From positions 1-53,678 of the forward strand of contig DDRH01000027.1 of the NCBI GenBank assembly GCA_002343075.1: a stretch of 53,678 nt of DNA, in the 5' to 3' direction. Within the stretch, counting starts at the first letter, position 1. Each line of letters begins with the position of its first letter. A program made the translations under genes and the position numbers. The notes beneath the pieces were generated by a model. It saw only the letters and a list, made by a program, of their open reading frames with translations. It had not been told where the DNA came from and did not search any database. Below, in pieces: positions 1 through 53,678 of this stretch. Origin of the DNA: Phycisphaerales bacterium UBA2421 (GTDB lineage Bacteria > Planctomycetota > Phycisphaerae > Tepidisphaerales > Tepidisphaeraceae).

Positions 1-296
1 CGCCCCCCCCCGCCGCCCCCCCCACCGAAACCGCCACCTGAGCGGGGTTCACGGGGCTTGGCTTCGTTGACGGTGAGCGCGCGCCCGCCGTGCTGTTGGC
101 CGTTCAGGGCTGCAATCGCAGCAGAGGCTTCTTCATCGCTGGACATCTGGACGAATCCAAAGCCCTTCGAGCGACCGGTATCGCGGTCGGCGATGATCTC
201 GGCACTTTCAACGGTGCCGTGCGCAGCGAAAATTTCCTGCAGACTGGAACTGTCCACGTCGTAACTCAGATTGCCGACATATAACTTCTTGCCCAT
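1..296 (-). CDS. RRM-type RNA-binding protein (3' end outside window)
   Basis: This is a small single-RRM protein of the glycine-rich bacterial RNA-binding family. The minus-strand ATG at 296 is preceded by an AAGGAA ribosome-binding site about six bases upstream. The protein begins MGKKLYVGNL, which holds the RNP2 motif LYVGNL. RNP1 follows as KGFGFVQM near residue 45, then the usual EEASAAIAALNG helix and an NEAKPRE end of the domain. After that comes a glycine run, which is still open at the window edge, so the C-terminus is missing. Family members bind single-stranded RNA and are often cold-induced; nothing here shows the target. No partner gene is adjacent, and the next gene upstream is a tRNA. 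Confidence 0.9.
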   Translation of the reverse strand, partial: MGKKLYVGNLSYDVDSSSLQEIFAAHGTVESAEIIADRDTGRSKGFGFVQMSSDEEASAAIAALNGQQHGGRALTVNEAKPREPRSGGGFGGGGGGGG

Positions 297-758
297 TGTG
301 TTTTCCTTAAATTGTGGGCATCGAACCCGCGTTTTACTTTCGGGGCCAATAGTCGAAAGAGACTCACGTTTGAGTCTGAAAAGGTAGGACCAGCGGCTAT
401 TGCCTAGACGGCGGAGGGCAAAAGACCCAAACCGAGAAAGCGACGTCGAATGACTTACCAGTTTCAACGTATCAGAAGTTGCTTTCAAAAGCGAATTTGC
501 GCACATTCGATTCAATCCGAAACGATCGGCGCAGACCGAGTGCATCAGCTAAGCCGGGCCATTCTACCGCAATCGCTGGCGTGTGTTTTGAGTTCTAAGC
601 TGAGGTGGAGAAACGAGTTAGGCGTGAAAGCCGGCAATCCAATCGACCCCCACCGAATCGCCCCTCTCCACCGCCGTCCCGCAATTGAATCTCCCGCCCC
701 AGAACCTTCCGCGCAGAAAGCTGCCGTCAGCGGCTTCCAAAAATGCCCGCCCAACCAC
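297..758. other. Gene-free stretch between the RRM gene and tRNA-Arg
   Basis: I see no convincing gene in these 460 bases. The part nearest the RRM gene should be its 5' leader. It contains a perfect 6-bp stem with a 4-base loop at 361-376 (gactca-cgtt-tgagtc), which on the minus strand is followed by a pyrimidine-rich stretch. This could be a leader hairpin of the kind seen in cold-shock mRNAs, but nothing proves it. No clear -35/-10 pair is visible on the minus strand. Short open frames here have no start-site signal and no recognisable protein. Confidence 0.5.
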
Positions 759-832
759 TACCCGCGACAGGAGTCGAACCTGTGACCTCCGGTTTAGGAA
801 ACCAGCGCTCTATCCAACTGAGCTACGCGGGC
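759..832 (-). tRNA. tRNA-Arg (anticodon CCT)
   Basis: Read on the minus strand, the 74 bases fold as a complete cloverleaf. The acceptor arm GCCCGCG pairs with CGCGGGT (one G-U), followed by discriminator A. The D arm contains TAGCTCAGTTGGATAGAGC, and the anticodon stem CTGGT/ACCGG frames the loop TTCCTAA, giving anticodon CCT (reads AGG). The T arm is ACAGG-TTCGACT-CCTGT. The CCA end is not encoded, so it must be added after transcription. The gene stands alone, 47 bases upstream of the rsmG stop codon. Confidence 0.96.
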
Positions 833-879
833 GGACGCTCTCAAGCTAACTCGCGGGGTTGCATCGTTCAAGCGCGAAA

Positions 880-1530
880 TCACGCTCCGGCGGTCGGGCC
901 TCCTCGGCGGGGGATTTCTATTATCAGATGGTCTCTTCCGGGCAGGTCGGCGGGGTGAATGGTTGGGGCGGCACCTCGATAGCGGTTGATGATCGGCTGG
1001 CAGTTGACGAGTTCTTCGCGCGCTTTGGGGCCTTTCATCGCCAGCAAAACGCCGCCGGGCTTGACCAGTGGCAGGCACCACTGGATGAGCCTATCCATCG
1101 CCGCCAGCGCGCGGGCGGTGACGACATCCCACTGATGCCCGCGGAGCTGTTCGGAGCGCTGGCCGACGACGGTGACATTGGTCAGCCCAAGATGTTGCGC
1201 TGTTTGTTCGAGAAACGCAGCCTTCTTTGCAGTCGCATCGATTAGGGTCATCTTGAGGTCGGGCCGGGCAATCGCAAGCGGGATGCCCGGCAGGCCGCCG
1301 CCGCTGCCGACATCGGCAAGGCGCAATGCCGCCTCGGGGATGTGGCGAAGAACCGTCAGTGAATCGGCGATGTGCAGAAGTTCTGCCTGCTCGCGATTCT
1401 CGATACGCGTGAGGTTCATCTGCTCGTTCACAGCAAAGAGGCGATCGAGATACGCGGACAACTGATCGATCCGGGTCTGATCGAGTGTGACATTGGCTCG
1501 TGCTGCGATGTCGATCCAAAGCTGGGACAT
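880..1530 (-). CDS. rsmG: 16S rRNA (guanine527-N7)-methyltransferase RsmG
   Basis: RsmG methylates N7 of G527 in the 530 loop of 16S rRNA using S-adenosylmethionine, in the cytosol. The 216-residue product matches the usual 205-220. It carries the N-terminal helical part with the conserved NLT (residues about 39-41) and IADSL segment, then the SAM-binding loop ADVGSGGGLPGIPLA around residues 71-85, followed by TLIDATAKKAAFLE and a VTARALAAM segment. The start is the ATG at 1530. No good Shine-Dalgarno sequence is visible (CTCTCCT lies just upstream), so translation may depend on the upstream U32 gene, whose stop codon is 43 bases away across a small hairpin. In many bacteria rsmG lies near gidA/parAB; here it does not. 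Confidence 0.95.
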   Translation of the reverse strand: MSQLWIDIAARANVTLDQTRIDQLSAYLDRLFAVNEQMNLTRIENREQAELLHIADSLTVLRHIPEAALRLADVGSGGGLPGIPLAIARPDLKMTLIDATAKKAAFLEQTAQHLGLTNVTVVGQRSEQLRGHQWDVVTARALAAMDRLIQWCLPLVKPGGVLLAMKGPKAREELVNCQPIINRYRGAAPTIHPADLPGRDHLIIEIPRRGGPTAGA

Positions 1531-1544
1531 AGGAGAGACTCATC

Positions 1545-1561
1545 ACGGGCAGGATGCCCGT
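1545..1561. repeat. REP-like palindrome between U32 gene and rsmG
   Basis: A perfect 6-bp stem (ACGGGC / GCCCGT) with loop AGGAT lies 12 bases past the U32 stop codon and 14 bases before the rsmG start. There is no T-run on either side, so it does not look like an intrinsic terminator. The surrounding catCACGGGCAGGATGCCCG is of the kind found in many copies in large bacterial genomes, so I call it an extragenic palindrome; its copy number cannot be judged from one window. Confidence 0.6.
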
Positions 1562-1573
1562 ACTACGTTCAAG

Positions 1574-4144
1574 TTAATCGTGCTCCAGTGTGCCTGCGGT
1601 GACGCCCAGTTGCTGCAGCACCCTCAGGCTTCGTACGGCGGCGGCGGGTTCAGCTTGGCCGCTAATGATTTCGTCGTAGCGCTCCACGATCGGGGCGACT
1701 TCGTCTTTACCCTCCCGAAGCAACTCAATGCGAAAATGCCGAATCCCCAGGCTTTGCATGCGGGGAACAAACTCTGCAGCGCTCTGCGCCTGCCCGTTGT
1801 AGACCGTGTTGCGACACCCCGCGTCGGGAATCAGCGGGTTATCGGCGCCCACGCGGTCGCGCAGGTCGACTTTGTGCGTCTCGCAAGGCCGACCGCAGTC
1901 GCGATAGTCCTTCCCGCTGCTCAGCGTGTGCGCAAAAACGCAATGCTCCATATGAAACATCGGCATGTGTTGATGCACGACACATTCAAACCGCGACGCG
2001 TCAAACCGCGCCAGCATCGCCGCCATTTGCTGCCAGTTAAGGTCATAACTTGGCACAAACCGAATCAGGCCGGTGTCGGCGAAGATCTGCGCGGTCAGCT
2101 CGTTGGCAATATTAAGCGAAAAATCGCCAATCAGCGGTAATTGCGGCACCTTCTGCCGAAAGAAACTGATCGCCGCGAGGCTGCGGACAATGACAGCGGT
2201 GGGGTTGCATCGCAGGATGTGTTCGAGCCAGCCTTCTTCGTGCGGCTTAACGATGCGCATCGTCGCCACTGCGATCGGCATGCCAATAGCGGTGCACCGC
2301 TCGACGGCCAATCTGTAACGGCGCACATCCTCAAAGTCGCAATAGATGGAGGAAAGACATGAAGACACCGAGGCACGAAGGCCCGAAGCGTGATGGGCGA
2401 GCACGGCTTCCACTTGCTCGAGCGTGCGACACAAAACATGGAGCGATCCGTGGCGGCTGCGGCTTCCATCCAGGGTTGATACGGTTTCAAGCTTCTGCGC
2501 AGCCCCCGCGGTCGCTGCGGCGCGGAGCTCGGTCAATGCGTCATCATTGTCAATCGCGTGAATTCTGGAACTGTCGAGCTGCGACAACAACTCCTCGACA
2601 GCCCGGCGGCGAAGATCGTTCAAGACCGACTTGGGAATCATCGGTCCGCCGGTGGATTTCAGTTGCAGTCCGTGAAGTTCAAAAGGCGTATCACCGAGCC
2701 GGCTAAGCTGCTCGCGGGCGGTCGCTTCGTTGACGGGGTGCTTGTTCGCGGCTTGCAGGGAATCTTGCGATGTCGCAGTTGCCGTTGCCGGGCGACCGTC
2801 GGAGTGAAGCGTCAACACAAGTCGTGCGGGAGCGCCGACATGTGCTTCGAGGGTAGCGTCAAGGGGAATGCGGTTTGCCACCACATCGCGGCTGAATGAG
2901 TGTTCGAGGCGCTTACGAATGGCCGGATCATCCGTTTTCCAGACGATCGAACCCGGCGGGATAGCGTGCGGATTGACATCGCCGTTGCCAAGCTCAATGC
3001 GGATGCGATTTCGTCCTGACGGCGCAACTGCAAACACACGGCCGCCTTGCTCGTCTTGCTCGGGGTGGCCCTCATCAAAGACAACCCCATCACCATTGCG
3101 GATGGCGGATTGCGGGTCTCGGATAGAGCGGTCAAGCTCGATAACGATCCCGCGATGATCAATGCCGGCAACCGTGCCGATTCTTCGCCCGCGGCTCTTG
3201 GGGAAGCGGGCGTGAACCAGCGCCTGATGATTCACGCCGCTCAAGAAGCCATGCGTAAACCCTCGGCTAAATGTCTGCGCCAGGTCGCCTCGTTGTGACT
3301 CGGTGATTTGAAATGGAGCGTTTGCAATTGCGGCATCGATAGCAGCGCGATAGGTCTGACTTGTTGCGGCGACGTAATGAGCGCTTTTCAGCCGACCTTC
3401 AATTTTGAACGAAGCGACGCCTGCGGAGGTGAGATCGGCGATGAGGTCGTGGGCTGCAAGATCTTGTGGGGAAAGAAGATACGACTTGTCGTCGAGATCG
3501 CGCTTCATGCCATCGACGATCAGATCGTACGGCAACCGGCACGCCTGCGCACACTGCCCGCGGTTGGCGCTGCGTCCGCCGATCGATTCGCTGGTGAGGC
3601 ATTGCCCGCTGTAGGCGACGCACAGCGCGCCGTGAACGAACACTTCAGTCGGCATGTCGGTGGTTGCGGCGATTCGGCGAATGTCGTCGAGCGTGTTTTC
3701 CCTTGCTAAGACTACGCGCACCACGCCGAGTCGGCGCACGAATTCGATGCCGCGCGGCTCGGTGAGCGTCATCTGCGTGCTGCCGTGAATGTTCAGCGAC
3801 GGGCACATTGCGTGGATGAGTCTTGCCAGGCCCAGGTCTTGAACGATGACCGCATCCACACCGGCCGCCGCGATTGCCCGAATGTAGTCGGCGGCGGCGG
3901 GGAGTTCGTCGGAGAAAATCAGCGTGTTGAAGGTGAGAAAACCCTTCACGTTGTGATCGTGAAGAAACTTCATCGTCTCAGGTAGCTTTTCCAGCGTGAA
4001 GTTCTCAGCACGATGCCGCGCGTTGAAATTCGGCAGACCGAAATAGACGGCGTCGGCGCCATTGGCGACGGCGGCGCGCATGGCCTCAAAATCGCCGGCG
4101 GGGGCGAGCAGTTCGGGGCGGTGTTGTTTTCGTTCGACGCTCAC
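1574..4144 (-). CDS. U32 family peptidase (collagenase-like, RlhA/YdcP-type)
   Basis: This is a U32-family protein of about 856 residues. The start of the domain is ELLAPAGDFEAMRAAVANGA, followed by DAVYFGL. The U32 signature EVFVHGALCVAYSGQC near residue 175 is followed by a GGRSANRGQCAQACR stretch whose cysteines resemble the Fe-S ligands of RlhA, TrhP and UbiU. A middle DUF3656-like part and a second TIM-barrel half with CGRPCETHKVDLRD and an NTVYNGQAQSA segment follow. Characterised members modify RNA or ubiquinone rather than acting as proteases, so RNA hydroxylation is the likeliest role, but substrate assignment is inference. The frame stays open to a GTG at 4180, but those 12 extra codons lie in an intergenic repeat arm. 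I therefore prefer the GTG at 4144. Confidence 0.88.
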   Translation of the reverse strand: MSVERKQHRPELLAPAGDFEAMRAAVANGADAVYFGLPNFNARHRAENFTLEKLPETMKFLHDHNVKGFLTFNTLIFSDELPAAADYIRAIAAAGVDAVIVQDLGLARLIHAMCPSLNIHGSTQMTLTEPRGIEFVRRLGVVRVVLARENTLDDIRRIAATTDMPTEVFVHGALCVAYSGQCLTSESIGGRSANRGQCAQACRLPYDLIVDGMKRDLDDKSYLLSPQDLAAHDLIADLTSAGVASFKIEGRLKSAHYVAATSQTYRAAIDAAIANAPFQITESQRGDLAQTFSRGFTHGFLSGVNHQALVHARFPKSRGRRIGTVAGIDHRGIVIELDRSIRDPQSAIRNGDGVVFDEGHPEQDEQGGRVFAVAPSGRNRIRIELGNGDVNPHAIPPGSIVWKTDDPAIRKRLEHSFSRDVVANRIPLDATLEAHVGAPARLVLTLHSDGRPATATATSQDSLQAANKHPVNEATAREQLSRLGDTPFELHGLQLKSTGGPMIPKSVLNDLRRRAVEELLSQLDSSRIHAIDNDDALTELRAAATAGAAQKLETVSTLDGSRSRHGSLHVLCRTLEQVEAVLAHHASGLRASVSSCLSSIYCDFEDVRRYRLAVERCTAIGMPIAVATMRIVKPHEEGWLEHILRCNPTAVIVRSLAAISFFRQKVPQLPLIGDFSLNIANELTAQIFADTGLIRFVPSYDLNWQQMAAMLARFDASRFECVVHQHMPMFHMEHCVFAHTLSSGKDYRDCGRPCETHKVDLRDRVGADNPLIPDAGCRNTVYNGQAQSAAEFVPRMQSLGIRHFRIELLREGKDEVAPIVERYDEIISGQAEPAAAVRSLRVLQQLGVTAGTLEHD

Positions 4145-4154
4145 TCTTAGATTG

Positions 4155-4453
4155 ATCAACACGAAGCTCACAAAGGTCACGAAGAACGGATTGAATCACC
4201 TAGGCTCGAAGGCACCAAATTATGAAGAAGAATGCTAAACACAAACGGCACGAAGCACACGAAGAAGAATTGGAGCGGATTGATCGACCCGCTATTTCAA
4301 ATCGCCACTTAGGCACCGCAACCATGTCTTAAGGCTTGATATCTTCGGGCGTGCTTCATGACAATAGTGCGTTGGTGTTCAGTTTTCCTTAGAGTCTTTG
4401 AGTCTTGCCCGTTCAATCTCCGCTTCGTGGCCTCCGTGTGCTTCGTGGTTAAC
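4155..4453. repeat. CACGAAG-family inverted-repeat element, thiG to U32 gap
   Basis: The gap between thiG and the U32 gene is almost filled by this element. Its left arm (4157-4190) is built of degenerate 9-bp units around CACGAAG. A second motif, caccTAGGCTCGAAGGCACC, follows at 4197-4215, and a further CACGAAGCACACGAAG copy sits at 4250-4265. The right arm (4421-4453) is the reverse complement of the CACGAAG type and ends GTGGTTAAC. Inside it, 4387-4409 carries a degenerate complement of the AGGCTC motif, so here the two motif families nest. It starts about 7 bases past the thiG stop. A close relative lies at 6217-6424: 4181-4215 and 6241-6275 match at about 31 of 35 bases. Confidence 0.8.
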
Positions 4454-4460
4454 TCTCTTT

Positions 4461-5279
4461 CTACTCGCCGGGAATGTACGAAATCATACCCTCAAACGGA
4501 CTGCTCGCCGTCGCGTATCTTTTCTTCGGAATCCGGCCGGCGCGGTAGGAATGATATCCAGCTTCTAGTGCGTGTTTCATGGCGATCGCCATCGTCACCG
4601 GATCTTTGGCGTGCGCGATGGCGGTGTTGAGCAGGACGCCGTCTGCGCCGAGTTCCATCGCGACGGCCACATCGCTGGCAGCGCCGACGCCGGCGTCCAC
4701 GATGACCGGGTAACTCGCGTCGCCTTCCTTCAACAGTTCCAGGCAAAGCGAGATGTTGAGCGGATTGAGAATTCCCTGCCCGCTGCCGATCGGACTGCCG
4801 GCGGGCATGACGCTGGCGGCGCCGGCTTCCTTGATGCGCATGGCACTGCGCGGGTCGTCGCTGCTGTAGGCCAAAACCGTAAAGCCTTCTTTGACAAGCT
4901 CTTTGGTGGCTTCGATTGTGCCAACGGGGTCGGGGAGCAGCGTTTTCTTGTCTCCCAGCACTTCCAACTTCACCCACCCCGCGCCTTTGTTGCTCTGTTT
5001 CTCGAGCAGATCGCGACCGAGCAGGGCGACGCGAATCGCATCGTCGGCGGTAAAGCACCCGGCGGTGTTGGGGAGAATCGTGTACTTGTTCAGATCGAGA
5101 TATTCGAAAAGCGACTTGCCTTGCTTATCAATCAACCGCTCGCGCCGGACGGCAACCGTCACCACCTCGCAGCCGCTGGCGTCGAGGGACTTCTGCATGA
5201 TCTCATATGACTGGTACTTGCCCGTGCCGACGAAGAGGCGGTGGCGGCAGGAGAAGTTCTTGATGCGCAGGGGGTCCAT
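4461..5279 (-). CDS. thiG: Thiazole synthase ThiG
   Basis: ThiG builds the thiamine thiazole ring in the cytosol from deoxyxylulose phosphate, dehydroglycine and the sulfur carried on ThiS thiocarboxylate. The 272-residue protein has the typical RLFVGTGKY opening at about residues 14-22 and [19 protein letters not shown]. The VKLEVLGD segment near residue 102 holds the Schiff-base lysine. [30 protein letters not shown] and [20 protein letters not shown] complete the phosphate-binding barrel loops. Its sulfur carrier thiS lies upstream in the same direction, but a REP transposase gene on the opposite strand separates the two. No TPP riboswitch is visible upstream, so this copy may be expressed from the nuo-side transcript. 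Confidence 0.96.
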
Positions 5280-5326
5280 AGATGCGTCATTATATCATAG
5301 TTTCAACGCAATCTCGCGCTGCGAAA

Positions 5327-5361
5327 CCCGGGCAGAGCTTTGGCACCGTCCCGGCTCCGCG
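5327..5361 (+). repeat. REP sequence, upstream copy beside transposase
   Basis: The sequence cagagctttggcaccgtcc followed by cggctccgcg is a degenerate direct repeat of the copy at 5950-5987 (about 26 of 31 bases). It forms a short stem (CCGGG / CCCGG) around an AGAGCTTTGGCACCGT loop. It sits 35 bases upstream of the transposase start. Paired REPs around a transposase gene are the normal layout for REP-associated tyrosine transposases. Confidence 0.7.
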
Positions 5362-5396
5362 TTGACGATCCGACGAACATAAACGACGATGCGCCC

Positions 5397-6083
5397 ATGC
5401 CAGAACCGGGTCTTCGCTGGCAATTAGTCACCATCAACACGCTCGGCTCCCGGCTCCACGGCAACCCGCGCGGGTTTCGCTCAAGGGGGCATCGGATTCA
5501 CTCAAATGGCGACTACCGCAACCCGCCGACGCGGGGGGAACATGCGGGGTTGCATGAGCATCGCAAAAAGTCGGGAATTACCCCCGTGAAGTTACCCGTC
5601 GAGATCCGTGCGATCGTTGGCAAAGCGCTCGTTGCAAGCTTGCTTGACGATGGTTGGAGCGTTTTGGCGACATCGGTCTCGTCCGATCATGCTCATGTTC
5701 TGGTCGAACTGCCGGACGATGTTCGATCCATCAAAGCGATGGTTGGTAATGCCAAACGAGTCTCCTCCCGCGCGATTAAAGCGTGGATTGCAGGTTCGGT
5801 CTGGTCGGAAGGGTGCGATTACGAGTCGATCAAAGACATTTCGCATCAGCGCAACGCATTCAGCTACATTCTGAATAAACAGGGAGCAGATAGTTGGACG
5901 TGGTCGTACACTGATGATGCGCCGGCACTTGAAAAGCCGCTTAAGTGGAAGCCGGGACAGAGCCTTAGCGCCGTCCCGGCTTCGCGCGAGCTATCCTCCA
6001 CCGACAAACGTCACAATCTCAATCTCATCTCCATCGTGCAGTGGCAGATCATATCTGTCCGATCGAGCGAGGCGCTTGTTTAG
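5397..6083 (+). CDS. REP-associated (IS200/Y1-like) transposase family protein
   Basis: The 228-residue product begins MPEPGLRWQLVTINTLGSR and continues through LHGNPRGFRSRGHRIH. This matches the opening of Y1-type transposases, whose consensus is W-x-V-T-x-x-T-x-G-x-W/R-L-x-G. Around residue 99 it carries SSDHAHVLVELP, an H-x-H arrangement in the place of the HUH metal site. Near residue 150 follows SHQRNAFSYILNKQ, whose tyrosine may be the nucleophile. ATG 5397 is preferred over a TTG at 5340 that lies inside the left REP. The gene interrupts the thiS-thiG pair on the opposite strand, and its last 31 codons overlap thiS head to head, because the reading frame runs through the right REP before a stop. 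This proposed tail is therefore not original protein. Single-strand REP mobilisation is the family's known role; activity here is unproven. Confidence 0.75.
   Translation: MPEPGLRWQLVTINTLGSRLHGNPRGFRSRGHRIHSNGDYRNPPTRGEHAGLHEHRKKSGITPVKLPVEIRAIVGKALVASLLDDGWSVLATSVSSDHAHVLVELPDDVRSIKAMVGNAKRVSSRAIKAWIAGSVWSEGCDYESIKDISHQRNAFSYILNKQGADSWTWSYTDDAPALEKPLKWKPGQSLSAVPASRELSSTDKRHNLNLISIVQWQIISVRSSEALV
5950..5987 (+). repeat. REP sequence, downstream copy inside transposase 3' end
   Basis: A perfect 8-bp inverted repeat (GCCGGGAC at 5951-5958 and GTCCCGGC at 5973-5980) encloses a 14-base loop; TTCGCG follows. It is a direct repeat of the copy at 5327-5361. It is translated as the WKPGQSLSAVPASRE part of the transposase frame and ends only a few bases before the thiS stop codon, so it also sits at the 3' end of thiS. 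Confidence 0.75.
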
Positions 6084-6188
6084 TTCGATGGCAACCTTCT
6101 CAGGCGTGAGACTGAGTTGCGCGAGAAGCTGACGAATGGTTGTTCCATCGGCAATCTCCTTCTCATCGCCGTTCAGGAGAACTTTCAC
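5991..6188 (-). CDS. thiS: Thiamine sulfur-carrier protein ThiS
   Basis: ThiS is the ubiquitin-like carrier whose C-terminal glycine is adenylated and converted to a thiocarboxylate that feeds sulfur to ThiG. With the GTG at 6188 the product is 65 residues, the family's usual size, starting VKVLLNGDEKEIADGTTI. It ends FVGGG, with the essential terminal Gly-Gly. An AGAGG sequence lies about five bases before this GTG. An earlier in-frame GTG at 6209 would add seven residues and abuts the neighbouring repeat. Its stop codon lies next to a REP and its 3' half overlaps the antisense transposase frame, so insertion happened immediately downstream of the gene. ThiF and ThiH are not in the window. 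Confidence 0.9.
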   Translation of the reverse strand: MKVLLNGDEKEIADGTTIRQLLAQLSLTPEKVAIELNKRLARSDRYDLPLHDGDEIEIVTFVGGG

Positions 6189-6216
6189 TCGACCCTCTGC
6201 AAATCTCACTCAAGTT

Positions 6217-6424
6217 TTACCACGAAGCCCACGAAGGGCGCGAAGAACGGCTTGAACCACCAAGGCTCCAAGGCACGAAGATAAAAAGTTACGGACCGAT
6301 GATTCAATGCTGCAGGCGCATGTCCCCGTTTCAATTCAGTTTACATCTTCTTCGCGTTCTTCGCGTCCTTCGTGTTTCCCATCTCTCTGGGTTTCTTGGA
6401 GCCTTAGAGCCTTGGTGGTTAACA
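6217..6424. repeat. CACGAAG/CCAAGG inverted-repeat element, nuoF to thiS gap
   Basis: The gap contains two arm pairs. The CACGAAG arm at 6219-6250 matches the complement of 6347-6374 (18 of 19 bases over the best stretch). The CCAAGG arm at 6254-6280 matches the complement of 6395-6423, including 14 consecutive bases (AACCACCAAGGCTC). The order is arm 1, arm 2, unique centre, arm 1', arm 2', so the two pairings cross and cannot form one nested hairpin. It begins six bases past the nuoF stop and ends upstream of thiS. The related element at 4155-4453 shares arm sequence and the GTTAACCAC boundary next to a TAG stop. Confidence 0.85.
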
Positions 6425-6429
6425 ATCTT

Positions 6430-7779
6430 CTACCGTGTATTCGACCCCATCGGCGTGGCCACTTCTCGATTTCCTCGTGAAATCGGCAGCGAGACGCGCT
6501 TGGTGGTTTCCTCGGGACACGCCGCAGCGAATTCGTCGTAGTATTTGTTGATGAACGTGCGCGTGGCCCAGGCGGTGCCGTCGGCCAGGCCGCAGATGGT
6601 GGTGCCGGGCATGCTGCCCATGGTTTTCTCCAGTTCGAGCAGCATCTCCAGGTCGCGCGCCTTGCCGTAGCCGTCGACGATGCGGTCGAGGATCTTTTTC
6701 ATCCACGCGCTGCCTTCGCGGCAGGGGGTGCATTGGCCGCAACTCTCGTGGGCGTAGAACCTTACGCAGTTTCGCAAGGCGCGCACCATGTTGGTGTGCT
6801 CGTTCATGACGATCATGCCGGCGGTGCCCAGGCCGAGGCAGCCGCCTCGAAATCGGACGTCGTCGAAGTCGAGTTTGACATCGAGTTGGTGCTGCGCGAG
6901 TACACCCATGCTGATTCCCCCGCAGATCGCGCCCTTGAACGCGCCGCCTTTCATCCCGCCAGCCATGTCGATGGATTGTTGAAGTGTGATGCCGAGTTCG
7001 TGTTCGTACACACCGGGGCGGTTGAGATGGCCGCTCATGCCGTAAAGCTTGGGGCCGGGCGAGCTTGGCGTGCCCATGGTCTTAAACCAGGCCGGGCCTC
7101 GCTCCATGATATGTGGTACGCAGCAAAGGGTTTCGACATTGTTGATAACCGTCGGCCGGCCGAATACGCCAGCGATCGCCGGGAACGGCGGTTTGTTGCG
7201 TGGCCAACCTCGCTTGCCTTCGATGGCTTCGAGCATGCCGGTTTCTTCGCCGCAGATGTACGCCCCGGCACCGCGGTGGACGTAACAATCGATTTTCTTC
7301 CCGGTTCCCATCACGTTATTGCCGAAGATGCCGTGGTGATAGGCTTCTTTAATCGCCTGCTCGACCACCTTCGTGCCATGATGAAACTCCCCGCGGATGA
7401 ACACATAGGCGATGTCGCACTGCGTTGCCAGACAGGCAATGGCAATGCCTTCGAGCATCTGGTGCGGATCCCACTCCATCAGATGGCGATCTTTGAACGT
7501 GCCGGGTTCGCTCTCATCGGCATTGACCGCGAGATAGTGCGTGGTCTTCTTTTCTTTTGGGATGAATGACCATTTCTGCCCCGCGCTAAAGCCCGCGCCG
7601 CCGCGGCCGCGCAGTCCGCTATCGGTGACGGTCTTGATGATGTCCTGGCCGGACATATCCAGCGCGGCGCGCAACTGCTTGTATCCGCCGGTAGCGACGT
7701 AATCATTGTACCAGACCTTCTTCCGGTCGGCGGGGTTGAGGGGGATGCGCTTGGTGAGTACGGGTTCGGGAAAAGCCAT
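6430..7779 (-). CDS. nuoF: NADH-quinone oxidoreductase subunit F
   Basis: NuoF is the peripheral-arm subunit of respiratory complex I that binds NADH and FMN and carries Fe-S cluster N3. From the ATG at 7779 the protein is 449 residues, the usual length, starting MAFPEPVLTKRIPLNP. The FMN/NADH glycine loop GLRGRGGAGFSAG is near residue 58, followed by NADESEPGTFKDR and YICGEETGMLEAIEGKRGWP. The N3 ligands are in ESCGQCTPCREG (near residue 345) and the later TTICGLADGTAW. The open frame extends 18 codons upstream, but those codons are repeat-arm sequence. No Shine-Dalgarno sequence precedes the ATG, because the arm begins only about six bases away. It follows nuoE in order, with a phosphatase and a small ORF between. 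Confidence 0.97.
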   Translation of the reverse strand: MAFPEPVLTKRIPLNPADRKKVWYNDYVATGGYKQLRAALDMSGQDIIKTVTDSGLRGRGGAGFSAGQKWSFIPKEKKTTHYLAVNADESEPGTFKDRHLMEWDPHQMLEGIAIACLATQCDIAYVFIRGEFHHGTKVVEQAIKEAYHHGIFGNNVMGTGKKIDCYVHRGAGAYICGEETGMLEAIEGKRGWPRNKPPFPAIAGVFGRPTVINNVETLCCVPHIMERGPAWFKTMGTPSSPGPKLYGMSGHLNRPGVYEHELGITLQQSIDMAGGMKGGAFKGAICGGISMGVLAQHQLDVKLDFDDVRFRGGCLGLGTAGMIVMNEHTNMVRALRNCVRFYAHESCGQCTPCREGSAWMKKILDRIVDGYGKARDLEMLLELEKTMGSMPGTTICGLADGTAWATRTFINKYYDEFAAACPEETTKRVSLPISRGNREVATPMGSNTR

Positions 7780-7784
7780 GTTTT

Positions 7785-7871
7785 TAAGGGATGAAGGATA
7801 AAGGATGAAAGCTGAACTTCGCGGGCGGTTCAATGTTCATCTCTTATCCTTCATCCTTCATCCTTTCTTTC
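7785..7871. repeat. GGATGAA-family inverted-repeat element upstream of nuoF
   Basis: The left arm (7785-7810, aagggatgaaggataaagg then atgaa) and right arm (7834-7871) are reverse complements made of degenerate 7-8 bp GGATGAA units, around a centre of about 25 bases. The left arm abuts the nuoF ATG, leaving no visible ribosome-binding site. The right arm supplies the last five codons and the TAA of the 74-residue ORF upstream, so the element seems to have entered that gap and redefined the ORF end. Confidence 0.85.
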
Positions 7872-8068
7872 ACTATCACTTCATCCGTCGTCGTCCGCCG
7901 AAGGATGACGTTTGGGTCGTCCGGAAGCGGTCGTTCCTCGGTTCTTTGCTCACGATATACCGTTTTCGGCCCTTCGACATCAGTTTTCAGGGCTTTTGTA
8001 ACATAACCCACCTGCCGGCCAAGCCAGCCTAGGATGCCTTTGCCGGGGCGGTCTATGGGCATGGGCAT
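7844..8068 (-). CDS. Small hypothetical protein between nuoE and nuoF
   Basis: I do not recognise this 74-residue ORF. It starts MPMPIDRPGKGILGWLGRQ and has a basic/hydrophobic N-terminal half, then a charged, proline-containing C-terminal half ending in VIVKER. Its codons are GC-rich like its neighbours, and it is co-directional with the phosphatase upstream and nuoF downstream. The last five residues (MKDEG) and the stop come from the GGATGAA repeat arm, so the original end was probably close to VIVKER. A role tied to complex I assembly is only a guess from position. It could also be a chance frame, since no Shine-Dalgarno sequence is obvious. Confidence 0.5.
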   Translation of the reverse strand: MPMPIDRPGKGILGWLGRQVGYVTKALKTDVEGPKTVYREQRTEERPLPDDPNVILRRTTTDEVIVKERMKDEG

Positions 8069-8071
8069 AAT

Positions 8072-8175
8072 CTAACCACAGAGGCGTGGAGAACACAGGG
8101 GGCGCGATGAAAATGCGAGCGCAACTCGACCCGAAGAAATCCAGCGAACTATCTTCTTTGTGCCTCTGTGGTTCA
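8072..8175. repeat. CACAGAG-family inverted-repeat element
   Basis: The left arm at 8073-8099 (TAACCACAGAGGCGTGGAG then AACACAGG) and the right arm at 8153-8175 (cttctttgtgcctctgtgg then ttca) share the 12-bp terminus AACCACAGAGGC in inverted orientation. The middle of about 55 bases is unique. The element exactly fills the space between the phosphatase stop codon (TGA at 8176-8178) and the start of the small ORF (8068). The AACCAC terminus is shared with the CACGAAG and CCAAGG elements nearby. Repeats of this wording occur in many unrelated bacterial genomes. Confidence 0.85.
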
Positions 8176-8757
8176 TCACTCTTTCGATTGTGCAAACGTC
8201 TCTCTCATCTGCCGCGATTGTGGGTCGTAAACGTCAATGAACCGCTGAACATCGCCGACGGTTCGCTGGCTGTGGCCGAAGGTAAGCAGCTTTTGCTTGG
8301 CCTGTTCTTTCGACCAGCCGAGGACCGACATCTGGTACGCCGCCACCATCATTCCCGTCCGCCGGACGCCCTGGGCACAGTGGACGACCACGGGCTGTTG
8401 GGCTGGGTCGGTCGCGATCGACAAGAACCGGGCGATCGCTAGGGCGTCTGGCCACCCGCCGAGGGGAATGGTAACTTTTTCGAGTCGAATACCGGGCCGA
8501 GCGTGGAGATGCGATTCTTCGGCGGCAAACTCCGGCTTGGCGGGGTCGGCGGCCTCGTCGTTATCAATGAGGGTAATGACCGTCCGCGGCCTCACTTTGC
8601 GAAGCATGTTGCGATACTCCCGCAAACCGCGGTTACCGTCGCGATACAGCTTGCCACGGTCGACCGTCGCGAGGTGATACGTCTCAAAAAACCGCCGCCA
8701 GATGGTGACCACCGCCACGACGACAACCAGAACAGCAGAGATAAGCCACGCGTTCAT
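8176..8757 (-). CDS. Membrane-anchored protein tyrosine phosphatase
   Basis: From the ATG at 8757 the product has 193 residues. It starts with a single transmembrane helix (MNAWLISAVLVVVVAVVTI) followed by RR, so the catalytic domain is probably cytosolic. The phosphatase signature VVVHCAQGVRRTG near residue 130 is a complete C-x5-R-T loop. GGWPD about 25 residues earlier gives the WPD-type acid loop. The fold most resembles the dual-specificity/DSP branch; phospho-substrates are unknown. It lies between nuoE and nuoF, which is not a usual place for a phosphatase, and is bordered on both sides by different inverted-repeat elements. The frame runs ten codons further upstream, but those are CACAGAT repeat sequence and no Shine-Dalgarno site is visible. 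Confidence 0.85.
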   Translation of the reverse strand: MNAWLISAVLVVVVAVVTIWRRFFETYHLATVDRGKLYRDGNRGLREYRNMLRKVRPRTVITLIDNDEAADPAKPEFAAEESHLHARPGIRLEKVTIPLGGWPDALAIARFLSIATDPAQQPVVVHCAQGVRRTGMMVAAYQMSVLGWSKEQAKQKLLTFGHSQRTVGDVQRFIDVYDPQSRQMRETFAQSKE

Positions 8758-8843
8758 ATCAGCCACAGATTGGGCACAGACGCTCACGGATGGACCTGCA
8801 AGCCAATTTCTATCAGATTCTATCTGTGTTCATCTGTGGCTAC
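8758..8843. repeat. CACAGAT-family inverted-repeat element
   Basis: The left arm at 8758-8793 reads atcAGCCACAGATtgggcac and continues with degenerate 9-10 bp units. The right arm at 8817-8842 is its complement (ATCTGTGtTcATCTGTGGCT). The 10-bp terminus AGCCACAGAT is perfect in inverted orientation. The element lies between the nuoE stop (12 bases away) and the phosphatase start, which it touches. It is similar in design, but not in sequence, to the CACAGAG element 600 bases away. Confidence 0.85.
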
Positions 8844-8853
8844 AAAACTCTTC

Positions 8854-9426
8854 TCAATGCCCCGACGCGAACTTGATCCCCGGATCCTTGTAATCATGCG
8901 GATCATCCGGCAGCTTGTTCAATTCGGCATCGAGCGCTTCCGGTGTGAGGTCTTCGTGCATCACGTCATTGATCAACGCCACAGGGGCATTGCCGCAGGC
9001 GCCGAGGCATTCAAGCTCGACGACGGTGAACCGCTGATCGGGCGTGGTTTCGCCGACTTCGATATTGTACTTCTTGCAGACATGGTCGGTCAGTTTGCGC
9101 GAGTCGCAGATTTCGCACGACAAGCTGCGGCAGACCTGGATGAGATACTTGCCCTTGGGCTTGAGCCAGTATTCTTCGTAAAAGGTAGCAGTATCGATGA
9201 CTTCGGCAGGCGCGATTTCGAGGAATTCGGCAATCTCCTGCATCGCCGCGGGGGGAATCCAGTTGTATTCGTGCTGTACCATGTGCAGCGCCGGTAAAAG
9301 GCAGGCGCGCTTGTTGGGGTAACGGGGAAAATAGGTGTCCGCGATCTGCTTCTTCAGTTCATCCGTCAGCAACGGCTGACTTTGCGCCACGCGGGTGTTT
9401 CTGCGGTCTTCTGCGATCCAGGGCAT
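8854..9426 (-). CDS. nuoE: NADH-quinone oxidoreductase subunit E
   Basis: NuoE carries the [2Fe-2S] cluster N1a beside the NADH site of complex I. From ATG 9426 (MPWIAEDRRNTRVAQSQPLL) the protein has 190 residues. The thioredoxin-like domain shows the helical LPALHMVQHEYNWIP part. The four cluster ligands come in two pairs: CRSLSC (C-x4-C, about residue 104) and CLGACGNAP (C-x3-C, about residue 145). The open frame continues 41 codons upstream, but that part reads through an ACGATGA repeat arm and is not protein. That arm ends five bases before the ATG, and no ribosome-binding site is visible. The gene sits in nuoD-E-F order, with extra genes inserted on both sides. Confidence 0.96.
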   Translation of the reverse strand: MPWIAEDRRNTRVAQSQPLLTDELKKQIADTYFPRYPNKRACLLPALHMVQHEYNWIPPAAMQEIAEFLEIAPAEVIDTATFYEEYWLKPKGKYLIQVCRSLSCEICDSRKLTDHVCKKYNIEVGETTPDQRFTVVELECLGACGNAPVALINDVMHEDLTPEALDAELNKLPDDPHDYKDPGIKFASGH

Positions 9427-9430
9427 ATTT

Positions 9431-9882
9431 TGAACGATGAAGTCGAAACGATGAACGATGAATGCACATCGATCGCTTTCCGACTGGTCATCCCTTTCGA
9501 TTTCTGTTCGCTGTTCGAGCCGAGGCAACGAAAATCGCCATGAGCTCATTCGCTTCTGTCAACAAAGGAACCAGCTTCGACTGCTCCACGATAGCCGAAT
9601 CAATCAGCAACTCAATCCCGTAGATCGTTTCATCCAGCTCTTGCGCCGAACACTCCAACTTGCTGACAAATTCGGCGGTCGACCTTGCACGATGCGCCTC
9701 TCGGTATTGGGCGCCGACGGAGGTCCCAGAGCGGACCAACGGACGTCCAATCACTTCGCCCGGCCCGGTGCGCGGCAGCACCGCACACAAACGAATAACC
9801 CGCAGAGCGAACTGGTTAGTCCTGTCTTTCAGGTCATTCATCGTTCATCGTTCCGACTTCATCGTTCCGACTTCATCGTTTC
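9431..9882. mobile_element. Inverted-repeat element carrying a four-helix-bundle ORF, inserted between nuoD and nuoE
   Basis: Inverted arms at 9432-9464 and 9835-9867 agree at 32 of 33 positions. They are made of 7-bp ACGATGA units with an AAGTCG spacer. The right arm has one additional unit reaching 9882, directly next to the nuoD stop codon (9884-9886); the left arm ends five bases from the nuoE ATG. Between the arms lies one intact ORF whose ATG is formed by the right arm itself. A related element without an ORF lies at 48455-48549. The structure resembles a small transposable unit, or a hairpin element with a passenger. No transposase is encoded and no target-site duplication is obvious. 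Confidence 0.75.
9488..9841 (-). CDS. Four-helix bundle protein (23S rRNA IVS-protein/Avd-like family)
   Basis: The 117-residue product starts MNDLKDRTNQFALRVIRLC and continues VGRPL-like (VIGRPLVRSGTSVGAQYRE), then ARSTAEFVSKLECSAQELDE and a leucine-rich last helix. This is the recognisable pattern of the PF05635/TIGR02436 four-helix bundle family. Members were first found in intervening sequences of 23S rRNA genes in Leptospira and Coxiella, and they share their fold with Avd, the accessory protein of diversity-generating retroelements. Their biochemical role is uncertain; some bind nucleic acid. The start codon lies inside the right arm of the surrounding inverted repeat, and the stop lies 24 bases from the left arm. 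No reverse transcriptase is in the window, so a retroelement role is not supported here. Confidence 0.88.
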   Translation of the reverse strand: MNDLKDRTNQFALRVIRLCAVLPRTGPGEVIGRPLVRSGTSVGAQYREAHRARSTAEFVSKLECSAQELDETIYGIELLIDSAIVEQSKLVPLLTEANELMAIFVASARTANRNRKG

Positions 9883-9883
9883 C

Positions 9884-11152
9884 CTACCGATCCAACTCCG
9901 CCGCAATCACATTCACGCTTCCCAGCACGGCCACCACATCGCTGAGCAGGTGGCCTTCAATCAGCTTTGGAAACACAGCGTAATTGATGTAAATGCAGGG
10001 CCTCGTGCGCACGCGCCACGGAGTGCTTTCGCCGGCGCTCACGATGTAATAGCCCAATTCGCCGTTGGCGCTTTCGATGCAGTTGTAGACCTCGCCAATC
10101 GGGCTTTCAAACCCGCGGTTGGTCATGATCATTTCAAAGTGATGGATCAGTCCTTCAATGCTTGAGTAAACCTGATCTTTCGGCGGAAGCACTTCCTTCC
10201 CTTCCGGGCTTACATTCACGGGGCCTTGCGGAATCTTGTCGATCAACTGCCGGATGATATGCATGCTCTGCTTCATCTCTTCCAGCCGGCAAAGATAGCG
10301 CGCATAACAATCGCCGGTCGTCATCACCGGCACCTTGAAATCGACTGCCGGCGCGCCCTGGCCGTCCCAGTTATCTTGAAAACAGAGATAAGGCTCGTCT
10401 TTACGGATGTCGCGACGAATGCCCGCGCTGCGCGCCATCGGCCCGGTGAGCGACCAACTCGCTGCTTCTTCGGCACTGATCACGCCGACCCCGCGCGTGC
10501 GCTCGATGAAGATGCGATTCTTGTTAAGCAGCGTCTCAACTTCCTGCAGCGCCTTGGGAAGTTGGTCGTCCACAAACTTCTTTACCATCGTCTTAAACGT
10601 GCCTTCGTCCGGCAGGTCCATGTTCAGCCCGCCGACGCGCGTCCAGCTTGTGTGATAGCGCTGACCTGACATGAACTCAACGATGTCATAGATGCGTTCT
10701 CGCTCGTTAAAGCCGAACAAAAACGCCGTAAAAGCGCCCAAATCCAGCCCTGCAGCACCGACACAAAGCAGGTGTGATTGAATTCGTCCCAGTTCTCCGG
10801 CGATCGTCCGCAGCACCTTGCACCGCGGGGTTAGCTCGATGCCCATCAGCTTTTCGACCGCCCCGTGCCACGCCAGCTCGTTGTAAATCGGCGCGCTGTA
10901 GTCCATCCGGTCGACAATGGTGACGTATTGGTTGTAGTTGAGATGTTCCCCAAGCTTCTCAAACCCGCTGTGCAGATACCCGATATGCGGGATGGCGCGC
11001 ACGACGCGCTCGCCGTCCAGTTCCAGGACGATGCGCAGCGTGGTGTGTGTCGCCGGATGCTGCGGGCCGAAGTTAAGCGTCCATCGATCACCGGCGGGTT
11101 TCTGGTCCTTCGACAAAAACTCCGGCGCGGCAGGGGCAAGCGTATAGGGCAT
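9884..11152 (-). CDS. nuoD: NADH-quinone oxidoreductase subunit D
   Basis: NuoD is the 49-kDa-type subunit that helps form the quinone pocket of complex I. The 422-residue protein has LNFGPQHPATHTTLRIVLEL near residue 28, followed by HIGYLHSGFEKLGE. NYNQYVTIVDRMDY, ELGRIQSHL, GRVG-type WTRVGGLNMDLP, GPMARSAGIRRD and a C-terminal GELGYYIVSAGESTPWRVR complete the subunit pattern. It ends AAELDR, like most family members. An AGGAAG ribosome-binding site lies seven bases before the ATG at 11152. It is the first gene of the row: no nuoA, B or C precedes it. Instead a divergent phage-like module begins 309 bases away, so this nuo cluster is split from the remaining complex I genes. Confidence 0.97.
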   Translation of the reverse strand: MPYTLAPAAPEFLSKDQKPAGDRWTLNFGPQHPATHTTLRIVLELDGERVVRAIPHIGYLHSGFEKLGEHLNYNQYVTIVDRMDYSAPIYNELAWHGAVEKLMGIELTPRCKVLRTIAGELGRIQSHLLCVGAAGLDLGAFTAFLFGFNERERIYDIVEFMSGQRYHTSWTRVGGLNMDLPDEGTFKTMVKKFVDDQLPKALQEVETLLNKNRIFIERTRGVGVISAEEAASWSLTGPMARSAGIRRDIRKDEPYLCFQDNWDGQGAPAVDFKVPVMTTGDCYARYLCRLEEMKQSMHIIRQLIDKIPQGPVNVSPEGKEVLPPKDQVYSSIEGLIHHFEMIMTNRGFESPIGEVYNCIESANGELGYYIVSAGESTPWRVRTRPCIYINYAVFPKLIEGHLLSDVVAVLGSVNVIAAELDR

Positions 11153-11461
11153 CTGATTTCTTCCTGAATCTCAAACCCCGCCGGGACATCGGCGGGCCAA
11201 CTTCAATCGACAGGCGATTATACGGAGCTTAGGAGATCGTTCCATCTTTCACAAACGATCGATCGCCCAGGCAACAGCGCGCTGCGCGCCGTGAGCGCCA
11301 ATAGCGCAACGCCGATCCGAACAAAATCCAAAAATTGTCTGCGAAAAGCCTGAGGTTTTCCCCAATTCTTTCCGCCAAGTTGCGCCACACGCCCAGCCGC
11401 GGCGCAGCGCCCCGGGATAGGGCGAGGCTGTGAAACACACGAACCGATTACGGAGCGAATC
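11153..11461. other. Divergent gap between nuoD and the phage portal gene
   Basis: These 309 bases must hold the promoter for the minus-strand nuo row and the leader of the plus-strand phage module. The ribosome-binding sites at both ends are visible: AGGAAG before nuoD, and CGGAG seven bases before the portal ATG. I see no recognisable gene. GC-rich inverted stretches such as gcgcgctgcgcgcc near 11278 are present. No -35/-10 pair is clear enough to call. Confidence 0.45.
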
Positions 11462-12994
11462 ATGAACCATCTCATTAGCCCAGCTATCGAACAGCAACTA
11501 CGCACACTGGGAATTGCCAGCCAGGCGTTTCATCTTCGTGTCGATGCGCTGCTTGCCGTAGAGGCACCCCGTCTGGGCAGACTGTGGTCCTACTACCGAA
11601 ATCCGGCGCGCCCTTCCGATGCCAGCGACGCCACGTCGTCGCCTTATCGTCAGGCGCAGGAGTGGGGGCTACCCAGACGCATCAAAGGCGATCCTGGGGC
11701 AGCCGACTCCGTCCGCAGAGAAGTCGTGATTGAGAACGACATCGGCTGGCGCATCGACACGATGGTCGATTTCCTGTTCGGCAAAGAGCTCATGATTTCG
11801 AGCACGGCCCCGGACGAGGGTCGCCGCCGGGTTGTCACGCAGTTGCTGCGCGCAATCTTCACCAACCACGGCGGGCCGGCATTTCTTCAGCAGCTTGCCT
11901 TGGTTGGCGCTGTGTATGGCTATGTCGATGTTCTCGTGAAACTGCTGCCCAACCCCGATCCGTGCCAGTCGCCCGCGCCGCCCCTCGATCACAACGAACC
12001 TTCCCCGAGCGCGATTGAACCATCGCCAGAGGCCATTGCTCGCCTCGCTCGACGGGTGCGGTTTGAAGTTGTCGAGCCGGCGCGGGCGCTGCCGGTGCTT
12101 TCGCCGGCCGATTTCTCGGTCGTCGATGCCTATGCGCAGGTCTATCGTCTGCCAGGCCGACATCAGTCGTCTGCCGAGAGTGAGGACGGAGGGCGCGGCC
12201 AATCATGGGTCCGTCGTCTCTTTGGCGCGCGCGGCCTGACGCGACATGTAAGGGATGACGTCATTGCGATTGACGTCATCACTTCCACGCGTTGGTCCAC
12301 GCTTCTCGACAACCGCGTTGCGGCCAGCGGGGTCAACTCGCTTGGCAGAATTCCACTGGTGCACATTCAGAATGTAGCGGTGCCATTTGCTTACTCGGGC
12401 GCGAGCGATGTCGAGCCACTCTTACCCCTGCAGGACGAACTGAACACCCGGCTGAGCGATCGCGCACATCGAATCGCGCTGCAGTCGTTTCGCATGTATC
12501 TCGGAAGGGGAATTGATGGATTCACCGAGCAGGTTGTTTCGCCCGGGCGAATGTGGACCAGTGATGATCCCAACGCGCAGATCACCGAGTTCGGTGGCGA
12601 TTCTGCCTGTCCGAGTGAGGAAGCACACATTCGTGACTTGCGCGAAGCGATCGACAAGGCAAGCGGCGTGTCGCCAATCGCCGCTGGCGCGATCAAGGGC
12701 CGCATCGGCCGGCTCACCAGCGCCGCGGCGCTTCGGGTGACGATGCTTGCGCTGCTCTCTCGAACCGAGCGCAAGCGATCGCTCTATGGCGAGGGCATCG
12801 CGCGCATGTGCGAGCTTGCGCTCGCGTGGCTCGATTGCGCCGGGGTGTTTGCAACTTCGCCGGACGAGCGCGCCATCGACATTCAATGGCCCAACCCCAT
12901 CCCTCTCAATGAGATCGAGCGACTCGAAGAAGCGCAGCACAAGCTCAACATCGGCGTGCCGCGCGAAACCGTTCTCAGGGAGCTGGGCTACTGA
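11462..12994 (+). CDS. Phage portal protein (SPP1 gp6-like)
   Basis: The 510-residue product resembles SPP1-type portal proteins, which form the dodecameric DNA entry ring of the capsid. Visible hallmarks are SYYRNPARP near residue 44 and a VIENDIGWRIDTMVDFLFGK segment around residues 90-109. IPLVHIQNVAVPFAYSGASD and VEPLLPLQDELNTRLSDRAH around residues 297-336 are typical, as is the ISPIAAGAIKG-like SGVSPIAAGAIKGRIGRLTS stretch before the long clip/stem helices. It has a good GGAG site. It opens a run of co-directional, closely spaced head genes. No terminase lies before it, the strand switching directly to nuoD. The frame is intact throughout, so this is not an obviously decaying prophage gene. 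Confidence 0.85.
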   Translation: MNHLISPAIEQQLRTLGIASQAFHLRVDALLAVEAPRLGRLWSYYRNPARPSDASDATSSPYRQAQEWGLPRRIKGDPGAADSVRREVVIENDIGWRIDTMVDFLFGKELMISSTAPDEGRRRVVTQLLRAIFTNHGGPAFLQQLALVGAVYGYVDVLVKLLPNPDPCQSPAPPLDHNEPSPSAIEPSPEAIARLARRVRFEVVEPARALPVLSPADFSVVDAYAQVYRLPGRHQSSAESEDGGRGQSWVRRLFGARGLTRHVRDDVIAIDVITSTRWSTLLDNRVAASGVNSLGRIPLVHIQNVAVPFAYSGASDVEPLLPLQDELNTRLSDRAHRIALQSFRMYLGRGIDGFTEQVVSPGRMWTSDDPNAQITEFGGDSACPSEEAHIRDLREAIDKASGVSPIAAGAIKGRIGRLTSAAALRVTMLALLSRTERKRSLYGEGIARMCELALAWLDCAGVFATSPDERAIDIQWPNPIPLNEIERLEEAQHKLNIGVPRETVLRELGY

Positions 12995-13092
12995 ACCCTG
13001 TCACACAGACGCACCTCATAGTGATGAAGTGCGATGAAGGCACCGCTGCAGTCCTGAACTGATCGAATTCACTTACCAGAAAGGAGGTTTCC

Positions 13093-13332
13093 ATGTCCGA
13101 AGCAAATCTGCCCGAGGTCGTTGCCGCTGCGGCGGAGGATGCTGCTGCTGAACCGATTGCAGCCGGCGTGACGATCGAATCGCCGCCGCCGGCGCTACGG
13201 CCCGAAGCGAGCGACTCCGGCGACGCGCGTGTGTCGTTGAATCGGCTCGCGGCGGCGCTGTCGCAGCAGCGCAGCACGCAACTGCTGCTCGAGTATCTGC
13301 GGCTGCGACGCATCGCCCGGTCGTTGACGTAG
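13093..13332 (+). CDS. Small protein between portal and capsid genes
   Basis: This 79-residue ORF has an excellent AAAGGAGG ribosome-binding site. The N-terminal half is rich in alanine, glutamate and proline (MSEANLPEVVAAAAEDAAAE). The C-terminal half is a basic helix (RLAAALSQQRSTQLLLEYLR). In tailed phages this position, directly before the major capsid gene, often encodes a scaffold or assembly protein, and the acidic-then-helical composition would fit a very short one. That is an inference from position only; I recognise no family. Confidence 0.7.
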   Translation: MSEANLPEVVAAAAEDAAAEPIAAGVTIESPPPALRPEASDSGDARVSLNRLAAALSQQRSTQLLLEYLRLRRIARSLT

Positions 13333-13403
13333 GCAATGCTCAATCGCCCATTCATTCATCATGTTTCTAGAAGATCAGATTTCTTAACTCTCAGGAGATT
13401 CTC

Positions 13404-14558
13404 ATGCCATTTACTGGAAAAGCTACCTATTCTGCCGGCACCACACTCCCGGAAATCGCGGAAGATGTGAGTGACCTCATCGCAATCAACTCGCCGCACG
13501 ACACGCCCCTGCTCGATGCGCTCGGCGATGCCGCCCGGCCGGCGCGATCGACCGTTCACGAGTGGATCGAAGACTCGCTCTTGCCCAACAGCAGTGTTGT
13601 CGCCGATGGTTCCATCGCCGACCCGGAAACCGAAACATCGTTCGGCGTTGCCGACGCAGCGACGTTTCGCGTTGGCGATCAGGTGCGCAACGGCGAGACT
13701 GCCGAGGTCATGCTGGTGACGGCGACCAACGCCGGTGCCGGCACCATCACCGTCTCGCGCGGCTACGGCGGGACGACCGCGGGTGAACTGGTCGATGCGG
13801 CTACGCTCACCGTCATCGGCAATGCGTCTCTCGAAGGAGCCGATGCCGATGCTGCTCGATTTACCAATCGCGCCCGAAGATCCAACTTCACGCAGATCTT
13901 CAGCGCAACTGTCGAGGTCAGCGGCAGTGACCTGGCGGTGCGGCAGATCGGCGTGCGCGACGAGTTGGATTACCAGAAAGTTCAGCGGTCGCGCGAACTG
14001 ATCCGTGACCTTGAGAATAGCATCATTAACGGCGTGGCACCCTCGGCAAGCCCGCAAGGGTCGGCGACCGTTCGACGGACGATGCGCGGCATCCTCTCGC
14101 ATATTGCGACCAACCGCTTCTCGCCGGGTGCCTCAGGGTTTCCGGCAGGTTCGACGCTCACCGAGGCGCAACTCAACGCGGCGCTGCGGGCTCTCTGGAC
14201 GAACTCGTCGGGCACGGTCGATCTCATCGTCGTCGGTGGGCAGGAGAAACGCGCCATTAACCAGTTTGTCGCCAGCAGCCGACGCTTCACCGCCGGCAGC
14301 GACAGCTACAAGGATCTGGTGAGCACCTACGAAAGCGATTACGGCGTCTGTCGCATCATTCTCTCGCGCTACGTTCCTGCGGGCACGGTGATACTGCTCG
14401 ACAGCAGCCGTGTCAGCGCAATGCCGCTTGCCGGGCGCAGCTTCCATTACTCGGCGCTGGCGCGAACCGGTGACAGCGAGCGGGGCCAGATGCTCGGTGA
14501 GTACACGCTCGAATTCCGCAACGAAAGCGCCCATGGCGTGATCACCGGGCTTGGGTAA
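13404..14558 (+). CDS. Phage major capsid protein (SU10/DUF5309 type)
   Basis: The 384-residue protein matches the SU10-like (DUF5309) HK97-fold capsid family. The opening MPFTGKATYSAGTTLPEIAE is followed by VSDLIAINSPHDTPLLDALG, the conserved N-arm. An inserted beta-rich part (FRVGDQVRNGETAEVMLV, then TITVSRGYGGT) occupies residues about 75-145. The E-loop/spine helix region FTQIFSATVEVSG, then ELDYQKVQRSRELIRDLENS, and the C-terminal LDSSRVSAMPLAGRSFHYS, then EYTLEFRNESAHGVI complete the pattern. A CTCAGGAG site precedes the start. No separate maturation protease is encoded nearby. The best-recognised gene of this module, it strongly supports a virion or gene-transfer-type particle origin. 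Confidence 0.88.
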   Translation: MPFTGKATYSAGTTLPEIAEDVSDLIAINSPHDTPLLDALGDAARPARSTVHEWIEDSLLPNSSVVADGSIADPETETSFGVADAATFRVGDQVRNGETAEVMLVTATNAGAGTITVSRGYGGTTAGELVDAATLTVIGNASLEGADADAARFTNRARRSNFTQIFSATVEVSGSDLAVRQIGVRDELDYQKVQRSRELIRDLENSIINGVAPSASPQGSATVRRTMRGILSHIATNRFSPGASGFPAGSTLTEAQLNAALRALWTNSSGTVDLIVVGGQEKRAINQFVASSRRFTAGSDSYKDLVSTYESDYGVCRIILSRYVPAGTVILLDSSRVSAMPLAGRSFHYSALARTGDSERGQMLGEYTLEFRNESAHGVITGLG

Positions 14559-14705
14559 CCGCAGCAACAGCGGCGCGCGGGGTGCGGCGGGCGGTGTAGT
14601 CGATGCCGGGAACGGCGGCCGACTGGGCTGCATCACCCCCCGACCCGCCGCCGCTGCTTCGTCGGGTTTGTTGGACTCTTTGTGTGAACTTGTTTGGAGC
14701 GTGCC

Positions 14706-15344
14706 ATGACATTTGCAACCGACATCGATCTACTTCACTGGGAACCCAACCTCGTCAAAGAGGCGACGTTTGTCTCGCAGACACTGCTTGCTACCACAGG
14801 CGACTTGTCGGGCACCACGCTCACGATCAGCGGGAGCTCATTCGTCGACGCCGAGGTGACTGGCGAGAACATCATCTACATCGGCGGGGCGATTGACGGC
14901 ACATTTCCGATCGTCGAAGTAAATTCGTCCACGCAACTCACGTTGAGCGTGCTGTACGACAAGCTCTTCAACGACCCCGCCACGCCCGGCCGGGGTGGGC
15001 CGGACGCAACCGGAGTCGACTTTGCAATCCGCACGTTCTGGCCCCAGCGGCAGGTGGTGAGCGATCTCATTCTGCAGGCTGCCGGATTGGATCCGGGAGA
15101 CGCCCAGAAAATACTGAATCCGCTAGTCCTCAAGCGGGCCTGTGTACTGGGAACATTACAAATGATCTACAACGCACTCGCAGCGGCGGCGACGGAATCA
15201 TCGTTCTTTGCCGCGCGCGCGAGATTTTACGAGCAGCTCTACAAGCGGTCGCTCCGCAGCGCCCGCGTCGAGCTTGATCTGAACGGCGACGGCCAGATCG
15301 ACAGCGTGCGCGCGCTCAATTGCATCACGCTCATTCGCGGGTGA
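14706..15344 (+). CDS. Probable head-tail connector/adaptor protein
   Basis: The product is 212 residues from ATG 14706 (MTFATDIDLLHWEPNLV); an earlier in-frame GAG-CGT region gives a start four codons upstream without better support. The first half is beta-rich (TTGDLSGTTLTISGSSFVDA). The second half is helical: LKRACVLGTLQMIYNALAAA, then FYEQLYKRSLRSARVELDL. This resembles phage gp6/gp15-type adaptor proteins that dock below the portal. Just before the end it carries DLNGDGQID, which looks like an EF-hand/dockerin-type calcium loop; such acidic DGDG endings also occur in other phage adaptors. Position right after the capsid gene supports the call. Function is inferred. Confidence 0.65.
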   Translation: MTFATDIDLLHWEPNLVKEATFVSQTLLATTGDLSGTTLTISGSSFVDAEVTGENIIYIGGAIDGTFPIVEVNSSTQLTLSVLYDKLFNDPATPGRGGPDATGVDFAIRTFWPQRQVVSDLILQAAGLDPGDAQKILNPLVLKRACVLGTLQMIYNALAAAATESSFFAARARFYEQLYKRSLRSARVELDLNGDGQIDSVRALNCITLIRG

Positions 15345-15403
15345 TGCCCCATTCGATGGCAACAGAGCCCGTCGAAGACTGGCTCTGTCACTGGGAGAAA
15401 GAA

Positions 15404-15667
15404 ATGTCACCGCACGATGCACAACCAATCCTCGACCCGCTGGCACAGCTTGGCGTGGCCGGGCTGATGGGGGCGATGTGGCTCTGGGAACGACGCACCA
15501 GCCAGAAGCGCGAGCAGCAGATCGACGAAGCCCACACGCGGATCATCACCGATCGGGTGCTGCTCGAGGAACTGATCGAAGTAGTCAAGCAGAATGCCGC
15601 CGCCATGACCGACCTTTCGGCCACGCAGCGACAACTGATTGCTGAAATCAAGCGAGGTGAAGCATGA
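15404..15667 (+). CDS. Holin-like small membrane protein
   Basis: The ATG at 15404 has a GGGAG site seven bases upstream, giving 87 residues; an earlier start at 15320 would overlap the preceding gene. Around residues 15-27 lies a short hydrophobic segment (LGVAGLMGAMWLWERR). It is followed by a basic turn and a long charged coiled-coil tail (KREQQIDEAHTRIITDRVLL). One N-terminal membrane segment plus a charged helix is the layout of BhlA/UviB-type holin-like proteins. Its stop overlaps the start of the next, lipoprotein gene by four bases. Lysis function is inferred from layout and neighbours. Confidence 0.6.
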   Translation: MSPHDAQPILDPLAQLGVAGLMGAMWLWERRTSQKREQQIDEAHTRIITDRVLLEELIEVVKQNAAAMTDLSATQRQLIAEIKRGEA

Positions 15668-16089
15668 AAACATCCTTCACCAGCGCAGTAGCGATGGTAA
15701 CCGGTTGGCTCGTGGCCGGATGCGCGCCGTACACACAGCTAAAGATCGATCTGGTGGATCAGTCGTGCCGGGGGTTGTCCTTCGTAGAGCAATCGATGGC
15801 GCAACGCCAGCGGGCACATGAAGAATTTCATGTACTTCAGCGGGCACAGCTTGATCGAGCGTTTGATGACGACGCGCGCTCCCGTTCGCCGCTCACTCCA
15901 GAGTGGGTGATCGACGCACGCAAAGCCTATGCGGCAGGAGTAGATTTGCTGCATCGCCAGTCGGCTGCAGGTATGCGGGCACACGAGACAGCGGTCGAGA
16001 ATCTGGCAGAAGTCAATCGGCTGCTGCAGCAGATTCAAATGCTGCATCGCATCGAGCAGCGGCTGGTAATGCTGGGGAGCAGGCGATGA
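15664..16089 (+). CDS. Small lipoprotein of the phage module
   Basis: The 141-residue product has a type II signal peptide (MKTSFTSAVAMVTGWLVAGC) with lipobox LVAGC, so it is expected to be lipid-anchored after residue 19. The rest is mostly helical and charged (QRQRAHEEFHVLQRAQLDRA, then RLLQQIQMLHRIEQRLV). The start codon overlaps the previous stop (ATGA), and its own stop overlaps the next start in the same way, so the three genes are translationally coupled. A lipoprotein beside a holin-like gene could act as an Rz1-like spanin, but at 141 residues it is longer than typical Rz1. I do not recognise a family. Confidence 0.65.
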   Translation: MKTSFTSAVAMVTGWLVAGCAPYTQLKIDLVDQSCRGLSFVEQSMAQRQRAHEEFHVLQRAQLDRAFDDDARSRSPLTPEWVIDARKAYAAGVDLLHRQSAAGMRAHETAVENLAEVNRLLQQIQMLHRIEQRLVMLGSRR

Positions 16090-16328
16090 GCAGAATCTAT
16101 CTCAAAGGTGAAGTGGAAAGGGCGATGACCACTTCCTGGCAGGCATTCGCCGAGGAACATCCGCGGCTGGCGGCGGTGCTTGATCGTCAGGTGCTGATCG
16201 AAGAAGCAACACAGGCGCTGCGCAGCGACGGGGAGTTCAATCGCACGCTGCAACGCGCTCAGGCCGCCGGAATGGTTGCAGAGTGTGTTCGGGATTTTGT
16301 GGAACAGTGGCTCAGGCGGCTGCTGTGA
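16086..16328 (+). CDS. Small hypothetical protein ending the phage module
   Basis: This 80-residue ORF begins at ATG 16086, overlapping the previous stop by four bases. The sequence (MSRIYLKGEVERAMTTSWQA, then VLIEEATQALRSDGEFNRTL) looks helical throughout and slightly amphipathic. The ending VRDFVEQWLRRLL is hydrophobic/basic. It is the last plus-strand gene of the head module; the next gene is convergent, 35 bases away. No tail, integrase or terminase gene follows. No family is recognised. Confidence 0.6.
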   Translation: MSRIYLKGEVERAMTTSWQAFAEEHPRLAAVLDRQVLIEEATQALRSDGEFNRTLQRAQAAGMVAECVRDFVEQWLRRLL

Positions 16329-16363
16329 TGACGGGTGGGCCTGCTTCAGACGGCGCCTGCGAA

Positions 16364-17173
16364 TCAGTTAGGCTGCCGCGTATCGCCGCCGCCGACACTG
16401 GCCGTGATGGGCGTGGACGCAGCGGCAGCCGTGTCATCAGAATCATCTGCAGCAACCGGTGCCGCCGCGTAGATTGTGCCCTTCGAGGCGTTCTGAGCCA
16501 GCCAGGTTGCCCGCGGCGGACAGATGGCCAGAACCTGCTTCACCACTTCGGAGTGAATCTTTTGCTTCTTCTCAATGTTAAAGTGCCCGGTGCCCGATTC
16601 GAGCAGATCGGTCCGATCTTTGCGGATGTCGGCGTTGACGAGTCTGGTCGGTGCAGGATCGTCTGGGCGCACTGCAATGCCGCGCAGCCACGGAAGCGCG
16701 TCGACCGCGCCGTTGGACTGGTAAAGGTTCACGCACATCTTGACATTCCCGGGAACCTTAGGCGGGGTGACAGGATCGAGCGTGATCAGCAGCGCGACTT
16801 CGATCTTGTCTTCGTTGAGTCTTCGCGCGATTCGGATTACGTCGTCGGCACCGTACGAGTGGCCGATGAGAATGATCGGCTCATGATTCTTTTCGGCGCG
16901 GTATCGCTCGCGAATGGTCTGGGCAAGCGAGGCCCACTGAGAATCCTGGTAGACGTGCGCTCGCACGCCTGCTTCATTGAGCTTGGCGGTGAGTGTGTCG
17001 ATGCCTTCGGAAAAAACGCCAATGAACCCGCGCAGCAGATATGCGTTGCCGGCGCGCGGCGCCTCGGAAGAGGGCTGCACCGCAGCGAGGCTGCCGGCCC
17101 TGGTGGTTTTGCACCCGGCGGTCAGGCTCGCGACGCTGACGAGCGAGATCAAGATGGCAACTGTCCAACGCAT
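16364..17173 (-). CDS. Lipoprotein with alpha/beta-hydrolase (thioesterase-like) fold
   Basis: From ATG 17173 the protein is 269 residues. It has a lipoprotein signal peptide (MRWTVAILISLVSVASLTAG, then C). The nucleophile elbow IILIGHSYGADDVIRIA sits near residue 105. LDPVTPPKVPGNV follows with an aspartate, and SGTGHFNIEKK near residue 218 supplies a plausible catalytic histidine. This combination resembles the alpha/beta-hydrolase group often annotated as thioesterase domain proteins in planctomycetes. Its substrate is unknown. The C-terminal tail is low in complexity (AADDSDDTAAAASTPIT). It is convergent with the phage module and lies downstream of birA in the same direction, about 110 bases away. 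Confidence 0.75.
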   Translation of the reverse strand: MRWTVAILISLVSVASLTAGCKTTRAGSLAAVQPSSEAPRAGNAYLLRGFIGVFSEGIDTLTAKLNEAGVRAHVYQDSQWASLAQTIRERYRAEKNHEPIILIGHSYGADDVIRIARRLNEDKIEVALLITLDPVTPPKVPGNVKMCVNLYQSNGAVDALPWLRGIAVRPDDPAPTRLVNADIRKDRTDLLESGTGHFNIEKKQKIHSEVVKQVLAICPPRATWLAQNASKGTIYAAAPVAADDSDDTAAAASTPITASVGGGDTRQPN

Positions 17174-17279
17174 TTCTCTGCTGCTCCTGCTGATTTTACC
17201 GGGCTTGCTGGTCCATGGCATGCCCTCGCCGCTTTTATCGACAGGAAGAACCCTACGCTTTGCTACGTTTCAAAGTAAT

Positions 17280-18053
17280 CTAATGATGCCCCACATATTC
17301 GATGTGGCCGGAGATGATGTGATGTAACTTGTTGCCAGACTTGAGGATAAGGCGGCCATCCGGGTCAAGCCCGATGCAAAAACCAGAGATTTGCGGATGA
17401 TCAAAATTGCTTACAGAAATCTGCCGGCCGGTGAGGAAGTGATGGCGATTGTATTCTCCAAGCACATCGTGCCATTCCCGGGGACGGTCGAGTTCGGTGA
17501 CAAGGGCGCGAATCAAAGTGAGCAGCATTTCGGTCTGATCGACCGGCTTTCCAATGATGTTTGAAAGCGAAGTAATGCGCTCGCGCAGCAACGGGGGGGC
17601 GGCGGCGATGTTTAGGTTGACATTCAGGCCGAGGCCGATCAGGTCAACTCCGTTAACGCGCTCGCAAAGCAGCCCGCCGAGCTTGCGATCATGGTGCAGC
17701 AGGTCGTTCGGCCATTTCAGCATCACATCTTCAACTCCCGTGGCCGCGGCGATGGTTCGACGCACAATCACGCCGACCAGCAGGGGGAGTTGGTGCGCCG
17801 GTCGCGACGCGTGCGACGGCAGGGCGACGGTGACAGTCAGGCTTCCCGTGCTCGACCACCAGGTGTTCGTGCCCCGGCCGCGGCCCGTCACCTGCCAGCC
17901 GGTGAGGGTGATCGATGGCACATCCAGCTCGCGGGCGCGGGCCAACTCCGCAGCGCGGACGTTGGTGCTTCCCAGCCGGGAATACCAGTACACTCCCACG
18001 GGCGCAAGGGCTGCGCGGATCTCGGATAAGCGATATCGGGAAGGGGCACTCAC
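17280..18053 (-). CDS. birA: Biotin-[carboxyl-carrier protein] ligase
   Basis: BirA activates biotin as biotinyl-AMP and transfers it to the lysine of a carboxylase carrier domain. The 257-residue product has the biotin-binding GSTN near residue 29 and the adenylate loop GRGRGTNTWWS near residue 58. LKWPNDLLHHDRKLGGLLCE around residue 113 and IGLGLNVNLN complete the catalytic domain, which a short C-terminal SH3-like part follows. There is no N-terminal helix-turn-helix, so it is a class I enzyme without repressor function. Its ATG overlaps the stop of the pyruvate carboxylase gene by four bases. Coupled production of the ligase with its own substrate enzyme is the obvious reading. Confidence 0.95.
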   Translation of the reverse strand: MSAPSRYRLSEIRAALAPVGVYWYSRLGSTNVRAAELARARELDVPSITLTGWQVTGRGRGTNTWWSSTGSLTVTVALPSHASRPAHQLPLLVGVIVRRTIAAATGVEDVMLKWPNDLLHHDRKLGGLLCERVNGVDLIGLGLNVNLNIAAAPPLLRERITSLSNIIGKPVDQTEMLLTLIRALVTELDRPREWHDVLGEYNRHHFLTGRQISVSNFDHPQISGFCIGLDPDGRLILKSGNKLHHIISGHIEYVGHH

Positions 18054-21000
18054 TGAAGTACTACGAGCAAATCACCGGCTTGGATCGTCGATCCGGTTTT
18101 TACCAGAATTTCTCCCACTTTCGCGTCACGCGGCGCGTAGACGGCGGTCTCCATCTTCATCGCCTCGACAGAAAGCAGGCGTGCTCCGGCTTTTACGCTG
18201 TCGCCGAGCTTCACTCCGATGCTGCTTACCTTTCCCGGCATGGGCGCGGCGATGTGGTTAGAGTTGTCGACGTCGGCCTTGGGATGCTTGTGTGCCACCG
18301 CCTCCTGTGTGCGATCGGCAATTTTTACTTCGCGGGGTTGGCCGTTCAGCTCATAGAAAACGGTTCGGGTGCCGTCGTCGTGCGGATCGGACATGGTGAG
18401 GTACTTGATCACCAGCGTTTTGCCGGGTTCGATTTCGACGTTGATCTCTTCACCCACGCGCAGCCCATAGAAGAATGCCGTCGTTGGAAGCACGCTCGTG
18501 TCGCTGTACCTGTGGACGTGCTTGGCAAATTCCAGATACACCTGTGGATACATGAGATAGCTCATGACGTCGTGTTCGGTGATGTCGCCATCGACTTTCC
18601 TATCGACTTCTTTCGTGACAGCCTTGAAATCCACCGCGGGCAGCGATGCGCCGAAGCGGCCCTTGATCGGCTTCACGCCGGCGGAGTTGAGGATGATTTT
18701 TTGCAGCTTCACGGGCCATCCGCCGTCGGGCACGCCAATCGCGCCCTGCATCATCTCGACCACGCTCTTCGGGAAGCTGAGCTTGCGCGATTCGTCCATG
18801 ACATCGGCGGGGGTGAGATTATTGGTGACCATGAAAAGCGCCATGTCGCCCACAACCTTGCTGCTCGGCGTGACCTTCACAATGTCGCCGAACATCTGGT
18901 TGACGGTTGCATACATGATTGCGACATCGCGCCAGCGGTCTTCGAGGTGCAGGGCTTTGGCCTGCTGCTTGAGGTTGGTGTATTGCCCGCCGGGCATTTC
19001 GTGCTGGTAGACTTCTGCGGTGCCGGTCTTGATGTCTTCTTCAAACGGGTAGTAGAACGACCGCACGCGTTCCCAGTAGTCGGAAACCTGGTTGGCGGCG
19101 TCGAGGTCAATCGTGGTATCACGCGGGGTGTTGGCGAGCGTGGCGACGATGCTGTTGAGATTGGGCTGGCTGGTCTGGCCGCTCATGGACGCCATCGCAA
19201 CATCGACGATATCCACGCCGACATCGGCAGCGCGAAGAATGGCACCGGCGTTGATGCCGCTGGTGTCGTGTGTGTGCAGGTGAATCGGTACGCCGACTTC
19301 CTCCTTCAGCGCCTTCACCAGTGCCGCCGCCGCGTAGGGTTTGCACAGGCCGGCCATGTCCTTGATCGCGAGAATGTGCGTGCCAAGTTTGACGAGTTCC
19401 CGCGCCATTTTCACATAGTATTTGAGCGAGAACTTGGTGCGCTTCGGGTCGAGAATGTCGCCCGTGTAGCAGATCGCCGCTTCGCAGAGCGAGTCGGAGT
19501 GATTGCGCGTGGCCTCGATAGCCACTTTCATATTGTCGACCACATTCAGGGAATCGAAAATCCGCAGCACATCCACCCCACTCCTGGATGCGAGCTTAAC
19601 GAACTCCTTCACCACGTTGTCAGGGTAACTTGTGTATCCGACCGCATTACTGGCGCGCAGAAGCATCTGAAAGAGCACGTTGGGCACGCGTTCGCGCAGC
19701 TGCGCAAGCCTTGCCCAGGGGTCTTCCTGCAGAAAGCGCATCGACGTGTCAAACGTAGCACCGCCCCAGCATTCGAGGCTGAACAAACCGCTCAGCCTGT
19801 GTGCGTAGAATGGCGCGATGGCCAGCATGTCATATGTCCGCACGCGGGTCGCCAGCAGGCTCTGATGGGCATCGCGCATGGTCGTGTCGGTGAGCAGCAG
19901 CCGTTTTTGCTTCTGGATCCACTCGCAAAAACCCCTGGTCCCGAGTTTTTTAAGCCTGTCACGCGTGCCTTCCGGGAGCTTTGCGTGCGAAGTCGAGTCG
20001 TGGCTAAACCCGCGGTCGTCGATGAGCGGGATGATGGGTGCCGGCAGGGTGCGGGTCGAGTCGATCTTGCCCTTCACGTCTGCTCTGCCGTTGATGATCA
20101 CATCACCGATATAGCTCAGCAGCTTCGTAGCGCGATCTTTACGCGCGCGGAACCGGAAGAGTTCGGGGGTGGTATCGATGAACGTGGTTGTCGCCTCCCC
20201 GCTGACAAACTTGGGGTGGTGAATCAGGTTTTCGAGGAATGGAATGTTGGTCTTGACACCGCGAACGCGAAACTCGCGCAGGCTTCGGTCCGTCCGGGCA
20301 ACCGCTTCCTTCAACGAGCCTGCCCAGCACGTCATTTTGACGAGCAGCGAATCAAAATAAGGCGTGATGACTGCCCCTCCGAACGCTGTCCCGCCGTCGA
20401 GGCGCACACCAAACCCGGCCGCCGATCGATAATTGCTGATTCGGCCATAATCGGGAATGAAGTTGTTGGCCGGGTCTTCGGTGGTAATGCGGCATTGCAC
20501 CGCCACCCCGCGCGTCTCGATTTCGCCCTGAGGTGGAATGTTGAGCGGCGGCTCGTGCAGTTTGCAGCCTTGCGCCACGAGAATCTGGCTCTTAACGATA
20601 TCCACCCCCGTGACTTCTTCCGTCACGGTGTGTTCCACCTGAATGCGGGGATTGACCTCAATGAAGAAAAACTCATTTCGATCGACATCGAGCAGGAACT
20701 CCACCGTCCCGGCGTTGCGATAGCCCGCAGTCTTGCACAATCGGACCGCGGCGCTGCAGATTTCTTCACGAAGCTTTCGTGGAAGGTTGATGCTCGGCGC
20801 GACTTCCACCACTTTCTGGTGCCGCCGTTGCACGGAGCAGTCGCGTTCCCACAGGTGAACGATGTTGCCGTGTTCATCGCCGAGGATCTGCACCTCGATA
20901 TGCTTGGCGCGGGGGATGAAACGTTCCACGAACACCTCGGCGCGCCCGAACGCGGCACCGGCTTCGCGCTGCGCCTCTTCGAGCTTGGGAAGAAGCTCTT

Positions 21001-21529
21001 CGGGCTTGAGCACCACGCGCATTCCGCGGCCTCCGCCGCCGAAGCTTGCCTTGATGATGACCGGGAAGCCGATCTTTTTCGCCGCGGCCGTAACGGCCTT
21101 GGGGTCGGTGATTCCGTGATCGGTCCCCGGCACGGTCGGCACGCCGGCCTTGATGGCAATGCGCTTGGCGGCGGTTTTGTCGCCAAACATTTCGAGCAGC
21201 TTTGGCGTCGGGCCAACGAACTTGATTCCGTTTTGTTCACAGGCACGACTCAACTCAGCATTTTCGCTCAGAAAGCCGTAGCCGGGGTGAATTGCGTCGG
21301 CGTCGCAATTGCGAGCGACTTCGATCAATCCGGGTATGTTCAGGTAGCCGCGCACCGGTTCCCCGCCGGCGCGCGGGCCGATTTGATAGCTCTGGTCGGC
21401 CTTGAATCGGTGGAGTGCGAAGCGATCCTCGTAGGTATAGACGGCGACCGTGCGCAGCTTCAGTTCAGTAGCCGCACGAAAGACTCGGATGGCGATCTCA
21501 GACCGATTGGCGACCAGCAGTTTTTTCAT
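18050..21529 (-). CDS. pyc: Pyruvate carboxylase
   Basis: This single-chain anaplerotic enzyme makes oxaloacetate from pyruvate and bicarbonate using ATP and biotin. At 1159 residues it is full length. The biotin carboxylase domain starts MKKLLVANRSEIAIRVFRA, with the ATP-binding glycine loop GGGGRGMRV near residue 165 and EVNPRIQVEHTVTEE near 293. The carboxyltransferase barrel begins around residue 545 with LLLTDTTMRDAHQSLLATRV and includes AICYTGDILDP and HLHTHDTSG (metal site). The biotinyl domain carries EAMKMETAV, with the modified lysine near residue 1125. The birA gene overlaps its end. Long open frames on the opposite strand are shadows caused by its codon usage. Confidence 0.97.
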   Translation of the reverse strand: MKKLLVANRSEIAIRVFRAATELKLRTVAVYTYEDRFALHRFKADQSYQIGPRAGGEPVRGYLNIPGLIEVARNCDADAIHPGYGFLSENAELSRACEQNGIKFVGPTPKLLEMFGDKTAAKRIAIKAGVPTVPGTDHGITDPKAVTAAAKKIGFPVIIKASFGGGGRGMRVVLKPEELLPKLEEAQREAGAAFGRAEVFVERFIPRAKHIEVQILGDEHGNIVHLWERDCSVQRRHQKVVEVAPSINLPRKLREEICSAAVRLCKTAGYRNAGTVEFLLDVDRNEFFFIEVNPRIQVEHTVTEEVTGVDIVKSQILVAQGCKLHEPPLNIPPQGEIETRGVAVQCRITTEDPANNFIPDYGRISNYRSAAGFGVRLDGGTAFGGAVITPYFDSLLVKMTCWAGSLKEAVARTDRSLREFRVRGVKTNIPFLENLIHHPKFVSGEATTTFIDTTPELFRFRARKDRATKLLSYIGDVIINGRADVKGKIDSTRTLPAPIIPLIDDRGFSHDSTSHAKLPEGTRDRLKKLGTRGFCEWIQKQKRLLLTDTTMRDAHQSLLATRVRTYDMLAIAPFYAHRLSGLFSLECWGGATFDTSMRFLQEDPWARLAQLRERVPNVLFQMLLRASNAVGYTSYPDNVVKEFVKLASRSGVDVLRIFDSLNVVDNMKVAIEATRNHSDSLCEAAICYTGDILDPKRTKFSLKYYVKMARELVKLGTHILAIKDMAGLCKPYAAAALVKALKEEVGVPIHLHTHDTSGINAGAILRAADVGVDIVDVAMASMSGQTSQPNLNSIVATLANTPRDTTIDLDAANQVSDYWERVRSFYYPFEEDIKTGTAEVYQHEMPGGQYTNLKQQAKALHLEDRWRDVAIMYATVNQMFGDIVKVTPSSKVVGDMALFMVTNNLTPADVMDESRKLSFPKSVVEMMQGAIGVPDGGWPVKLQKIILNSAGVKPIKGRFGASLPAVDFKAVTKEVDRKVDGDITEHDVMSYLMYPQVYLEFAKHVHRYSDTSVLPTTAFFYGLRVGEEINVEIEPGKTLVIKYLTMSDPHDDGTRTVFYELNGQPREVKIADRTQEAVAHKHPKADVDNSNHIAAPMPGKVSSIGVKLGDSVKAGARLLSVEAMKMETAVYAPRDAKVGEILVKTGSTIQAGDLLVVLQ

Positions 21530-21619
21530 CGATAAATCTCAAAAACGTATGATTGGCGGCGACATTGTGTGCCCGGTGACGCGGATTTCAACCATCTAAA
21601 CGAATAAGATCATTTCACG

Positions 21620-22168
21620 ATGCGCCATTTGACCCCAGCACAAGCCGCCGAGCTTCGCGATGCAGTCGCGCACGCGGCGAAGGTCGAGGCGCTGGCGCCC
21701 CGGCTGATGGCAGTCTACCGGGCGTTTCAACACGAGCTTGATCAACGCAAGCCACGGTGCGAACAATCTGGTAAATGCTGCCGATTCGATGAATATGGGC
21801 ATCTTCTGTTTGTTACCACGGCAGAACTGGCGGTGTTCCGTGAGAGCTTAGTTGCCGAAGAACGCGCGGGGGGAAACGAATCGCCCGACAAGCCTCAGGG
21901 TCGGCTGGCTCTACTGGCGGCAGGGGAGGTGGGCCGCACTGCGAACCCCGGCGGGGCGTGCCGGTATCAATCGCGAAACCTCTGTACGGTCCACTCGATT
22001 CGCCCCTTCGGCTGCCGTGTCTTTTTCTGCGACACCACCGCGGCGGGCTGGCAGGAGACGCAGTACCAGAGGTTTCACGCTCAAATCAAGCTTTTGCATG
22101 AAGAACTTGGCATTCAGTATCTGTATGTAGAGTGGAGACAAGGACTTATGGCGATCGAGTCGCTTTAG
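21620..22168 (+). CDS. YkgJ-family cysteine cluster protein
   Basis: The 182-residue product has the eight-cysteine pattern of the YkgJ family (putative zinc- or iron-chelating domain). CEQSGKCCRFDEYG near residue 49 forms the first part. ACRYQSRNLCTVHSIRPFGC, then RVFFC near residues 113-137, forms the second; the IRPFGCR segment is the family hallmark. It is divergent from pyc, with 90 bases between. Function in this family is unsettled. No partner gene is adjacent. No clear Shine-Dalgarno sequence is visible before the ATG. Confidence 0.88.
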   Translation: MRHLTPAQAAELRDAVAHAAKVEALAPRLMAVYRAFQHELDQRKPRCEQSGKCCRFDEYGHLLFVTTAELAVFRESLVAEERAGGNESPDKPQGRLALLAAGEVGRTANPGGACRYQSRNLCTVHSIRPFGCRVFFCDTTAAGWQETQYQRFHAQIKLLHEELGIQYLYVEWRQGLMAIESL

Positions 22169-22292
22169 GCGGCGTTGACATTTGACCCCGGTCAATTGGC
22201 AATCTGGTGCGCAAGCGGATAGATTACCATTCCCCCGGCGGTTGCGCGCGGAGGGTGCAGCACTGAGACGTAACATCAGGAAGGTCATTCAC

Positions 22293-22520
22293 ATGCGTAA
22301 GATAATCATCGGCGGATTGTTGTTGGTCGGCACGGCAATCGCGGGCGGATGCACAACCCCGCCAATCGATTTTGGCTCAACACCTGCATACAGCTCTAAC
22401 GAACGCGGCAGAATGATCTGGCGAAACTGGAACGCCGAAGGCGCGCAGATGGTCGATGATGTCGATTCAGCCCTGCTGCTCCGACCACAGAGCCGGCTGA
22501 CCATTTGGCATGTGCGATAG
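22293..22520 (+). CDS. Short lipoprotein
   Basis: From ATG 22293, with AGGAAGG about six bases upstream, the product has 75 residues. It carries a clear lipoprotein signal (MRKIIIGGLLLVGTAIAGGC, cysteine at residue 20). The mature part TTPPIDFGSTPAYSSNERGR, then MIWRNWNAEGAQMVDDVDSA, has no family I recognise. The ending LLLRPQSRLTIWHVR is a conserved-looking amphipathic stretch. It is probably an envelope protein of unknown role, one of four short exported proteins between 22 and 26 kb. Confidence 0.75.
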   Translation: MRKIIIGGLLLVGTAIAGGCTTPPIDFGSTPAYSSNERGRMIWRNWNAEGAQMVDDVDSALLLRPQSRLTIWHVR

Positions 22521-22564
22521 CTGCAGCGTCTTGTGCGTGCAGCGCCGGACCCGCCCGCCGCGGC

Positions 22565-22786
22565 TTACGACGCCTTTCGGAGGGCGTCACCCTGTCTGGT
22601 TTGGGGCGCAGGTTGCGGCAGGCGTCGAGACTTTTTGACTTGGTTTCTCGCTACGGGCGCGCCTATCAAGCGATCGAGATATTGCTGTAACGATGCCTCG
22701 TCGAACTGCATGAGGTATTGTTCTTCCGCGGTGGTGTTGTGCTGGCGAATCTGTTCGATGAGTTGACGTTTGTTGTTTTCCTGCAT
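22565..22786 (-). CDS. Small helical hypothetical protein
   Basis: This 73-residue minus-strand ORF starts MQENNKRQLIEQIRQHNTTA and continues EEQYLMQFDEASLQQYLDRL. That looks like two or three helices with a leucine pattern, followed by a basic tail. A GGAG site lies nine bases upstream of ATG 22786. The last codons lie within a hairpin (22569-22588) that probably also terminates transcription. It is convergent with the short lipoprotein gene. No family is recognised; a small regulatory or chaperone-like protein is possible. Confidence 0.55.
   Translation of the reverse strand: MQENNKRQLIEQIRQHNTTAEEQYLMQFDEASLQQYLDRLIGAPVARNQVKKSRRLPQPAPQTRQGDALRKAS
22569..22588. terminator. Hairpin between convergent small genes
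   Basis: A perfect 6-bp stem (GACGCC / GGCGTC) with loop TTTCGGAG lies between the ends of the convergent genes at 22293-22520 (+) and 22565-22786 (-), inside the last codons of the latter. No strong T-run follows, so it is a possible bidirectional, weak terminator. Confidence 0.4.
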
Positions 22787-22945
22787 AATTTTCAACTCCG
22801 TCTGATAATGAAGCGATCGACCCGCGTGCGTCCGCCGGCAAACGTGACTACCGCCTTGTCGAACGCTTCATCGGTTATGGGCCGGTTCCAGCGTTAAGGG
22901 ACCAGTCCTCACCCGGCGTGAAGGGCTAGCAACGGGTCTCGATCG

Positions 22946-23695
22946 ATGAATCAAGTGATGCCAGACTCAACCAACCAACCCACTCACCCTGATTCGTCCG
23001 GCGATGCCCTGTCGTCGCTCTATCGCATGAGCAAGACCGCCGGGCTTGCCACCAGCGAATATCAAGCTGTGAATGTCGCTTCAGTGGTGGCGATGGTCCT
23101 CGGGTTGGCGAGCTACCTGGCGACCTTTGATGCCGTGTTGCTGATTATCCCCGTAGCCGGACTGGTGACGGGCGTCATCGGGCTTTACCAGGTCGCCCGG
23201 AGCAACGGCACACAAACCGGCGCGTGGATGGCGATCCTTGGGATTGTGCTGAGCCTCGCAAGCGGCGCATGGGCCGGCACGGCGCGGTACAGAGAAGCGT
23301 CCCGCACCGCCGCCGACAGGGCTGCGCTGGTAAAGCTTGTGGATGACCTTTGGGAAAATGTGAGGTCTGATAAGCTGGAACTGGCTTACGGGCTGTTTTC
23401 TGAGTCTTTTCGCCAGCGGGTGACTCGTGCGCAGTTTGATCAGCCGTGGAACTCTCTTAAAGGGCCTTACGCTCTGAAGGAGATTTCGTCGAATGGGCTC
23501 TTTGTTTTCGAGTCTGATCCTGCGACCGGGCTTCGGGCTGCGTCGGGTCAGATTATTGTGCGATTTGAAGATTCCCGGCTACAGGGCGACCGGCCATCGA
23601 TCATTTTTACCTACCGCAATGGCCGGTGGGCGATCGAAAATCTCCCCACATACTACACTTCACAGTCGCCTAGCACGGCGGGACCGCCCCGCTAA
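22946..23695 (+). CDS. Membrane protein with DUF4190-like helices and a soluble C-terminal domain
   Basis: The 249-residue protein has two or three membrane helices between residues about 42 and 112 (VASVVAMVLGLASYLATFDA, then VLLIIPVAGLVTGVIGLY, then AWMAILGIVLSLASGAWAG). The GLYQVARSNGTQTG segment between them is typical of DUF4190-type proteins. The C-terminal 140 residues form a soluble domain with LAYGLFSESFRQRVTRAQFD and end FTYRNGRWAIENLPTYY. This resembles the SnoaL/DUF4878-like lumazine-cone fold seen in similar planctomycete proteins. The likely location is the cytoplasmic membrane; the role is unknown. It starts a plus-strand series of envelope genes running to xerC. Confidence 0.75.
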   Translation: MNQVMPDSTNQPTHPDSSGDALSSLYRMSKTAGLATSEYQAVNVASVVAMVLGLASYLATFDAVLLIIPVAGLVTGVIGLYQVARSNGTQTGAWMAILGIVLSLASGAWAGTARYREASRTAADRAALVKLVDDLWENVRSDKLELAYGLFSESFRQRVTRAQFDQPWNSLKGPYALKEISSNGLFVFESDPATGLRAASGQIIVRFEDSRLQGDRPSIIFTYRNGRWAIENLPTYYTSQSPSTAGPPR

Positions 23696-23840
23696 TCGCC
23701 CGCTCAAGCCCGTCTGGGGTTTCGTCCGATAAGACAAATTAGCAGAGCAGCATCAGGCCACGCTCACCGACTGGAGCGGAGTGGCCGATACCTCGACTGT
23801 GCGCCGAAGTTTTTCCCCGGCGGACGGCGAGGTTGTCAAA

Positions 23841-25115
23841 ATGATGATGCTGAAAATGAATCGATTCCGGGCGCTGCTTCTGGCTGGCGGAGCTTTGCTG
23901 ATCAGCGCTAACGGAACGGGATGCTCGATCCTCGACAATGGATTCGGTGGTGGATCGCAGCCGACCGCGTATACACCGCCACCTGCGCCGGTAGAAGAGG
24001 CCCCGGCACACGCGCACGCGCTGGAGGTAACAAATCCGCGCCCGGCCGGCTCTTTGGCAGGCACGCTCTTTGAAAACACGGATTCCGTTGACGCCGTTAT
24101 GCCACTGGTGAACGTTTTTGGCGAGTTCGGCCATGATTCCGCCGCCGCACCCAGATTTGGCCCCGGCGGGTTTGAGCAGGTGACTTTTCTGGATGAAGGC
24201 TACGACAGCGATGTCGAAGTGAGTCCCGACGGCAAATGGCTCGTGTTTGCCAGCACACGACACAACGAACGCCCGGAGATCTATCTCCAGCGTGTCGGCG
24301 GGCTAAGCGTCACGCAGTTGACGACCGACAGTGCCGACGATGCGTTTCCGACCTTTTCGCCCGACGGCACACGTGTCGCGTTCTGTTCCACGCGAAACGG
24401 CTCGTGGGACTTGTACCTGATGGACCTCGATGGCAAGAACATCACGCAACTCACCAGCAGCCAGATGCAGGAACTGCACCCGAGCTTCAGCCCGGATGGC
24501 ACGCGGTTGGTGTACTGCGCCACCGGCACCCGGAGTGGGCAATGGGAACTTTGGACAATCGACCTGCGCAGCATGGAAAAACGAATGATCGGCTACGGCT
24601 TGTTCCCGGTTTGGTCGCCCAACACCAAGAAAGACCAGATTGCGTTTCAACGAGCACGGCAGCGGGGCAGCAGGTGGTTTAGTGTCTGGATGTGCGACTT
24701 GATCGACAGCGAAGCGCGCAGCGTCACGGAAGTTGCCGTGAGCGGGAACGCAGCGGTAGTCAGCCCGAGTTGGAGTCCGGATGGATCGATGCTGGCGTTC
24801 AGCACGATCGTCAATCCGGGGTTGCACAACGGATCGAACTCGAATGCGTACCCGACCGCTCATGGCGGGAGCCAGCAGGATGTGTGGATTATCAATGCCG
24901 ACGGCACGGGCCGGCGGCGCCTGACCGACGGCAATGGCGTGAATGCCACGCCGACGTGGTCAAAGGATGGAAGAGTATTTTTTGTAAGCGACCGAGGCGG
25001 TGTGGATGCGATCTGGTCGGCACGCGTCAGTAAGCCGACAGCCATCATGACCGCGGAGACAAAACGGGCGAACGACCCGTTTGCTAGTACCAGTAAAGAC
25101 GAAGTTGGGCACTGA
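23841..25115 (+). CDS. TolB-like beta-propeller lipoprotein (PD40 repeats)
   Basis: The product of about 424 residues begins MMMLKMNRFRALLLAGGALL, with a lipobox-like ISANGTGC around residue 28, then a proline/alanine linker. From about residue 118 it carries a series of PD40/WD40-like units. They include DSDVEVSPDGKWLVFASTRH, DAFPTFSPDGTRVAFCSTRN, ELHPSFSPDGTRLVYCATGT, VVSPSWSPDGSMLAFSTIVN and NATPTWSKDGRVFFVSDRGG, enough for a six-bladed propeller. This is the TolB C-terminal-type fold. A Pal/Tol partner is not in the window, so a Tol role cannot be assumed. ATG 23841 is chosen because the signal peptide starts there; the frame is open from 23781. Confidence 0.82.
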   Translation: MMMLKMNRFRALLLAGGALLISANGTGCSILDNGFGGGSQPTAYTPPPAPVEEAPAHAHALEVTNPRPAGSLAGTLFENTDSVDAVMPLVNVFGEFGHDSAAAPRFGPGGFEQVTFLDEGYDSDVEVSPDGKWLVFASTRHNERPEIYLQRVGGLSVTQLTTDSADDAFPTFSPDGTRVAFCSTRNGSWDLYLMDLDGKNITQLTSSQMQELHPSFSPDGTRLVYCATGTRSGQWELWTIDLRSMEKRMIGYGLFPVWSPNTKKDQIAFQRARQRGSRWFSVWMCDLIDSEARSVTEVAVSGNAAVVSPSWSPDGSMLAFSTIVNPGLHNGSNSNAYPTAHGGSQQDVWIINADGTGRRRLTDGNGVNATPTWSKDGRVFFVSDRGGVDAIWSARVSKPTAIMTAETKRANDPFASTSKDEVGH

Positions 25116-25168
25116 GCTGCCTCTCCTCCTGGGAGTTTGGACGACAGAAGGCGCTTCACGGAAGAGGC

Positions 25169-25879
25169 ATGAGAAACACGATGCGGAGCATCATCTTCGG
25201 TCTGCTGACGGTTCTGGCCGGCTGTGCGTCAAACTCGCCGCAATACGGCATCGAACGGTCGCTCTATCTCCCGGGCCAGCGTGTGCAGGTGTGGGCTGTC
25301 GCCCCTGCGGGCAACCTTTCCGGGGAGCGGGCGGTCGATCCGTTGCTGCAGGCCGATTTGCTTTACCAGCAGTTGCAGTCGGTGCGCGGGCTGAAGGTGA
25401 TCCCGGTCAATCGGGTCATCGAGGTGTATGCAGCGCTTCAGATCATCGAAGTGGGCAGCGATCAGCAGGCGGCGCTCGTATGCGACTTGCTGGGTGCCGA
25501 CGGGTTGATCGTGCCCACCGTCACCGCTTATGACCCATACAACCCGCCGAAGCTGGGTGCGTCACTGCAACTGTTTGCCAAGCCGCTGATGTACGAACGC
25601 CCTGAAGGGCTTGACCCGCGCGAGCTGGCCCGAATGGCCTCACCCGGGAACACGGAATCGATTCCGAGCAACGCGCAAATCATGCAGGTTGTCGGGATTT
25701 ATGACGCATCCTCAGGATCGGTACGCGAGAAACTGGCCGAATATGCCGATGGTAGAAATGATCCGGTCGGTCCGCTTGGGCCGAAGGAGTATGTGATGAG
25801 CATGGATCGCTATTGCGGCTTTGTTTATCACGACCTGATCGAGCAACTGCTGCTGAAACTCCAGCGGCGGGCGAAATGA
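25169..25879 (+). CDS. Hypothetical lipoprotein
   Basis: This 236-residue product has a lipoprotein signal (MRNTMRSIIFGLLTVLAGC, cysteine at 19). The mature chain includes QRVQVWAVAPAGNLSGERAV, then DPLLQADLLYQQLQSVRGLK, then VIPVNRVIEVYAALQI. The alternation of beta strands and helices resembles the GNA1162/LpoB-like group of envelope lipoproteins, which have a low-similarity core of the form 'avapf.n.s....l...l...l', but the assignment is weak. It follows the propeller gene by 53 bases and is probably cotranscribed with it. Confidence 0.65.
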   Translation: MRNTMRSIIFGLLTVLAGCASNSPQYGIERSLYLPGQRVQVWAVAPAGNLSGERAVDPLLQADLLYQQLQSVRGLKVIPVNRVIEVYAALQIIEVGSDQQAALVCDLLGADGLIVPTVTAYDPYNPPKLGASLQLFAKPLMYERPEGLDPRELARMASPGNTESIPSNAQIMQVVGIYDASSGSVREKLAEYADGRNDPVGPLGPKEYVMSMDRYCGFVYHDLIEQLLLKLQRRAK

Positions 25880-25895
25880 AAGGCAGCGAGCGTCC

Positions 25896-26135
25896 ATGGC
25901 GCAAATCGTAAAGACCCAGCAACCCACCCGCCTGCTTAGCCTGATGAAAGGCAAGGAGCATTTCTGCTTTCGCTACGAGACCGGCTCGGAAGCAAAAGTG
26001 CTCGATGCCCTGGTGGACATGGTCCACCGGCGCGATGTCGCGTTCGACTGGTTCGATGCCGCCGTGCTTTCGCATCAACTTGGTCAGCATTTGGCCAAAG
26101 AATTGAAGGGACTTTTGCCGAAGAAAGCAGCGTGA
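25896..26135 (+). CDS. Small conserved-looking hypothetical protein
   Basis: The 79-residue protein starts MAQIVKTQQPTRLLSLMKGK and ends LGQHLAKELKGLLPKKAA. It is a compact alpha/beta sequence: EHFCFRYETGSEAKVLDALV, then DMVHRRDVAFDWFDAAVLSH. It has no signal peptide or membrane segment, so it is probably cytosolic. It starts 17 bases after the preceding lipoprotein stop. No family is recognised, but the composition and regular codon use make a real gene likely. Confidence 0.65.
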   Translation: MAQIVKTQQPTRLLSLMKGKEHFCFRYETGSEAKVLDALVDMVHRRDVAFDWFDAAVLSHQLGQHLAKELKGLLPKKAA

Positions 26136-26254
26136 GTTATCGGAAGACGTTCGACGATCGCGATACACGCGCTCCTCGAACGCAGATCGTGAGCGGAGGA
26201 TCGGCTCGCGAATGGGCTTATGCGTCGGTGAAAGCCGCGCAGCAGCAGGTATGA
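26132..26254 (+). CDS. Possible very short ORF overlapping the preceding gene
   Basis: A GTG at 26132 overlaps the previous stop codon by four bases (GTGA) and opens 40 codons, starting VSYRKTFDDRDTRAPRTQIV and ending SAREWAYASVKAAQQQV. Tight overlap and a hydrophilic, protein-like sequence are the only support. It ends 31 bases before the xerC start and could be a chance frame. Confidence 0.3.
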   Translation: MSYRKTFDDRDTRAPRTQIVSGGSAREWAYASVKAAQQQV

Positions 26255-26284
26255 ACCGTCGGCAATTTAGCCGCGTCAGCCATC

Positions 26285-27340
26285 ATGAACATCGCCCCAG
26301 CCGCTCCAGTCGCCACCGTGAACGACAAGAACTTCCCGCCGCTCGTTCGGCAGTTTCTCGACTTCCTGAAACTCGAGAAGCACTTCAGCGAGTACACCGT
26401 CAAGAGTTACGGTGCAGACCTGATACAGTTCTGCCAGTTTCTCAGCGCCGAGATCGGCGGCGAACACGCCCAGGCCGCCCGCAGCAATGGCATTGCCGAA
26501 CTGCCCCCGGACGATAAGCTCGTCAAGATTGAACCGTTGAGCATTCGCGAATTTCTCGCCTATCTCTACGCTCAGAATTACACAAAGAGCACCACGGCCC
26601 GCAAACTGGCCACGCTGAGGAGCTTTTATAAGTTTCTCATCCGCAGGGGCTTGGTGAGTATCAACCCGCTGTCCACCATTCGCACTCCGAAGCAGGAGAA
26701 GCGCCTGCCGAAGTGCCTCGACCTCGAGCAGGTGCAGAAGCTACTCGACGCCCCCGGCGATGGCGATCTGCTCAGCTCGCGCGACCGAGCCATGCTCGAA
26801 GTGCTTTATTCGAGTGGAATTCGCGTGAGCGAACTGGTTGAGCTGGAAATGAGCGATCTCGATCTGGTGGAAGGTGTCTTGCGCGTCCGCGGGAAGGGAC
26901 GAAAGGATCGTATCACCCCCATCGGCAGTCAGGCCATCAAGGCGCTTCAGAGGTACTTCGAGCTTCGCCAACTCGACATGAAGAGCCAGAACGGTTCCAG
27001 CACGCAGCGAGTGTTCCTTAACAAGCACGGCGAATCGCTCAGCACGCGGTCCGTCCGGCGCAAACTTGACAAATACCTGAGCATGGCCGGCCTTGATCCT
27101 GGCATCAGCCCGCACACGCTGCGGCACAGCTTCGCAACGCACCTGCTAAACAACGGTGCCGACCTTCGCAGCGTGCAGGAGTTGCTCGGCCATCAGAGTT
27201 TGAGCACCACACAGATCTACACGCACCTGTCGACCACCAAAATGAAGCAGGTGTACGACGACGCGCACCCCCGTGCCCACGCAGGCCCGATTCCGCACCC
27301 CGCGGCGCCATCGAGCATCCTGCCGGCGAAGGCCGGATAA
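26285..27340 (+). CDS. xerC: Tyrosine recombinase XerC/XerD
   Basis: This is a site-specific recombinase of the Xer family, which resolves chromosome dimers at dif with FtsK. The 351-residue product has the N-terminal SAM-like DNA-binding domain (FLDFLKLEKHFSEYTVKSYG) and the STTARKLATLRSFYKFLI core segment. The catalytic set is complete. The first arginine is in YSSGIRVSELVEL (about residue 179), the lysine in RGKGRKDRITPIG, and H-x-L-R in SPHTLRHSFATHLL (near 279). The last histidine is in LLGHQSLSTTQIYTHLS, with tyrosine near 314 as nucleophile. About 25 proline/alanine-rich residues extend past the usual end. The length and sequence fit the housekeeping type better than a phage integrase; no attachment sites are visible around it. 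Confidence 0.92.
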   Translation: MNIAPAAPVATVNDKNFPPLVRQFLDFLKLEKHFSEYTVKSYGADLIQFCQFLSAEIGGEHAQAARSNGIAELPPDDKLVKIEPLSIREFLAYLYAQNYTKSTTARKLATLRSFYKFLIRRGLVSINPLSTIRTPKQEKRLPKCLDLEQVQKLLDAPGDGDLLSSRDRAMLEVLYSSGIRVSELVELEMSDLDLVEGVLRVRGKGRKDRITPIGSQAIKALQRYFELRQLDMKSQNGSSTQRVFLNKHGESLSTRSVRRKLDKYLSMAGLDPGISPHTLRHSFATHLLNNGADLRSVQELLGHQSLSTTQIYTHLSTTKMKQVYDDAHPRAHAGPIPHPAAPSSILPAKAG

Positions 27341-27375
27341 TCGAAGCGGTGCGGGTCATCTGCCAGCGAGATTTA

Positions 27376-27408
27376 CTCGGAATGACAAGTTAAAGCTGTC
27401 ATTCCGAG
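27376..27408. terminator. 12-bp perfect hairpin downstream of xerC
   Basis: The sequences CTCGGAATGACA and TGTCATTCCGAG form a perfect 12-bp stem around a nine-base loop, 35 bases past the xerC stop and in the gap to the convergent nuclease gene. There is only CTTTCGTTTCC after it, so termination would be imperfect. The wording TGTCATTCCGAG is common as an extragenic repeat in many genomes, so this may equally be a REP. Confidence 0.6.
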
Positions 27409-27499
27409 CTTTCGTTTCCAAAGGTACGCCGGAGGGGACTGCACCTTCGTGAAACTCCATCGAACGGGGCAGAATCTTTATCAACCCGAAAAATACCCC

Positions 27500-28111
27500 T
27501 CATTTCCCCCGGCTGCGCAGCCACTCGATTCGCCAGGCGGGTTGCGCAGCGTCGGTCATCTCATCCCACATTCCGCGAGCCTTTGCCCGAGCTTCGTTTT
27601 CGATCTGGTCAAACTGCTGGCGAAACGTATGCCAGTTCCGCCGGTCGGAAAATGCCCTGCCGTCGCGGATGATGTCGGCGTTGATCAAATCCGTATCGCC
27701 GAGGTAGACGTAAGCAAGCAGGCGGCCATCGACGTTACGGGTTTGAGTTCCGTCGAGCTTCAGCAACACCACCTCGCCCCTGAGCCGCTCGGTAAGATAG
27801 GCCGCCGCTTCTTTGGAGTAATGGGCGTCGGGCCACGCTGGTGCGTCGACACCGAGCATTGAAACTCGCGTCGCAGCCCGATCGGCGATGACAAACGTGC
27901 CGCCGTCAATCACCTCGGCGACAGTGTACCGCTTCCCGTCGAACGCCCGGTCGCCCAACTGGGTCTCAACCAGCAACCACCCCCCAATCATGGCCACTGC
28001 CAGTATCCCGACCAGGGATATGAAGATTTTGCGACGTACTCTGTGCTGAATCAGCCGCCGAGCCACCCACTCGGCGTCGCGCTTCCCGGTGCCGGCTGGG
28101 GCGGGGGACAC
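27500..28111 (-). CDS. Staphylococcal-nuclease-fold membrane protein with altered active site
   Basis: The 203-residue protein has an N-terminal basic segment, one transmembrane helix (IFISLVGILAVAMIGGWLL) and an SNase-like OB-fold domain. Compared with staphylococcal nuclease, EVIDGGTFVI replaces the DGDT motif, so Asp21, a calcium ligand, is glycine. RVSMLGVDAPAW keeps Arg35 and Asp40, but the position of catalytic Glu43 is alanine. NVDGRLLAYVYLGD keeps Arg87. Loss of the general base suggests weak or no nuclease activity, leaving binding or structural use; this is inference from residues seen. The GTG start overlaps the lysC stop by one base, so the two are coupled. A start further inside cannot be excluded. 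Confidence 0.8.
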   Translation of the reverse strand: MSPAPAGTGKRDAEWVARRLIQHRVRRKIFISLVGILAVAMIGGWLLVETQLGDRAFDGKRYTVAEVIDGGTFVIADRAATRVSMLGVDAPAWPDAHYSKEAAAYLTERLRGEVVLLKLDGTQTRNVDGRLLAYVYLGDTDLINADIIRDGRAFSDRRNWHTFRQQFDQIENEARAKARGMWDEMTDAAQPAWRIEWLRSRGK

Positions 28112-29352
28112 TACCGTGCCTTCTCAAGCTCGAACGCATCGTGAACCAGTTGCAGCGCGCGATGCCCATCTTCCTTCTTGATGATGCAACTGATCTTGAT
28201 CTCGCTCGTGGTGATGTTCTCGATATTGATTGAGCTGTCAGCCAGCGCCTCGAACATACGCTTGGCCACGCCGGTGTGCGATCGCATGCCCACGCCGACG
28301 ACACTCACTTTGCACAGGTCGTCGCGGTAGATCGCCTGGGTCTTGCCGCCGAGGTCGCTGATGAGTTTGTCGACAACGGGACGGATGTCGGTGACGTCGC
28401 CGTGTTCGACGGTAAAGCTGATAAACGCGGTGCCGTTATCGTTTACAGTCTGGATGATGTCGTCAACGACAATATTGTGCGTGGCGATTTCCGAGAAGAT
28501 CCGGGCAGCCACGCCGGGCTTGTCGGGCACTTCTTTGATGGTGACCGCGACGAGATCTTTTTTCAGCGCCGCGCCGGATACTACGATGTGTTCCATGTTC
28601 CTGGTCTCCGCCTCGATCCACGTGCCCGGTCTATCGTTCTGGCTGTTTCGGACGTGGAGCTTCACATTATACTTCTTTGCGAACTCAACAGCACGGGTCT
28701 GTAAGACCGACGCTCCCAGCCCTGAAAGTTCGAGCATCTCGTCATAGCTAATTCGGTCGATCTTGCGGGCTTTCTTCACGATTCGCGGGTCAGCGGTGAA
28801 GATGCCGTCTACATCGGTGTAGTTCTCGCAAACTTCGGCACCCAATACGGCCCCCAGTGCGACCAGCGTGGCATTGCTCCCCCCACGGCCGAGGGTGGTG
28901 AAGTCGCCTTCCGGGGTGACTCCCTGAAATCCTGCAACGATCACGATCTTTCCGGCCTTGAGCTGGTCAAAAATACGCTGCTTATTGATTGACTGAATGC
29001 GCGCTTTCGAGAATGCATAGTCGGTAACCAGACCAATCTGCCCGCCGGTGAAGCTGATCGCCTCGTTTCCCTGCGCGTGAATGGCCATGGCAATCAGTGC
29101 AATGGTCACTTGCTCGCCGGTGGCGAGCAGTTGATCCATTTCCCGTTTTGGGGGGGGAATCTTGCACTGGCCGTATTCGCAGACGTCTTTGGCAAGCTGG
29201 ATCAGGTCATCGGTCGTCTCGCCCATGGCACTGACGACCACGACGACCTCATGGCCCGAGTTTCGAGCCGCCATGGCGCGGGCGGCGGCCCGGTGTATTC
29301 GCTCGGCGTCGGCAACGCTCGAACCTCCGAATTTCTGAACGATCAATCCCAT
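28111..29352 (-). CDS. lysC: Aspartate kinase
   Basis: Aspartokinase phosphorylates aspartate at the entry to lysine, threonine and methionine synthesis. The 413-residue protein is a normal monofunctional enzyme. It begins MGLIVQKFGGSSVADAERI. TTLGRGGSNATLVALGAVLG lies near residue 150, and YTDVDGIFTADPRIVKKARK follows near 180. Two C-terminal ACT domains are recognisable (DKPGVAARIFSEIATHNIVV and VGMRSHTGVAKRMFEALADS), pointing to amino-acid feedback inhibition. The family's usual TLGRGGSDTT reads SNAT here, a conservative difference. It is coupled to the following nuclease-like gene by a one-base stop/start overlap, a pairing I cannot explain functionally. Confidence 0.96.
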   Translation of the reverse strand: MGLIVQKFGGSSVADAERIHRAAARAMAARNSGHEVVVVVSAMGETTDDLIQLAKDVCEYGQCKIPPPKREMDQLLATGEQVTIALIAMAIHAQGNEAISFTGGQIGLVTDYAFSKARIQSINKQRIFDQLKAGKIVIVAGFQGVTPEGDFTTLGRGGSNATLVALGAVLGAEVCENYTDVDGIFTADPRIVKKARKIDRISYDEMLELSGLGASVLQTRAVEFAKKYNVKLHVRNSQNDRPGTWIEAETRNMEHIVVSGAALKKDLVAVTIKEVPDKPGVAARIFSEIATHNIVVDDIIQTVNDNGTAFISFTVEHGDVTDIRPVVDKLISDLGGKTQAIYRDDLCKVSVVGVGMRSHTGVAKRMFEALADSSINIENITTSEIKISCIIKKEDGHRALQLVHDAFELEKAR

Positions 29353-29498
29353 CAGCTGACAACGACCCTTTCCTGCCTAATGAGGCGGGAATGATAGTGG
29401 GGTGCCGCAAGTCGTTCAACACAACCGTCGGGCCTCGTTTTTTGCGTGCAAAAGCGAGTCTTGACCACTCCGCGGGCGCACTAAGCGGGTGGGGGCGA

Positions 29499-31019
29499 TC
29501 AGGCATTAAGCATAAAGTCGAGATATCTCGGAGAGAATCGGCTGATGTTGGGAAAGATCGTCTCTATCTCAAGATCGGTGAATCCGCCGAACCACTTGGC
29601 GAGGGTTGCGGAGTATTGATCGACGCTGGTGGTGGGTATCCATCGACCCTGGCCGACGTCGACAGCAGTGTTGCCGAGGGCGAGATCGGGCATTGTTCCG
29701 TAAAACTTCCCCCCATCGACAGCCCCGCCCATAATCAGCGCGTGGCTACCCCAGGCGTGGTCGGTGCCTGTGCCATTAAATGCAAAGGTGCGGCCAAAAT
29801 CGCTGGCAGTGAAGAGGGTCACCTTGTCTTCCAGGCCCAGTTCGATCATGGCTGCGTTAAACGCGGCGATGCCTTGGCTGAGCGAGGCAAGCAGCCCCTG
29901 GTGGGCCGCCAGTTGATCGCCATGCGTGTCATACCCCCCGACGCTCGCGAAAAAGATCTGCCGCTGATACGAAACCGGCTGCGCAGGGGTGCCGGTGGTG
30001 CCCCAGCCACCATTGTTGTGCGCCTTGATCATGCGCGCGATGGTGCGCAACTGATTGGCCAGACTGGTGTTAACGCCGGCAGTGGGGGTGAAGTTAGTCG
30101 CCAGCGGGGGGTTCAGTGTGTTATTGAATACACCCCCGACAATGGCCGCAGCGTCCTGGCTGCGCTTGCCCAGGCGCGCAAACTCACGGTTGAAGAGGTT
30201 GGGGTGACTTTCCCCATCGATGAACAGTTGCCGCATGACGCTGATGCGCGAGTTTGGGTTGTTAAGGTCGTTGCTTCCGTTGCCCGTGGCAAACGAGGTA
30301 ACCGTGCCATTGCTGTTCACGCTGTACGCATTGACAGAATTGCCGACCTCAAACGTATTGGTCCCGCCAACGGTGAGATTCATGCTCACTGTGGTGCCCG
30401 GATTGGTGCCGTAGGCGGCCGACATCAGCATGTCGGCGCAGCGCCCGCCCCAGCCTGTCTTGGCGGGCTGGTCGGGGATGCTGGTCATCCACTCCACCTG
30501 CTGATCGTTGTGGCTAAACAACTGCGGGGGGCGAATCGACGGGGAAGCCTGGTATGCCGCCACATTCGCAATCGGCCAAACCAAGGGGCCGACATTGGTG
30601 AGCACCGCGAGCTTGCCGGAGTTAAATAACCCCTGCAAACCGGGGCAACTTGGGTGCAAGCCCCAGGTCCGTCCATCAGAATTCGCAACAGTAATAGGAA
30701 TCACGTTGCCGGGATTGTTGGGATCAGCGGGATTGTAGTTGGGGATGGCGATCGTTCCGCGCGCAGTGGCATATTTTGCGTAGTCTGCGGCCGATGTCGG
30801 GATAATGGTGTTAGCTGCGTCGTTTCCACCATAGAGGAAGACGCAAACCAACGCGCGATAGTCGGAGAAAGACCGATTCGGTGCTGTGGCGAGGGCGGCG
30901 TTGATCATCCGCAAGTCCCAGACCGTGCTGACCATCGAAGCGGTGGTCAAAGCGGCACATCCTGCGCGCAGGAAGTCTCTGCGGGTCTGTTCTTCTCTGA
31001 TTTTGTTTCTGCGGGACAT
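29499..31019 (-). CDS. Tat-exported DUF1501 protein
   Basis: From ATG 31019 the product has 506 residues. A twin-arginine signal (EEQTRRDFLRAGCAALTTAS) near residue 15 directs folded export. The DUF1501 domain shows ALVCVFLYGGNDAANTIIPT, then GLHPSCPGLQGLFNSGKLAV, a middle SVGGYDTHGDQLAAHQGLLA and FTASDFGRTFAFNGTGTDHA. These metal-ligand-like histidines and aspartates relate the family to the sulfatase/alkaline phosphatase superfamily. DUF1501 and DUF1800 genes are classic neighbours in planctomycetes, and this pair follows that order. The biochemical role is not established; surface polysaccharide or polymer handling is often guessed. It is the last gene of the operon that starts with the giant PEP-CTERM gene. 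Confidence 0.92.
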   Translation of the reverse strand: MSRRNKIREEQTRRDFLRAGCAALTTASMVSTVWDLRMINAALATAPNRSFSDYRALVCVFLYGGNDAANTIIPTSAADYAKYATARGTIAIPNYNPADPNNPGNVIPITVANSDGRTWGLHPSCPGLQGLFNSGKLAVLTNVGPLVWPIANVAAYQASPSIRPPQLFSHNDQQVEWMTSIPDQPAKTGWGGRCADMLMSAAYGTNPGTTVSMNLTVGGTNTFEVGNSVNAYSVNSNGTVTSFATGNGSNDLNNPNSRISVMRQLFIDGESHPNLFNREFARLGKRSQDAAAIVGGVFNNTLNPPLATNFTPTAGVNTSLANQLRTIARMIKAHNNGGWGTTGTPAQPVSYQRQIFFASVGGYDTHGDQLAAHQGLLASLSQGIAAFNAAMIELGLEDKVTLFTASDFGRTFAFNGTGTDHAWGSHALIMGGAVDGGKFYGTMPDLALGNTAVDVGQGRWIPTTSVDQYSATLAKWFGGFTDLEIETIFPNISRFSPRYLDFMLNA

Positions 31020-31055
31020 GGTCGTCTCCGGTAAACGGCTTTCGTTCAATAAAAT

Positions 31056-32546
31056 CTACCGCTGGGCGTTAAACTCAGAACTGGCCACTATCAGGTGCAC
31101 CGCTGCCCGCACCCGTTCGAGCGGGTTGCCTGCCGACAGCGAATTCACGTGATTAATCACTCGCGTGCGCATCTCCGACGACATCTGACCATACATCAGC
31201 AGCAGGTTGAGCCTGTCGACCAGCGCGCTGGCGTTTCCGGCCAATGCCTGCTCGACGCTGAAATCGAGCCTTATGTCGTTGCCTGTCACCGGGTTGCGCG
31301 TTGCGCCTTCCAGCAAGTTGGCAGCGCTGACAATCGTAATCTCGTTCAGAATCTGAAACTCCGGCGAGACCAACCCCCCGCTCGCTAGGTCGCCCGGGTG
31401 TGCGTATCCCGGCTCGAAGAAGTTAAAAACAGTTGGCGACCGCAGCGCCGACTGCAGGAGCGCGGTATCAGTGGAAGGGATGCGATAAAGCCCGGTCGCC
31501 GATGATGGCCGGAACGCCCGCACCATCGCCGAGAGACGCAAAACAGGCTCGCGCAGCTTTCCGTAACCTTGTGTGTAGACTGGACTTATGGTGTTGGGGT
31601 TGGCCGCCAGGTCGTAGGGTGCGCGCGCTTCATAGTCGAGCAGGATCGCCTTCACCACCGCTTTCAAATCACCGCGGATGCCTTGGCCGTTGTCGGCGAA
31701 GACCTGTGACACCCGGTAGACATACCCCGGGCTCGGGTTGCTCGTGACAAGCCGCTGTATGAGCTGCTTGCAGATAAACGGCGCGGTGTTGTTGTGATTA
31801 AACAGTTGGTTGTGGGCGTCGGCCAGGTTCTGCATCGCGTTGGCGATGCTCGGCGTGCGCGCGGGGATGATCACGCCATCGAGAATCTGCTTGGCGGCAA
31901 ACTCGTGATAGCGGGGGACGCCTGACTGAATTACCAGAGTCATCGGCCCAAAGTGATTGGTGCCCGGGCTTTGCGTGTTGCTTGGCGTCGTCAGTGCCTG
32001 ATGCCAGTTCCAGCCCGTAAACACCTGTGAGAACCCGCTCACCTCGGCCTGACCGTATGTATCGATCGGCGCGCCTGTTTCGCTGAGTCTAAGTGTGCCA
32101 TCAGGGTGAAGCTGATAAAGGCCGATAGTGAACAACTGGAGAATCTCGCGAGCGTAGTTTTCATTGGGAATCTGCGCACCGCTGGCCTTGCGATTGTTGC
32201 GCATGTCGAGGTACTGGCCCATCTGCGGATTGAGCGTGACATCTTCCAGCAGTGTTCGGAAATTTCCGAAGGCGTTGCGGCTGAGCATGTCGTAGTAGTA
32301 CGAGACCTCGCGCGGCCTCTGGTTGAGGTCGCCGTCTTCCATGCTGACAACGAAGATCTGGCTCAGGGCAAATGCAACGCGCAGCCGGAGTTGATCATCG
32401 CCGCGGAGAGCAGCGTTCCACCAGGCTTCGACGGCGAGGTTCTCACTTTGCGGGTCTTCGCCGGCGGCGACGCGCATCAGAACATGGTCGAGCAGTTTCG
32501 ACTGCGGCTTTTGAAACTGCTCTTCAATCCACGCCTCATACCCCAT
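31056..32546 (-). CDS. DUF1800 protein, 5' part separated by an in-frame stop
   Basis: The DUF1800 domain is evident: SYYYDMLSRNAFGNFRTLLE, then DVTLNPQMGQYLDMRNNRKA, then NENYAREILQLFTIGLYQLH and GFSQVFTGWNWHQ. The first available ATG (32546) begins MGYEAWIEEQFQKPQ, but the highly conserved domain opening AARFLTQATFGPTEAEINRV lies before it, at 32549-32614, in the same frame. No start codon precedes that opening. Instead the frame runs straight back to a TAA at 32631-32633, which ends the CHRD gene. The domain therefore belongs to one polypeptide of about 962 residues, interrupted by TAA. Either this is a nonsense mutation, a base error in the sequence, or the enzyme is made as a truncated protein. 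DUF1800 function is unknown; it pairs with the DUF1501 gene 37 bases downstream. Confidence 0.85.
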   Translation of the reverse strand: MGYEAWIEEQFQKPQSKLLDHVLMRVAAGEDPQSENLAVEAWWNAALRGDDQLRLRVAFALSQIFVVSMEDGDLNQRPREVSYYYDMLSRNAFGNFRTLLEDVTLNPQMGQYLDMRNNRKASGAQIPNENYAREILQLFTIGLYQLHPDGTLRLSETGAPIDTYGQAEVSGFSQVFTGWNWHQALTTPSNTQSPGTNHFGPMTLVIQSGVPRYHEFAAKQILDGVIIPARTPSIANAMQNLADAHNQLFNHNNTAPFICKQLIQRLVTSNPSPGYVYRVSQVFADNGQGIRGDLKAVVKAILLDYEARAPYDLAANPNTISPVYTQGYGKLREPVLRLSAMVRAFRPSSATGLYRIPSTDTALLQSALRSPTVFNFFEPGYAHPGDLASGGLVSPEFQILNEITIVSAANLLEGATRNPVTGNDIRLDFSVEQALAGNASALVDRLNLLLMYGQMSSEMRTRVINHVNSLSAGNPLERVRAAVHLIVASSEFNAQR

Positions 32547-32630
32547 CGCGGCAACACGGTTGATTTCGGCTTCGGTGGGGCCAAATGTCGCCTGGGTCAG
32601 AAATCGCGCTGCCTCGGCCGGGGTGGGCGG

Positions 32631-33929
32631 TTAATCCGGCAGCGCCGGCGGCGGGGCGGGGGGGGAGAAGACCTGGCTTCCGACGACGACATTAAACTGA
32701 CCGCGAATCTCGCCGTCCGGATAGGCGGCGGTGTGGATGTTGATGTACGTCTTACCCTGCCGAATGAAATTGACCTGGTCAATGATCGAAAAACCGCCTG
32801 TGGGCTCGAAAACCCATGTGTAGGAACCGTCGGCGTTCGGGGTCGCGGTGTCGATGTCGAACAATATGCCCGCCGCCTGGCCCGGATCGGCCGGGCCGTG
32901 AATGTGGGCTGCAGTTTCCGGGCCGGTCAGATTTGAGTAACTGAACTTTAGAAGCGCGCTCGCTTCATCGGCCGCCAGCACCAGCGTGGCGGCGCCAGAC
33001 CCCGGCGACGCCGCACCACCTTGAGGTGTCATTCGAGCCACATAGAGCTGTGCACTGCCTTCCAGTTCATACACAAAATCTTCACTGGACGAGAGCAACC
33101 CATCACTGACGCGCACCGTAATCACCAGCCGGGCTGGCCGGCCCGCGGGCGGTTCGACCATCAACATGCGATCGTTGCCCGTGCCCGAAATGTGAATGCG
33201 TTCGGGCGGGAGGACCTTGGGATTGTTACTGGTTGCACTCACCGTCAGCGCCGAGGCGGGTGTTTCGAGATCGTTGACATAAAAGCTGATTCCCTTGTTC
33301 ACCTTCCCTGCAATCCCCTCCTGTGCCGCGATGCTGCTAATGGTCGGTGGGGTGTTCACAACCGGCGGGCCTTCCGATCGCTCGCCCCGGCGCTTCCTGG
33401 CGATGTTCAGATCGGCCGTGTCCACTTTTCCAGATACACCGATGTCAAAGCGCGCCGTTGCAGCAGTGGTGGTGGTGCCCAGTTGCGCCTGAATCAAACG
33501 TGTGTCGAGTTCGTTCACCACCGCATCGCCATTCACATCGCCATGCAGCGTGCGAAACGCGAGTGTCTGCTCGCGGGCGTCCGGCTGCGACAGCGAGAGG
33601 GCAACTTCCTTGCCGTCAACAAGTCGATCAAGCCTGGCGGTGAGGGTGTTGCCGCTGATGTTCACCTCTGAGATGCCCGCCGCCCCGCTGGCCACGGTCA
33701 GGGTCGTGCGCTTCGAGATCGGCTCGGCAAAAATGAGCACGAGGCTCAGGCCACGCTTCACATCGCGCGGCTCGATGGCCGATTGCTGCGGGGATAGAGG
33801 TAGATCGAACGTCTGCGTACCGTGTAACACCCGCGACGAAACCGAAACCAACTCCGCGGCGGAAGCGGTTTGAGAAAACAGCGCAAGCCCGGCGGCCGCA
33901 AGCCCAATCAAGCATCGGCGTAATGTCAT
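32631..33929 (-). CDS. Exported CHRD-domain protein with dockerin-like and Ig-like parts (N-terminal part of a DUF1800 fusion)
   Basis: From ATG 33929, with GGAG seven bases upstream and a four-base overlap with the previous stop, the product has 432 residues. A signal peptide (MTLRRCLIGLAAAGLALFSQ, cleavage after TASA) is followed by a beta-rich part. Next is a dockerin/EF-hand-like segment (HGDVNGDAVVNELDTRLIQA) around residue 128, then a cadherin/Ig-like section (VNTPPTISSIAAQEGIAGKV). A CHRD domain follows, with AHIHGPADPGQAAGI and YINIHTAAYPDGEIRGQFNV. It ends PPAPPPALPD at TAA 32631. Because the DUF1800 domain continues in frame right after this stop, the proline-rich end looks like an interdomain linker, not a natural C-terminus. 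Cell-surface or secreted location is likely. Confidence 0.82.
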   Translation of the reverse strand: MTLRRCLIGLAAAGLALFSQTASAAELVSVSSRVLHGTQTFDLPLSPQQSAIEPRDVKRGLSLVLIFAEPISKRTTLTVASGAAGISEVNISGNTLTARLDRLVDGKEVALSLSQPDAREQTLAFRTLHGDVNGDAVVNELDTRLIQAQLGTTTTAATARFDIGVSGKVDTADLNIARKRRGERSEGPPVVNTPPTISSIAAQEGIAGKVNKGISFYVNDLETPASALTVSATSNNPKVLPPERIHISGTGNDRMLMVEPPAGRPARLVITVRVSDGLLSSSEDFVYELEGSAQLYVARMTPQGGAASPGSGAATLVLAADEASALLKFSYSNLTGPETAAHIHGPADPGQAAGILFDIDTATPNADGSYTWVFEPTGGFSIIDQVNFIRQGKTYINIHTAAYPDGEIRGQFNVVVGSQVFSPPAPPPALPD

Positions 33930-36900
33930 TGATCTGCTCCGCATGAGGTATGTTGAAAGTAAGTTTGTGAACGTCGTCGTCGCAGCAGGCCGACCGCGGC
34001 GAGCGCGATCGTGGCAGAGGATGCAGGTTCAGGCACCGCGGCGCGGGCGGCGGGCAGCGTTTGCCCGAAGTTGGCCGTCAGCCGGGTGAAGTCGTCGAGA
34101 TCCACATGCCCACTGTAATCAAAATCCCCGGTAAACCACCTTCCGCTCAGGCCGAAGCCCGCAGCGAGGCTGGTGAAGTCATTGAGGTTAACTGCGCCAT
34201 CAAGTGTGGCATCGCCTGCGAGCGTGTAACGCATCAACACTGCGTTGCCGGAGAAACTGGTGCCAAGCAGCTGTGTCACACCCGTATCCGACGCCTCGAT
34301 GATTCCCACAGAAGTGGCGCCGTTGACGCCAGCGGAGTTGGATCGAATGCCTGGTCCGTTCCAGTTTCCACCGGCAAAACCTGATTGCAGATACTCAGTG
34401 AGCTGCGCGAGTGGCGAGGCGCCTGTGTAATCGACGACAACGCCGTTGGTCTCAACGTTCAGGGCTCCGCCATTGGCAGCGTCAATGCTCAGGTTGGAGG
34501 TAGCCAACACCTTGGTTGGCCCCGGGTCGATCACCGCTTGGGCACCGGGGCCTATGTGCATGTTACCTGCGATGCCGTAGTTGCCGCTAAAGCGCGTCAC
34601 GCCCTGGTTGGCAACGATGGAACCTGCAAACTGCCCGGTCTGATCGATCGTGAGCGTTCCGGCACCCGATTTGACAAGGCTTGTAGCTGCCCCGCCGAGC
34701 AGGGGACCGCGCAGGAACAGCGAAGCGCCTGACTCGATCGTGGCGCGTCGCGGGCCCGCACCCAAATCGACCGAGTTTTCAAGAACAAACAGCACCGCGG
34801 GAGACGATGTTGCCACGGCGAAGTCGCGCGTCGCCACAACAGCGTTGGGAACAAACCGCGTCTGGCCGACCGCCATGAGCGTTGGTTCGTGCGAAGGGAG
34901 AAGGGTTGCCGATCCGATGGTGAGCGCACCCTTGCCCAGCGGCGATGAAGTAATGGTGCTTCCGGAGTAAACAGCGTTGGAAGCGATGCCGAGCGTTCCA
35001 AGCGCAAATGTCACCCCACCGTCAAAGGTGTTGGGGCCCGCGAGGATGACATTGCTGAGCACGGCGGGATCGACCCCCGCGAAATCGTAGCCGACCTGCA
35101 CTGCGGTACCGGGGGCGCCTGTGATGGCACCGGAAACCACCAGCGGTTCGCCATTGCTGTAGAGAGCTAGCCGGTTGCGCGAGCCTGGCAGCGCGATTGC
35201 CCCGGAGAATGTGGCGGTGCCCGATGCGGCCCGGTTGCCAATGACCGCGAACCGCGCCGCTGCGTTGGTGCTGGTGGGAATAGTGATGGGCCGCGTGAAG
35301 GTCAGAGGGGCGTCGGTGGCTAGCTCGGGGTTGTCGTCCCCGGTTCCGCTACCGAGATTGATACTCCCGGAACTTCCAAGCGCGCCTGGAACGGAAATGA
35401 CAGTGGTCCGGGCGGCGAGCGTGGTTCCGAGCGTGTGTGAATTCGTTCCGGTAAGGCGGATGGAGTATCGGCGCGAGTCGACTGAGCCAATGCCCGTCGA
35501 GGTGATTGTCAGCGGCCCCGCTCCGGTGATGGTCCCGGAGAGGGTCGGCCCGCCCGAAGCGTCGATCGTCAGGCCTTCAGCGGTGGCGAGGCTAATCGGA
35601 CTGGCGAGCGTGCCCGACGTAGCATCAGCAAAGGCGAGCGTCGCAATGCGTCCGGGCTGCGCGTTGGCGACGATCGGTCGATCATACGAAATGAGTCCCG
35701 ATTCGAGTCGCAGAGCCACGTCGGTGCTCACGCCGGTGTTGCCTATGGAGATCGATGCGACATTGCCAAAGCCCGTTCCGGTAAGGCGATGCGTCCCCAA
35801 TGCCAAAGTACCCCCCCCGATGATAACCCGGCCAGAAAAAGCCTGCTGACCGACGGCGGTAAACGTGCCGCCTGCGTTCTTGATGAGCGTGCCGGTGCCC
35901 AGAATGTTGTGATGACTTGTGACCGATACGCCATCGGCTGCAAAAGTAATCGAGGCTGCGCCAAGGTTTACAGTGCCAGCTTGGTAGCCGGTGATGTTAT
36001 CAATAGGAGTCAGATCGCTGATCGAGCCCCATGTGTCGGCAAAGCCGTTCGCGTCGAGAGTCGCTCCTGGCGCAAGGACGATCGTGCTTTCGTTGGGAAT
36101 AATGTTGTTGGTGCCCATCCGGAAGGTGCCTTCGAGGATGCGCGTCTGCCCCGACCAGTTGGAAGCGGTGTTGCTGATCGTCAGCACGCCGGGTCCACTC
36201 TTGACCAGGCCAGAGTCGATTCCGTTGTCATTCCGGAAGATGAACAGCCGGCTGGCAATGTTGGTGTCGGCGTGGGTAAAGATGTTGGCGGTGGGGGCCT
36301 GGCTGGAGTTATTGGTGCCCACGCCAATTGTGAGGCTCCCCCCCGTGATTGTGGTCGGGCCGGTGAAGAGCAGCGCGCCACTCGTGACCGTCAGCGTGCC
36401 AGCGGCGAGGTTGACGGTGCCGCCGGTGAATTTTGCGGCGTTGATCGTGCCCGCAGCGGTGATCGTATCGCTGCCGACTTGGACGTTGTTTGTGGCAATG
36501 CTCCCGGTGTTGATTGAAGATGCCGTATAAGACGCCGGAACGACGCCATTCGCGGCGACATAGCTGGCCAGTTCAAAGCCGGCGCCCCGATTGACTATCG
36601 CGTTTGGCAAAATGCCGTTGACCAGCGTCGGCGCGGTGGTGAACTGCACATTCGTCTGGCCCGGCTGAGCAGAAGCGATCGACGAACTGCCCAGGCCTGG
36701 CCCGGAGAAGACGACCTGCGCGCCGTTGTTAGCGGTGCGGGAGAGCGTGCCAAACCGGAGGAGCGTGTGGCGGGCAGGGTCGGGTTCGAGGGAGATGAGG
36801 CTAGCGCCCTCGCCGGAATTGCTTGCCGTGCCAAGAACTAGCGCGCCGGTGGTAGTGACAGCGGTATTGGCGGCCGGGCCGCCGATCACGCGCAACGTCG

Positions 36901-38488
36901 CGCCGCGCAGCGAAATGCTTCCAGTTCCGCTGATCTTGTTCAGCGTCGTCGCCGATTGGTCGACTACTAGCGCCGCTCCCTGGTTGATCGCCATCGTCCC
37001 AGTCGCCAGGAGTCGCCCCGCAGTGCCTGCCAGGTGGATCGTCCCGCCGTTGATGTTCACGCTGCCGACGTTGGAGGTCTGACTGTTGATGACGAGCGTG
37101 CCCGCCCCTGCCTTAAGGAACCCCGCGGGCGTCGTGGTGGCATTGGAGATGGCAGAGGTGAACTGGACAGCCTGGTCGTTGTAGAGGCTGCCTCCTTCGA
37201 CGCCCATGAGCGCGATTGGCCGGGCAAGCGTGGTGATATCCGTCCCAAGCATGAGGGTGCCGGTGGAAAGGGTGATCGTCGCACCCGCAGCACCCAGGGC
37301 TGCATCGGACTGGGCGAAGGTGTATCCGCCGGCGAAGTTAGTGCCACCGCTGAAGGTATTGGAATTGTTGAGCGTGAGAATGCCGGTCCCGGTGCGCGTG
37401 AGTCCGCCGGTGCCGGAGATGGGTTGGGTGAGGGTGACATCGGCCAGCCCGCCTTGATCGAAGACGTGAACTGTCCCTCCACCGCTTAGGACCATTGGCC
37501 TGGCTATGGTGTAGGGCGTTTTGCTGCCGAAGCCGATAGCAGCTCCGGTGCCGACAAGGTTGATCGCGCTTGCGGTGCCGATTCCCGATGGCGAATGCAC
37601 AGCGAGCATATTCCAGATGCCCGGTGAACTGCCGGGTGCCTGCTGAACCGTGATCGGGCCGGTGAAGGTGTTCTCGCCGGAGAGTGTCCACGTGCCGATG
37701 GAGAGTGACGACGGCGCCACCGTTACTCCGCCGCCGCCGCTGATTGGGCCTGTAAGCGTGAATGACCGCCGATCGCCCAGAAAAAGCCCGCTGCCGGTTG
37801 TGGTGATTGCGTTTGTGAAAAACGGCGGACGATTGGGCGCGGTTGCGAACGTGTTTGACCCGATCGAAAGCGAGGCACCGTTGGCAGTAAGCGTTGCCCC
37901 GGCGAGCGCGCTGACTCGGGCGAGGTTCAAGCCTGCATCTACGACAGAAACTGTTCCACGAATGCGATTCTCCGCCTGCAGCGAAACGACCCCACCCGTT
38001 GAACTGATGCTCAAGCCCGCGGCGGAGTGAATGGGCTGGTTAAATCCGACCGTGCCGCCAAAGGCTGGCTGGAGGCTGAGGGCGGTTGCCGCAGTCACAT
38101 CAATTCGCGTCGCAACCATTGCATTACCAGAACTTTGCATCACCACCGACGGTGCGATGCCTCCAAACCGAAGGCTCCCCCCAGCCGACGCGCCCAGGGT
38201 GAACGATCCGCCCCCGGGAAGTCCGTTCAGGGTAAGACTGTTGAGAGTGAACGCCCCGGGCAGATCATTCGTACTGGTATAAGCGAGTGTGCCCGACCCA
38301 ACTATCGGAAACAGTAGTGCTGTTGAGTCGGTGGGTGAAGGCATCGCCGACCAGTTGGCGGCGTTGCTCCAACTGCCGGAATTGGAGAGCCATGTTTGGC
38401 CAAATGCGTGGTCGGGTGCGAGTCCAAAGGCCTTAATTCCAGCCACCGCTGTGACCAATTGGAGCAAAACCGGTCTGCGCCGCAACAT
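33926..38488 (-). CDS. Giant PEP-CTERM protein with autotransporter-type beta-strand repeats and dockerin-like domain
   Basis: The 1520-residue exported protein starts MLRRRPVLLQLVTAVAGIKA with a perfect GGAGG site. Its body is made of autotransporter-associated beta-strand (PATR) units. Clear ones are GLTRTGTGILTLNNSNTFSG, FLKAGAGTLVINSQ, LVKSGPGVLTISNTASNWSG, LIKNAGGTFTAVGQQAFSGR and LVKSGAGTLTIDQTGQFAGS, spread from about residue 360 to 1330. This points to a long right-handed beta-helix. Near residue 1410 two EF-hand/dockerin-like loops follow (LAGDATLDGAVNLNDF and DFDYSGHVDLDDFTRL). The C-terminus has VPEP, a hydrophobic helix and RRRR, the exosortase sorting signal, so the protein should be processed at the membrane. 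There is no outer-membrane autotransporter barrel. Its stop overlaps the CHRD gene start (ATGA), making it the first gene of the operon. Confidence 0.92.
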   Translation of the reverse strand: MLRRRPVLLQLVTAVAGIKAFGLAPDHAFGQTWLSNSGSWSNAANWSAMPSPTDSTALLFPIVGSGTLAYTSTNDLPGAFTLNSLTLNGLPGGGSFTLGASAGGSLRFGGIAPSVVMQSSGNAMVATRIDVTAATALSLQPAFGGTVGFNQPIHSAAGLSISSTGGVVSLQAENRIRGTVSVVDAGLNLARVSALAGATLTANGASLSIGSNTFATAPNRPPFFTNAITTTGSGLFLGDRRSFTLTGPISGGGGVTVAPSSLSIGTWTLSGENTFTGPITVQQAPGSSPGIWNMLAVHSPSGIGTASAINLVGTGAAIGFGSKTPYTIARPMVLSGGGTVHVFDQGGLADVTLTQPISGTGGLTRTGTGILTLNNSNTFSGGTNFAGGYTFAQSDAALGAAGATITLSTGTLMLGTDITTLARPIALMGVEGGSLYNDQAVQFTSAISNATTTPAGFLKAGAGTLVINSQTSNVGSVNINGGTIHLAGTAGRLLATGTMAINQGAALVVDQSATTLNKISGTGSISLRGATLRVIGGPAANTAVTTTGALVLGTASNSGEGASLISLEPDPARHTLLRFGTLSRTANNGAQVVFSGPGLGSSSIASAQPGQTNVQFTTAPTLVNGILPNAIVNRGAGFELASYVAANGVVPASYTASSINTGSIATNNVQVGSDTITAAGTINAAKFTGGTVNLAAGTLTVTSGALLFTGPTTITGGSLTIGVGTNNSSQAPTANIFTHADTNIASRLFIFRNDNGIDSGLVKSGPGVLTISNTASNWSGQTRILEGTFRMGTNNIIPNESTIVLAPGATLDANGFADTWGSISDLTPIDNITGYQAGTVNLGAASITFAADGVSVTSHHNILGTGTLIKNAGGTFTAVGQQAFSGRVIIGGGTLALGTHRLTGTGFGNVASISIGNTGVSTDVALRLESGLISYDRPIVANAQPGRIATLAFADATSGTLASPISLATAEGLTIDASGGPTLSGTITGAGPLTITSTGIGSVDSRRYSIRLTGTNSHTLGTTLAARTTVISVPGALGSSGSINLGSGTGDDNPELATDAPLTFTRPITIPTSTNAAARFAVIGNRAASGTATFSGAIALPGSRNRLALYSNGEPLVVSGAITGAPGTAVQVGYDFAGVDPAVLSNVILAGPNTFDGGVTFALGTLGIASNAVYSGSTITSSPLGKGALTIGSATLLPSHEPTLMAVGQTRFVPNAVVATRDFAVATSSPAVLFVLENSVDLGAGPRRATIESGASLFLRGPLLGGAATSLVKSGAGTLTIDQTGQFAGSIVANQGVTRFSGNYGIAGNMHIGPGAQAVIDPGPTKVLATSNLSIDAANGGALNVETNGVVVDYTGASPLAQLTEYLQSGFAGGNWNGPGIRSNSAGVNGATSVGIIEASDTGVTQLLGTSFSGNAVLMRYTLAGDATLDGAVNLNDFTSLAAGFGLSGRWFTGDFDYSGHVDLDDFTRLTANFGQTLPAARAAVPEPASSATIALAAVGLLRRRRSQTYFQHTSCGADQ

Positions 38489-38695
38489 ATGCGTACCTCC
38501 GAGCCGCCCCGAATCAACAAACTTGAGCCACCGCGATGTTTAGAACGCCGCAATAGATGGTTTAGTGTGCGCAGCTTCTCAGAAAAAGTGTTAAAAATTT
38601 TCACCCAGTTTACAGAAGATTTTTATGAGAGGAGCTTAGACCGGGCTTGGACCAAAGCCGAGTCGGTCGCATCCGGCACGAAACGGGGAAAATGT

Positions 38696-38725
38696 TTGAC
38701 GTAAATCAGTCGATCGAACTACACT
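38696..38725 (+). promoter_or_regulatory. Candidate sigma70 promoter of the PAS-GAF-receiver gene
   Basis: TTGACG (38696-38701) and TACACT (38720-38725) are separated by 18 bases. The predicted start near 38732 leaves a leader of about 16 bases before GTG 38748, with no clear Shine-Dalgarno sequence. The surrounding 38580-38720 region is the most AT-rich part of this divergent gap. Confidence 0.45.
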
Positions 38726-38747
38726 AGACCCTTCGACATAGCTCCAA

Positions 38748-40445
38748 GTGGCCCATACACCTGCCAAAGTCCTCGTGCTGACCGGACACGATAAAGTGAA
38801 CCGGCCATTGGTTTCTGCGCTCAGTGAGCATTGTCACGTTGTCGAAACCGACAGCATCGAGTCTGCGATTGAACTGCTCAGGAATCAGCAGTTTAACGCC
38901 GTTTTTACAGATTCGGGCGACTTTCTTCCATTAGAGCGAGCCTTGGTCAGTCAGCAGGCCAACGTCATTCTCAACACCATTGGTGAAGGGGTCTGCATCG
39001 TAGACGGCGAGGGCCGGTGCAATTGGATGAACAAGAAAATGCAGGCTTGGCCCGCCCGCGTGCACGAGAAGATCCGGCGGACCTGCCAGGAAGCCTTCGA
39101 GTTGTTCACCAAGCAGGTTTCTCCGTCGGGGCATGACTCAAACATCCCTTTCTCCCGGTCAAAGCGATACAACCTCAACATCGAGGAGACTCAATATCTT
39201 GAAATGATCGCGTCCCCAGTTATTTCGCCCGGCGGACAGGTTGTGCAGATCGTAGCGGTTGTGTGGGACGCAACCGGCCCCCGTCGGCTGCAGCAGAAGA
39301 TCGATGCCATCGACAAGGCGGGCCGCGAACTTGTCCGCCTGGAATCGGAATCGATCGCCAAGCTCAGCATGACTGACCGGCTGAAGCTGCTCGAAGATAA
39401 GATCATTAGTTTCACCCGCGATCTGATGCACTTTGATCATTTCGCCATCCGCGTGCTCGATCGAAAGGCCAATAAGCTGGAAGTCGTCATCAGCCAGGGT
39501 TTGCCGCCGGAGTCGTTAAACATTGACCTTTTCGCAGAGAGTGAAGGAAACGGCATCAGCGGCTATGTCGCGGCGACGGGTCGAAGCTATATCTGCCCCG
39601 ACGTCGAGCGCGATCCCCGATATGTACAAGGGCTGGATTCGGCACGAAGCAGCCTTACTGTGCCTCTTCGGCTTCATGACCGGATCATCGGCATCTTCAA
39701 CATCGAAAGCCGTCATCAGGCGGCGTTTAACGAGGATGATCGTCAGTTTGCAGAAATTTTTGGTCGTTATGTAGCGATCGCGCTCAATATTCTCAATCTA
39801 CTGGTGACAGAGCGTGTCGGGACGGCGCACAAGGTGGCCGATGACGTCATGAGTGAAGTCGCGGGCCCGCTGAATGATATCGGGCTGGATGTTGCGGCGC
39901 TGATGGATGAGTACGTTGGCCGGGATGACCTTCGCGGCAAACTGCAGCAGATTCAGGATAACGTGGCGTCAATAAAAAAGTCACTTCAACAAGCCGCCGA
40001 GGGGCCGCAGCTTGTGCTCGGGGCCGCCGACGTGAAAGCGACGACCGACCCGGTGCTGCTGGGGGCGAGAATCCTGGTTGCAGATGATGTCGACGATATC
40101 CGCAAGACAATCCACGATGTGCTGCGCAAGTATCAGGTGAATGTGATATCTGCCAGTAGCGGTGCGGAGGCGATCGCGCAGGTGGAAGCGCAGGACTTTG
40201 ACCTGGTTCTCAGTGATATCAAGATGCCTGACAAGAGTGGCTATGACGTTTTTGCAGCCGTGAGGAAGCGGAGTACGACGACCCCTGTCATCCTCATGAC
40301 GGGCTTCGGATACGATCCGAACCATTGCATCGTGCGCGCGAGCCAGGAGGGCCTGCAGGCGGTGCTGTTTAAGCCATTTCGCGTCGAGCAGATGGTGACC
40401 GAGGTCCGTAAGGCGCTGGCGGGGCGGGTACGGCAAAGTAACTGA
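38748..40445 (+). CDS. Signalling protein: pseudo-receiver, PAS, GAF, His-less dimerisation helix, receiver
   Basis: The 565-residue cytosolic protein can be read in order. Residues 1-75 look like a receiver without its phospho-aspartate: the expected position reads FTDSGDF. A PAS-like domain (NVILNTIGEGVCIVDGEGRC) spans about 75-185. A GAF domain follows (HFDHFAIRVLDRKANKLEVV, then GISGYVAATGRSYICPDVER). A helical hairpin (HKVADDVMSEVAGPLNDIGL, then LQQIQDNVASIKKSLQQ) looks like a histidine-kinase dimerisation domain in which the H-box has no phosphorylatable histidine. The last 120 residues are a canonical receiver (ILVADDVDDIRKT, phospho-site LSDIKMP, LFKPF). There is no ATPase domain. It therefore receives phosphate but does not make it. 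GTG 38748 is the likely start. Confidence 0.85.
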   Translation: MAHTPAKVLVLTGHDKVNRPLVSALSEHCHVVETDSIESAIELLRNQQFNAVFTDSGDFLPLERALVSQQANVILNTIGEGVCIVDGEGRCNWMNKKMQAWPARVHEKIRRTCQEAFELFTKQVSPSGHDSNIPFSRSKRYNLNIEETQYLEMIASPVISPGGQVVQIVAVVWDATGPRRLQQKIDAIDKAGRELVRLESESIAKLSMTDRLKLLEDKIISFTRDLMHFDHFAIRVLDRKANKLEVVISQGLPPESLNIDLFAESEGNGISGYVAATGRSYICPDVERDPRYVQGLDSARSSLTVPLRLHDRIIGIFNIESRHQAAFNEDDRQFAEIFGRYVAIALNILNLLVTERVGTAHKVADDVMSEVAGPLNDIGLDVAALMDEYVGRDDLRGKLQQIQDNVASIKKSLQQAAEGPQLVLGAADVKATTDPVLLGARILVADDVDDIRKTIHDVLRKYQVNVISASSGAEAIAQVEAQDFDLVLSDIKMPDKSGYDVFAAVRKRSTTTPVILMTGFGYDPNHCIVRASQEGLQAVLFKPFRVEQMVTEVRKALAGRVRQSN

Positions 40446-40528
40446 ACGGGCCGCGGAAGTTGCTGTCAGCAGAAAGCCCGAATCCGATCTGCTGCGGAAG
40501 ATAGCCACCCCTGGAAGATTGTCACCCC

Positions 40529-40813
40529 TCAGCGTCCCAAGCCGCGGCCTGTGAGCGCTCTGGCGATGGTCGCGGGGGAGTTAGACACACCCCCGGGCTG
40601 GCCTGGGTCGATGATCTCAGCCGTCATCCTGCGGTGTGTGCTTTCGACCGGCGGCTTACCGACGACGGCGGCGATCTGATTCACCTCAGCTTTTTTGGCC
40701 GCGAGACGCTGCTCGAGTTCCATGAGCTGCGCTTCGAGTTGCTGAAACTCTGACAACGTAGAATTGTAGAGCTGCTCGCCTTCACTCAGCCAGTCTTTGA
40801 ACGATTTGTTCAC
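40529..40813 (-). CDS. Small coiled-coil hypothetical protein
   Basis: The 94-residue ORF begins MNKSFKDWLSEGEQLYNSTL and contains a long heptad helix (EFQQLEAQLMELEQRLAAKK). A disordered proline/glycine-rich tail ends ALTGRGLGR. A GGATGCTGAAGTG-type leader precedes it, so translation initiation is plausible. It is convergent with the signalling gene and lies downstream of the GT-C pair. The role is unknown; short coiled-coil proteins of this type often act as adaptors. Confidence 0.6.
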   Translation of the reverse strand: MNKSFKDWLSEGEQLYNSTLSEFQQLEAQLMELEQRLAAKKAEVNQIAAVVGKPPVESTHRRMTAEIIDPGQPGGVSNSPATIARALTGRGLGR

Positions 40814-40873
40814 TTCAGCATCCTCCAGATTAAAGCGATCATAACCAAATGATCGGCGGATTGCGCCGACTCA

Positions 40874-42352
40874 TCAAGCACCTTCTGCAGAAAGTCTGCC
40901 TCGGGCGGCCCTCTGTGCCTTCTGTGTCGGGGATTGGGCAAAACTTGGCTGGTGGCAAAGTCCGACAACTGCGCAGCAAGCCAGGCCGATCACGAAGAAA
41001 TAGTAGTTACAGAACGCCTGCTTGTTGAAAGCAAAGAAGCCCACGAAAACCACTGCCGCCGAGGCCATGAATCCGCCGACATTGCGGGGCGATTTCCAGA
41101 GCGATAGCAGCAGCGCCACCCCCGCGGCGACAAACCCGCCGAGTCCGCTCACGGTCGTCTGATCGTTGCTGATCGCCCAGAGGTTGGCAATGCTCAAGGA
41201 GTCGTTTCGGTAAGGCTGCACAAACTGCCACTCCACCACCCCGCGGTAAAATTCCAAGGGCGACCAGAGCACAAACGGCAGCATCGTCGCCACGCACAAT
41301 ACACCGGCGGCGGTCATTTGCAGCCACCATTGCCCCCACGACTTTACGTTGCCCCGTAGCATCAGCAGGAGTGGGCCGACGAGTACCAGATATTGCTTCA
41401 CAGAAACGAGCAGCCCCACTGCGATCCACAACCCGCCCCGCCAGCGAAGCGCCGCAAACAGTACAAATGATGCCAGCATCACCAGCAGTGGTTCGGTCCA
41501 GCCCTGATGCACTACATATGCCGCGCGCGGCGACGAGAGCAGCAGGCCCGCACCGAGAATGGCGATTGCGCTGCCACGGCCTGCCAAAATGATCAGCCCG
41601 GCGGCGAGGGTCAGTGCTGCCAGGTGCGCATAGCGCACGTCGCCAGCCATGTATCCAGGCACCACGAGCATCAGCGTGGTCGGTGGATATGGAAAGGAGT
41701 AGGTGAGCCAGCCGTCGGGTGTGGTTACACCCGGGCCGTAACCTGTCAGATTGGGGTGGTAGACATTGCGGTATCGGACTTCATACGGACTCTTCCCCGC
41801 CAGCAGTGCCGCCGACGAGTGATGCTGGAAGTGAACCACGTCCATCATCCGTGGCATGTGTGGCCGGGTCCAAATCGCGGCGAATCCGGCAACAGCAAAT
41901 CCGCCGATCAGCAGCCCGCAGCCGAGCAACTTCAATCGACCGGAAAGCGCAATCATTAGGCCAATTGTCATCACCAGAAGACACGCGCGCAGGCAGAGGA
42001 TCGGCACGCACGAGGGCCCGCTGGCCAGGCCGATCAGCGCCATGTGTGTAAGCTGCCATGCAACGCAAATGCCGAGCACGCAATGCACCAGTCCCGATGA
42101 CACGCGGGCGGCTGCATGCGTCTGGCACAGAATCAGCCCGCCGAACAGGCAGGCCATTCCCATCGCCAGCCACTGAATGCCCTGCCAGTGCATGGTGCCT
42201 TCGTACATCGCGATGGCCGAGCCTGCCAGGACGGCGCCAAGCACTTGCGAAAGCGCGACAAATCGCTGCGCCACCGGACGATCACGGCTCGCCGAGACCC
42301 GTTTTGCTTCGGCGACGGTCGGGACCAGGTTAACTTGAACCGCGGCGCTCAT
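40874..42352 (-). CDS. Polytopic membrane protein, GT87/DUF2029-like glycosyltransferase
   Basis: The 492-residue protein has about eleven hydrophobic helices. A periplasmic-type loop with SPYEVRYRNVYHPNLTGYGP follows residue 170. FPYPPTTLMLVVPGYMAGDV near residue 217 and the later AALRWRGGLWIAVGLLVSVK suggest the DUF2029/GT87 group of GT-C fold mannosyl- or arabinosyl-type transferases that use polyprenyl-phosphate sugars. A classic DD motif is not obvious, so substrate and activity stay open. Its ATG overlaps the stop of the upstream membrane gene by four bases; the pair probably works together in surface glycan synthesis. Confidence 0.75.
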   Translation of the reverse strand: MSAAVQVNLVPTVAEAKRVSASRDRPVAQRFVALSQVLGAVLAGSAIAMYEGTMHWQGIQWLAMGMACLFGGLILCQTHAAARVSSGLVHCVLGICVAWQLTHMALIGLASGPSCVPILCLRACLLVMTIGLMIALSGRLKLLGCGLLIGGFAVAGFAAIWTRPHMPRMMDVVHFQHHSSAALLAGKSPYEVRYRNVYHPNLTGYGPGVTTPDGWLTYSFPYPPTTLMLVVPGYMAGDVRYAHLAALTLAAGLIILAGRGSAIAILGAGLLLSSPRAAYVVHQGWTEPLLVMLASFVLFAALRWRGGLWIAVGLLVSVKQYLVLVGPLLLMLRGNVKSWGQWWLQMTAAGVLCVATMLPFVLWSPLEFYRGVVEWQFVQPYRNDSLSIANLWAISNDQTTVSGLGGFVAAGVALLLSLWKSPRNVGGFMASAAVVFVGFFAFNKQAFCNYYFFVIGLACCAVVGLCHQPSFAQSPTQKAQRAARGRLSAEGA

Positions 42353-43923
42353 CGTGTGGCCTCCTTGCGTTGCCAGATCGCCTCATTGCCGATGACGGTG
42401 ACCGGCTCATAGCGGTCGCGAAGGAAGGTCTCAATGTGCTTCCATGCCAGCACATAGTTCTCTCTCCGCGCGGGAATGCGGACGAGTTCGCGGGCGTCTG
42501 TCGTTTGGATATGGAGGAACTGCTTGAGATCCGACTGCGTGATCACGTAACGCGGGTTGTGCTTTCGCAAATCATCAATCAGCACACCGGAAAACCGCAT
42601 GGGGGCGTCGTCGGTGTTCTTGAAAATAAAGACCAGTTGCAGCTTGGATGCCGGGCGCAAGTCAGAATTGATCAGCACCTGCGGCGTGTTATCGCGCCAG
42701 ATGCGCTCACCGGGAAGCGTGCGCGGTTCAAGCCAGGCAGCGAGGTTGGCCCAGTTCATCGGGCGGGCGGTTACATCGGCCAGTACGTCGCTTGCCCGCC
42801 AGGTGGACAGAAACAGCGGGAGCAGCAGCGGGCCGACAATCTGCCCCATCGTGGTTTTTCGTGGCAGCACGCCAAACAACAGGGCGGCGGGTGCCGTAAG
42901 GGGAATGAAGTGGTATCCGTACATGCGACGCTGCATGACGATGCCGACGACCTCGATCGCAAACCATGCGATTACAAAAACCCATAACACCGCCCCGGCA
43001 CCACTGGAAACCCGGTATGCCGGTCGGCGGTAGACCCAGAGCTTGATGAACAGCGTGCCGAGGAAAAAGCCCATCAGCAGCAAGGGCTGCACTAAGTCGA
43101 GATACTCAAAGGTGCTGTTGCTTGCGTAGGCGCGAATGTCTCGTGCTATTCCCGGCAGGATCTCCAACTGCTCGGACCGCTGAAGGTAGAGCAGCGCAAC
43201 AAACATTGGAAACGCGAAACCAATCAGGCCCGCCAGCATAAGTCCGGCGCGCCCGGCGGTGCCCGGCGGGGGGTTCGGAGCTTCGGATTGTATCGGCACC
43301 TTCCGAGGGACCAGCAGCAGGCAGATAAAGAACGCCGCAAACGCCGCGCCGCCGGTGGGCTTGACCAAAGCCGCATAACCAGCAGCCAGGCCAGCAGCAA
43401 GGGCATCGCGGCGGTCGAAGCGGTGGAGTGCCAGCATCGCGCAGCTCGCCGCAACACACCCAAAGAACGCGAAAACTGTCTCCAACTGAAACCCACCCCC
43501 GACCGCGGCATTAAGATTCATCAGGGCAACGACACCGATGAACGTCGGAAACCGCGCGTGCGGGCCAAACGTCATCCCTGCCGATCGCGCCAGCAGTCCG
43601 CCGGCGGCGAATGTCATCGCACACTGCGTGAGCACATAGCCCGGCCAGTAGTTCCCGAAAACCGCCCAAAACACGCCGGTGACCAGCCCGACGGTGGGAA
43701 ACTTGTTATCGATGATCTCCTCGCCAAACCGGCCGCCCGTCAGGGTGAGTTGGCCCATGTACGCGAAGATTCCCCCATCGCCCGCAAACGGCGCTGCGAG
43801 ATAAACCAGCCGCCCCCACAGCGCCGCCGCCACGATCATCGCTGTCAGTATCGCTGCGACGATCCTGCCGAGATCCACGGATGAATGTCGTTCGAGCGGG
43901 AGTGGGAGTGAGAGTGTGGTCAC
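42349..43923 (-). CDS. Polytopic membrane protein, ArnT/GT39-like glycosyltransferase
   Basis: The 524-residue protein has a typical GT-C layout: about ten transmembrane helices and then a soluble C-terminal region. The first external loop carries LVYLAAPFAGDGGIFAYMGQ, with an acidic D-G-G motif near residue 49 in the position of the catalytic aspartate. EEIIDNKFPTVGLVTGVFWA follows, as in ArnT/PMT-type enzymes (the DNKFP part is typical). LVKPTGGAAF sits near residue 188. The soluble tail includes NPRYVITQSDLKQFLHIQTT. It probably transfers sugar from a lipid-phosphate donor to an unknown acceptor. It is the first gene of a coupled pair. Confidence 0.8.
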   Translation of the reverse strand: MTTLSLPLPLERHSSVDLGRIVAAILTAMIVAAALWGRLVYLAAPFAGDGGIFAYMGQLTLTGGRFGEEIIDNKFPTVGLVTGVFWAVFGNYWPGYVLTQCAMTFAAGGLLARSAGMTFGPHARFPTFIGVVALMNLNAAVGGGFQLETVFAFFGCVAASCAMLALHRFDRRDALAAGLAAGYAALVKPTGGAAFAAFFICLLLVPRKVPIQSEAPNPPPGTAGRAGLMLAGLIGFAFPMFVALLYLQRSEQLEILPGIARDIRAYASNSTFEYLDLVQPLLLMGFFLGTLFIKLWVYRRPAYRVSSGAGAVLWVFVIAWFAIEVVGIVMQRRMYGYHFIPLTAPAALLFGVLPRKTTMGQIVGPLLLPLFLSTWRASDVLADVTARPMNWANLAAWLEPRTLPGERIWRDNTPQVLINSDLRPASKLQLVFIFKNTDDAPMRFSGVLIDDLRKHNPRYVITQSDLKQFLHIQTTDARELVRIPARRENYVLAWKHIETFLRDRYEPVTVIGNEAIWQRKEATR

Positions 43924-43983
43924 TTCGTCAAAGTCGGCGCTTTCTTACCCACTCTTGCGACAGCGATATCAGCCTCGCAACAA

Positions 43984-44012
43984 TCGCAAAGATAGCCCGA
44001 TAACACTATAAT
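43984..44012 (+). promoter_or_regulatory. Candidate promoter of prfA
   Basis: A perfect TATAAT (44007-44012) has TCGCAA at 17 bases upstream (43984-43989), a poor -35 match (three of six bases). The predicted start near 44019 gives a leader of about 117 bases before the prfA ATG. The divergent partner gene starts at 43923. Confidence 0.5.
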
Positions 44013-44135
44013 CAGGTCTGTATGCCCAAGACTCCGCATTAGCTGCGCCTCACAAGCTCGACGCTGGCAACCCATCGGCTCGGTATGGCGTCGCGCCGGC
44101 CCGCTGAAGATTCAACCGTAAACGAATTCAAAACC

Positions 44136-45245
44136 ATGACAGAGACAGACCTTTCCATTCCCGCGGCGCTGAGTCGAAAGCTTGATGAGTCAGCTGCGCG
44201 GTTCGATGAATTGCAGCGGCAGTTGAACGACCCGGACGTGCTCTCCAGCCCTGCGAAGCTCGTGCCGATCACAAAGGAATCTGGCCGGCTTGAGACGCTC
44301 GTCGCACGCTATCGTAGCTTGCTCAAGGCGATCGACGGCGTGAAAGAACTGCAGGCGATGGCAGCGGGTGATGATGCCGAGATGGCTTCAATGGCCAGCG
44401 ACGACCTCCCGGGCGCATCCGCCGCCGCATTGGAGCAGCTTGAGGCACTCAAAGATGAGTTTGTCGCCGCGGAGGATAACAAGGTCGATAGCTTCTTCCT
44501 CGAGATTCGAGCCGGCACCGGCGGTGAGGAGGCGGCGCTGTTTGGCCGCGACCTCTATGAAATGTATCGCAAATATTGTGAAGTCAATCGATGGCACTTT
44601 GATACATCTGATTACTCTGTGAGTGAACGCGGGGGGTTCAAAGAGGTGATTGTCAACATCAAGGGAACCGGTGCGTATCGGCACATGCAATTCGAGGGCG
44701 GCGGGCACCGCGTGCAGCGCGTGCCGGAAACCGAGGCGCAAGGCCGCATCCACACCAGCGCCGCGACCGTGGCCGTGGTACCGGAAATGCCCGATGTGCA
44801 GATCGACATCAACCCCAAAGACGTAGAAGAGTTCGGCTGCCGCGGCGGGGGGCCGGGTGGGCAGAACGTCAACAAGGTCGAAACCGGGTGGTTCATCCGC
44901 CATAAGCCCAGCGGCGTGAGCTTCAAGATGACCGAGCACAAGAGCCAGACCCAGAACAAGGAGCGCGCATGGGCACTGCTCCGAGCCATGCTCTACGAAA
45001 CCGAACGCGCCAAGCAACATGCCGAAGTGACCGGCTTACGAAAGAGCCAGATGGGCTCCGGCGACCGCAGCCAGCGCATCCGCACGTATAACTTCCCGCA
45101 AAACCGCTGCACCGACCACCGCCTCGGCGGGGAAGGCGGCGGGGAGAAGAACTTTAATCTTGACAAGGTCATGCAAGGCGAACTGCAACCGATCGTCGCG
45201 TCGCTGCTGGAAATGGATAAGAGAGAACGGCTGGAGGCGGTGTGA
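44136..45245 (+). CDS. prfA: Peptide chain release factor 1
   Basis: RF1 ends translation at UAA and UAG by hydrolysing peptidyl-tRNA in the ribosome. The 369-residue protein, from ATG 44136, has GGGHRVQRVPETEAQGRIHT near residue 198. There the codon-reading P-x-T tripeptide reads PET, which marks it as RF1 rather than RF2. The catalytic GGQ loop is intact in GCRGGGPGGQNVNKVETGW near residue 250, where most RF1s read GAGGQHVN. SGDRSQRIRTYNFPQNRCTD follows near 315. An upstream open frame adds 17 codons without support. No prmC/hemK partner follows; the next gene is convergent. Confidence 0.95.
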   Translation: MTETDLSIPAALSRKLDESAARFDELQRQLNDPDVLSSPAKLVPITKESGRLETLVARYRSLLKAIDGVKELQAMAAGDDAEMASMASDDLPGASAAALEQLEALKDEFVAAEDNKVDSFFLEIRAGTGGEEAALFGRDLYEMYRKYCEVNRWHFDTSDYSVSERGGFKEVIVNIKGTGAYRHMQFEGGGHRVQRVPETEAQGRIHTSAATVAVVPEMPDVQIDINPKDVEEFGCRGGGPGGQNVNKVETGWFIRHKPSGVSFKMTEHKSQTQNKERAWALLRAMLYETERAKQHAEVTGLRKSQMGSGDRSQRIRTYNFPQNRCTDHRLGGEGGGEKNFNLDKVMQGELQPIVASLLEMDKRERLEAV

Positions 45246-45260
45246 GGAGAGCGTGATTGT

Positions 45261-45782
45261 TCAAGCGGACTCCCGAACCTGCACAACGCCTGCGAAATGA
45301 AAATCGGTCGGTCGCGAGCGGATGAACTTCAGTACGGAGGTCGTGAGTTCGGCCTCGCCCTTCGCGAGGTCGTAAAATCGGTCGTCCAAGTCGCCGAACA
45401 CAGCATCCAGTGATTCCATCAAGTCGTTTCGCGCTTCGGTCTCGGTCGGTGGATCGCCCCCCAGTCTATCAACCGCCGCTTGCAGCAGTGCGCCGCGCTC
45501 CGGCATTTCCATCGCCTCACATGCTTTCAATGGATGCTGCCAGAGCATTCCGGTGGAGTTGGAAAAGAACTGCACATGGCCACCGTTCAACACTTCCGAA
45601 ACATACCATTGAAACGCGCACAATAGCCGTTGTGACGTGGAAAACGGCCGAAGGCTCTCCTCATACTCTAAAAGACTCCCAGAAACTTCCGCGGCCAGCC
45701 AGAACGGTTCCATGATCTGTTCCACGTCGCCTGCGGCGATGATGGTTTCATCAACCTTCAGATGAATGGTCTTGAGAGGCAT
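45261..45782 (-). CDS. DMP19/DUF4375-like protein
   Basis: From ATG 45782, with AAAGGAG eight bases upstream, the product has 173 residues. It contains LLCAFQWYVSEVLNGGHVQF, then FSNSTGMLWQHPLKACEAME near residue 48, the hallmark of the DMP19-like (DUF4375) family. GLDVVFGDLDDRFYD-type wording (LDAVFGDLDDRFYDLAKGEA) appears near 130. In Neisseria, DMP19 is a DNA mimic that binds a transcription repressor. Many homologues are simply uncharacterised, so mimicry should not be assumed, although the sequence is acid-rich. It is convergent with prfA, with only 15 bases between the stop codons. Confidence 0.85.
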   Translation of the reverse strand: MPLKTIHLKVDETIIAAGDVEQIMEPFWLAAEVSGSLLEYEESLRPFSTSQRLLCAFQWYVSEVLNGGHVQFFSNSTGMLWQHPLKACEAMEMPERGALLQAAVDRLGGDPPTETEARNDLMESLDAVFGDLDDRFYDLAKGEAELTTSVLKFIRSRPTDFHFAGVVQVRESA

Positions 45783-46011
45783 GACAACTCTCCTTTCGAA
45801 GGAAACAGAAAATACCCGGCACGCGAGGTACCAAAATCCCACTGCCCAAGAGACTCAACACCAATCGTCCCATCGTTCGCGCAGAAATCAACGATGCAGG
45901 AGCTGTGGCGTTCGGTTCGTGTGCATGCATCAACGTCACTGCCTGTGAGGTGCTGCTGTACGGCGAAAGGCCTTCCATGGCCAGCGTTGACTTACGTCCG
46001 AGTCATCAGGA
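45783..46011. other. Gap between the DMP19-like gene and the small partner gene
   Basis: About 230 bases without a recognisable gene. It contains the AAAGGAG leader of the DMP19-like gene at its left end and no inverted-repeat element of the kinds found elsewhere in the window. Short plus-strand frames here show no protein-like features. Confidence 0.4.
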
Positions 46012-46206
46012 TCAACCAGCCTTCTTCGCGACGGGCCGATCCTCAAGGGGCCGATGCGGCGGCGCGGCAACGACTCGGCCAGCCCGGGCCGCTTCTTCCG
46101 TCTGGTGCTGCAGGTGCCTGTAAAGCGCGTCTAGGTCACCGCCGAAATCGGCGAGCATTTTCTCGCGGATCTTGTGAATCTCTTGAACGATTGGATCGTC
46201 TTTCAT
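46012..46206 (-). CDS. Small antitoxin-like partner of the PIN gene
   Basis: The 64-residue product starts MKDDPIVQEIHKIREKMLAD and continues FGGDLDALYRHLQHQTEEAA. Short proteins with this opening regularly accompany PIN-domain genes in planctomycetes, cyanobacteria and chloroflexi and are listed as putative antitoxins or hypothetical proteins. The ATG overlaps the PIN stop by four bases, so translation is coupled and the order is toxin-first. The C-terminus is disordered (HRPLEDRPVAKKAG). Because the PIN gene upstream carries a stop codon, this antitoxin may have lost its partner. DNA-binding capacity is not visible. Confidence 0.6.
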   Translation of the reverse strand: MKDDPIVQEIHKIREKMLADFGGDLDALYRHLQHQTEEAARAGRVVAAPPHRPLEDRPVAKKAG

Positions 46207-46682
46207 TCCAACACCTCCAGCAGTTCAAACGGCGTGCACAGAATTGGCGGATTGTAGCCTGCCTCGCGACAACTCGCCTCAATCTTACTTCGCAACGTTG
46301 CGTTCGCGATGTGCTTACAGTTCCAGGTAAGCACATAGTCGATCGAGTTGGTCGCCGCCAGCGCGATGTGAATTGCGTCCACTCTCGCTTTCATCGGCAA
46401 TGCGTGCCGCATGAGCAGCAGCTGCGAAAGCTCACGACCAGAGTCTGTCATTGGCAGTACTGGGAGTTCAGCGATTGCCTCGAGCCGTTGTCTCGAAGCG
46501 ACGGGATTGCCCTGCGATCACTCTGCAACCGTCGCTTCGGATACGAAGAGTTCGAAATCTCCACGGCGCTCGTTCCACCAGCGGCACGTGCCATGCATCT
46601 GCCCGGTGACGACTGGATCACCGGGTATCCGGCTCGTCAAATGCCCAACCACACTCGTCTCGATGTAGACGCTCGGCTTCAT
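46203..46682 (-). pseudogene. PIN-domain (VapC-like) gene interrupted by an in-frame TGA
   Basis: The gene starts at ATG 46682 with MKPSVYIETSVVGHLTSRIP, containing the first PIN aspartate/glutamate-like region, and runs to ELFVSEATVAE. It then hits TGA at 46518-46520 and continues in the same frame as SQGNPVASRQRLEAIAELPV, then AIHIALAATNSIDYVLTWNC, then KHIANATLRSKIEASCREAG to a stop at 46203. The second part holds the conserved DAIHIA and LTWNCKHI of the family. The frame is kept, so a single base change (for example TGC to TGA) explains it. The family is a PIN-fold ribonuclease, often a toxin; here it is probably inactive. A sequencing error is the main alternative. Confidence 0.8.
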
Positions 46683-46695
46683 CCGATCGCAGTAT

Positions 46696-46736
46696 AACAA
46701 AAACAGGCTCGAAAGCGGTTTGCGCTTTCGAGCCTG
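46696..46736 (-). terminator. Intrinsic terminator of the groES-groEL transcript
   Basis: On the minus strand a perfect 13-bp stem (CAGGCTCGAAAGC / GCTTTCGAGCCTG) with a seven-base loop is followed directly by TTTTTG. It lies 64 bases past the groEL stop and just before the PIN gene start. This is the clearest rho-independent terminator in the window. Confidence 0.9.
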
Positions 46737-46755
46737 CTTGCTAGACGAGGTAAAA

Positions 46756-46793
46756 CCCTCACCCCCAGCCTCTCCCGGCTTAGCGGGCGAGGG
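46756..46793. repeat. CCCTCACCC-type extragenic repeat after groEL
   Basis: The sequence from CCCTCACCCCCAGCCTCTCC to GCGGGCGAGGG forms an imperfect stem (CCCTCaCCC with GGGcGAGGG) and lies seven bases past the groEL stop codon. The wording matches a repeat seen in many high-GC bacteria. It is separate from the terminator 20 bases further on. Confidence 0.6.
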
Positions 46794-46799
46794 CGTTCA

Positions 46800-48437
<1,638 letters not shown>

Positions 48438-48454
48438 GATTGGATCTCCGATTC

Positions 48455-48549
48455 AAAAACGATGAATGATGAACGATGAATGATGAATTGAAGAGGACCG
48501 ATAGGGCAAGTATGCCGTTCATCGTTCCGACTTCATCGTTCATCGTTTA
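48455..48549. repeat. ACGATGA-family inverted-repeat element between groES and groEL
   Basis: The left arm at 48457-48489 and right arm at 48517-48549 are inverted copies of 7-bp ACGATGA/ATGATGA units, around a unique centre of about 27 bases. Bases 48517-48541 are identical to 9843-9867, the right arm of the element carrying the four-helix ORF, over 25 bases. The right arm overlaps the groES stop codon (TAA at 48547-48549). The groEL ribosome-binding site is preserved just beyond the left arm. No ORF lies inside. Confidence 0.88.
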
Positions 48550-48837
48550 CTCGACAACCGCCAGCACATCGTCTTCCGACATGATGAGGATTTCTTCGCC
48601 GTCGAGCTTGATCTCGGTGCCGGCGTAGCTGGTGAAGATGACTTCGTCGCCTTTTCTCACGCTGAATGGGGCGCGTTCGCCGGTGTCGAGGCGCTTGCCA
48701 TCGCCGATGGCGAGGATCTTCCCGCGTTTGGGCTTTTCCTTTGCGCTGTCGGGCAGGACGATCCCAGACTTGGTCTTGGTCTCGGCTTCAACGCGCTTCA
48801 CGAGAATCTTGTCGCCGAGGGGGCGAAGCTTTGCCAT
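48547..48837 (-). CDS. groES: Co-chaperonin GroES
   Basis: GroES caps the GroEL ring. From ATG 48837, with CGGAGG seven bases upstream, it is 96 residues: MAKLRPLGDKILVKRVEAET. The mobile-loop region is KTKSGIVLPDSAKEKPKRGK (the IVLPD segment contacts GroEL). The end GEEILIMSEDDVLAVVE is typical. The frame extends 20 codons upstream through the CTAGCAA repeat, which is not protein. It is the first gene of the groES-groEL pair, but a response-regulator gene lies upstream in the same direction, 109 bases away. Confidence 0.97.
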   Translation of the reverse strand: MAKLRPLGDKILVKRVEAETKTKSGIVLPDSAKEKPKRGKILAIGDGKRLDTGERAPFSVRKGDEVIFTSYAGTEIKLDGEEILIMSEDDVLAVVE

Positions 48838-48857
48838 AACGAACCTCCGTAAGTGTT

Positions 48858-48936
48858 TCTGGTTGCTTGCTACATGTTGCCAGTTGGAAATCATCAACGC
48901 TGGGATCTAGCAACTAGCAACTAGAACCAGCAACTC
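48858..48936. repeat. CTAGCAA-family repeat element upstream of groES
   Basis: The right arm at 48906-48936 contains CTAGCAACTAGCAACTAG, a 7-bp tandem unit, followed by AACCAGCAACT. The left arm at 48859-48885 (ctggttgcttgctacatgtt then gccagttg) is its degenerate complement. It lies between the response-regulator stop (ten bases away) and the groES leader, so both gaps of the groE pair carry elements, from different families. The pairing is weaker than in the ACGATGA element. Confidence 0.75.
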
Positions 48937-48945
48937 TTGTTCAGA

Positions 48946-49353
48946 TTACGCCGGCCAGCGTCCTTCGTAGTGCCGCCGCATGACTCGGGCGAGCGAATCG
49001 AGCAGCAGGTTAAAATCAACTGGCTTTCCAAGAACGCTGAAGACGCGCATTCCCAGGGCCTCGTGCATCAATTGCGCTGAAACCTGCCGGGCCAGCAAAA
49101 TGGCCGGCGGCGCGGCGTTGAGCTGCTGCATGCGCTTGACAACTTGCATCCCGCCCATGCCGGGCATGTCTACATCCAGCACGGCGACATGCACCTGCTT
49201 TTGTTCGATCATGCTGAGGGCGTCTCTTCCGGTTCGCACCGATACGGTCTTCACACCCATGGGCGTGAGCAGCCCATCAACGATGTTCCGCCACGGATCG
49301 TTGGCATCCGCGAGCAGGACGGTGAATCGAGATGGATCAAACGCAACAGACAT
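48946..49353 (-). CDS. Single-domain response regulator
   Basis: The 135-residue protein is a lone receiver domain with no output part. FTVLLADANDPWRNIVDGLL supplies the acidic pocket and VHVAVLDVDMPGMGGMQVVK the phospho-aspartate (near residue 60). VFSVLGKPVDFNLLLDSLAR holds the conserved lysine. The threonine/serine position before the lysine loop reads ILLARQV, where alanine stands in place of the usual Ser/Thr, so the activation switch may be altered. It lies directly upstream of groES with a repeat element between. CheY- or Spo0F-like phosphorelay is the usual role of lone receivers; no kinase is adjacent. Confidence 0.85.
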   Translation of the reverse strand: MSVAFDPSRFTVLLADANDPWRNIVDGLLTPMGVKTVSVRTGRDALSMIEQKQVHVAVLDVDMPGMGGMQVVKRMQQLNAAPPAILLARQVSAQLMHEALGMRVFSVLGKPVDFNLLLDSLARVMRRHYEGRWPA

Positions 49354-49533
49354 CACGCGTCAAGCGTGTAACAACAGCCGTGCCGCGAGGCGCAAAATCG
49401 TAAGTGCATAATTGACAGGCCTTTAAGGTTTGGGTGGGTGGTGCTGCGTTGAAGCTTGGGCTGTCAAACCTTGGTTGACGGCAACCTCAGACTGTCAGAG
49501 TGGCAGGATCGGGTGTGCCTGCGGGCGGGGGCG

Positions 49534-50865
49534 TTAAAATGGCATGGGCACGCCGAGCAACCGGTAACGGAGCATCGCCAGCGCCATTTTCGCGGCGCGG
49601 TCGCGGACCATGTCGCGGTCGCCGGGGAAGTTGAATGTGCGCGCGACGGCAAAGACTTCTTCTTCCCGATCGGCGTTTCGAAATCCCGGCTGTCTAAGAT
49701 TGGGTAGATGCGCCAGTCCGACACAGACGGTGCCGACCGGCTTGGCTGCCGATCCCCCGTCTGGCCCGGCGATGCCACTGACAGCAAGGGCATAATCAGA
49801 CCTGGTGAGCCGCCGGGCGTGTTTTGCCATTGCGATCACCACTGGCTCACTCACCGCGCCGTGCACATGGATGATGTTCTCGCTGACCCCAAGGCGGTCC
49901 GTCTTGGCTTGATTGCTGTACACAATGAAGCCCTGTTTGAAATAGGCGCTCGAGCCGGGGATATCGGTGAGATACTTCGCTATCAGCCCGCCGGTGCAGC
50001 TTTCGGCCGTGGTGACTGTCTGTACGATTGATCGCGAATCAGTTGTTTCCGCACCGTTGGTGAGCAGTTTTGCAACGGCGCTGGCCAGCGAATCGTCATC
50101 GGTGCCGTAGATCAATTCGCCAAGCTTGTCGCGGCATGCGTCGATCGTCTGGCGCATTGCGTTCTCGCCTTCGTCAGGCGAGGGTGCCCGGGCGTTGATC
50201 CGGAGGGAGACGACGTTATTGCTCACGGTCGTGCCGACGCTCGGATTGCGTTTGCGATCCATCAGATCGCCGAGCATTTCTGCAACCTGGCTCTCGCCTG
50301 CCCCGAAGGTGTGAAGCGTCCGCTGTAGAATGACAGCACCGCCGGAAGCCTTTCTGATTGCCGGAAGAACATGCTCCGTGAACATCGGCTTCATTTCCTT
50401 CGGGACGCCGGGCATGCAGAAGAGTGTGCAGTCGGCAGCCGGCAGCGAGCAGGAAAATCCGCATGCAGTGCCGTTGGGATTATCCAACATGGTGCAGCCA
50501 GTAGGGAGCATGGCTTGTATTCGGTTTCGATCGACCATGGGCCGCTTCCTGGCGGCAAAAAACGCGATCATCTTGTCGAGCCATTCCTGGCTCAACTGCA
50601 GGTTTACCCCGGCTACTTTCGCAACGGCCTGGCGAGTGAGGTCATCATCGGTAGGGCCCAGCCCCCCGGAGATGAAGAGAAAGTTGCAGCGGGGTGATAT
50701 CTCTTGAATTGCGATTTCGATGCTCCGTTGGTCGTCCCCAACGGTGCGGTGTTCCCCGATGTCACACCCGACCGCAGCAAGCTGCCTGGCGATCCATTGA
50801 GTGTTGGTATCGAGGGTTTGGCCGAGGACGAGTTCATCGCCGATCGAGAGAATGCTTGCTCGCAT
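49534..50865 (-). CDS. cinA: CinA-family protein (nicotinamide-nucleotide amidase with MoeA-like domain)
   Basis: CinA combines an N-terminal molybdopterin-binding-like (ADP-ribose pyrophosphatase) domain with a C-terminal PncC amidase that recycles nicotinamide mononucleotide. The 443-residue protein shows both. The N-terminal part has ILSIGDELVLGQTLDTNTQW and FISGGLGPTDDDLTRQAVAK. The C-terminal amidase part has TVTTAESCTGGLIAKYLTDI near residue 285, GSSAYFKQGFIVYSNQAKTD and VSGIAGPDGGSAAKPVGTVC. It lies 32 bases downstream of the transglutaminase gene and may share its transcript. A functional connection between them is not apparent. Confidence 0.95.
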   Translation of the reverse strand: MRASILSIGDELVLGQTLDTNTQWIARQLAAVGCDIGEHRTVGDDQRSIEIAIQEISPRCNFLFISGGLGPTDDDLTRQAVAKVAGVNLQLSQEWLDKMIAFFAARKRPMVDRNRIQAMLPTGCTMLDNPNGTACGFSCSLPAADCTLFCMPGVPKEMKPMFTEHVLPAIRKASGGAVILQRTLHTFGAGESQVAEMLGDLMDRKRNPSVGTTVSNNVVSLRINARAPSPDEGENAMRQTIDACRDKLGELIYGTDDDSLASAVAKLLTNGAETTDSRSIVQTVTTAESCTGGLIAKYLTDIPGSSAYFKQGFIVYSNQAKTDRLGVSENIIHVHGAVSEPVVIAMAKHARRLTRSDYALAVSGIAGPDGGSAAKPVGTVCVGLAHLPNLRQPGFRNADREEEVFAVARTFNFPGDRDMVRDRAAKMALAMLRYRLLGVPMPF

Positions 50866-50897
50866 AGTAGATTTCTGTGGTCAAGGTGCAGACCTGC

Positions 50898-53213
50898 TTA
50901 CGCCAGCGCCGCCTGAAGCCGGTCAACAGTTTTTAACAGTCTCCGCTGCTGTACAGGGCTGATATCGTGATCGCCGTATCGCACTCGGTAATAGACGTCC
51001 GTCAGACGATGCACGCGATCGTAGACGTCGGGCGGGAGAAATGACATCGACCGGGCAAACTCCATTGGCGTGGCGTGTGCCGGACGGCGTACCCCATTTT
51101 TCTCAAGCAGTTGCGACAGGCGGTCGTAAAATTCGAGCTGTCGGGCCAGGCGAAGCTGATCAGACTTCGGCAGCGCGTCGAGGCCGATGCGCCTTGCCCT
51201 TTGCCAGAGCCGCCATCTCTCGAACACAAACCACCCGACAGCGGCGAGCGTGAAGCCGATCATCAACAGGAGCAAGCCCGTGAGTACGCGCGTGCTGACC
51301 GAATAAAACAACGCCGGATTCCTCAGCCGCTGCTTGAACGAGCTGATCGCCCCGGAAGCCCGCCCGGCCGTGTTGGTCATTGCCGTGTCGGCGGCGTTGA
51401 TGATGTTCGTGCGCGAGTCGCGATCATATGCCACGACGGACTCTGCCCAGATGTACTCAAGGTAGTTAAAAGCGTGCATAAACTTCTGCCACGCCGTCTG
51501 CTCCGGAGCGGAGCCATCTGCCAGCCGGCTGCTCGTGGGGTCGAAGGTCTCCCACCCGTGCGGGCCGCGCACTTCCACCCAGGCATGGGCATGACTCTGC
51601 CGGACGATGTAAAAGCCCTCGCCCCAGTTGTTGTACTCGTCGCACCGAAATCCGGTCACCATACGAGCTTCAACCCCGAGCGATTGCAGGGCAAGGACCA
51701 TTGTCCCGGCGAAGAATTCGCAATGGCCCTTCTTGAACTCGGTGAGAAAGGCGACAATCGGGTCGGTGTCGCGCGGCAGGGAGGTGAGATCGAGCGTATA
51801 CTCAAAGTTGTCGCGCAGATATCGTTCAATGTTTCTCGCGATCTCCATGTCAACTTCGCCCGGCACAGGCAGCCTGCGTAGCTGGTCGATGAGCGGCCCT
51901 TGCTCGCCCATTCCCGATACTTCCGGGTTGCGGGCAAACTCGCGGATTTCGGGGGCAATCGCCGACTTTTGCGCAGGGCGCACATTCTGCGCCATGCTTT
52001 GAAACTGCCACATCAGATTGCGTGCCGCCCGGCGCGATCCGGGCACACTTGCGTGAAGTGGTCGTCGATCAAGCAGGCGCCGCGACGACACTTCGTACTT
52101 GAACTGCCCGCTGAGCGGGTCTTGAAGCTCGATGGTTTCGTCGAGTGGATTGTAAGAGGCCGTGCGGTCTCGGGACGTACTGATTGCTGTGATCCCCGCC
52201 ATCGCAAACAGTGCCCTGCTGGCGTTGGCTTCCAGCTTCACCTGTTGCCGCCAAATGTCGGTGCCATCGTCATCGACGAAGTATTGCACTTCATCGGCCC
52301 GGAGACTGACCGGCTCTCTTGCTTCCCATGGCATGGTTGATTCATTCGTCCATTGCCACGGCGCGCGATTGGCGGCGTCGTTGCCGCTGTAAACATTGTA
52401 AGTGCGCCCCCGCAATAGCAGTGGCATCGTGCCGGCGACCAGCCGCCCGTTGTGAAAGAGCCGCACGCTGGCAACTTGTTCCGTGTTTTGCGTGATTCTC
52501 GCGATGTTCTGAAACGATACCTCATCGCTAAACCCTGTGAGCGATTGCTGTGCGCGCATCTGCAGAGCGAACACATTGGCTCCGCTGCCGCGCGGAAACA
52601 GTAGAAACACCAGCACGGCCATCGCGATGGACGCGCAGGCCACCAGGATCGTCAGCCGGCGCATGGATCGTCCAAGGTACCGCTGATCCTGCCGAAGTGT
52701 GTCCGGGGGCACATTTTCTTCGCTCAAGCCGAGCATTGCCTTGGCCTGGTCGGTCTCCAGCTTCAAATGAAACAGCAGGCACGCGTAGAGTGCCAGAAAT
52801 ATGTGTGCGAGCAGGACCAGTCCGAAAATCAGGCTTGCCGAGTTGATGGCCGCTGCCACCATGAGCAGGACGGTGAGTACGAGCAGTTGGGCGTAGTCGC
52901 GATTGCTGCGCAGCTCATACAGCTTGACCAACTGCAGCCAGATCAAGAACTGCCCAAGAATGAAGACCGCGCGCGTCTGCAATTCATCGTAGAGTGACAG
53001 GGCGGTGAATATAAATAACGTGGTGGTGACAAGCCCGGCTAACCATCGGGGCATGGGCTTAAACCGGCGCGTCTTCATCAACCATGCGTGCAGAACAAGT
53101 GCACCGACCGACAGAATGAACGCCTCAACCGAACTCGCAGCCAGCGCAAAACCTGCAAAGCCCAGAAAGAGCAGTACATAAAGCGTCGTGCGAAACTGGC
53201 TGATGTCGTACAT
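50898..53213 (-). CDS. TgpA-like membrane transglutaminase
   Basis: The 771-residue protein follows the TgpA plan. Six or seven N-terminal transmembrane helices (DUF3488-like, from MYDISQFRTTLYVLLFLGFA to about residue 215) come first, then a periplasmic transglutaminase-like domain. One further helix (VLTGLLLLMIGFTLAAVGW near residue 645) and a cytosolic DUF4129-like tail follow. The catalytic cysteine is in KKGHCEFFAGTMVLALQSLG near residue 484. The histidine is in SHAHAWVEVRGPHGWE and the aspartate in TFDPTSSR, so the triad is complete. The DUF58 gene fragment upstream is its usual neighbour (MoxR-DUF58-TgpA cluster). In Pseudomonas TgpA is essential and periplasmic; the substrate is unknown. 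Confidence 0.93.
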   Translation of the reverse strand: MYDISQFRTTLYVLLFLGFAGFALAASSVEAFILSVGALVLHAWLMKTRRFKPMPRWLAGLVTTTLFIFTALSLYDELQTRAVFILGQFLIWLQLVKLYELRSNRDYAQLLVLTVLLMVAAAINSASLIFGLVLLAHIFLALYACLLFHLKLETDQAKAMLGLSEENVPPDTLRQDQRYLGRSMRRLTILVACASIAMAVLVFLLFPRGSGANVFALQMRAQQSLTGFSDEVSFQNIARITQNTEQVASVRLFHNGRLVAGTMPLLLRGRTYNVYSGNDAANRAPWQWTNESTMPWEAREPVSLRADEVQYFVDDDGTDIWRQQVKLEANASRALFAMAGITAISTSRDRTASYNPLDETIELQDPLSGQFKYEVSSRRLLDRRPLHASVPGSRRAARNLMWQFQSMAQNVRPAQKSAIAPEIREFARNPEVSGMGEQGPLIDQLRRLPVPGEVDMEIARNIERYLRDNFEYTLDLTSLPRDTDPIVAFLTEFKKGHCEFFAGTMVLALQSLGVEARMVTGFRCDEYNNWGEGFYIVRQSHAHAWVEVRGPHGWETFDPTSSRLADGSAPEQTAWQKFMHAFNYLEYIWAESVVAYDRDSRTNIINAADTAMTNTAGRASGAISSFKQRLRNPALFYSVSTRVLTGLLLLMIGFTLAAVGWFVFERWRLWQRARRIGLDALPKSDQLRLARQLEFYDRLSQLLEKNGVRRPAHATPMEFARSMSFLPPDVYDRVHRLTDVYYRVRYGDHDISPVQQRRLLKTVDRLQAALA

Positions 53214-53262
53214 ATCTCGTCTTGCCTAAATCCTCGACACATCGCGCCGCCGGATGCTGATT

Positions 53263-53678
53263 CTAGGCTCCATCTCTTACAACAAATCCGTGATAACCTG
53301 GCGGCTGTTGCGCGAGTGGCATCGCGTGTGCAAAATCGATGCTCGAATCAAACCGAAACCACCTGTGTGCCTGGGGTGAATGCGGGCGAATCACCAAAAC
53401 CGATGAACCGGGCAATTCCATCGCCGAAGCGCTGCCGGCGGCGGTGAAGAGCACGGGTGTTGAAACCGAATCCATCTGCTCTCGCGCGGCCGCCAGCAGT
53501 TCGTCAGTTGATCGCCGCACATTCAGCGGCAGGGATGCCAGCATCGACAGCAGTTCGCGCCGGTGTCGCTTGCCCCGCGCTGGCTCGAGTGACGTCCAGC
53601 CCTCGTTCCATGCCGTCAAGCCGACCGGCAACTCGGCTTCAATCGCATAGCTCGCCAGCGAGGCAGCCATGGCAATAC
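53263..53678 (-). CDS. DUF58 protein, C-terminal end (rest outside window)
   Basis: The frame enters from beyond the right edge and ends at a stop at 53263. The visible 138 residues include IAMAASLASYAIEAELPVGL, then RHRRELLSMLASLPLNVRRS, and a last beta strand GYHGFVVRDGA. They match the C-terminal end of DUF58 proteins, which have a vWA-like fold. The position 50 bases upstream of a TgpA-like gene supports the call, because DUF58, TgpA and a MoxR ATPase normally form one cluster. The start and the DUF58 signature lie outside the window. Confidence 0.75.
   Translation of the reverse strand, partial: IAMAASLASYAIEAELPVGLTAWNEGWTSLEPARGKRHRRELLSMLASLPLNVRRSTDELLAAAREQMDSVSTPVLFTAAGSASAMELPGSSVLVIRPHSPQAHRWFRFDSSIDFAHAMPLAQQPPGYHGFVVRDGA

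Follow-up and report, generated by a model that had tools for sequence, protein, structure and literature searches.

A four-helix-bundle gene between nuoD and nuoE

The DNA analysed here, referred to as the window, is a stretch of 53,678 nucleotides from the planctomycete Phycisphaerales bacterium UBA2421 (contig DDRH01000027.1, here C27). Between its nuoD and nuoE genes lies a small gene enclosed by a pair of inverted repeat arms:

8854..9426, minus strand: nuoE, starting about 5 nt from the left arm (TIGR01958, 151.8 bits, cut-off 142.4)
9432..9464, plus strand: left arm, which is the downstream arm of the enclosed gene, made of heptads of the GAACGAT type
9488..9841, minus strand: gene for a 117-aa four-helix-bundle protein, TIGR02436 / PF05635 (23S rRNA intervening-sequence protein family)
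9835..9867, minus strand: right arm, which is the upstream arm and holds the ATG of the gene, its heptad array running on to about 9881
9884..11152, minus strand: nuoD, ending about 3 nt from the right heptad array (NF004739, 445 bits, cut-off 360)

A sequence-only reading of the window had described 33-bp inverted arms matching at 32 positions around an intact 117-residue frame of this family, and each element of that description proved accurate. The arms are 33 nt each, 97% complementary (32/33) and 370 nt apart, and the frame takes its start codon (ATG, 9841-9839) from inside the right arm. Both curated cut-offs are exceeded by the protein, with 67.4 bits against TIGR02436 (cut-off 24) and 49.4 bits against PF05635 (cut-off 33.8). 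As the right heptad array reaches about 9881, arms and ORF together occupy nearly the entire nuoD–nuoE gap. The arm motif, GAACGATGAA with at most one mismatch, occurs 21 times in the window against 4.65 expected, the maximum of 100 shuffles being 13. Folded as RNA, the element has a predicted energy of -199.6 kcal/mol, compared with -158.3 +/- 5.7 for 100 dinucleotide shuffles (z -7.3), and in the predicted fold the arms form the stem and the ORF the loop. An Rfam search of window positions 8000-11300 matched no family. Four other inverted pairs occur nearby: those at 6255-6420 and 7789-7863 look like short-period hairpins of the AAGGCTCC and GGATGAA types, and those at 8074-8173 and 8761-8841 have arms of just 12 and 10 nt.

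The sequence-only reading suggested that the gene and its arms may form a minimal mobile system, for which conservation of the ORF at this position across a wide clade would be unexpected. In eight relatives from the same family with nuoD beside nuoE (L030-L033, L035, L036, L038, L039), no TIGR02436 match is listed between the two genes, an outcome that does not count against the mobile reading. Measured gaps are 44 bp (L030), 7 bp (L036) and 22 bp (L043), and in L042 the gap holds an ORF-less GAGTGCG hairpin, recognised by eye. Other small gene pairs, HicAB-like and DUF433/DUF5615-like (also named by eye), occupy the gap in L035 and L038. In relatives, the nuoD–nuoE gap is perhaps an insertion hot spot.

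Inverted arms accompany TIGR02436 genes across bacteria

The TIGR02436 family was found in at least 150 of 294 genomes drawn from the window's phylum. Arms at its genes were scored by local alignment of the left flank with the reverse complement of the right flank (300 bp, threshold 12), and an outward control applied the identical test shifted about 700 bp away from the gene. Within the phylum, 70 of 82 loci are armed, compared with 1 of 77 outward controls and 4.1% of 6642 swapped flank pairs. Among named genomes, identified by record title and comprising Clostridia, Bacteroidota, Proteobacteria, Acidobacteria, Chloroflexi, CPR, one spirochaete, one archaeon and others, arms were found at 63 of the best 80 of at least 590 stretches (outward control, 1/71). 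Viral contigs gave 30 armed loci among 37 scored (38 fetched), against 1/27 in the control. For the window's own family the count is 25/29, in which the 'no arms' calls at L263, L279 and L285 may be coordinate errors.

Pooled over these four sets, which consist of best-scoring or motif-bearing matches rather than a random sample, 188 of 228 loci carry arms, a count that was checked at thresholds from 11 to 20. After loci had been grouped whenever their proteins were at least 60% identical or their flanks were shared, 65 of 77 clusters proved armed; the corresponding figures were 0/68 for outward controls and 0.8% for 385 shuffled flanks. The expectation that other TIGR02436 genes would lie between inverted short-period repeats is largely borne out. 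Further copies in multi-copy genomes have arms at 18/21 (16/19 plus both L312 genes), and annotated plasmid loci of cyanobacteria, Chloroflexota and Bacteroidota at 11 of 12 read among 49 listed, L409 and L410 being one locus, or nearly so, in two records. A search of 50,697 phage records with one query at E 1e-5 returned no match to the four-helix protein.

Homologues without flanking repeats, which the sequence-only reading had named as evidence against itself, do exist: 40 of the 228 loci fall under the threshold, and about 8 of the 80 named-genome loci have, by eye, no short-period pair at all. Yet about 82% of the pool is armed, and the proposal stands. The arm finder may favour a fortuitous pair when the true one is weak, with L058 and L063 as possible cases.

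Arms are short-period arrays with a common core

In 176 arm pairs scoring at least 13, the best period is 7 in 136, 8 in 29, 9 in 7 and 6 in 4, with a median of 4.7 units per arm for period 7 (either arm) and 4.55 for period 8. Arm sequence varies by locus, and what the arms have in common is an AG[GT] core, together with an inward-reading strand that is rich in G and poor in C. On this strand G exceeds C in 66/70 phylum, 59/63 named-genome and 28/30 viral pairs. Alignment of rotated heptads gives the core NNNAGKN, that is, NNN-A-G-[GT]-N, at 3.82 bits, whereas permuted heptads give 3.06 +/- 0.07 bits (maximum 3.21 of 20). Because the arms are inverted, a G-rich arm lies 5' on both strands, and G-richness therefore marks the polarity of the hairpin, not that of the gene.

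Arms are also closely placed. Among the 70 phylum loci, the upstream arm stops a median of 22 nt ahead of the chosen start codon, the distance being 10-40 nt in 50 of them, and the downstream arm starts a median of about 6 nt past the stop codon. The unit consists of a G-rich array of four to five heptads, the ATG, the four-helix gene, its stop codon and the array inverted. In a small subgroup (L063, L121, L126), the arms have a 9-bp period with AAACCGTTT-like units and the protein has a longer tail; L323 resembles this subgroup by eye.

Selection for RNA pairing of the arms was considered and is not supported, as arm mismatches display no wobble asymmetry (126 vs 128). This lack of a G-U preference points away from selection on RNA pairing and towards recognition of the units in each arm.

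Copies of the arms without the gene

Three TIGR02436 matches occur in the window's genome, and all three have short-period inverted arms. Besides the window copy (L003), the genome holds the following, the last being in the window itself:

L001: arms of 40 nt, 100% matched, made of GCGACGAA octads
L002: arms of 33 nt, 94% matched, made of AATGATG-type heptads, its ORF containing a TAG
48457..48548 of the window, no strand assigned: ORF-less hairpin with heptads as in the arms of the window element

The arm sequence of L001 is unlike that of L002 and of the window copy. Hairpins with the window motif and no ORF, of which the one at 48457-48548 is an example, are present in this genome (the inverted-pair scan used rows without masked N runs), and the L001 octad is likewise found there both as hairpins and as single arrays. 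In G030, the other genome examined for such hairpins, the octad shared by the gene-bearing loci L049 and L090 occurs at no fewer than 30 further places, at least 14 of them matching both strands in hairpin-like fashion, among 40 scored of 97 candidates.

Over 26 genomes of the window's family, counts are uneven, from 0 to 31 for the L001 octad (reversed-pattern control, 0-4 per genome) and from 0 to 134 for the window heptad (control, 0-1). Genomes with the four-helix gene themselves span 0 to 134 matches to the window heptad, and gene and motif count are not strictly linked. In the four genomes of the family that gave no TIGR02436 match (G002, G008, G316 and G320, two of them less than 80% complete), the L001 octad is absent and window heptads number 0-1. 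This is suggestive and no more, since several gene-bearing genomes also have none. Single octad arrays are seen in L443 (1330-1375, 2961-2998, 5427-5456) near the N-terminus of genes that look prepilin-like by eye. In genome G257, the downstream flank of L062 contains a repeated sequence about 110 bp long, of which G257 has at least 28 copies, 94-96% identical, among 40 scored of 164 candidates.

Arms do not in every case mark the two ends of a single insert. Single arrays exist, and in the DnaE gene of the window's own genome a second inverted GCGACGAA pair (L088, G000:C66 29910-29939 and 30226-30263) encloses native DnaE sequence. A simple insertion model fails to explain this second pair, and the arms may sit in two separate loops of one DnaE gene.

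Such cases are what would be expected if short-period hairpins were an independent repeat family, spread by slippage and hairpin-templated copying, in whose loops the four-helix gene merely lands or survives. That ORF-less hairpins and arrays are common wherever examined, that arms are able to flank native DnaE sequence and that arrays occur singly all agree with it. It accounts poorly for an association of arms and gene that spans phyla with locus-specific motifs, and for arms that hug the gene as closely as in the 70 phylum loci. Moreover, the arm motif follows protein relatedness despite unrelated flanks. In 53 pairs whose proteins are at least 65% identical and whose flanks are dissimilar, the arms have a similarity of 0.458, compared with 0.201 +/- 0.015 after permutation among loci, although these pairs come from 52 loci, are not independent, include many from one viral-contig group, and were permuted irrespective of relatedness. 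A hitchhiking gene is accordingly considered quite improbable.

Movement of arms and gene as one unit

The clearest case of movement is the pair L049/L090 within genome G030. The two proteins are 94% identical, both limits of the nucleotide homology fall inside the arm arrays, and the surroundings are unrelated, so that one unit occupies unrelated sites and homology stops at its edges, as for a mobile element. Less closely related pairs have a similar appearance: L062/L093, from two genomes of one genus (proteins 86% identical), and the window copy with L002 in the same genome (73%) each combine unrelated flanks with related arms. At orthologous sites, the arm motif may differ while both arms are still matched to each other (L001/L280 vs L224; L143 vs L204). 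No pair of empty and filled sites close enough to reveal a target duplication or exact junctions was found, and DNA searches around L062 and L090 gave no clean empty site, the flanks being rearranged or having no relative for comparison.

The unit recurs across bacteria, has moved as arms plus ORF in one clear case, and has ORF-less counterparts with the same motif. These observations sustain the sequence-only proposal that element and gene form a mobile system between operon genes. That interpretation is largely supported, and it generalises beyond the window. The element is probably an autonomous mobile hairpin, of which the window locus is one copy.

Residence between and inside genes

Where both neighbours are co-directional, the four-helix gene is co-oriented with them in 84 cases and opposed in 19 (160 loci, both neighbours called from open frames). 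Some elements reside inside genes. Fourteen of 176 armed loci lie within a long open frame that spans both arms and the ORF, 13 of them sense and 1 antisense. In all 13 sense loci, the host codons run one base ahead of the four-helix codons. Their host frames contain 0 stops against 3.19 expected, a result made partly circular by the choice of loci with an open frame. What is not circular is the consistency of phase, with 13/13 in one and the same of the two free sense frames, and the presence of just one antisense locus. A looser test gave 14 sense loci, all in one frame, vs 3 antisense, and six other armed loci are stop-free in that host phase and have no long host frame.

Pfam was applied to 10 of the 13 host frames and identified DnaE in five, an N6_N4 methylase in three, an Eco57I methylase in one and a GNAT domain in one, the last below the cut-off, leaving nine of ten above it. 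In all five DnaE hosts, the palm domain stops right before the element and the finger domain begins right after it; the insert, if translated, would amount to about 150-200 aa. Only the DnaE hosts have domains on both sides; the methylase hosts have a domain on one side. Two host frames gave no NCBIfam match: that of L118 may be spurious, but the text surrounding L057 resembles that of L051 and L059. In-frame residence like that of Rickettsia palindromic elements (RPEs) is seen in relatives of the window copy, and not in the window copy itself.

The DnaE loop was compared over 18 stretches from 17 genomes of the window's family. Four contain ORF-bearing elements (with two octad motifs), four contain ORF-less inserts and ten are short, and the DnaE frame is open in all 18. 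The ORF-less inserts are:

G010: heptad hairpin
G003: CACAGAGA hairpin
G324: one-armed array
G321: another palindrome

A carbamoyl-phosphate synthase large-subunit gene, partly masked, also carries an in-frame octad hairpin without an ORF, at L442 1682-1772. On plasmids, four-helix genes were seen among DISARM, CRISPR, methylase-helicase and DUF1156-Swt1 genes (L410, L411, L412, L413, L415, L419), and in one case (L414) with two nrd genes on either side, on the opposite strand. Placement of TIGR02436 loci in rRNA genes was considered as well. The 23S/16S probe strings, which make a weak test, were absent from the TIGR02436 loci examined with them, their sole match being L336, a stretch of the window's own genome without TIGR02436.

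The four-helix gene itself is under purifying selection. Of 16 pairs, one was not computable owing to a stop and four had saturated dS; in the 11 with a finite ratio, dN/dS is 0.03-0.22, with 0.069 for L049/L090, the ratios of L062/L093 and L222/L228 being rough because synonymous divergence exceeds 2.

Purifying selection would also be expected of a host-useful gene for an RNA-binding or regulatory protein, whose arm hairpin is cut by RNase III to free a small mRNA from the operon transcript and which moves by ordinary recombination alone. Several observations suit such a gene. It is mostly co-oriented with its neighbours (84 vs 19), it lies in the loop of a stable predicted stem, and L175, L185, L202, L214 and L216 (Flavobacterium and a FLAVO1 bin) share one orthologous copy whose flanks are alike, the neighbours in L175 being gmk and nadD. 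RNase III is reported to cut such a stem in vitro in the Coxiella 23S intervening sequence (IVS), an element of 428-444 nt whose stem is 28 bp long and whose loop carries the S23 ORF (PMC4990558). However, the four-helix gene is multi-copy and limited to part of the genomes drawn from the phylum (at least 150/294), and it has moved within a genome together with its arms, as in L049/L090. A resident host gene also leaves the shared motif of ORF-less hairpins and the lack of G-U bias among arm mismatches without an explanation, and cutting at the in-frame copies in DnaE or methyltransferases would destroy the host mRNA. It is thus an unlikely account of these loci.

Relation to known systems

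The closest known relatives of the window element are 23S rRNA IVSs with an S23/IVP ORF, with which it shares the protein family, terminal inverted repeats that can pair and an ORF in the loop. The difference lies in location: the IVS sits in the 23S rRNA gene, and the window element between nuoD and nuoE. More generally, stand-alone TIGR02436 elements differ from IVSs in occupying operon gaps, intergenic sites and protein genes, often in many copies per genome; their arms are heptad arrays. The 23S rRNA IVS is best read as the known special case of such a hairpin element. Function and origin of IVSs are called unclear in PMC4990558, which credits the idea of an ORF for mobility to Ralph and McClelland 1993. 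IVP genes are also reported inside rRNA insertions of CPR bacteria (PMC11270868) and in cas loci, where 18 were counted and noted as another interesting function (PMC3936711), and the four-helix family is named in a legend of PMC10910872.

Other repeats resemble parts of the system. RPEs of Rickettsia and other in-frame MITEs are palindromic and lie in frame in protein genes (PMC10969869), as do some four-helix elements. However, RPEs are about 150 bp and at that size would be too short for a four-helix gene, whereas four-helix elements have an ORF-bearing form and short-period arrays as arms. In Geobacter metallireducens, multicopy sequences with four tandem octanucleotide repeats, paired on opposite strands at variable distance, and others with four tandem heptanucleotide repeats, within and between genes, have been described (PMC2700814). 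The likeness is one of description; they are termed 'predicted global regulator binding sites' or regulatory RNAs, and 'four helix' does not appear in the available text of that paper. TAACTGA heptamers of Beggiatoaceae and cyanobacteria are also seven-base and mostly intergenic, but are direct repeats, one of them inverted, and the available text contains neither 'four helix' nor 'S23' (PMC4679880). Literature searches, with most subscription journals outside their coverage, found nothing that links stand-alone TIGR02436 genes to inverted heptad arms. Compared with IVS-type elements, what is new is a far wider occurrence and an arm code for which no description was found.

In REP/RAYT systems (REPINs), inverted repeat copies lie on both sides of a gene and further copies are scattered without it, as in four-helix elements. 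However, RAYT is a Y1 transposase, the window protein matches PF05635 only, and four-helix arms are tandem arrays.

The Avd protein of diversity-generating retroelements (DGRs) offers a further parallel, its fold being related to PF05635 by a published comparison (4DWL vs 2GSC; PMC10053308); a profile search of the PDB at E 0.01 did not retrieve Avd. DGR homing needs a hairpin or cruciform at the target, which acts through its structure and not its stem sequence (PMC3240598). An RT-dependent, DGR-like retroelement, in which the Avd-like protein works with a reverse transcriptase in trans, might therefore be envisaged, and an RVT_1 match is present in 10 of 16 genomes tested, including the window's own and that with the clearest case of movement, G030. 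In DGRs, however, the reverse transcriptase lies beside Avd, whereas the RVT_1 matches of the window's genome are on contigs C17 and C7 and not on C27. Genome G031, 97% complete and with 14 four-helix matches, has no RVT_1 match, nor do G193, G240 and G312 (78, 83 and 82% complete). Judged by gene presence in G031, a reverse transcriptase is not required, and a retroelement of this kind is very improbable. Telomere-like or RT-templated repeat addition, suggested by the look of the arrays, was set low in view of these four gene-bearing genomes, though ten of the 16 have a match.

A model for the hairpin element

Taken as an autonomous hairpin mobile element, the unit may operate through its own protein. 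Two solved relatives of the four-helix protein, 2gsc and 2rld, contain five chains each, and the title of a 2006 paper by Lin et al. refers to five four-helix bundles. The protein could accordingly assemble as a pentamer that binds the arms, each subunit touching one AG[GT]-containing unit of single-stranded RNA, single-stranded DNA or a cruciform. By marking or protecting the hairpin, it would allow the hairpin to be copied into new sites, the DNA-moving enzyme probably being supplied by the host. Arms at orthologous sites can change in sequence yet stay matched, and surviving insertions would be the harmless ones: operon gaps, in-frame protein loops and, as the sites known before, 23S rRNA hairpins. 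In this model the four-helix protein would bind the arms and may itself move or maintain the element. Results on the Coxiella 23S IVS speak against a role for the protein, since they suggest that S23 is not made in vivo (PMC4990558).

A wider generalisation can be offered tentatively, as a possibility rather than an expectation. TIGR02436 elements might be bacteria-wide minimal mobile elements with a non-enzymatic, Avd-like pentamer, whose ends are recognised not by a fixed sequence but by the hairpin and by the register of the repeats, with about five AG[GT] units spaced at 7 nt and one unit for each subunit. Host replication and repair enzymes would do the copying, and 23S rRNA IVSs, the ORF-less heptad hairpins of many phyla and in-frame palindromic protein inserts would be forms of one system. 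Recognition by register and hairpin, with no fixed sequence, would leave each lineage free to drift to a new arm sequence.

Implications

No agent of mobility is known, as far as we are aware, for short palindromic repeats inserted in frame into genes. Nor has a clear function emerged for the S23/IVP family since 23S IVSs were studied in the early 1990s. If the four-helix protein serves hairpins, the function of S23/IVP proteins and the mobility of palindromes would merge into one testable system. Four-helix genes found among cas, DISARM and restriction genes may then be passengers, not parts of the defence. Finally, insertion in frame into DnaE and methyltransferases would give mobile DNA a way to lengthen proteins.
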